26,316 nucleotides of DNA from a virus. Positions 1 to 26,316 of this stretch are shown in pieces. Under the pieces are notes generated by a model, which was not told where the DNA came from, did not search any database, and saw only the letters and a list, made by a program, of their open reading frames with translations. The stretch covers positions 1 through 26,316 of the IMG/VR virus record IMGVR_UViG_3300040806_000036; one strand, given 5' to 3'. The translations under genes were made by a program, and so were the position numbers. Numbering within the stretch: the stretch's first letter is position 1; each line of letters starts with the position of its first letter.

Positions 1-18
1 CTTATACAAATTACTCAT
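1..18 (-). CDS. 5' end of an unidentified gene, cut by the window edge
   Basis: Only six codons are inside the window (M-S-N-L-Y-K). The ATG at 18-16 is preceded by AAAGAGG with a six-base spacer, a good Shine-Dalgarno site, and it lies about 33 bases downstream of a consensus-like promoter. This makes a real gene start likely, although nothing can be said about the product. It opens a separate transcription unit after the late-gene terminator, so an early or middle phage gene is a reasonable guess. Confidence 0.6.
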
Positions 19-50
19 CTTTAACCTCTTTGTGTTGACCTTGAAATATG

Positions 51-79
51 AATATAGCTTACACAGTCAGATCATGCAA
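51..79 (-). promoter_or_regulatory. Sigma70-type promoter for the leftward gene starting at 18
   Basis: On the minus strand the -35 box TTGCAT (79-74) and the -10 box TATATT (56-51) are separated by exactly 17 bases. Transcription would begin near position 44 and give a leader of about 25 bases ending in the Shine-Dalgarno and ATG at 18. It starts only a few bases after the T tract of the upstream terminator, so it resets transcription for the next block. It would be read by the host RNA polymerase. Confidence 0.75.
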
Positions 80-84
80 GCATT

Positions 85-131
85 AAAAAACCCCTGACTC
101 CGGTAAAGATGAGGAAACCGAAGCAGAGGTT
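85..131 (-). terminator. Rho-independent terminator closing the late operon
   Basis: Read on the minus strand, CCTCTG-CTTCGG (129-118) pairs with CCGGAG (103-98) and CAGGGG (96-91), with one bulged T at 97 and two G-T pairs. This gives a stem of about 12 pairs, extended by A-T pairs at 130-131 if the T tract joins. The loop is 14 bases (117-104). Six T residues follow immediately (90-85). It lies about 30 bases beyond the last late gene. Confidence 0.8.
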
Positions 132-162
132 GGTATAGCCGAAATGGTCAGTAACGGCGCGG

Positions 163-402
163 CTATGATCTCACAGACTTCTTGCCTTTACATCCCCAAG
201 CCTTACGTCTTGCACGAAGTTTTGGTGACATAGTGCCGTCTTTACTCTTCTGTCCTGAGCTACGCGCACAGTAGGCATCGCCACGCTTTGTACCTTTAGC
301 AGATGTACGTTTATGTGTACGTCCTTCACTGTCTTTGTACGTTGTGCCGTTAGCGTATTTACGGTCAGCAGACACCTTCTTCTTGGTGGTCTTCTTAGCC
401 AT
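163..402 (-). CDS. Small basic protein, 79 aa, last gene of the late operon
   Basis: A 79-residue, strongly Lys/Arg-rich protein with two cysteines (in DAYCARS and KAWGCKG). The core KRTSAKGTKRGDAYC is a motif I associate with small conserved phage proteins of unknown role. Its ATG shares one base with the stop of the gene before it (TAATG), so coupled translation is likely. No membrane segment or signal peptide is visible. It is followed by the operon terminator. The charge suggests nucleic-acid binding or a minor virion component, but this is inference only. Confidence 0.75.
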   Translation of the reverse strand: MAKKTTKKKVSADRKYANGTTYKDSEGRTHKRTSAKGTKRGDAYCARSSGQKSKDGTMSPKLRARRKAWGCKGKKSVRS

Positions 403-551
403 TACTTTTTCTTCTTAGCCGTCTTAGCAGACTGTTTGAATGCTTTAGCCGTTGGTGCGCCCTTACTGCCTGCCTTACGCATCTTTTCACCGCTACCGGC
501 TTTGATGCGCTTTCGCTTGGCGTGAATGTTTGCGTAAAGACCCTTAGCCAT
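402..551 (-). CDS. DUF6321-like small Lys-rich protein, 49 aa
   Basis: A short gene joined to both neighbours by one-base TAATG overlaps at 551 and 402. The 49-residue product begins MAKGLYANIHAKRKRIKAG and continues with GSGEKMRKAGSKGAPTAKAF. This closely matches the pattern of DUF6321, a family of tiny phage proteins of unknown function (recognised from memory, not searched). It ends in a run of lysines. The conserved GEKMR and GAPTA segments and the perfect junctions on both sides make it convincing despite its size. A DNA-binding or virion-associated role is possible but unproven. Confidence 0.8.
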   Translation of the reverse strand: MAKGLYANIHAKRKRIKAGSGEKMRKAGSKGAPTAKAFKQSAKTAKKKK

Positions 552-742
552 TATTTTTTGCCGTTAGGTGCAAACTCGTTCATCAAGCAGCGACCTGCAC
601 GTTTACATGAAGAAGGATTAGGGCATGACGCACAGGTATCAAACTCTGCATCCATCTCAAAACCACCGTATGCTTCGTTACGGTCGCCTGCTGTTGGCTT
701 GTAGTTTTGTTTGATGATTTTAGTTGTGGTCTTTTTAGCCAT
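551..742 (-). CDS. Small four-cysteine protein, 63 aa
   Basis: A 63-residue protein with a Lys-rich N-terminus (MAKKTTTKIIKQNYKP) and a compact cysteine cluster spaced C-x2-C-x5-C-x5-C in its second half, within the segment CASCPNPSSCKRAGRC. Such spacing could hold a zinc ion or an iron-sulfur cluster, but I do not recognise a named family. It begins on a TAATG overlap with the 43-aa gene and ends on a TAATG overlap with the DUF6321-like gene, so the three are probably co-translated. Confidence 0.75.
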   Translation of the reverse strand: MAKKTTTKIIKQNYKPTAGDRNEAYGGFEMDAEFDTCASCPNPSSCKRAGRCLMNEFAPNGKK

Positions 743-873
743 TACTTTTTTCCTTTCGGCTTATAGCCTGATGCGTAGATTGCCTTGCCCTGCCGCTCGG
801 CAGCAGCTTTAGTTTTGTAAACCTTACCAGATTTACCCCACTTGTAACCGCCCTTAACCTTGTGAACTGGCAT
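742..873 (-). CDS. Small basic protein, 43 aa
   Basis: A 43-residue protein beginning MPVHKVKGGYKWGKSGKVY and ending KAIYASGYKPKGKK. Tiny proteins of this pattern (Lys/Gly/Tyr-rich, with GYKWGKSGKVY followed by an AIYASGY tail) are familiar from phages of many hosts; their function is unknown. Its start lies 20 bases inside the end of the M15 peptidase gene and its stop overlaps the next ATG by one base. No signal peptide or membrane segment is visible. Confidence 0.75.
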   Translation of the reverse strand: MPVHKVKGGYKWGKSGKVYKTKAAAERQGKAIYASGYKPKGKK

Positions 874-1396
874 ATTTACCATCCCATCGCTTTTTCAAGC
901 CGTTATCAATATGAACGTGCCGCTCGTACAAACCGACCCCACCATCAAAGTCGTGTAGGTACTGAGCAACCTTTGCCGGACTAACGCCCCTTACTACAAA
1001 GTCGATTGCCTGCCCTGTTGTATGCAGGCTTCCATCCACACCACCGACCTCTTGGTTGCGTTTGTCACAGCGGAACCCACTCGTGACCACCACATCGCGT
1101 TGGAAGTTGTCTTGTATTCTGTCGAGCATGGTAACAAGTCTTGGGGTATACATCACTTCCCCACAACCACACCGACAAGTAAAATCCGATACCTTGAAAT
1201 TCTTGCCGACCTTTATGTCAAGCATCTCAAAGTTGTCACCTTTTGTTTGCATATTATGACCCCCGATTGGTATGCAAATAGGAACTGAGTTTAATGAGCA
1301 ATCGTCATCGCTATTCACGGGCGAGCCTACCCAATCCTGTATCGTTGAGCATCCTTGCAGCAATAACATTACTGCTATTGGAATGGCTCGTAACAC
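854..1396 (-). CDS. M15-family peptidoglycan peptidase (endolysin) with lipoprotein signal
   Basis: A 180-residue zinc peptidase of the M15 family, expected to cut peptide bonds in peptidoglycan at lysis. Residues 56-175 form the catalytic domain: H125-x6-D132 in LHTTGQAID, then E158-R-H160-V-H162-I-D in YERHVHID, which is the usual zinc and catalytic set. I chose GTG at 1396 because it overlaps the TAG of the gene before it by one base and follows AGGA by 8 bases. The frame is open to 1450, but that would bury the signal. With this start the protein opens with a short hydrophobic stretch and the lipobox LLQGC (Cys16) followed by Ser17, which favours sorting to the outer membrane. C74, C76 and C78 (in CRCGCG) are also present. 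Confidence 0.85.
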   Translation of the reverse strand: MLRAIPIAVMLLLQGCSTIQDWVGSPVNSDDDCSLNSVPICIPIGGHNMQTKGDNFEMLDIKVGKNFKVSDFTCRCGCGEVMYTPRLVTMLDRIQDNFQRDVVVTSGFRCDKRNQEVGGVDGSLHTTGQAIDFVVRGVSPAKVAQYLHDFDGGVGLYERHVHIDNGLKKRWDGKYASSQG

Positions 1397-1848
1397 TATG
1401 ATTTTCCTAGATAAAATGATCCTGCTGCAAGTATGGATGTCTTGAGCCACTCGAAATGAACAATAGCATTTTCTAAGCGAACAAACTCAGTCGTTGTTCC
1501 GGTAGTGTCGATCAGCCCCAAGAAGTTAAATCCAGTTTCCTTCTCAATAGGAATAACAATATCGAGTCCAGTCAATGATCCTGTCATTGCCCATACACCA
1601 AGACCTATCATCGACAACACAAAGATTCTTCGCGTCATTTTCGCAAACGGATCGTTACCCACACGAGCCGCAGCAGCGTCAGCAGCTTTGGTTGCTCGCA
1701 TTGAGTCAGCATCGGCTTGTTCGGTCTTAGCCTTCATCGCCTCGATCATTAGCTTCTGCTGTTCGCGCTTAGCTTCAGCAGCCTTATCCATCATTTTAAA
1801 AACGTGTCCGAGGACAGCTCCACCGCCCATCGCCGCCAATTCCATCAT
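1396..1848 (-). CDS. Membrane protein with helical N-terminus, holin candidate, 150 aa
   Basis: A 150-residue protein with a charged, probably coiled-coil region at about residues 18-62 (rich in Ala, Lys, Glu), a hydrophobic segment at about 74-98 (starting IFVLSMIGLGVWAM) and a second near the C-terminus (about 134-148). This layout resembles phage holin or holin-like proteins such as the GTA_holin_3TM group, but the match is one of shape, not a clear motif. It starts ATG-ATG with a four-base overlap on the EF-hand gene, and its stop overlaps the GTG of the M15 peptidase. The position directly ahead of the endolysin supports a lysis role. Confidence 0.7.
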   Translation of the reverse strand: MMELAAMGGGAVLGHVFKMMDKAAEAKREQQKLMIEAMKAKTEQADADSMRATKAADAAAARVGNDPFAKMTRRIFVLSMIGLGVWAMTGSLTGLDIVIPIEKETGFNFLGLIDTTGTTTEFVRLENAIVHFEWLKTSILAAGSFYLGKS

Positions 1849-2159
1849 TTCTGATCACCTTTTTTCATAGAAGAAAAGCCAAAGTACGAGGCAACGATTG
1901 CCGCGATACTAACGTAATAAATATTGCTCATCTGAGCTAAGAGGTCACTAGCTCGTACAAGACCCAAAGACTCAGTAGCCACAACAGAAAAAGGAAACAA
2001 GAGCATACCGCTGAGAGAAAACCACGACATGGTTCGCATCGCGTCACGTCTTGCGTCTTCGTCTTCCATTTCTCGTCTGAGCTTTTCAATGTAAATCTCG
2101 TGTTCAGCTTCAGTAACGATGCCGTCACCGTCTAAATCTGCCTTGCCTAAATCACTCAT
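1845..2159 (-). CDS. EF-hand membrane protein, 104 aa
   Basis: A 104-residue protein whose N-terminus holds a single canonical EF-hand loop, D8-L-D10-G-D12-G-I14-V-T16-E-A-E19, expected to bind calcium. A charged helix follows (about 20-42), then two hydrophobic segments at about 45-68 and 80-98. The EF-hand should face the cytoplasm if the N-terminus stays inside. It lies between a coiled-coil membrane protein and the holin candidate, overlapping the latter by four bases. The function is not known; a calcium-sensitive lysis or membrane protein is speculation. Confidence 0.75.
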   Translation of the reverse strand: MSDLGKADLDGDGIVTEAEHEIYIEKLRREMEDEDARRDAMRTMSWFSLSGMLLFPFSVVATESLGLVRASDLLAQMSNIYYVSIAAIVASYFGFSSMKKGDQK

Positions 2160-2160
2160 G

Positions 2161-2595
2161 CTAATTTGCCAATGGATTATCTAGTGCCTTCTGGATGCGC
2201 TCTTCAAGCTCGGCTTTTGTTTCCTCAACCTTGCCTTCAAACTTGTCCATCTTGCCTTCAAAATAAACGACCTTATCGTTCACCCGTTTTTCAATATCAT
2301 AGGTTAACTGCTTGTTATCGCGTAAGTTTCCTTCGATTGATTGTAGCAGCTTTTCCTGATTATCAATCTTATGATCGATCAACTCCATTCTTTGCTCGAA
2401 CGCGCCAATATCGAGGGATGCGATTTCCTCGATCCTTTGGTACATAACGAAACCACCATAAAGACTACCAACAATGGTGCTAACAAGACCGAGAGCAAGC
2501 CCAAGCTGAGTAGGAGTAAAGCGTAAGCCAAGAATGCTGAGGCGTTTGTCAGCCAAGCCTTCAATATCGTCAAGTTTTTCACCTAAATCTGCCAT
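2161..2595 (-). CDS. Membrane-anchored coiled-coil protein, 144 aa
   Basis: A 144-residue protein with a cytoplasm-like N-terminus, one hydrophobic segment at about residues 26-51 (PTQLGLALGLVSTIVGSLYG) and a long charged, heptad-like helix from about 60 to 140. The layout resembles an inner-membrane spanin (Rz-like) or a holin accessory protein, but no diagnostic motif is visible. Its ATG overlaps the stop of the 143-aa exported protein by one base (TGATG). It sits in the lysis block, one base before the EF-hand gene. Confidence 0.7.
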   Translation of the reverse strand: MADLGEKLDDIEGLADKRLSILGLRFTPTQLGLALGLVSTIVGSLYGGFVMYQRIEEIASLDIGAFEQRMELIDHKIDNQEKLLQSIEGNLRDNKQLTYDIEKRVNDKVVYFEGKMDKFEGKVEETKAELEERIQKALDNPLAN

Positions 2596-3026
2596 CAGTT
2601 ATCAAACCCTTTCTGAAGCTTACGCAGATTATTCAGCTCCTGTTGCAGCTTTTCTAGCTCAAGACGCTTACGTTGCAACTCAAGGTTATACAAAGATGTG
2701 CAATCAAGCCTACGCTTTGGAGCATCCAGTGGAATGATGATGCGGGCGTACAAACCCAAATCTTTGGTCTGTGGGTTCATTGGGTCTTCTGACTCGAACG
2801 GGCTAACTGCGTTATTCACGATACCTGTCACGCCTAGCTCTAGGTTAGTCGCCCCACCGATAGCCGACTGACACTCCATATCGCCTGCACGAACGCGATC
2901 TGAGCCATAGCTTTGTCCCATGCTAGGTAACTGCATATTCAGCGAGCTGTTATCAGCAATCGCTTTAGCCGATCCGATAATGATCAGCAGATACCACCCA
3001 ACAATGATTAACGTATTTTTGAGCAT
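2595..3026 (-). CDS. Exported protein with C-terminal coiled coil, 143 aa
   Basis: A 143-residue protein with a typical Sec signal (hydrophobic core TLIIVGWYLLIIIGSAKA) and likely cleavage after AKA near residue 22. The mature part has a beta-rich centre containing LGLYARIIIPLDAPKRRLDC and ends in a Leu/Lys/Glu-rich helix (about 110-140). Two cysteines (about 52 and 109) could form a disulfide. I do not recognise the family. The gene overlaps the end of the 124-aa exported gene by 19 bases, so the two are probably translated together. A spanin-like role is conceivable because of the coiled coil. Confidence 0.7.
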   Translation of the reverse strand: MLKNTLIIVGWYLLIIIGSAKAIADNSSLNMQLPSMGQSYGSDRVRAGDMECQSAIGGATNLELGVTGIVNNAVSPFESEDPMNPQTKDLGLYARIIIPLDAPKRRLDCTSLYNLELQRKRLELEKLQQELNNLRKLQKGFDN

Positions 3027-3382
3027 ATCTTTGAGGATAGCAGCGTGACTGTCCCTTCACCTTTTAGCTTAGACCGTGAACAAATGTATTGTGCGCGAGG
3101 CACATCGTCAGAGTTAATGTAAATGTCAAATTTCAGGCGTTGCAGGTATTTGACGTGGGCTATCTTGTACTGGCTCACAAACGGCACTGGATCGCCTTTC
3201 TTGTCCGTTACGGATATTTCGTAATACTCAACGTCCTGTCGTTTGTTAAGGATCGTCATTTGCGTCTTTACGACACCCTGAACGTGCGACACATACCACT
3301 CAGGATATGTCGGGGTCATCTCATGTGCTACAACAGATGTAGCGATTGCTACAAGAAATGTAGCGACTATTGCGCGATACAT
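3008..3382 (-). CDS. Small exported protein, chaperone-like Ig domain possible, 124 aa
   Basis: A 124-residue protein with a Sec signal (IVATFLVAIATSVVA, cleavage near AHE at about 19-20). The mature part is beta-rich: TQMTILNKRQDVEYYEISVT then GDPVPF, then a basic strand region and YICSRSK. The order of strands and the GxPVPF turn resemble the first Ig-like domain of PapD-type pilus chaperones, but a second domain is absent, so this is a suggestion rather than an assignment. Two cysteines near the C-terminus (in YICSRS and KICSKI) may pair. It overlaps the end of the pilin-like gene by 16 bases. Confidence 0.65.
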   Translation of the reverse strand: MYRAIVATFLVAIATSVVAHEMTPTYPEWYVSHVQGVVKTQMTILNKRQDVEYYEISVTDKKGDPVPFVSQYKIAHVKYLQRLKFDIYINSDDVPRAQYICSRSKLKGEGTVTLLSSKICSKIR

Positions 3383-3864
3383 TCCGCTTCAACCACCGCA
3401 CGGTAAGTACCCGATGGGAAGGCGCGATTGCCGCCGTTAGTTGCCTCAGACTCCACCTTGAACCAAGTCGATCCAGTAGCCGTCAACGCATACTCGCGTG
3501 TCTGGTCATAGGTGATCGAGTCAGTCTGGTAGTCAGCCATTGCCACATCACCAACAGACGACACATCAACAGACCCCGTAAAGGTCACTGTGTCATTCAA
3601 GTTTGGGCTTTGCGAGAAGCTAGTCGGGTAAGTGATTCGAGCGTTGTAAGCATCTGCTAACGACACGTCATAACGCACGATAGGCAGAACGCCGCCATCA
3701 GCAGGAGCAGTTGATAGGGTATAGGCATTTGGGTTTCCGTAGACACCGGCAGTGTCAGTTTGAATGATACAGCGCGATTCAACCGTGCCGGTAATTGGCA
3801 CCTCTATAGCTATGGCACTGCCAGAAAGCAGACACATTGCCGTCATTATTTTGACACTATTCAT
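3367..3864 (-). CDS. Exported beta-rich protein, pilin/spore-coat-U-like, 165 aa
   Basis: A 165-residue protein with a Sec signal (residues 1-20, ending SAIA-IE) and a beta-rich mature part. Only two mature cysteines are present, C32 (VESRC) near the start and C162 (VEAEC) at the end, and a late FPSGTYRAVVEAE strand resembles the last strand of fimbrial or spore-coat-U-like subunits. It has a strong Shine-Dalgarno (AGGAG, six-base spacer). The possible chaperone gene directly follows with overlap. The pilin-like call is by fold pattern only; it could instead be an unrelated periplasmic jelly-roll protein. Confidence 0.65.
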   Translation of the reverse strand: MNSVKIMTAMCLLSGSAIAIEVPITGTVESRCIIQTDTAGVYGNPNAYTLSTAPADGGVLPIVRYDVSLADAYNARITYPTSFSQSPNLNDTVTFTGSVDVSSVGDVAMADYQTDSITYDQTREYALTATGSTWFKVESEATNGGNRAFPSGTYRAVVEAECIAQ

Positions 3865-3866
3865 GG

Positions 3867-4724
3867 TTATCTCCTATATTGTTGATCAACCATCTGTTTG
3901 TGAAGCACCTGCTGTGCCAAGTTTCTAAACGCTCGTCTATTATCCGGTATATTTTTGTCTTGTAAAACAACGGTTTCCTGATATTTTCCGCCCTGTAACA
4001 CGGCTGCATAATATCCGTTGAGGTTAGTAGCAGTGTTCATTGCCTTTAGCAGCGCGTTCTGTGACATACCAAAACCTAGCGTCAAAGCGTTCTCAGAAGC
4101 CGCCAGAGCTGTTTCTAGGCGTTCTTTGTCCTCATCCTCGTCCTTGTATACCTTTTCCTCGTTATCGTCCTCTATCAGGCTTAAATCGGTTGGTTCTAGC
4201 GATTGTTGGACGTAACTGTCACTAAGGGCATCGTAAACATCGTAGACAGGAAGCTCGGGGATTTCTTGTTGCTGCACGACATTAAGGTCGCGGCGGAAAG
4301 TGTACACAACAGTAGGATTCTCAATCGCACCTATTCCCACCTCAGCAATGCTTCCCTCGCCCCAGTTTCCCAACGGACTATATGGCACTGGCACGAATCG
4401 GGTGAGAGTCGTACCACTTTTACCCGACCAATCATCTGTCGACCGGAATATAAATCCATTTCCATCGGCAGCTTCATTCTGGATACTGACGGTATAGGGA
4501 TCGGCTCGATCTTTGACGGCTGTGTACTGGTAGATGACTCCGTTGATGTCAACTCCTTGAACTGTAGGTACAGAAAATAGAGAGCTAGACATCCCCCAAG
4601 AGCTACCCCCAGAAGCAGCGTTACTACTGTATCCAAACTCATAATCAGAATAAGAGGGCTGCGCCAAACACGCCGCCGATAATGCCAAGAGCTTGGTTAC
4701 GTTTTTCTTCAGCCGTAGGTTCAT
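3867..4724 (-). CDS. Exported protein of unknown function, 285 aa
   Basis: A 285-residue protein with a basic N-terminus and Sec signal (LLALSAACLAQPSYS, cleavage near residue 26). It has a beta-rich first half (GVIYQYTAV, NPTVVYTF), an acidic linker (DDNEEKVYKDEDEDKERLE at about 186-205) and a helical C-terminus. The start lies 80 bases inside the gene before it but has an excellent Shine-Dalgarno, GAGGGAG with a six to seven base spacer, which supports the long overlap. I do not recognise the family. It is the largest member of the exported-protein block and likely acts in the periplasm. Confidence 0.7.
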   Translation of the reverse strand: MNLRLKKNVTKLLALSAACLAQPSYSDYEFGYSSNAASGGSSWGMSSSLFSVPTVQGVDINGVIYQYTAVKDRADPYTVSIQNEAADGNGFIFRSTDDWSGKSGTTLTRFVPVPYSPLGNWGEGSIAEVGIGAIENPTVVYTFRRDLNVVQQQEIPELPVYDVYDALSDSYVQQSLEPTDLSLIEDDNEEKVYKDEDEDKERLETALAASENALTLGFGMSQNALLKAMNTATNLNGYYAAVLQGGKYQETVVLQDKNIPDNRRAFRNLAQQVLHKQMVDQQYRR

Positions 4725-5223
4725 CTACTTCTCCCTCTACTGGTTGCTTGCTTTCATGGACTTGCCAAGCTGCTTTTGCTGCATCACCAATAAGACCGTC
4801 ATACGGACAGGGTGTGCCTGCGTTCATCATGGCATCAAAGACCTTTTTGTCTTGGCACATGACACTAACTGCGGCGACTTTCATGCCCATGTCGTACAGC
4901 GTTTTGGCGTTCTTTAGTCGAATACAGTTTTCTTCGGTAAAGGTTGACCCAATCGAGATGCCGAGAATTTGGGTCTGCACCGCGCCAGTTGCACCAATAG
5001 TGCATAAGTCCGAATTATTCCCACTGGAAAACTGAGGCGCGATGGCAGATGGGGGTGGTGATTTGACTGTGGTGGTCTGGCTTCCGTTAGTGGTAACGGT
5101 TGATGTGGATTCCGTAACGATAGGTTCAGCTATTGCCTGCTCAGCGACTGTGATTAAAGCAACGATTGCACCACCTGTTAGCAGCGATACAACAAAGTAT
5201 AAGATTCTGTCGACCCAAGACAT
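4645..5223 (-). CDS. Membrane or exported protein of a marine-phage-type family, 192 aa
   Basis: A 192-residue protein with a hydrophobic N-terminal segment (about 7-32, an uncleaved anchor or a signal), a Ser/Thr-rich stretch, then a compact region with CTIGATGAVQTQI, LKNAKTLYDMGMKVAAVSVM and GTPCPYDGLIGD, and a hydrophobic C-terminus (about 177-192). The TLYDMGMKVAAV and TPCPYDG motifs are ones I recall from unannotated marine phage proteins, usually near lysis or structural genes. Four cysteines in the central region may form disulfides in the periplasm. No function can be assigned. The 285-aa gene begins inside its end. Confidence 0.7.
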   Translation of the reverse strand: MSWVDRILYFVVSLLTGGAIVALITVAEQAIAEPIVTESTSTVTTNGSQTTTVKSPPPSAIAPQFSSGNNSDLCTIGATGAVQTQILGISIGSTFTEENCIRLKNAKTLYDMGMKVAAVSVMCQDKKVFDAMMNAGTPCPYDGLIGDAAKAAWQVHESKQPVEGEVDEPTAEEKRNQALGIIGGVFGAALLF

Positions 5224-5225
5224 GA

Positions 5226-5441
5226 CTACTTCATGGTAAACCAGTGCGCGATAAATCCTGCAATACCGCCAATGAATGACACAACAGCCATACCTGCGAA
5301 CATACCACCCTTAGACTTGTTGGCTAGCGCAAGCAGCTCTTCCATCTGGGTTTCCATCTTGTTGATGGTCTTCTCCATATTCTGAACTTTTTGCCACATG
5401 ACCCCGTATTTAACCGGATCAATCTCGCCTTCAATCTTCAT
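5226..5441 (-). CDS. Holin-like or XhlA-like membrane protein, 71 aa
   Basis: A 71-residue protein with an N-terminal helix of heptad character (about 10-43, MWQKVQNMEKTINKMETQME) and one transmembrane segment near the C-terminus (about 47-68, FAGMAVVSFIGGIAGFIAHW). This coiled-coil plus single C-terminal membrane helix is the plan of XhlA-like holin partners and of small marine podovirus proteins. It starts on a TGATG overlap with the 97-aa gene. It is a plausible holin or holin accessory, but the block holds other candidates. Confidence 0.75.
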   Translation of the reverse strand: MKIEGEIDPVKYGVMWQKVQNMEKTINKMETQMEELLALANKSKGGMFAGMAVVSFIGGIAGFIAHWFTMK

Positions 5442-5734
5442 CAGTAAGTACCTTTCCAGACTCGGAATTTGTCAAACTCTCCCGACAGTATCTTACGTTT
5501 TACAACCTCTTGTACAGCGTAAGTGTCTGACCATTCAATACCGGCTTCCTTGACCCACTCGCCGATCAGCGACATAGGGATAGTACCGATTAGTTTGTTT
5601 TCTACACCTTTTTGATCACCATGAATTTCACGCAACTGACGAGCCATACTCTCTTCTGGCGAATAGTCGTGCGTCTTCTTGTGAATGACCTTATCGGTCA
5701 CTGCATCGTAAAGTAATTCGTCTTTGATTTTCAT
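5441..5734 (-). CDS. Conserved-looking hypothetical protein downstream of capsid, 97 aa
   Basis: A 97-residue soluble, charged protein (IHGDQKGVENKLIGTIPMSL, then GEWVKEAGIEW). No signal or membrane segment is visible. It is the first gene after the capsid terminator, with a Shine-Dalgarno GAGG five bases ahead of the ATG. There is too little room for a separate promoter between the hairpin and the start, so it probably depends on read-through. I do not know its function; similar small proteins occur beside the capsid gene in marine phages, as far as I recall. Confidence 0.75.
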   Translation of the reverse strand: MKIKDELLYDAVTDKVIHKKTHDYSPEESMARQLREIHGDQKGVENKLIGTIPMSLIGEWVKEAGIEWSDTYAVQEVVKRKILSGEFDKFRVWKGTY

Positions 5735-5745
5735 ACCGACCTCGT

Positions 5746-5774
5746 AAATGAAAAGGGGTAGCCGAAGCTACCCC
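5746..5774 (-). terminator. Rho-independent terminator after the major capsid gene
   Basis: The minus-strand transcript forms GGGGUAGC-UUCG-GCUACCCC, a perfect eight-pair stem (5774-5767 with 5762-5755) closed by a stable UUCG tetraloop, followed by TTTTCATTT. It lies 23 bases beyond the capsid stop. As downstream genes have no visible promoter of their own, it probably acts as a partial terminator that keeps capsid mRNA high and downstream expression lower. Confidence 0.85.
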
Positions 5775-5779
5775 GATTC

Positions 5780-5799
5780 TAAGCTATGCGACTAGCTTA
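5780..5799 (-). repeat. Inverted repeat over the capsid stop codon
   Basis: A perfect seven-base inverted repeat, TAAGCTA and TAGCTTA around a six-base loop, overlaps the TAA stop of the capsid gene and sits just ahead of the UUCG terminator. It could be a second hairpin that protects the capsid mRNA end, or chance. Confidence 0.5.
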
Positions 5800-6732
5800 T
5801 GAACAGTCAGCGATCAAGCCTGATGCTGCCTCGTTCTTTGACACCAAAGTCAATTCAGTAACGATTTGACGAGTAGTGTTGTCACCAGTCTTTGCCAACT
5901 GGGTATTCTTCATCGGGCGTAGCTCTGCCACCTCGAACATATCGTCTTGTACGATATAGATGTCAGCAGATGCAATCTCGCGAGATGGAGTGAAAGTTAC
6001 AGAACCCCATGGAGTCATGTAAACAGACAGGTAGTTGTCAACGCGACCAGACTGAACTGAGTTACGCTGATTGTTGTTACCGTCAAAGCCTAGAGCTACT
6101 GCCATTTGAGCTGCGCTCAAGTAAACAGTTGAAGGCTTGCCACCCTCAGTCCAGATGTCCTGCATAACGCCATCAAAGATGGTTTGAGTTAATGCACGAG
6201 CAGTACCTGCGGTGTATGCGTCAGTACCGTCACCAGTAGCTGCTGCAAATGAAGTACCACCAACTGCGTTAGTAGATACCCAAGAACCCAAGCCTGCAAG
6301 CTCACGAGCTGTAGTTGAGTTACCTGCTGCACGAGCGTTGTTCAAGAACAATGCTGCTTCGATGTCGAGCTTCTGCTCTTTAGCCATCTTCATGGTCTGG
6401 TACGCAATTTCTTTCGCACGACCTGCTTTGTTCAAGCCTTCGTCAGTGTCAGCAATGACAACTGCGTTCTTGAAGATTTGGGTGTAGTTACCCAAACGAG
6501 TAGTTGCAGTGCGAGCTTCAGCAGTAGTCTGATCACCCTCGATATGGGCATTAGTGCTACTAGAGCGAAGTGAGTCAGTTTGCCACTCGTGGTAGGTGTT
6601 AGTCGCTTTCGACTTTTTACACGCTGACAAGAATGGAGTTTCTTCAGGTGAAATGTTGTAGATTACATCGCGTAAATCTTCGCGAATACCGACAGCATCG
6701 TAGCTGTCAAAAGTGTTGCTTGGCTGTGCCAT
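5797..6732 (-). CDS. Major capsid protein, SU10-like (DUF5309) family
   Basis: A 311-residue protein that forms the phage head shell. The N-terminal segment MAQPSNTFDSYDAVGIREDL, followed by VIYNISPEETPFLS, is characteristic of the DUF5309/SU10-like capsid family, which has the HK97 fold. The motifs TYHEWQTDSL and LGNYTQIFKNAVVIADTDEG also fit, and the length is typical. The start has a GAGGT Shine-Dalgarno (about nine-base spacer) that overlaps the stop of the scaffold gene just ahead, the normal scaffold-capsid arrangement. It is followed by a strong terminator. Confidence 0.93.
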   Translation of the reverse strand: MAQPSNTFDSYDAVGIREDLRDVIYNISPEETPFLSACKKSKATNTYHEWQTDSLRSSSTNAHIEGDQTTAEARTATTRLGNYTQIFKNAVVIADTDEGLNKAGRAKEIAYQTMKMAKEQKLDIEAALFLNNARAAGNSTTARELAGLGSWVSTNAVGGTSFAAATGDGTDAYTAGTARALTQTIFDGVMQDIWTEGGKPSTVYLSAAQMAVALGFDGNNNQRNSVQSGRVDNYLSVYMTPWGSVTFTPSREIASADIYIVQDDMFEVAELRPMKNTQLAKTGDNTTRQIVTELTLVSKNEAASGLIADCS

Positions 6733-6738
6733 GGTTAA

Positions 6739-7773
6739 TTACCTCATAGTAGGATCAAGTATCAGCGACATTGCGTCCTCAATAGAACCGCTCTGTCTTA
6801 GTTTGTCGCGTTGCTTTTGAGCCGCTGCATTCTTGTTGACCGTTTTCTTAGCCCCCGCCTTAATTGGTTTGCGAGCTTTCTTGGTCTTCTCCCGTACAAT
6901 GTCACCCTTCTTCTGAAGTTGGCGGTAACGCATTGCGTCCCGTAAAACGAGCATATCGCGATATGACGAGATGCCAGAAATTTCTTCCGGCTTGTAGCCA
7001 TAATGCTCTGCTGCTTCCACTATGTTGCGCTTGAATGTTTCAGCCTGATTAGGGTCTGATAATTCTGGCACTAGCTTCTTTAGCTCTTCAGATTGTTGCG
7101 CAACGTATGCTTCTTCTGCTCGTCTTTGGGCTTGTGCTTGTGCTTCCATTTGCTCACGGACTTGCCCTAAGTTAGCTTCATACGCTTTCATCTGTTCTTT
7201 GTAATTCATCTCGGCTTCCATATAGCCGATAGGATCACTGTCGAACAAATCACGCGAAGGCTCCACTGGTGGAGTCAATGCTCCTTGCTGCACCTGATTC
7301 ATCAGATTCACAAGGTTCTGTCGCTCTTGCAACAGTACGGTATACACTTCTTCGGCTTGCTTTCGCTGTTCTGCCGCTTCCTGCATACCTTTTTGGACAT
7401 ACTTCTGACCACTGTATCCGCGAGTTAATTCTTCCAGAGTTACCTGCGTTTCTTCTCCGTCTACCTTAACGGTATAGAGTTTGTTTGCAGGGTCTTCAGA
7501 CTCACCCTCGTCAACTTCGTCTTCGTTGTCCTCTGCTTCAGCGTCCTCTTCGGTGTCATCCTCAGATTCTTCATCAGCGTCATCATCCGATTCGTCAACG
7601 TCCTCAGCGTCATCGTCAGAGTCCTCTTCAGGTTGCTCTTCCTCAACTTCGTCAGTTATCTCCTCGTCTGATAGAGATTCTGTTTCTTCAACAACCTCTT
7701 CTACCGGTTGCTCTTCAGTTTGGACAAGCGATTCAACCGCCTGTTCCATGCTCATAGGTTCTGTCGCTTCCAC
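6739..7773 (-). CDS. Capsid scaffolding protein, GTG start
   Basis: A 344-residue protein expected to guide capsid assembly and then leave the head. It begins at GTG (7773) behind GAGGGG with a ten-base spacer; an internal ATG six codons later has weaker support. Residues about 20-95 are an extreme Asp/Glu tract, followed by YTVKVDGEETQVTLEELTRG, a motif common in scaffolds of this phage group, then long helices rich in Gln, Ala and Glu and a basic C-terminal end (about 290-320, KTKKARKPIKAGAKK) suited to binding the capsid protein. It lies directly upstream of the capsid gene. Confidence 0.88.
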   Translation of the reverse strand: MEATEPMSMEQAVESLVQTEEQPVEEVVEETESLSDEEITDEVEEEQPEEDSDDDAEDVDESDDDADEESEDDTEEDAEAEDNEDEVDEGESEDPANKLYTVKVDGEETQVTLEELTRGYSGQKYVQKGMQEAAEQRKQAEEVYTVLLQERQNLVNLMNQVQQGALTPPVEPSRDLFDSDPIGYMEAEMNYKEQMKAYEANLGQVREQMEAQAQAQRRAEEAYVAQQSEELKKLVPELSDPNQAETFKRNIVEAAEHYGYKPEEISGISSYRDMLVLRDAMRYRQLQKKGDIVREKTKKARKPIKAGAKKTVNKNAAAQKQRDKLRQSGSIEDAMSLILDPTMR

Positions 7774-7795
7774 GGTACAGTGTCCCCTCTGCTAG

Positions 7796-8032
7796 TTACG
7801 AATTTTTCTTGTCGTAAACTGCCTCTTCGTCCAAAACGGACTGAATGACAGTGTCAACATACTTTAATGCTAAAACTATTGACCTTGCTTCGTCAATAGC
7901 CTCAACCGATGAATCCACGTTTAAAAATACCGCTACCTGCCTGTTAGCTACGGTTTCGATAAGCTCTTGAAATGTTTCATCTTTTGCAAGGTTCCGGTAA
8001 CGGAGTGCCTTGTCTTTGATGCCTTCACTCAA
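7796..8032 (-). CDS. Small protein between portal and scaffold, 78 aa, TTG start
   Basis: A 78-residue helical, soluble protein beginning MSEGIKDKALRYRNLAKDET. It starts at TTG (8032-8030), which overlaps the portal stop by four bases (TTGA) and follows AAGGAG at seven bases, so the start is well supported. Small proteins at this site are common in portal-scaffold-capsid cassettes of marine podoviruses; their function is unknown, though a head-assembly role is reasonable from position. Confidence 0.8.
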   Translation of the reverse strand: MSEGIKDKALRYRNLAKDETFQELIETVANRQVAVFLNVDSSVEAIDEARSIVLALKYVDTVIQSVLDEEAVYDKKNS

Positions 8033-10116
8033 TATCTGGCTCCTTCAACAGCCTGTTGTGGTGACGTATCACCGTATCGTGGCTCTGCTTGAGCTTGCTT
8101 GATGCGCTCAATGTCAACCGCTTGCCCATACTCACCTACGATTTTAGCAGCTTGTAAGACTAAGTCTTGATCCATGCGATCACGCTCACGGTCATCTTGT
8201 GCAAGTGCTTTCTGTGCATCTAGCTGAATCTTAGCCATATCAGACTGAGCCTTAGCTTGTGCCTTAATGGTTTCAGCCTGTACCAATGGGTCTTGAGGTG
8301 GCTGCTGTTGAGCTGCGGCTGCTTGTTGAGCCATCAACATCTGCTGCTCAATCTCTGGTGTCATCGGCGCGTAGTATCGATCAGCGTTACGCAAACCACC
8401 AAGAGCCAACATATCAGCAAGAGTATTCCGGATATTTGTAAGACTAACCAACCCATTCTGCGCTCCGAAGCCTTGATAAACCTGCATCTGCGTCTGTAGT
8501 GCCATCTGCAATGCTGCGGCTTTCTGGTCTTCTTTACCAGTGCCTAGACCAACATTGATCGAGATGTTCATGTCTGTATCCCAAACACGAGGATCAATCG
8601 GTGTGAACATACCGTTCATACGCATCATTTCAGCGTCTGGTGAGTTTTTGATCACCTCTGTCAGCATCAGCTTAAACAAGCGTGTCATGCCGCCTTCAGC
8701 CAGATTACGGGCAATTACCTCGATCTGCTGCTGACCTGCGCTCATGGTCATCTGTACGGCTGTAGCGGTGGTGTTCTGAAGCGAATCAGGGTCAAGACCG
8801 TTAGATGCACGACCTACGCCAGTTTTCTGCTCTATCGTCTGATCGTAGTATTCCAATGCACCAAGTGTCTGACCTGCCACGAAAGGCACGTCTAGCGATG
8901 TTACAGCCCCTGCCTGACGCATACGGACGATACCGCCAATCTCGTTATTCAGTAGGTCGTCAATGTTTACCTGACCCTCTACCATCGCTAAGCGTGGCGA
9001 GTTGGTCATCGCAATGTTATCGAGTACACCACGAAGCATTGCGGTAGCTGCATCTTGATCATTGGTGATCAAATCGGCAATCGAGTTACCGAAGAATGTA
9101 TGAGGTTCTGGGTCTGACTCAAATACCGCAAAAGGAACGGTAGCGCATGGCTCACAATCCAATAGCTTGTAGTCACCACCACCAAGAGTCAATTTGTGTA
9201 GCTGTGGTACGCCAGTGCCGTCAACGTCAATCTTCATGTACGCTTCGGTAATAGCAACGAGCTTCATCGCAGGGTCTTGCTTAGACTCGTCCGAGTCCAT
9301 CTGATCCCAACCGTTACGCTCAAACTGCTCAGCTTCAGTCATAGTGTCGTAGCCATTGATGCCCGACAATTCTGACATTTCCTCAAAGTCGTAGCCCATC
9401 TCTACCAATTCGCCAACGCGAATCTCAGAGCGATGACCGCAAACATAGCAATCTTCAATCGATACAGCTTCGCGGTTTACGAAAAACTCTTCAGGTGGTA
9501 CAGACTCAATACGCAGCTTGCCCTGCTTGTTGTACTTGATCACCTTAACTTCGTGGACAGGACGATCAACCTGTAAGCCAAACTCGTCAATGACAGCTTC
9601 TAGCTCAGTTTCCTGCTCAATAATCTCAACAGAATCATCACCCGCAATCAGTGCCAATTCTTCGTCTGTCAGATTGGTCAGCTCGAATGTTTCTGACTCA
9701 GTTTCCTCATCCCAGTAGCACTTAACCACACCGACCTTTTTCAGGAGTGCATCGTGGAAAGCGTTAGACAGAATGCGGTAGCCGTTAGCCTCTTGAAACT
9801 TAGCGTGAATGTACTTAGTTGCCGTTTCTGCCTGACTGACCTGCTCAGGGGTCTTAGGAATGTACTCAACGTAATTCTCGTTAGACAAGAAGATACGCAT
9901 CAGAGATGGCTTGATCTGACGGATGGTGTCACGAACCTTAGTCGAAACTACGCGCGAACGTCCGTCTTCTTCACCGATGTCAACTTCACCGTTGTAGTAT
10001 TTCTGAGCCTTGATACGGTCGTCAGCTACCTCGGATTCAATGAAACTTAGTGCGTCTGTTATCGCTTCACGAGCAATCGCTTCGATCTGCGTATCGTCCA
10101 TTTTCTCTGGCTTCAT
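8029..10116 (-). CDS. Portal protein, P22-like
   Basis: A 695-residue portal protein, forming the dodecameric ring through which DNA enters and leaves the head. The long length, the segment VSTKVRDTIRQIKPSLMRIF near the start, FFGNSIADLITNDQ in the middle and GVGRASNGLDPDSLQNTTAT (clip or wing region) are typical of P22-type portals. The C-terminus (about 580-680) is Gln/Ala-rich and helical, fitting a barrel extension into the head. It begins on a four-base ATGA overlap with the internal virion-like gene and ends on a TTGA overlap with the 78-aa gene. Confidence 0.92.
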   Translation of the reverse strand: MKPEKMDDTQIEAIAREAITDALSFIESEVADDRIKAQKYYNGEVDIGEEDGRSRVVSTKVRDTIRQIKPSLMRIFLSNENYVEYIPKTPEQVSQAETATKYIHAKFQEANGYRILSNAFHDALLKKVGVVKCYWDEETESETFELTNLTDEELALIAGDDSVEIIEQETELEAVIDEFGLQVDRPVHEVKVIKYNKQGKLRIESVPPEEFFVNREAVSIEDCYVCGHRSEIRVGELVEMGYDFEEMSELSGINGYDTMTEAEQFERNGWDQMDSDESKQDPAMKLVAITEAYMKIDVDGTGVPQLHKLTLGGGDYKLLDCEPCATVPFAVFESDPEPHTFFGNSIADLITNDQDAATAMLRGVLDNIAMTNSPRLAMVEGQVNIDDLLNNEIGGIVRMRQAGAVTSLDVPFVAGQTLGALEYYDQTIEQKTGVGRASNGLDPDSLQNTTATAVQMTMSAGQQQIEVIARNLAEGGMTRLFKLMLTEVIKNSPDAEMMRMNGMFTPIDPRVWDTDMNISINVGLGTGKEDQKAAALQMALQTQMQVYQGFGAQNGLVSLTNIRNTLADMLALGGLRNADRYYAPMTPEIEQQMLMAQQAAAAQQQPPQDPLVQAETIKAQAKAQSDMAKIQLDAQKALAQDDRERDRMDQDLVLQAAKIVGEYGQAVDIERIKQAQAEPRYGDTSPQQAVEGARY

Positions 10117-12074
10117 GGCTGCAACATATCTCCGAATAAGCTTTCGCCGAGTGTACCACCTTGCTCAGATGCTTGTCTTACCAAGCCTTTCTGTGCAGCT
10201 TGTGATCCACCGCTCATAATCGCTGCGATTCTACGCTGTACCGTAGCCAGTGCAGTATCATCATTTAGTGCGCGGCGTAAAATATCTGGGTCTTCGGTCA
10301 TAATGATGCCGACAACCTGCTCACGCTGACGTGGCGACAAGTCTGGTGAGATTGATCTGACCATGCCTTGAGCAATGCGAGCCAAGCTAGGCATATGACC
10401 TACCATAGCACCCTGCACGTCACCGGCAGATACGTTTGTGCCAATACGGCTCATTGCTGACTGCATAGGAGCTGTTGGCGAACCACCGGCTACACTCTGC
10501 TTCACCTGACGAGCAATAGCGGCAGTTTCAAGGTTCTTGATCACGCGATCAGCATCAAATCCGTCAGGATATAGCTCACGGAATATCTGACCTTCTGCGC
10601 TATCTTGATCTGCTAATCGGCGAGCAACTGTGCCTTGACGAGCAAACTTGTTCTTGAGCTGATTCATAAAGCCTGCGCGAAGAGCTTTAATCTCGCTTTC
10701 GTTGCCACGAGCCATGACCTGCTGAATAGTAAATAGCTTTTCTTCAAGATCGCCTGTAAGAATTTTCCTACCTGCATCAAACGCATCACGCGCAGTATTC
10801 AGGTTAGCCCAGTTTTGACGGGTAGCTGCCAAGTCTGGAGCCTCGTCATCAAGTTGTTTACGCAATGAACGCTCAAGGTCGCCCAGTGCCTCTCCAATCG
10901 ATCCTGACTTATCCTTATAAGCCTTACTGGTAGCCTCTGCTAATGCACGGCGGATAATCTCAGCATCTTCAACGGTAGGCTGACGTACAATCTGCAATGC
11001 GCCGTTTTCATTAACTTTGAAGAACGGAACAAGGTTGCCGCGAGATTGATAAATCTTGCCAATCTCTGCTGCTGCGTCAGGCATACGAACCAGAGCCTCA
11101 GACAGGGTGCTTGTCATCTCACGAGATACTGGTTGACCCTGTGCAAAGATTTGGTTGTAAGCGTTGCTTTGCTTTTGCTTAAACTGTTGCTCGCCAAGAC
11201 GAATGGTGCGGTAGACGTTATCGCCTGCTTGCGGAGCTAAACCACGCTGTAGGTCATCAATCGATTGTGATTGTGTCTGACGTGCGCGGCGTTCAAGTGT
11301 TTCTGTGATCTGTGCGCCTGCTTTACCGCCGGCTGCGCGATACGCCTGTAGCGACTTAATCAGCTCAGGGTTTTCGGTCATCAAACGACCATCCATCAGA
11401 TCGTTAATTACTTCGTCTGCGGTCTTGCCAGACTCTTGCACTAAGCGATTTACTTCAGCCTGTACTGCTGAGCCTGCACGATCACCAATAACTGAGCGAC
11501 CTGCATCAATAACTTTGTTTAGCAATGTGCCAGAACCGGCTAATGTTGGAGCTAGTACGCCACCTGTAATGCCGCCAACTGCCGCGCCTGTTGGAATGCG
11601 AGCGATGTCCTCAACCATTCCTTTCTCGCCAGTGCCATAAGCTGTAAGTGCGCCTTCACCTGTTCCGATCAGAGCAGCACGACCTGCTAAACGACCCAGT
11701 GATTGTTGTGCTACTGGTGCACCAAAGCCAGTCATAAGGGCAACTGCTGTAGGAGCTGCTGCACCTAGCATTTCCATAGAGATAGCTTCGTATGGGTGTG
11801 CTTGTTGATAGGCTGCTAGTTTCTGACGAATCTGGTCACGAATCTCTTCATAGCTACCACTTTCAACAGCAGATCGAGCCAACGCTTCAATCTCATCAGC
11901 AAAACCAAAAGTTAAGCCTTGAGCAAATGAGCGACCTTTTTCAGACGTGTCACGGCGTTGAGCGGCACGACCTAAAATGCGATCAATGCCACCTTGAGTA
12001 GGCATATCAGAGGTTGCATTTTGCTCCTCTAGTCTGCGCTGCTCTGCGCGAGCCAGAATGTCCTCTAATGCCAT
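10113..12074 (-). CDS. Probable internal virion (DNA ejection) protein, 653 aa
   Basis: A 653-residue Ala/Gly/Arg-rich protein. The segment SFAQGLTFGFADEIEALARS near residue 50 is a motif seen in internal or injected proteins of many podoviruses. It is followed by a weakly hydrophobic, Gly/Ala-rich region (about 97-190, with AAPTAVALMTGFGAP and GAAVGGITGGVLAP) that could insert in membrane during ejection, and by long helical stretches. Position next to the portal fits. It starts on a TAATG overlap with the 492-aa gene. No lytic-enzyme motif is visible. The exact role is inferred. Confidence 0.75.
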   Translation of the reverse strand: MALEDILARAEQRRLEEQNATSDMPTQGGIDRILGRAAQRRDTSEKGRSFAQGLTFGFADEIEALARSAVESGSYEEIRDQIRQKLAAYQQAHPYEAISMEMLGAAAPTAVALMTGFGAPVAQQSLGRLAGRAALIGTGEGALTAYGTGEKGMVEDIARIPTGAAVGGITGGVLAPTLAGSGTLLNKVIDAGRSVIGDRAGSAVQAEVNRLVQESGKTADEVINDLMDGRLMTENPELIKSLQAYRAAGGKAGAQITETLERRARQTQSQSIDDLQRGLAPQAGDNVYRTIRLGEQQFKQKQSNAYNQIFAQGQPVSREMTSTLSEALVRMPDAAAEIGKIYQSRGNLVPFFKVNENGALQIVRQPTVEDAEIIRRALAEATSKAYKDKSGSIGEALGDLERSLRKQLDDEAPDLAATRQNWANLNTARDAFDAGRKILTGDLEEKLFTIQQVMARGNESEIKALRAGFMNQLKNKFARQGTVARRLADQDSAEGQIFRELYPDGFDADRVIKNLETAAIARQVKQSVAGGSPTAPMQSAMSRIGTNVSAGDVQGAMVGHMPSLARIAQGMVRSISPDLSPRQREQVVGIIMTEDPDILRRALNDDTALATVQRRIAAIMSGGSQAAQKGLVRQASEQGGTLGESLFGDMLQP

Positions 12075-13552
12075 TAGCCTGCTCCTAGCTCACGAGCTAC
12101 TTCTTCGCGCTCTTCGGGTGTCATGTATTGCCATAATGCTTTGACGTTTTCAGGAGCATTCTCAGGTGCGGTAACTTCTTTTGCGCCCAAGTTATTTAGG
12201 TAGCCGCGTAGGTCATCAGAGATAAGTGGCTTAGCCTCAATCTCCGCCATCTTATTAACAGCCTCTTCTTTGGTAAGAAGACCAACTGAATACTGATTAG
12301 CAATGTCACCCATTTCAATATTGCGCTGTGCTTTGTCTTTCAGCATTTGCTGAGCAATGCGGCGAGCCTTGATGTCGGTAGATACTGGACCTGCCTTTTC
12401 GATCAACAAATCAATATCTTTGTCAGACTGTGCGCCAGTACCTTTCTGACGTTGCGCTTGTGCCACACCAACCATTGCAGCCTTATATGCGTCTACGCCT
12501 GCATTTACACCTCTTGGAATAAAGCCACGCAGTACATTAGGGATTGCGTTTAAGTCTGGGTTTTCACCAAGAATCATCAGTGCTTCTACTGATGCTTTAG
12601 CGTCAACCGCTGTTGTGCGACCTTCTGCCATGTCTGACATACGCTTAGCAAACAGTTTAGCGCGTTCAACATCTTCAGCCTTTTCAGCAGCCTCAATATT
12701 TACCATTGAGCCGCCAAACATCTCTTTGTACTTTTTAGCATCGCCGCCTGCTAATTCCCACTTCTTATCAAAGTCGGTCTGTTTCATAGAGGCAACTGCG
12801 TCTTTGTAAGACATACCGGCAAGCATCAATTGACCCATCTTCTTCTGCTTAGGGTCTGTGCTTTGCAACAACATCTGTGCTGTCTTGTTGCGCTGTGATG
12901 TTGTCTGAACTGTTTCTAGCTGCTTACCTAATACCGCTGCTAAGCCTTGATCTGGCTGATAGCGTAATGAGTTGAACGCAAGTGCAAGACCAAGCATATT
13001 TTCTTTATTGCCAAAGAAATTGCCAACGCCTTCACTAAAAGTATCAAACCAAGAATCATCTCTGTCTTGGCTATTGCGTAGCTCGTTAACAGCTTGATCT
13101 GCCTGCGGACCCTTAGCCATGACCTGTTGTGCCATTTCAGGGTTTTGCTGTGCAAAAGCTGCTGCTTTCTGTGGATCAATGTCTTCTGGCAAACCAGTAC
13201 GCACTGGCGAACCGTCGCTTGATCGCACAACCGATCCGTCACTTGCGCGGACTACGTTTTGGTATAAATCGTTAGTAGGAGTCATCTCGCCGTAGCCCAT
13301 GCCACCACGAGATTCACCGAGCATAGCCATAGCATCTTGACCAGTCACCTGACCAATATCGGCAGGGTTTGGCTGTGGGAAATAACCTGCATTAACTGGC
13401 TGTGGACGTGGAGCAACAATCTCAGGCATTCCACCGGCACCCATCTGACCTGAAGTAAGCGAACGAGCATAACGCTCTTCCTCAGTTTCCTGCCTTCCGC
13501 CAGAAATTAATGGCTCCAGAATACGCTCTAGTAAAGATGGACGCGATTGCAT
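12074..13552 (-). CDS. Probable internal virion or structural protein, 492 aa
   Basis: A 492-residue protein with a Gly/Pro/Met-rich, likely disordered N-terminal third (starting MQSRPSLLERILEPLISGG) and a helical remainder (SMVNIEAAEKAEDVERAKLF, then AKASVEALMIL). No catalytic motif, signal or membrane segment is clear. A GGGGTAGGAA stretch just ahead of the ATG gives a good Shine-Dalgarno. Clustering with the 653-aa and S74-bearing proteins just ahead of the portal suggests an ejected or internal virion component. I do not recognise a named family. Confidence 0.7.
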   Translation of the reverse strand: MQSRPSLLERILEPLISGGRQETEEERYARSLTSGQMGAGGMPEIVAPRPQPVNAGYFPQPNPADIGQVTGQDAMAMLGESRGGMGYGEMTPTNDLYQNVVRASDGSVVRSSDGSPVRTGLPEDIDPQKAAAFAQQNPEMAQQVMAKGPQADQAVNELRNSQDRDDSWFDTFSEGVGNFFGNKENMLGLALAFNSLRYQPDQGLAAVLGKQLETVQTTSQRNKTAQMLLQSTDPKQKKMGQLMLAGMSYKDAVASMKQTDFDKKWELAGGDAKKYKEMFGGSMVNIEAAEKAEDVERAKLFAKRMSDMAEGRTTAVDAKASVEALMILGENPDLNAIPNVLRGFIPRGVNAGVDAYKAAMVGVAQAQRQKGTGAQSDKDIDLLIEKAGPVSTDIKARRIAQQMLKDKAQRNIEMGDIANQYSVGLLTKEEAVNKMAEIEAKPLISDDLRGYLNNLGAKEVTAPENAPENVKALWQYMTPEEREEVARELGAG

Positions 13553-13562
13553 TTCCTACCCC

Positions 13563-14075
13563 TTAAATTCGTCCCATAATGCCTTGCGGCGGCTGCGGCA
13601 CATTAGTTGTAATTGCCTGCATAGCTCCAGATGGTGCTTGTGATGGCTGAATACCTGCATACAGATTGACAGGTGCAAATTGACCACCTACGCCACCACC
13701 CTGCGTACTCACTGGGCTTAGTTTGAAGTTGTCTTGTTGCTTACCCATGCCTGCCAAGTCTTTTGCAAGTTTCTTAGCCTCGTCGCTGCCAAAACCTTGC
13801 TTAAACTGATCCATGATGTTGTTTTCAGCAGTAACGCCTGCATTAGCCTGAGCCGCAGGGGTTTGTGGCATTCCTTGTGATAAGTCAGCCATCTGCGTAG
13901 ACGGCATAGAGCCTGCCATATCTACAGAATTAAATGCGCCAAATTGTGGTGATCCAGAGCCAGAGCCTGCACTAAAACTAGCCTGTGGCATTTGCGCTAG
14001 ATTAGCGTTAGACGCTAAGTCAATACCGCCGCCTGCGCCTGCTCCCATTGTTGGCTGTCCGGTTGAAGCTCCCAT
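13563..14075 (-). CDS. Gln/Gly/Met-rich structural protein, 170 aa
   Basis: A 170-residue low-complexity protein, rich in Gly, Gln, Ala, Met and Pro (MGASTGQPTMGAGAGGG at the start, VPQPPQGIMGRI at the end), with one more ordered, Lys-containing helix near residues 85-115. It starts on a TAATG overlap with the S74-bearing gene. The composition resembles its neighbours, so it is probably a virion-internal or head-tail linker component. Function is unknown. Confidence 0.65.
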   Translation of the reverse strand: MGASTGQPTMGAGAGGGIDLASNANLAQMPQASFSAGSGSGSPQFGAFNSVDMAGSMPSTQMADLSQGMPQTPAAQANAGVTAENNIMDQFKQGFGSDEAKKLAKDLAGMGKQQDNFKLSPVSTQGGGVGGQFAPVNLYAGIQPSQAPSGAMQAITTNVPQPPQGIMGRI

Positions 14076-15004
14076 TAGATTGCTCCTTTCAACTCTGGGT
14101 GACTGTAGTCAACCATCATATATCCGTGATCGCCAGTTACAACCGCTTCTGGGAACATTTCTGCTACTTCTTGAGCGATTACACCGTGACCAATCTGATT
14201 ACCGGCTAACTCGCGACCTTCTTTAGTCCAGTCCCAAGTGTAGGTTTTGATGCCATTCTCTAACTTGCCGTATTCTTGGATGTTCACCTTCAAGCGAATA
14301 TCTGACATACCGTAAATAGTTGCGCCTGCGGTGAGGTAATCCATGATGCCCAAGTTGCGCTGCGAAGAGCCACTTGAAGTCTGACCGTGAGGTGCAGAAC
14401 CGATTGCTTGGGTCATGTATGACAAGCCTGCGGCAGGGAAACCTTGATAAGTAGAATACTGCTGCTTTCCTGCATCGATAAGAGCTTGGTTGAGCAACTG
14501 CTGCTCGCGACCTTGCTGTGCAATATCTTGCTGAAGTGTGCGACCCATGCCAAATGATTGATAACCTAAATTACCTAACTGTGATGCGCCTTGCAGACCA
14601 AGATTAGCCTGAGCTAAGCGGTTTTGAATGTCAGCCTGTGCTTGAGATTGTGCGTTTTGGTAGCCTGACTGTAGCAACTGTCCAGTCTGCTGATTCAAAC
14701 CACGCATGATATCGCCCATCATCTGACCCTGAGCTACGCCATGACGCGAACCGCCAAATGCACCTGCTTGTGTAGCTTGTGCGCCTAACTGGTTTGCACC
14801 CATTTGCATACCGCGAGCTGCTTCTTGCTGTAACCCGCCGATGACGTTCTGTGTGTATGGATTCATGTACTGATTCAGGTTTGATCCCGCCACAGTACCG
14901 ATTGGTGTCATCGCTGCTCTTGCAGTGCCGCCCAATGCGCCTTGTTGCGCCATTGATGCTTGCTGCATTGGATTTATAGGTACACCGCCTGCTGCTGCGC
15001 CCAT
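14075..15004 (-). CDS. Internal virion-like protein with C-terminal peptidase S74 chaperone domain
   Basis: A 309-residue protein in two parts. Residues 1-230 are Gln/Ala/Gly-rich with YMNPYTQNVIGGLQQEA and QLGAQATQAGAFGGSRHGVA, a pattern common in phage ejection or minor structural proteins. Residues 234-309 are an S74 intramolecular chaperone domain: SDIRLKVNI, then IGHGVIAQEVAEMFPEAV and VDYSHPEL. In endosialidases and tail spikes this domain folds a trimer and then cuts itself off at the Ser of the SDxRLK motif. If active here, it would release a mature protein of about 233 residues. The Shine-Dalgarno AGGAG is clear. Confidence 0.8.
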   Translation of the reverse strand: MGAAAGGVPINPMQQASMAQQGALGGTARAAMTPIGTVAGSNLNQYMNPYTQNVIGGLQQEAARGMQMGANQLGAQATQAGAFGGSRHGVAQGQMMGDIMRGLNQQTGQLLQSGYQNAQSQAQADIQNRLAQANLGLQGASQLGNLGYQSFGMGRTLQQDIAQQGREQQLLNQALIDAGKQQYSTYQGFPAAGLSYMTQAIGSAPHGQTSSGSSQRNLGIMDYLTAGATIYGMSDIRLKVNIQEYGKLENGIKTYTWDWTKEGRELAGNQIGHGVIAQEVAEMFPEAVVTGDHGYMMVDYSHPELKGAI

Positions 15005-15014
15005 GGTTTATCTC

Positions 15015-15401
15015 CTAGCTATACAAGCTGCGGCGAATTCCCGCAGATCGTGGATCAAGGCGTTCAGCTTCAGCTTTTGCCTGTTCAAACATTGGATATG
15101 AGCTGTAACCAGAAACTCCGCCAACAGTGGTTGCGGTTGGCATACCAGAAGTCGGTGTTACATTTGCGTAGCCAGACGGCGTCATGCCAAATGCAGACGC
15201 TGAGTCTAAAGCCATCTGATTAGCCATTTCTTGTTGTGGAGTGCGAGCCGCCACATCAATGCCTGTATATGGCTGATATTCCATTTTCTGGATAGTTTCA
15301 GCGCGTCCGATATTCCGAATGGTTGGCTCTTTTAACCAATCAGGGATTTCCGTAACTTGTTGTTGGCTCTGTCCGCCGCCTTTGCCGCCACCGCCGCCCA
15401 T
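15015..15401 (-). CDS. Gly-rich structural protein, 128 aa
   Basis: A 128-residue protein with a Gly/Lys/Gln-rich N-terminus (MGGGGGKGGGQSQQQ), then EIPDWLKEPTIRNIGRAE and QPYTGIDVAARTPQQEMA. The pattern resembles small marine phage structural proteins that precede the MNPY-type protein next to it, as far as I recall. The Shine-Dalgarno AAGGAG lies seven bases before the ATG. No enzyme motif is visible. Probably an internal virion component. Confidence 0.7.
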   Translation of the reverse strand: MGGGGGKGGGQSQQQVTEIPDWLKEPTIRNIGRAETIQKMEYQPYTGIDVAARTPQQEMANQMALDSASAFGMTPSGYANVTPTSGMPTATTVGGVSGYSSYPMFEQAKAEAERLDPRSAGIRRSLYS

Positions 15402-15402
15402 A

Positions 15403-15810
15403 TTAAAACTCCTTTACCATGACAACGTGAGCTTCTTTCCACCCACGATCTCTGTGTACTCTTGCCCATCCCTTGCGCCCTGCAAGGCTTAATGCGCTAC
15501 AGCCATTTATTTTAGCGAAGGTGATTGCAGATTCTTCAAAATCCAGAATTTGCTCCATGTCACCCCCCGCTAAAAAAACGTGCAAAATCTTTTGCTTAGG
15601 ATACACCGTAATCTCAGTCACTGCACATCCTCTTTCGCCCGCCCATAATTGCATATGACCAGACATCACTCCGCGAACAATATCAAAAAAATCATGTGTG
15701 CCGCCAGAGTATTGCAAAGCGTTTTCTATCCAAACTCTACAGCGATCTAGCTGCTCAAATACATCTTCCTCAACAATATCTATATCAGATGCTTCTAATG
15801 CTGCGTTCAT
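15403..15810 (-). CDS. GNAT acetyltransferase-like protein, 135 aa
   Basis: A 135-residue protein. The frame is open to 15882, but the ATG at 15810 follows GAGG at seven bases and lies 11 bases beyond the stop of the C1q-like gene, so it is the likely start (MNAALEASDIDIVEED). The C-terminal half (ITVYPKQKILHVFLAGGD, then GCSALSLAGRKGWARVHRDR) has the strand-helix pattern and GRKGW-GWKE ending of phage GNAT-like proteins found among structural genes. A clear acetyl-CoA-binding loop (Q/RxxGxG/A) is not visible, so the enzyme activity is uncertain. Confidence 0.75.
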   Translation of the reverse strand: MNAALEASDIDIVEEDVFEQLDRCRVWIENALQYSGGTHDFFDIVRGVMSGHMQLWAGERGCAVTEITVYPKQKILHVFLAGGDMEQILDFEESAITFAKINGCSALSLAGRKGWARVHRDRGWKEAHVVMVKEF

Positions 15811-15820
15811 GCTTTGACCT

Positions 15821-16495
15821 CTATACGCTCTTAACCATGAGTGTAATTGATGGGACGGCAGGGCAAAATGACTCTGCCGCATATGTTTTTAACGCCGTAT
15901 CTGTACTGTCTACAGCCCAAAATGCCTCAAGGTAATCACCTGCATTCACCTCAAATATAGCGGCACGGGCGATGGTTTTAGCTTCGTTGTTATCGTGCAA
16001 TGTGATACGCATGGTAGACCCAGAAATGTCCGTGCCGTTGATCCTTGGAAAGAACCAGAAGGTTTTAGCGTTAGCAGATTGTGAATTTATCTGTGCCGTG
16101 AAGTGGATGTAATACTTGCCGCCGTTAGTGAAGTTGATGCGGCTAGTCACCGTGTCATCAATAGCAACGCCGTTTGAATACACTTCAGTACCCCAAGTCA
16201 ACGGATATGCGGTTTCAATGGCTGCTGCTGTGTGGTCATTGTAATCAACAAAAGCTCCGTAACCGTAACCCTGATCAGGATCATTTGCGCCATAACCTAA
16301 CGGAACCCACTCACCATCAATAGACACGACAGGGTGATCAATAGCAGCATCCCACAGCAAAACACCGTCCTGAATGGCGCGAGAATCGTCAGTTTTGAAC
16401 GACAGCTTGTCTTTTACCCGCATCAGGTACGAATTTAAACGCTCGCCCCATGTGGCTAGTGTGCCAACTGGTGGTGGTGGAATCTCAGCACTCAA
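15821..16495 (-). CDS. Tail protein with C1q/TNF-like C-terminal domain, 224 aa, TTG start
   Basis: A 224-residue protein with an N-terminal IPPPPVGTLATWGERLNSYL segment that recurs in marine phage tail proteins and a C-terminal jelly-roll resembling C1q/TNF domains (about 115-224: GGKYYIHFTAQINS, FWFFPRINGTDISGS, GDYLEAFWAV). Such domains trimerise and sit at the tips of fibres or spikes. The TTG start overlaps the stop of the nozzle-like gene by four bases (TTGA); its Shine-Dalgarno is weak, so coupling to that gene is likely. A virion surface or tail role fits. Confidence 0.78.
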   Translation of the reverse strand: MSAEIPPPPVGTLATWGERLNSYLMRVKDKLSFKTDDSRAIQDGVLLWDAAIDHPVVSIDGEWVPLGYGANDPDQGYGYGAFVDYNDHTAAAIETAYPLTWGTEVYSNGVAIDDTVTSRINFTNGGKYYIHFTAQINSQSANAKTFWFFPRINGTDISGSTMRITLHDNNEAKTIARAAIFEVNAGDYLEAFWAVDSTDTALKTYAAESFCPAVPSITLMVKSV

Positions 16496-18000
16496 CGCTT
16501 ACCGCCTGATTCTGCATTGATACGCATTGTGCCGACTCGGAAGTCTTCATTACCTGTAGCCTCTACACGAAGCCTCACCTGACGCCCTGTGAAGCGTACA
16601 GAGGTTGGCATATTGGTTAGGTCATAGTAGGTGCTAGATGACGGATAAGTGCGCTCTGTGTCGTTAGGATGGAATCTGGTCTTAAATTGAACCTGAACCT
16701 CGCCTGCTGTACCTTCATCGCCGATTAGCTGACTGACCTTCATCACGGTGTCGCCATTACCTAGCGAGATGGCAGATGATTCTGCGTAAGGTGTCAGAGT
16801 GCCGTGAGCAATATTGTGCAATTCATGCTCATATAATACGCCTGAAGCATCTACCCAGATTGGCTCGTCAAATACGCCCTGATCTGCGCCACAGGTACGG
16901 TCTAGGCGACCAATGTGCCAGTGCTGCTCAAGATAGTCGTAAACAACGTAAGAATCACACTCTAGTGAGCCTTCTGATGGGTAGAACCACCAAATCTCAC
17001 CGTATTCTGAGTTGATTACAGCGTTTACCTTACTAATCTGGTTGACGTTAAGGTCATCAAAGACGTAATCCTGTACGTCACAAGCCATTTGGCGAGCAAT
17101 AGAGCCATCAAACACATAGAACGACTCACGACCCATCCAGAATGCGCCATGCTCAACCGCTGCAAGTGCCTGTCGAGATGCGATACCACAAGCTGTACCA
17201 ACACGTTCAAAGCCATAAACAAATGGCGCACCTTGATAAGTAGCAATGTGGGCATCGGTAGTGGTCACAATCAATGTACGACCACGCATACGCGCACCAC
17301 ACATAATCTCGCCACTGGTCTGCAATTCAATGTCACCGGCTTCGTTAGTCGCCAAAGGTGTCCAAGTAGTATTGTCTTCACGGTCACACCAAGCAATCTT
17401 TCGTGGCTCACCACCTGCCTGTAACGCAAAAATAAATCGTTCTTCAGTAACGATCAGACCTTTGTTGTCCACTGGCGCGTTAGAAATAGCTGCCGCAGGA
17501 TTAGATGTGTTCAATTGCCATTCATAGAGTTTGCCGTCACCAGTACAACAACCAACAAGGTACTCGCCCCAGTTGTCTAGCGTCCATGTGTCAGCTTCTT
17601 GAAACGCACCTGTAGATGGCTGCTTTGTGCCGTACTTAGAGCCACCGTAAGAGTAAAAGCCACCGCCGTAAGCCGTGTTGATTGCTGCGTGTTCTGCGCC
17701 TGCGGTAAATCCAGTAGGCGTAATGTCTGTGGCTGTACCTGACGCATTGATATACAAAAGCTCTGACGCTGTAGCCAAAGCAGTGTTAGAACCGTAGGTG
17801 TTATCAACCCATGTGTGGATTGCGCGTGGAGCCATTGTCACTGACACTGATTGGTCAGATCGCTCAGCCCAACCACCAACAGGACGCATTGAGCCTTGAT
17901 GCCAACGGATGAGGTTGGAATCACGCCAACGACCACTGTTATCAAAGTCAGTGCCGTTTCGATAAATTCCGGCAGGTAATTTTAGTGGTATAAGTGCCAT
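16492..18000 (-). CDS. Tail nozzle or DNA-stabilisation-like protein, 502 aa
   Basis: A 502-residue protein beginning MALIPLKLPAGIYRNGTDFD, then GRWRDSNLIRWHQGSMRPVG, a start shared by tail hub, nozzle and P22 gp10-like stabilisation proteins of marine podoviruses. The rest is rich in Trp, Gly and aromatic residues in propeller-like repeats (WCDREDNTTWTPLATNEAGD, ESFYVFDGSIARQM, IWWFYPSEGS). It probably closes the portal channel and forms the short tail. The Shine-Dalgarno AGGA lies eight bases before the ATG. I am confident it is a tail protein, less so of the exact homologue. Confidence 0.83.
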   Translation of the reverse strand: MALIPLKLPAGIYRNGTDFDNSGRWRDSNLIRWHQGSMRPVGGWAERSDQSVSVTMAPRAIHTWVDNTYGSNTALATASELLYINASGTATDITPTGFTAGAEHAAINTAYGGGFYSYGGSKYGTKQPSTGAFQEADTWTLDNWGEYLVGCCTGDGKLYEWQLNTSNPAAAISNAPVDNKGLIVTEERFIFALQAGGEPRKIAWCDREDNTTWTPLATNEAGDIELQTSGEIMCGARMRGRTLIVTTTDAHIATYQGAPFVYGFERVGTACGIASRQALAAVEHGAFWMGRESFYVFDGSIARQMACDVQDYVFDDLNVNQISKVNAVINSEYGEIWWFYPSEGSLECDSYVVYDYLEQHWHIGRLDRTCGADQGVFDEPIWVDASGVLYEHELHNIAHGTLTPYAESSAISLGNGDTVMKVSQLIGDEGTAGEVQVQFKTRFHPNDTERTYPSSSTYYDLTNMPTSVRFTGRQVRLRVEATGNEDFRVGTMRINAESGGKR

Positions 18001-18009
18001 AATCTAATC

Positions 18010-18780
18010 CTACCAACTTAAAAGAATTGCGCCATCTTGTCCGTCAGTACCTACACCTAAGCCAGACTGACCACCACCGTTACCATAGCCAGTACCGGCA
18101 TCACCGTAACCACTTGGTGGTGTGCCTGAAGCGTTTGTACCGCCTTTGATGGCACCAGTGTAACCGTAACCTTTGTAAGATGGAGTAGAGCCTCGCTCGC
18201 CATCACCGTTACCTGTGTGACTTGGTGGACTAGTACCAGATACTGTAGGCGTACCGCCAGTACCGTAGCCAAACTGCGCACCACCTGTGCCACCATTAGC
18301 GGTAACTAAAGCAGTACCACCACGTTTGATCTGTGATGCAGCTCCGGCAGTACCTGTGCCTAATGTGCTGTTGTTTGGATTGTAGCTGTAGTTTGAGTTA
18401 AAGCGATATGAAGCACCATAACCCTTTAATCCAATGACTAAAGTCAATGTTTCACCGGCAGTTACAGCAATAGAACCCGTAGTTTTACCACCGGCACCGC
18501 CGCCACCGCCTACCCAAGCGTCACCGTTGTTGTTACAAGCACCTGAGCCACCGCCTGCACCATAAAGCGTATAACTAAGCGAGGTAACACCGGCAGGTAC
18601 GGTAAAGTTTACCGTTTGAGCAGAAGTAAAATCTTGTGATCCTGCTACATACAGAACAGACTTCCATGTGCCTGCGTGTTTAATGCTGACATCACTAGAA
18701 TTCTTCCATGTTCCGCCGTCATTGACGTAGATAGCCTGCACCTGCTTCCAAGCACCGCCATCTTTAATGTACGTTGGCAT
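18010..18780 (-). CDS. Gly-rich receptor-binding-like tail protein, 256 aa
   Basis: A 256-residue protein. Residues 4-45 are three tandem 14-residue repeats with Trp at 11, 25 and 39 (IKDGGAWK, VNDGGTWK, IKHAGTWK). A short beta region follows, then a long Gly/Thr/Ser/Tyr-rich part from about 75 on (AGGGSGACNNNGDAWVGGGG, GYGYTGAIKGG, TGYGNGGGQSGLG). Gly-rich sandwiches of this type form the tips of T-even gp38-like adhesins that bind outer-membrane receptors. I therefore suggest host recognition; direct gp38 homology is not claimed. It starts on a TAATG overlap with the repeat fibre gene. Confidence 0.78.
   Translation of the reverse strand: MPTYIKDGGAWKQVQAIYVNDGGTWKNSSDVSIKHAGTWKSVLYVAGSQDFTSAQTVNFTVPAGVTSLSYTLYGAGGGSGACNNNGDAWVGGGGGAGGKTTGSIAVTAGETLTLVIGLKGYGASYRFNSNYSYNPNNSTLGTGTAGAASQIKRGGTALVTANGGTGGAQFGYGTGGTPTVSGTSPPSHTGNGDGERGSTPSYKGYGYTGAIKGGTNASGTPPSGYGDAGTGYGNGGGQSGLGVGTDGQDGAILLSW
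18646..18771 (-). repeat. Three 42-bp in-frame repeats encoding Trp motifs
   Basis: Residues 4-45 of the Gly-rich tail protein are three consecutive 14-residue units, each with the core G-G/A-x-W-K. The Trp residues fall exactly 14 apart. The units differ at most positions, so this is an old protein-level duplication rather than a recent DNA repeat. Confidence 0.7.
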
Positions 18781-19286
18781 TAGCTGCTTACCTTATACCA
18801 AATGTCGCCGTCTGAGCCGCCTGTTGGGTCTGAAGTTGATACAGTGCGTGTACCGTAGCCATTAGCACTAGATGAATCAGAAATGTTTGTCAGTGTTGCC
18901 TGCTTAGCATCTAACTGAGTCTGAATAGCACTTGTTACGCCATCAACATAGTTCAGCTCTGCTGTGGTAGCAGTAACGCCATCTAGCAGGTTAATTTCTG
19001 CTGTAGTAGCTGTTACGCCATCGAGGATATTTACCTCTGCCGCAGTCGCGGTGACAGACGCTAAATCAAGCACTGCGCCGTCTAGCTTGTTCAGCTCTGC
19101 CGCAGTTGCAGTTACCGCTGTGCCATTAATAGTCAGTGTAGACAAATTTGGCGCAATAGCAGTCGTACCATCGAGCAAATCGTCAATGGTGTCGAGATTG
19201 GTATTGAGTTTGGTACCCCAAGTATCCTCGGATGCACCGACTTCTGGCTTAGTTAAGCCGTAGGTTGTGGTAGTAGTATCCGCCAT
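18780..19286 (-). CDS. Tail fibre protein with TAAELNxLDGV repeats, 168 aa
   Basis: A 168-residue fibre component. The N-terminus ([20 protein letters not shown], then [13 protein letters not shown]) is a common phage fibre attachment segment. Residues 59-117 hold four copies of a TAxELNxLDGV unit, which in other phages forms a repeating trimeric shaft. The C-terminus ends [16 protein letters not shown], the usual D-G-D-I-W-Y-K end of marine fibre proteins. It shares one base with the preceding gene (TGATG). Confidence 0.85.
18936..19112 (-). repeat. Four TAxELNxLDGV repeats in the fibre gene
   Basis: Units start at residues 59, 79, 92 and 105 of the 168-aa fibre protein; the last three are consecutive 13-residue copies (39 bp each), while the first is separated by an insert (AVLDLASV). 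The DNA copies are still clearly alike, so expansion or contraction by recombination is plausible. Confidence 0.75.
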
Positions 19287-19834
19287 CAGATTGCCTCAGG
19301 AAAATCGTTGATTGGTGCGTTGCCAGTAGGATTACCGTCAGCATCCACCGGTACGTCATATAATGCCATGAATGATGCCAGATCAGTACAGGCTGTGATA
19401 GCTGCCTCAATGGTATTAGATGCAGCACGAACCGCAGCACGATAGGTTAAAACATCAGTCGGTACAGAGTAGTCTGCAACCTCAGTAGCCTTAATTACCA
19501 TCCAGTCAGTCGGTGCTAATAAGCCACCTGCCTGAGTCTTGACCAGTTCGATAGCGTTGGTCTTGAGTCCCTTAGTGACTACCTGAACACCATCTGCATC
19601 TAGCACTGGATTACCATCTTCATCGACTTCGTTTACGTCATCGATGTTCTTAGGCACATCAGCAGACCAATAGAAGCGTGAGTCGAATGGTTCAGGGTCA
19701 TCTTCCCAGACTAAACCTGCTGCTGTTTTTTCGGCGTCAGACCATTTGTTCCAAGTAGCGGGATGCTTTACACCCATACCATTAGTCCAACTACGTCCAA
19801 AGCGGATAATTTTTCCTGAGTATTTCCATGCCAT
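19286..19834 (-). CDS. Tail-fibre-associated or assembly-like protein, 182 aa
   Basis: A 182-residue protein. The N-terminus ([20 protein letters not shown]) and Glu/Asp-rich middle are followed by [20 protein letters not shown] and a helical tail ([20 protein letters not shown]). The segment APTDWM-to-YRAAVRA resembles phage tail assembly chaperone and fibre assembly proteins, where W-M and Y-R-x-x-x-R are typical. It lies between two fibre genes, which fits a fibre maturation or adaptor role. The ATG follows AAGG at nine bases. The assignment is by motif only. Confidence 0.7.
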
Positions 19835-19840
19835 AATTAA

Positions 19841-22800
19841 TTACCTTGCGTTAGCGTATTTGAAGGGGTTTTCGGCAAATGCCATGTAGATGTATGTGCC
19901 GCCACTTGAACCAATTTCTCCGCCTGATGCTCTAATCTTAAATCCGTTAGATAACATATCCATACCGTATCCTGTATTAGTAGCTTCGGCTGACGAATCA
20001 TTGGGGAATAAAACAACATCATTTTGATTTGTTGTGTCACGGTATATATCGTGAGTTAACCAATTATTTCCGTCACCATCTTTTTTGATTATTACAAATG
20101 CAGGAGCAAAGCCTGTATAAACAAAGGCATTATCAGTAGAACCATTTCCGGTGTAGACCCCGAATTTACTGAAAGAGTCAACTTCTGCGAATGCGTACAT
20201 AACATAAGTATAAGACGAGCTTTGGTTAACAGAAATATCATTACCAATCATTACAGTAGTTGAAGAAACAGCGCGTACAAACTTTGATGGTGAGCCGCCA
20301 TAAGCGGCTGCCCCAGTTGTATTCAAACCCTCAAAAGCGTAATTAGTAGCTAAATCTTTGTGCCAAACCATCCAGTTCGTTGTATTACTATTACTTTTAA
20401 TCATTACCATTGCGGGACTTACACCCAAACCATGTCCAATTGTAGAACCACCAGAGGCATTACCCGCATATGTAGCAATACTAAAACCTGCATCGGTATT
20501 AGCACTGACGGTTGAGGTGATAGAGCCATCGGTGTTGCTTACGCCTGAGCCACCTGCTTTCCAGTTCCAACCGACATAGGAACCGCCAGATGCGTTTGTT
20601 TGAGCATAATCATAAGAACCTGTGCCAGTTTTAGATAAGCTGAAACCGTCAGAGTCAAATGAAGACAAGTGTCCGTAAGCACCGCCAATCCCTTCTGCAC
20701 CACTATCGTTTGAATATATTTTAGTATTACCAGTACCTCGTAGAACATCTTGTAAAACATGGTTCCAATTATAACCATAAGCTTGATTTCTATTTTTAAT
20801 CCAAACAAAATCTGGCTGAAAACCTACACCAGTAATTGACTGACTAGAACCATTACCACTCCACAACACCGCATTAAAGTGGTCTTGTGGGCTACCGTTT
20901 TTTGCAGGGTCAATGGATGCAACAGGGTCAGGTAGGTTAGCCGTACATAACGCTAGATAACCTGATGGTGGTGCATAGTAGAAGTCACCATAGCCGTTAT
21001 CATCTGTGTTGCCTTGAGCGGTCTTGTTACCTGCAAAGGATGAGTCTTGACCGAAGTTGTAGATTAATGAATCGCCATTGCCATATGTCATAGCATACGG
21101 AGTCATCTCTGATTTATCTGATGCCGGTACTGTGTCTTGCTCGCCTGTTCCTGCTGCGGGGTCACCACTACCAATCCAAGTTCCGTTTACACCAAACCAA
21201 GATTTCCCTGTATCTGCATCGTAAGCAAATTGCAAAACACTTCCTACGCCACCACTCACACTATTGTAGGTTCCTGAACCATACTCAAACCAAGCTAAAT
21301 TACCGCATTTGAATCCCCCATAATAATTCCGTAGTCTTGAAACTATAAGTGCAAATGGATAATCGTAAGGTCCATTATTTGTGCTTCCGATATATACTTC
21401 CCAGTATGATTTACCATGCAAGGTAAATGTTGACATTTTTTTCCATGCAGCAGATGACGTACCAACAGTCTGTAAATTACCTTCTTTAAGTACCCCCGCT
21501 GAACCACCAGTCCAATCTACAGAAAGTGGGTTTAAAGTACAGAAGTTATTCGTAGGCGAATCAATCACTACGTCAGTAGGTTCTAAGTTGTTTACATCAA
21601 AATGGTTTGCGTTGCCAGACTCATCGCCGCCAATAGGGTTAAACACTGACGCATCGGCAAACGCCCAATACATATAAGTGTTGCCGCTACCGTTGATGCC
21701 GCTATCTGCCGCTTTAATCTGAAAACCATCAGAATTAAAGTCAACGGCTGAATTAGATGTTGAACCTGCTGCATTTGGTACGTCCATATAAAATACAGCT
21801 TCAACAGGATTAGTAGCATCCAATGCGCCAGAGTGTATCTGCGTGTAATCACCGGCACTCATGCGGAATGTAATAACAAGCGATGGTCTGAAACCTGTGG
21901 TGACTGTAGGACCAGAAGATGAAGCGTTACCGGTGTATGTACCAAATTTTTGGTAGCCCGTTACATCTGCCCAACAATACGCAATCATGTCGTGACCGCT
22001 GTTATTAATTGCGCCGTGACTCGACAATGTAACTACGCTTGAGTCTGGTGCTGTTGTTGACATAACACCAGTACCTTCAGAGTAGAAGCCGTTAACACGC
22101 TGACTACCACCGTCAGTACCTGTTACGTTTTCTGTGCTTAGATACCAGTTTTCAGCGTCATCTGTGCTTTTAAACAAAACAACTTTAGGTGCTGAACTAA
22201 GACCATGACCAAACGTAGCCCCATTTGTGCTGTTGCCTGTATAGCGACATACAGAAAAACCGCCACTAGCTTGTACAGTTGAGGTTATAGAGCCGTCAGT
22301 ATTACTTGAGCCAGAACCACCGCCTGCACTCCAACACATCGCAATATAGTTCTGACCGCTTTCATTCGCTGCCGGAGATGAACCAAGAGTAAAGCCATCG
22401 TTATTAATGCTAGTTACAACAGTAGTACCTGAACCTGCAGCATAAGCTAAGTCAAGATATAACTGAGAGTTAACGCCACGCACTGAATCAGTGAAAACGT
22501 GTTGGTCAGACTTGCTTGTTACCTTAGTCCAAATCAGGTCAGGCTTAAAACCAACATTGATGTTCTGTGACGCTCCGGTTCCTGTATAAGTAGTTTGAGC
22601 AAAGTTACCGCCAGTTACAGAAGGTGCCCCACCTGTAGTAAACGGTAGGTAGAAACCGTTAGTGCCGTAAGAACCTTCGTAGGCTTTAGGTATCCATACG
22701 CCTGACTTGAATTCACCGAAGGATGTAGCGTCTAGTGCTGTGCCGTCAATGAAGTTGACTTCAGCCATGTAGCCGTCTGAAAGCAACTCAGATGGATATG

Positions 22801-23290
22801 ATGTATTAATACCAATACTATGGCTTATTGCTGAATTTAAATCGGATTCAAAATTTTGTGAAGGAAAGTCGCCAGATAATGTTTGACGGACACCATTAAC
22901 ATAGACTCTAAGTCTATCGGTTGAGGTAGCATTTGAAGTGTCAGCTACGCAAACAATATGGTACCAAGCACTTGTATCTCGAAAAAGCATTGCTGTATCA
23001 GCATAAGGATTAGATGCGCTTGTGCCGAAGTTAAGGCGCAAAAAACCGTTAGAATGAATACGAATGCCGCCAAAATTACTTAATTTATTATCACTAAATA
23101 ATACATAGCCTACATCTATATTCCCACGCTTAACCCAACCACTCCAAGTCCACGTCTTACGATTACCTGCGGATGCCGGAGTCCAACTTAGGTATGCACT
23201 ATCGTCATCGTTGAAGCGTAGTGAGCCATCAATGGTAGTGTCGTAGAAGTCACCGCCTGATGCTGCCATTAATTGTGAAGTATCAAACAT
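19841..23290 (-). CDS. Large tail fibre protein: LamG-like, SPRY-like and six repeated beta domains
   Basis: A 1149-residue protein, by far the largest in the window. Residues about 20-215 form a LamG/concanavalin-like domain (YLSWTPAS, WTWSGWVKRG, DRLRVYVNGV, YMAEVNFIDG). Residues about 586-785 form a SPRY-like domain (YWEVYIGS, DADTGKSWFGVNGTW, YNFGQDS, APPSGYLALC). Around it are six copies of a roughly 100-residue beta unit with G-F-x-P-x-x-V/I-x-x-K cores (near 229, 345, 451, 806, 936 and 1044), a DUF7483-like pattern. This layout is familiar from fibre or spike proteins of marine phages and suits carbohydrate binding. It starts on a TAATG overlap. Confidence 0.85.
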   Translation of the reverse strand: MFDTSQLMAASGGDFYDTTIDGSLRFNDDDSAYLSWTPASAGNRKTWTWSGWVKRGNIDVGYVLFSDNKLSNFGGIRIHSNGFLRLNFGTSASNPYADTAMLFRDTSAWYHIVCVADTSNATSTDRLRVYVNGVRQTLSGDFPSQNFESDLNSAISHSIGINTSYPSELLSDGYMAEVNFIDGTALDATSFGEFKSGVWIPKAYEGSYGTNGFYLPFTTGGAPSVTGGNFAQTTYTGTGASQNINVGFKPDLIWTKVTSKSDQHVFTDSVRGVNSQLYLDLAYAAGSGTTVVTSINNDGFTLGSSPAANESGQNYIAMCWSAGGGSGSSNTDGSITSTVQASGGFSVCRYTGNSTNGATFGHGLSSAPKVVLFKSTDDAENWYLSTENVTGTDGGSQRVNGFYSEGTGVMSTTAPDSSVVTLSSHGAINNSGHDMIAYCWADVTGYQKFGTYTGNASSSGPTVTTGFRPSLVITFRMSAGDYTQIHSGALDATNPVEAVFYMDVPNAAGSTSNSAVDFNSDGFQIKAADSGINGSGNTYMYWAFADASVFNPIGGDESGNANHFDVNNLEPTDVVIDSPTNNFCTLNPLSVDWTGGSAGVLKEGNLQTVGTSSAAWKKMSTFTLHGKSYWEVYIGSTNNGPYDYPFALIVSRLRNYYGGFKCGNLAWFEYGSGTYNSVSGGVGSVLQFAYDADTGKSWFGVNGTWIGSGDPAAGTGEQDTVPASDKSEMTPYAMTYGNGDSLIYNFGQDSSFAGNKTAQGNTDDNGYGDFYYAPPSGYLALCTANLPDPVASIDPAKNGSPQDHFNAVLWSGNGSSQSITGVGFQPDFVWIKNRNQAYGYNWNHVLQDVLRGTGNTKIYSNDSGAEGIGGAYGHLSSFDSDGFSLSKTGTGSYDYAQTNASGGSYVGWNWKAGGSGVSNTDGSITSTVSANTDAGFSIATYAGNASGGSTIGHGLGVSPAMVMIKSNSNTTNWMVWHKDLATNYAFEGLNTTGAAAYGGSPSKFVRAVSSTTVMIGNDISVNQSSSYTYVMYAFAEVDSFSKFGVYTGNGSTDNAFVYTGFAPAFVIIKKDGDGNNWLTHDIYRDTTNQNDVVLFPNDSSAEATNTGYGMDMLSNGFKIRASGGEIGSSGGTYIYMAFAENPFKYANAR
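20507..20539 (-). repeat. Second copy of the SNTDGSITSTV linker
   Basis: Codes for residues 918-928 of the large fibre protein, identical at protein level to residues 329-339 (22274-22306) and differing at a few synonymous positions in DNA. It marks the join between two repeated beta units in both halves of the protein. Confidence 0.7.
22274..22306 (-). repeat. First copy of the SNTDGSITSTV linker
   Basis: Codes for residues 329-339 of the large fibre protein. The same eleven residues recur at 918-928 (20507-20539), on the far side of the SPRY-like domain, showing that a pair of beta units was duplicated as a block. Confidence 0.7.
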
Positions 23291-23679
23291 TATGCAAATG
23301 CCAGTTGTGGTGCGCCTAAGATAATACGTCCTGATGCAGCTACGATGTACGGTACTACGTCAGTCGCTGATGCAGTAGATGACAGGGTTAAACCTGCGCC
23401 ACCTGCTGTTTCGTAATCAGTGCTTAATGATACTGTACGACCACCTGTGCCATCTTGGATAAACACAAAGAAGCCTGATTGACCTACTGCTTCGTCTGTT
23501 GGATTGCCTAGCGTTACGTTGCCAGTCAGTGTCCACACGAAGTTCTGGTAAGTATCCATGTCTGGCGTTACTGAGCCTGTGACAGTAGCGTTAGTGTTAG
23601 TAGCACCACGACCTCTTGGAGCCGTTAGCTCACCTGTGGTCAGCGCAATGCCGTCTGTTCCGTCAAATGTAATGCTCAT
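23290..23679 (-). CDS. Tail or fibre-associated protein, 129 aa
   Basis: A 129-residue beta-rich protein. After MSITFDGTDGIALTTGEL it has NFVWTLTGNVTLGNPTDEAV and GQSGFFVFIQDGTGG, a pattern common in marine phage structural proteins that accompany fibres. It starts on a TAATG overlap with the C1q-like gene and its own stop overlaps the ATG of the large fibre gene, so the three are probably made in step. No catalytic motif is visible. Confidence 0.75.
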   Translation of the reverse strand: MSITFDGTDGIALTTGELTAPRGRGATNTNATVTGSVTPDMDTYQNFVWTLTGNVTLGNPTDEAVGQSGFFVFIQDGTGGRTVSLSTDYETAGGAGLTLSSTASATDVVPYIVAASGRIILGAPQLAFA

Positions 23680-24356
23680 TATGCATCTCCTAATTTTATG
23701 AAAACTGCGCCGGTAAATATACTTCCCGTATTACCGATAAAACTAACACCGTCTTGTGAGCCACCGTGAAAACGTACTTTTACATTTGACGTACTAGATA
23801 CGTTAACTATTGTAGTTATTTGTGCGCCTGCCCAGTCATTACCATCTAAACCGCTGTTGCTATTCTCTACCATTTTTGTCCAGCTAGAGCCACCATCAGT
23901 CGTGGCGTAGATACTTCCGTAAGCGTATTCATTGGATGTACCACCTGTGCCTGTTTGGTAAGTTCTAAATGAAAAACTAACTTGCCATATACCAGTAGCA
24001 GGAAACGTAAATATACCTACTGATTCGGTTAAACTAGTGCCTATTTTTCCAAAAGGTGCTGAGCTAAATTCAGTCCAACTAGAGGTTAAAACAGTATCTG
24101 AAGTTATTGTTCCAGTACTTGATGTAATACCCCATGTAGATGCGTAACCTATGCCACCGCCAACACCTGTAAGCGCACTACCATCAATAGCAGGAAGCGT
24201 ACCTGTAAGATTAGCAGCAGGTAGGTCACTAGCATTCGTCAGTAATGAGCCAGTTTCAGCGGGCAACGTCAGCGTCAATGCACTATCAGTCGCAGGTGCT
24301 TCAATGGTGAAGTCAGCAGTGCCAGAGGCGTTTGCTTTGATCTTTACGTTACTCAT
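23679..24356 (-). CDS. Tail fibre protein with C1q-like domain, 225 aa
   Basis: A 225-residue fibre component. The N-terminal segment (MSNVKIKANASGTADFTIEA then LTLTLPAETGSLLTNASDLP) is a widespread phage fibre opening. The C-terminal part (about 95-225: SSWTEFSSAPFGKIG, GIFTFPATGIWQVSFSFR, SNVKVRFHGG) has the strand pattern of C1q/TNF-like jelly-rolls. It is a second such domain in this window besides the 224-aa protein, but sequence similarity between the two is not obvious. It overlaps the stop of the preceding gene by four bases (ATGA). Confidence 0.8.
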   Translation of the reverse strand: MSNVKIKANASGTADFTIEAPATDSALTLTLPAETGSLLTNASDLPAANLTGTLPAIDGSALTGVGGGIGYASTWGITSSTGTITSDTVLTSSWTEFSSAPFGKIGTSLTESVGIFTFPATGIWQVSFSFRTYQTGTGGTSNEYAYGSIYATTDGGSSWTKMVENSNSGLDGNDWAGAQITTIVNVSSTSNVKVRFHGGSQDGVSFIGNTGSIFTGAVFIKLGDA

Positions 24357-25063
24357 GCCGCTTTAGTCCATGTGTTCGTGTTGTTCGTAATAGGTGTCCA
24401 AGTATCGCTTGCTTCAGCAATAGGTGTCCATGTGTCTGTGGCTACTGCAATCGGCTCCCACTTCTCGCGTCCTGCTGCAACAATCGCTGACACGCCAGTG
24501 GTTGATGCTGCATTGACAACGCGCAATCGATTAGGGATTGCTGTGCCTGATGATGTCGCTGTCGCTGTCGCCTGACCAAGCAGCGTAACCTGAGCATTAC
24601 AGGTAGCACTTGATGTCGCAGTGACTGTGAGTGACAGCTCACGGACACGTTCTACGCCAGATGACGTGGTTGCAACTGCACTAACGGTTGCGTCACCTTC
24701 GCGTACCTTCGTGGCAGAACAGCTCGCAGACGATGTCGCCGCAATGATGATCTGCTCAACCCGTACTCGGATATAAACAACCGATACGACTGAATCACCG
24801 GCAGGGGCGCAATCAGACTCTCTAACGCGCTGTGCGCTGATAGTAGCTGAACTGGTTGCAGTTAGGCTGCCAGTGCCATCAATCGCTGTGATGGCTGTTA
24901 CAGAGCCGCTAGAGGCTACTGATGCACTAGCACTCGCATCTTTGACACGAACACCATTAGCTGTGACCGCAGAAGTCGCTGTGACCGCTGCATCAGCCTC
25001 AAATACGCCACCACCGGCTAATGCCGAGAAGGGTGACTGACTGAGTGCTGATATGCCTAGCAT
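24353..25063 (-). CDS. Repeat-rich Ala/Ser/Thr/Val structural protein, 236 aa
   Basis: A 236-residue low-complexity protein. Residues 20-190 repeat short strands such as VTATSSATCNAQ, each followed by R-V-R or K-V-R with E/D, which suggests a beta-solenoid or fibrous array. Residues 198-236 end in four Trp units with Trp at 202, 212, 222 and 232, exactly ten residues apart (WEPIAVATDT, WTPIAEASDT, WTPITNNTNT). I do not recognise the family. It probably belongs to the fibre or tail apparatus by position. The ATG is directly preceded by the stop of the 151-aa gene. Confidence 0.7.
   Translation of the reverse strand: MLGISALSQSPFSALAGGGVFEADAAVTATSAVTANGVRVKDASASASVASSGSVTAITAIDGTGSLTATSSATISAQRVRESDCAPAGDSVVSVVYIRVRVEQIIIAATSSASCSATKVREGDATVSAVATTSSGVERVRELSLTVTATSSATCNAQVTLLGQATATATSSGTAIPNRLRVVNAASTTGVSAIVAAGREKWEPIAVATDTWTPIAEASDTWTPITNNTNTWTKAA
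24356..24460 (-). repeat. Tandem 30-bp in-frame repeat (Trp-x-Pro-Ile units)
   Basis: The 3' end of the 236-aa gene has three full 30-bp units and one partial. On the plus strand TAGGTGTCCA recurs exactly 30 bases apart (24391-24400 and 24421-24430). The close DNA identity suggests recent expansion by slippage or recombination. Confidence 0.8.
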
Positions 25064-25519
25064 TTACACAATCGTCCAAGTTGAACCGGTTGGCACGGTG
25101 ACAGAGCCAGTAGTAATGCTAATTGGACCTGCTGTGACAGCATTGCGACCGGTAGTGATCGTGTAATCTTCAGTGATCGTGGTGTCACTCTCAGCAAAGA
25201 TTGAGCTGCCTGTTACCGCCTTTTCAGCAGCGTAGGTACAGAACACGTCTTTACTACCTGCCGCAAAGTTGACCGCAGAACCTGAGTTTGACGACTCAAG
25301 AATCGTATCTCGGCTTAACGTAGTGCCTGATGCGGTGTAAGTACCAATGCCGACTTCCCAATCACCGGCAGCAGGGTCAGCGATAGCGTAGTAAGTACTA
25401 TTACCATCACCCACCACCGAAAACGACTGAAAACCGTCAGCAGCACCGCCTAGAGTGACAGTGCCAGTGCCGGTTGTCGTTGTGGTTTCTTTAACCCTGT
25501 CACGAATAACAAGTGCCAT
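25064..25519 (-). CDS. Tail or fibre protein of a widespread marine-phage type, 151 aa
   Basis: A 151-residue beta-rich protein. MALVIRDRVKETTTTTGTG is followed by GAADGFQSFSVVGDGNSTYY, AGDWEVGIGTYTASGTTLSR and VNFAAGSKDVFCTYAAEKAV, a pattern I recall from many marine phage structural proteins. The end (PISITTGSVTVPTGSTWTIV) is the usual closing strand of such fibres. The Shine-Dalgarno AGGGG is six bases before the ATG. The role is probably virion attachment or fibre base. Confidence 0.8.
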   Translation of the reverse strand: MALVIRDRVKETTTTTGTGTVTLGGAADGFQSFSVVGDGNSTYYAIADPAAGDWEVGIGTYTASGTTLSRDTILESSNSGSAVNFAAGSKDVFCTYAAEKAVTGSSIFAESDTTITEDYTITTGRNAVTAGPISITTGSVTVPTGSTWTIV

Positions 25520-25531
25520 GACAGACCCCTA

Positions 25532-25921
25532 TTAGTTCAGCGAAATATCAAGATCGCCCGCAGGGATACGGAATACGTCACCAGTTTCAATGGTCTTAGA
25601 TGATGTCAGTGCAGCGTAAGCCATTAGGTTGCCGCCGGTAGACGCATCATAAACACCAACGTGAGTAATAGTGCCAAAGTTAGCTGTAGCGGTTGAATAC
25701 TCAACTGCCGCAGTGTTTGACGCTGTGTTACCCGATACGGTGAATGCAACTGTTTCGCGAGCGTAAGCTGTGCCTGAAGTAGATACCTCAGTTACTGAGC
25801 CGGTTTCGCCATCAGATACCGCAGTTAAAAGTGCTAGATACAGAGTTGATGGTGCAGTGTAAGCATTGCCACCAAAAACGTGATCTAGGATTTCTGTTTC
25901 CAGATAATTAGAGAAAGACAT
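25532..25921 (-). CDS. Conserved phage tail protein, 129 aa
   Basis: A 129-residue protein beginning MSFSNYLETEILDHVFGGNA, followed by TAPSTLYLALLTA, FGTITHVGVYDASTGGNLMA and a final TGDVFRIPAGDLDISLN. This order of motifs marks a very widespread family of small phage tail or virion proteins of unknown detailed function. It starts on a one-base TAATG overlap with the adaptor gene, which supports a head-tail junction or tail role. Confidence 0.82.
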   Translation of the reverse strand: MSFSNYLETEILDHVFGGNAYTAPSTLYLALLTAVSDGETGSVTEVSTSGTAYARETVAFTVSGNTASNTAAVEYSTATANFGTITHVGVYDASTGGNLMAYAALTSSKTIETGDVFRIPAGDLDISLN

Positions 25922-26316
25922 TAGCCCAATCCTCGTACTTTAAGTGTCATGCCAGAGCCGGAGTAACGTGCCTGTTCAGACGCGTTGTTCACATTCTGCA
26001 CTGCGGCAGAATACATTTGCGCCCAAACCGCGACTCTAGCATCCTCGGCTAAGTATGGCGCACTGTGGAGCAAAGCTCCATATAGGTAAGCGTCTGGCGC
26101 ATCAGTCAACAACCAATTGGTTGAGTTAGTCGCCAGATCAGGAATCTTTTGGTAATACAGCAGCTCAAAATCAGTGTCTTCGCTTGGCGTAGGATACAGC
26201 TCAAACTGACCATCAGCGTGGCAGTAGTAATAAGGCAGCCTAGTAGACACATCTTCATTCTTAGCACGAATGTCTGCGATAGCAGCGCGTGATGCCAAAG
26301 TGAGTGCTGATGTGCC
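25921..26316 (-). CDS. Head-to-tail adaptor protein, 3' part, 5' end beyond window
   Basis: The reading frame is open to the right edge; a TTG at 26298 is not a convincing start because the frame continues upstream (GTSALTLASRAA). The visible 131 codons hold FELYPTPSEDTDFELLYYQK, then NSTNWLLTDAPDAYLYGALL and HSAPYLAEDARVAVW, the typical C-terminal part of phage adaptor (gp6/connector-like) proteins that sit below the portal. The conserved LLYY, NWLL and APDAYLYGALL motifs are clear. The true start and the N-terminal half lie outside the window. Confidence 0.85.
   Translation of the reverse strand, partial: GTSALTLASRAAIADIRAKNEDVSTRLPYYYCHADGQFELYPTPSEDTDFELLYYQKIPDLATNSTNWLLTDAPDAYLYGALLHSAPYLAEDARVAVWAQMYSAAVQNVNNASEQARYSGSGMTLKVRGLG

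Follow-up and report, generated by a model that had tools for sequence, protein, structure and literature searches.

A recurrent six-gene phage cassette of exported proteins with predicted chaperone-like and pilin-like Ig folds

The 26,316-nucleotide stretch of viral DNA analysed here (IMG/VR record IMGVR_UViG_3300040806_000036, positions 1 to 26,316; hereafter the window) raises the question of what a phage does with a whole row of exported proteins. An initial annotation made from the sequence had described five consecutive, probably co-translated genes for exported or membrane proteins, inserted between capsid and lysis genes. Five consecutive minus-strand open reading frames of 192, 285, 165, 124 and 143 aa are indeed present and lie between an SU10-type major capsid gene (PF17236, 1.9e-85) and a lysis-like block with an M15 peptidase gene (Table 1). 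Their tight packing was likewise confirmed: g192 and g285 overlap by 80 nt, g285 and g165 are 2 nt apart, and overlaps of 16 nt and 19 nt join g165 to g124 and g124 to g143.

Table 1. Features of the cassette and its surroundings (positions are those of the window)
Feature	Position	Strand	Description
Terminator-like stem GGGGTAGCTTCGGCTACCCC + T-run	5755..5774	minus	directly after the capsid gene, between capsid gene and cassette
g192 (P1)	4645..5223	minus	N-terminal signal/anchor; 28-member alignment
Double-coded segment	4645..4724	minus	g192 C-terminal hydrophobic tail and g285 signal peptide, in different frames
g285 (P2)	3867..4724	minus	signal peptide; alignment
g165	3367..3864	minus	exported; predicted pilin-like Ig-type beta sandwich (AF2, Foldseek)
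g124	3008..3382	minus	exported; predicted single PapD-like N-domain (AF2, Foldseek, VIA)
g143	2595..3026	minus	exported; homologue in Vibrio phages
g144 (P3)	2161..2595	minus	single TM and periplasmic coiled coil
g104	1845..2159	minus	two TM, EF-hand-like N-terminus; holin-like by architecture only
g150	1396..1848	minus	weak GTA_holin_3TM match (PF11351, E 0.0033, below cut-off)
M15 peptidase	854..1396	minus	endolysin candidate; PF08291 3.3e-20; lipobox LLLQGC

The natural unit is, however, not five genes but six, as g144 belongs to it: g143 runs 1 nt into g144, and g144 follows all five genes in 107 of 111 loci. Homologues of the adjacent g104 were found in 56 loci. All five genes occur together in 111 of the 143 loci examined, and all 111 (106 distinct) share the same order and strand. 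The condition that the initial annotation had named as refuting its reading, genes not found together in relatives, thus did not arise. A chance cluster was rejected on the basis of this synteny. The matrices of pairwise identity obtained for each of the six genes are correlated, with r of 0.55–0.81. Even the g192/g285 overlap is retained, with the same relative frame in 116/116 loci and a g192 stop that lies a median of 3.7 codons ahead of the conserved Gly31 of g285.

Each of the five proteins had been said to begin with a signal or anchor and to carry paired cysteines; the former is true for all five, the latter for four of them, the 285-aa protein being the exception. All five start with a hydrophobic stretch that leads into a cleavage-like site, with hydropathy maxima of 1.87–2.88. 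Of the genes examined in the remaining 20 kb, beginning with the capsid gene, none reached 1.8. Across relatives, a hydropathy cut of 2.0 is passed by 79–96% of the members of each family and by 0% of the capsid and g97 homologues. Alignments revealed four invariant cysteines in g192 and two each in g165, g124 and g143. The only cysteine of g285, C19, is located within its signal peptide; its relatives contain a C..DPQSDPNCPGY pair that is lost in the copy studied here. Since the cassette adjoins the capsid gene in the window, its products might be regarded as virion or ejection proteins rather than envelope proteins, but the signal peptides in the great majority of members, the conserved cysteine pairs in four of five proteins and a placement relative to capsid genes that is not conserved make this reading barely credible.

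Describing the genes as inserted at this site turned out to be an understatement, as they form a widespread and modular cassette carried by phages whose capsid backbones differ. The SU10 capsid family was detected in only 5 of the 50 records searched, and other cassette records have a phrog_1357 capsid or a phrog_12 portal; the capsid families PF13252 and PF07068 matched nowhere, controls included, and are uninformative. Homologues of the g165-g124-g143 trio are present in cultured Vibrio phages including the T5-like Ceto and VPG01 (profile-profile E 8.8e-12 for g165 and 8.5e-9 for g124); in Ceto and VPG01 a holin and an M15 peptidase gene lie downstream of the trio. The Vibrio phages carry the trio without the 192/285/coiled-coil core (P1–P3), whereas pelagiphages carry this core without the trio. 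In pelagiphages the g144 relatives end in NPL, and in HTVC023P the P3 gene overlaps an M15 peptidase gene. Cassette homologues also occur in roseophages. A tblastn search of phage records with g285 and g165 retrieved nothing, and a genome scan for g143 yielded only four loci, three in one Rhodobacteraceae bin and one in a Bacteroidetes bin, all of them metagenome bins and the loci probably viral contigs. Where cassette members are annotated, they are almost all labelled 'hypothetical'.

Searches of Pfam, PHROGs and PDB sequences, with single proteins and by alignment, did not assign any of the five proteins to an informative family. Weak-to-clear HMM matches of g192 (phrog_20531, 1.2e-16), g143 (phrog_37374) and g165 (phrog_25895) are all annotated as 'unknown function'. 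g192, relatives of which are encoded by at least 579 IMG/VR stretches, consists of a T/S/N-rich linker, a PPPSAIAP motif, a conserved domain and a hydrophobic C-terminal tail, its invariant cysteines in the 28-member alignment being residues 74, 100, 123 and 139. g285 combines a conserved N-terminal domain with an acidic linker and the conserved C-terminal motif DN-RR-FR-LHKQMVDQQY; it matched no Pfam or PDB sequence, and hhalign comparison with fimbrial subunits gave nothing. The mature N-terminus of g143 has the alternating pattern S-phi-x-phi-x-phi-P, which about 89 of 100 distinct members share, and precedes a Cys52/Cys109 domain and a C-terminal helix-like segment. The periplasmic coiled coil of g144 spans about 90 residues and ends in DNPLAN.

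Structure prediction was more informative for g124 and g165, and both models made show exported Ig folds rather than cytoplasmic or virion proteins. Together with the strict synteny, these two folds support the view that the genes encode exported or membrane proteins as a co-translated unit. The AF2 model of g124 (pLDDT 87.9) has the strand order A–G of the PapD N-domain. Foldseek matched it to pilus chaperones, with E-values from 3e-5 to 2e-4 for SafB, FimC, DraB and FaeE (SafB 3.4e-5, FimC 1.1e-4), and VIA gave Z-scores of 10–11 across FimC residues 1–114, FimC itself aligning at Z 10.9 with model residues 19–124 and thus over the whole N-domain. g124 is therefore predicted to adopt a single PapD-like Ig fold of the pilus chaperone N-domain type. 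The two-domain layout of PapD_N plus PapD_C was not found, the mature protein of about 105 aa forming one domain, and g124 gave neither a sequence match to PapD_N (PF00345) nor a significant hhalign score against a small set of bacterial PapD-like chaperones with shallow alignments. Of Arg8 and Lys112, the anchoring residues of PapD-like chaperones, Lys122 of g124 falls on Lys112 and Tyr26 on Arg8, as read from the end-to-end register of a VIA alignment that prints no residue alignment. The invariant Cys101 and Cys120 lie in strands F and G and are candidates for an F–G disulfide; an F1-G1 disulfide is a listed class feature of FGL chaperones (PMC4133393). Two other FGL features are absent from g124: the FG loop (residues 106–117) has about 12 residues instead of about 24, and the signal peptide leads straight into strand A at residue 20, leaving no N-terminal extension of 12–14 residues. 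The PapD-type fold is also common to MSP and other Ig domains.

For g165 (AF2 model, pLDDT 88.8), ranks 1–11 of the Foldseek PDB search are chaperone-usher pilins such as CfaB, PapG and FimF/FimG, with a best E of 2e-3 and TM of 0.4–0.5. VIA gave generic Ig-like similarity with Z of at most 7.6, the best rows being MSCRAMM and integrin Ig domains. We consider g165 a predicted pilin-like Ig sandwich, an assignment of moderate strength that is weaker than that of g124; it is a candidate for the Ig-like fold without strand G that characterises chaperone-usher pilins. A BFVD search found no named relative, and hhalign against a small set of bacterial fimbrial subunits with shallow alignments was not significant. 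The invariant Cys32 and Cys162 lie in the first and last strands. In the members scored, no N-terminal donor-strand extension was found, because the predicted mature N-terminus lies only 1–6 residues before strand A. A pilin-like and a chaperone-like protein side by side could suggest that infected cells display a surface fibre or adhesive appendage, that is, a true pilus-like polymer. This is very unlikely, as g165 lacks a self-donor extension and as the usher family PF00577 exceeded the cut-off in 0 of 50 records, which include one complete Vibrio phage and many contigs that are fragments.

The genomic position points to the late phase of infection. A recognised lysis gene lies within 4 kb downstream in 35 of 65 loci, compared with 4 of 63 upstream, a placement compatible with the suggestion of the initial annotation that the proteins may remodel the envelope at lysis. 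This lysis-side position, the topology of g144 (TM and periplasmic coiled coil) and the fact that spanin families are not recognised in most cassette contigs would fit an alternative spanin system, in which g144 is the inner-membrane spanin and an exported protein its partner at the outer membrane. We regard such a system as unlikely, since g144 matches no spanin family and an Rz-like i-/o-spanin pair coexists with the cassette in 9 of 49 contigs. On account of this coexistence, the idea that the cassette is simply the spanin was rejected.

The main rival is superinfection exclusion, also put forward in the initial annotation, or anti-readsorption, whereby an outer-membrane assembly would block or mask the phage receptor and so shield the infected cell or keep progeny off debris. 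It would suit proteins that are exported and partly lipidated (a lipobox is present in 11 of 107 g165 homologues), the location of the Vibrio trio after two large tail-fibre-like genes and the pelagiphage P2, the N-terminal region of which is annotated as resembling a carbohydrate-binding module (PF02018, E 0.02, below cut-off). On the other hand, five or six proteins far exceed known exclusion factors, the same families occur in phages of very different hosts and the position is late and lysis-side. The cassette also contains no hypervariable, receptor-like block, and the proposal of the initial annotation that it may change the receptor found no specific support. Overall, exclusion is possible, if rather improbable.

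We consider it probable that the genes form an usher-less chaperone/pilin-like envelope cassette. This anatomy combined with a role at the lysis stage is a more tentative proposal. Late in infection, the six genes would give rise to an assembly of several proteins in the Gram-negative envelope. In such an assembly g124 would fold or cap g165 in the periplasm through strand complementation, g143 and g285 would complete the complex at the outer membrane or in the periplasm, and g192, anchored in the inner membrane, would connect it to that membrane together with the coiled coil of g144. As the cassette heads the lysis block, it would most likely prepare or disrupt the outer envelope layers around lysis, besides holin, endolysin and spanin. 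Against this, a position beside lysis genes may reflect late expression only, and since 9 of 49 contigs already have an Rz-like pair, there is no obvious need for a further lysis factor. As pelagiphages have only the core and Vibrio phages only the trio, the two halves may also act separately. A more elaborate and, in our estimation, doubtful version is an usher-independent donor-strand pathway of phages: the single-domain chaperone g124 would deliver g165 as an acceptor subunit, the alternating hydrophobic N-terminus of g143 would fill the open groove of g165 and cap a heteromeric envelope complex, and P2 with the membrane-anchored P1 and P3 would link this complex across the periplasm and trigger or aid envelope rupture.

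A fixed row of genes for exported proteins in many unrelated marine phages suggests a so far undescribed late-infection envelope machine built by phages. The six-gene set recurs across unrelated capsids and half of it in cultured Vibrio phages; as homologues exist in isolates (Ceto, VPG01, pelagiphages and roseophages), a role in lysis or exclusion is directly testable. If it is a chaperone-assisted machine, it would dispense with the usher, which is considered necessary for the chaperone-pilin principle. No description of phage-encoded PapD-like or chaperone-usher proteins was found in the literature searched, and to our knowledge the cassette would, if it is such a machine, be the first phage-encoded relative of that principle.

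When compared to known systems, the cassette resembles the chaperone-usher pathway (PapD/FimC/Caf1M) in that neighbouring genes encode a PapD-N-like domain and a pilin-like Ig subunit, both exported, and it resembles FGL chaperones, for which the F1-G1 disulfide is listed (PMC4133393), in the g124 cysteines in strands F and G. It differs in that g124 has one domain instead of two, an FG loop of about 12 residues and, in the end-to-end register, a tyrosine at the Arg8 position, in that the g165 cysteines occupy the first and last strands, and in being phage-encoded, usher-less and without sequence-level match to the bacterial families. Like Rz/Rz1-type spanins, it includes a protein of the inner membrane whose coiled coil lies in the periplasm, g144, encoded upstream of holin and endolysin, but it comprises six genes, and a true Rz-like pair is separate in some of the same phages. 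T5 Llp and Cor are superinfection-exclusion outer-membrane proteins, each a single small protein. Likened by description and not by homology, they too are exported, sometimes lipidated products of late or tail-fibre-adjacent phage genes, whereas the cassette described here is a multi-gene one.

The cassette comprises the exported-protein genes g192, g285, g165, g124 and g143 (named by protein length in aa) and the coiled-coil gene g144. Its anatomy speaks for an exported assembly that is aided by a chaperone, lacks an usher and is encoded among late genes; no published description was found in the literature searched, coverage of which was incomplete. The late region of the 26.3-kb virus record is podovirus-like and lies on the minus strand; a long row of tail-region ORFs comes with portal, scaffold and a capsid protein of the SU10 family (PF17236, 1.9e-85), and the cassette and a lysis-like block follow. 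A strong terminator-like stem stands between capsid gene and cassette. The five ORFs are real in the window ORF calls, lie where the initial annotation had placed them and, as it proposed, all begin with an export signal (hydrophobic N-terminal segment in 5/5), the level of which is reached by none of the ORFs examined from the capsid gene through the other 20 kb of the window. The paired cysteines ascribed to each protein are present in four; the sole cysteine of g285, Cys19, lies inside the signal peptide, and relatives of g285 keep a conserved cysteine pair that the window copy is without. g192 and g285 overlap in a single fixed relative frame in 116/116 loci, and the g192 stop typically lies 3.7-4.7 codons (interquartile range) ahead of the conserved Gly31 of g285. 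Hence, the g192 tail and the g285 signal peptide share the same ~75 bases.

Coordinates of features in the window and in numbered loci (L) of relatives
Source	Coordinates	Feature
Window	163-742	Several small ORFs, basic or Cys-containing, downstream of the M15 peptidase gene
Window	854-1396	M15 peptidase; lipoprotein-type sequence (LLLQGC), unusual for an endolysin
Window	4645-4724	Encodes, in two frames, the g192 C-terminal tail, which is hydrophobic, and the g285 signal peptide
L022	3-1766	g285 relative; many CxxDPLYDxxCxGYxxAYxxQQ repeats ahead of conserved C-terminal motif
L024	5278-6504	Distant g192 relative; long Asn/Thr- or Gly/Asn/Gln-rich repeats before conserved domain
L147	3464-4378	As L024
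L154	12649-12852	Tiny lipoprotein gene after the Vibrio phage trio
L155	9655-9822	As L154
L156	9694-9852	As L154

Viral contigs were scanned with three queries (g285, g143 and an alignment of the g192 family), the last of which confirmed at least 579 relatives, and 143 loci from the three scans, a handful of them annotated records, entered the neighbourhood analysis. All five genes are found in 111 of the 143, with identical order and strand in every one, and g144 comes next in 107/111; most loci without the full set lie at contig ends or belong to distant phages. The best 80 loci of the g192-family scan, in whose selection the trio g165-g124-g143 played no part, show the gene set as far as the contigs reach. 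Divergence is correlated among the six cassette proteins (r 0.55-0.81), all of which lack a hypervariable block.

Within 4 kb of the cassette, a recognised lysis gene is found downstream in 35/65 loci and upstream in only 4/63, counts that are a lower bound biased towards the seeded families, which were those seen in this analysis. Ceto and VPG01 carry the trio followed by holin and M15 peptidase, and in HTVC023P the M15 peptidase gene is overlapped by P3, the g144 counterpart. Of the functions inferred from its anatomy, we favour one in which the cassette would open or prepare the envelope around lysis. The main rival is that it excludes other phages or prevents re-adsorption, a reading that gains from lipoboxes in 11/107 g165 homologues and from tail-fibre-like neighbours of the trio in Vibrio phages. 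Rz-like i- and o-spanin families, their identities verified, lie side by side in 9/49 cassette contigs, which rules out the cassette as a simple spanin substitute there. Judged by its sequence, the window M15 peptidase may be an endolysin that is tethered to the outer membrane.

The cassette is modular. Only 5/50 of the records searched have the SU10 capsid, and others carry phrog_1357, another major head protein, or phrog_12, a portal of siphovirus type. The pelagiphages and roseophages HTVC115P, HTVC202P, HTVC033P, HTVC023P, Baldr, Mosig and CRP-207 carry the core (g192 together with a long P2-like protein and a transmembrane coiled coil with an NPL end) without the trio; the evidence that their P2 is homologous to g285 is its position and overall architecture. 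Vibrio phages K450, D93, K248 and the T5-like Ceto and VPG01 possess the trio without the core, and profile-profile comparison with the cassette (E 8.8e-12 for g165, 8.5e-9 for g124) supports true homology. The tiny lipoprotein of Vibrio phages has the mature start CT(F/I)NF(T/Q)IDTDYA, in which hydrophobic residues alternate. The P2 proteins of distant phages (L022-L024, L057-L060) have their position and partly the C-terminal motif in common and differ in their N-terminal domains; one of them, HTVC033P gp45, is annotated as carbohydrate binding. The repeats of the distant g192 relatives recall curlin-like repeats.

The best eleven Foldseek matches of the g165 AlphaFold2 model (pLDDT 88.8) are all chaperone-usher pilins, including CfaB, the PapG pilin domain and FimF/FimG (E from 2e-3, TM 0.4-0.5). 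Since VIA-align ranks MSCRAMM and integrin Ig domains first (Z up to 7.6), the pilin-like assignment, which leans on the adjoining chaperone-like gene, is only moderate. Chaperone-usher pilins polymerise through an N-terminal extension, whereas g165 is without it. After its signal, g143 matches the pattern S-phi-x-phi-x-phi-P in 89/100 distinct members, the three phi positions being hydrophobic in 86 to 89, and we hypothesize that its mature N-terminus resembles a donor strand. The usher family PF00577 gave no match over its cut-off in the 50 records searched.

The g124 model, predicted by AlphaFold2 from an alignment of 30 relatives (pLDDT 87.9), has the strand order A-B-C-D-E-(helix)-F-G. 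Foldseek is led by the chaperones SafB, FimC, DraB and FaeE (from 3.4e-5), and VIA-align places residues 19-124 onto FimC 1-114 (Z 10.9). As MSP domains and one Ig domain of CsxA score equally well, the predicted fold is PapD-like and not uniquely that of a pilus chaperone. Cys101 and Cys120 are invariant and located in strands F and G, respectively, where FGL chaperones have their disulfide (PMC4133393).
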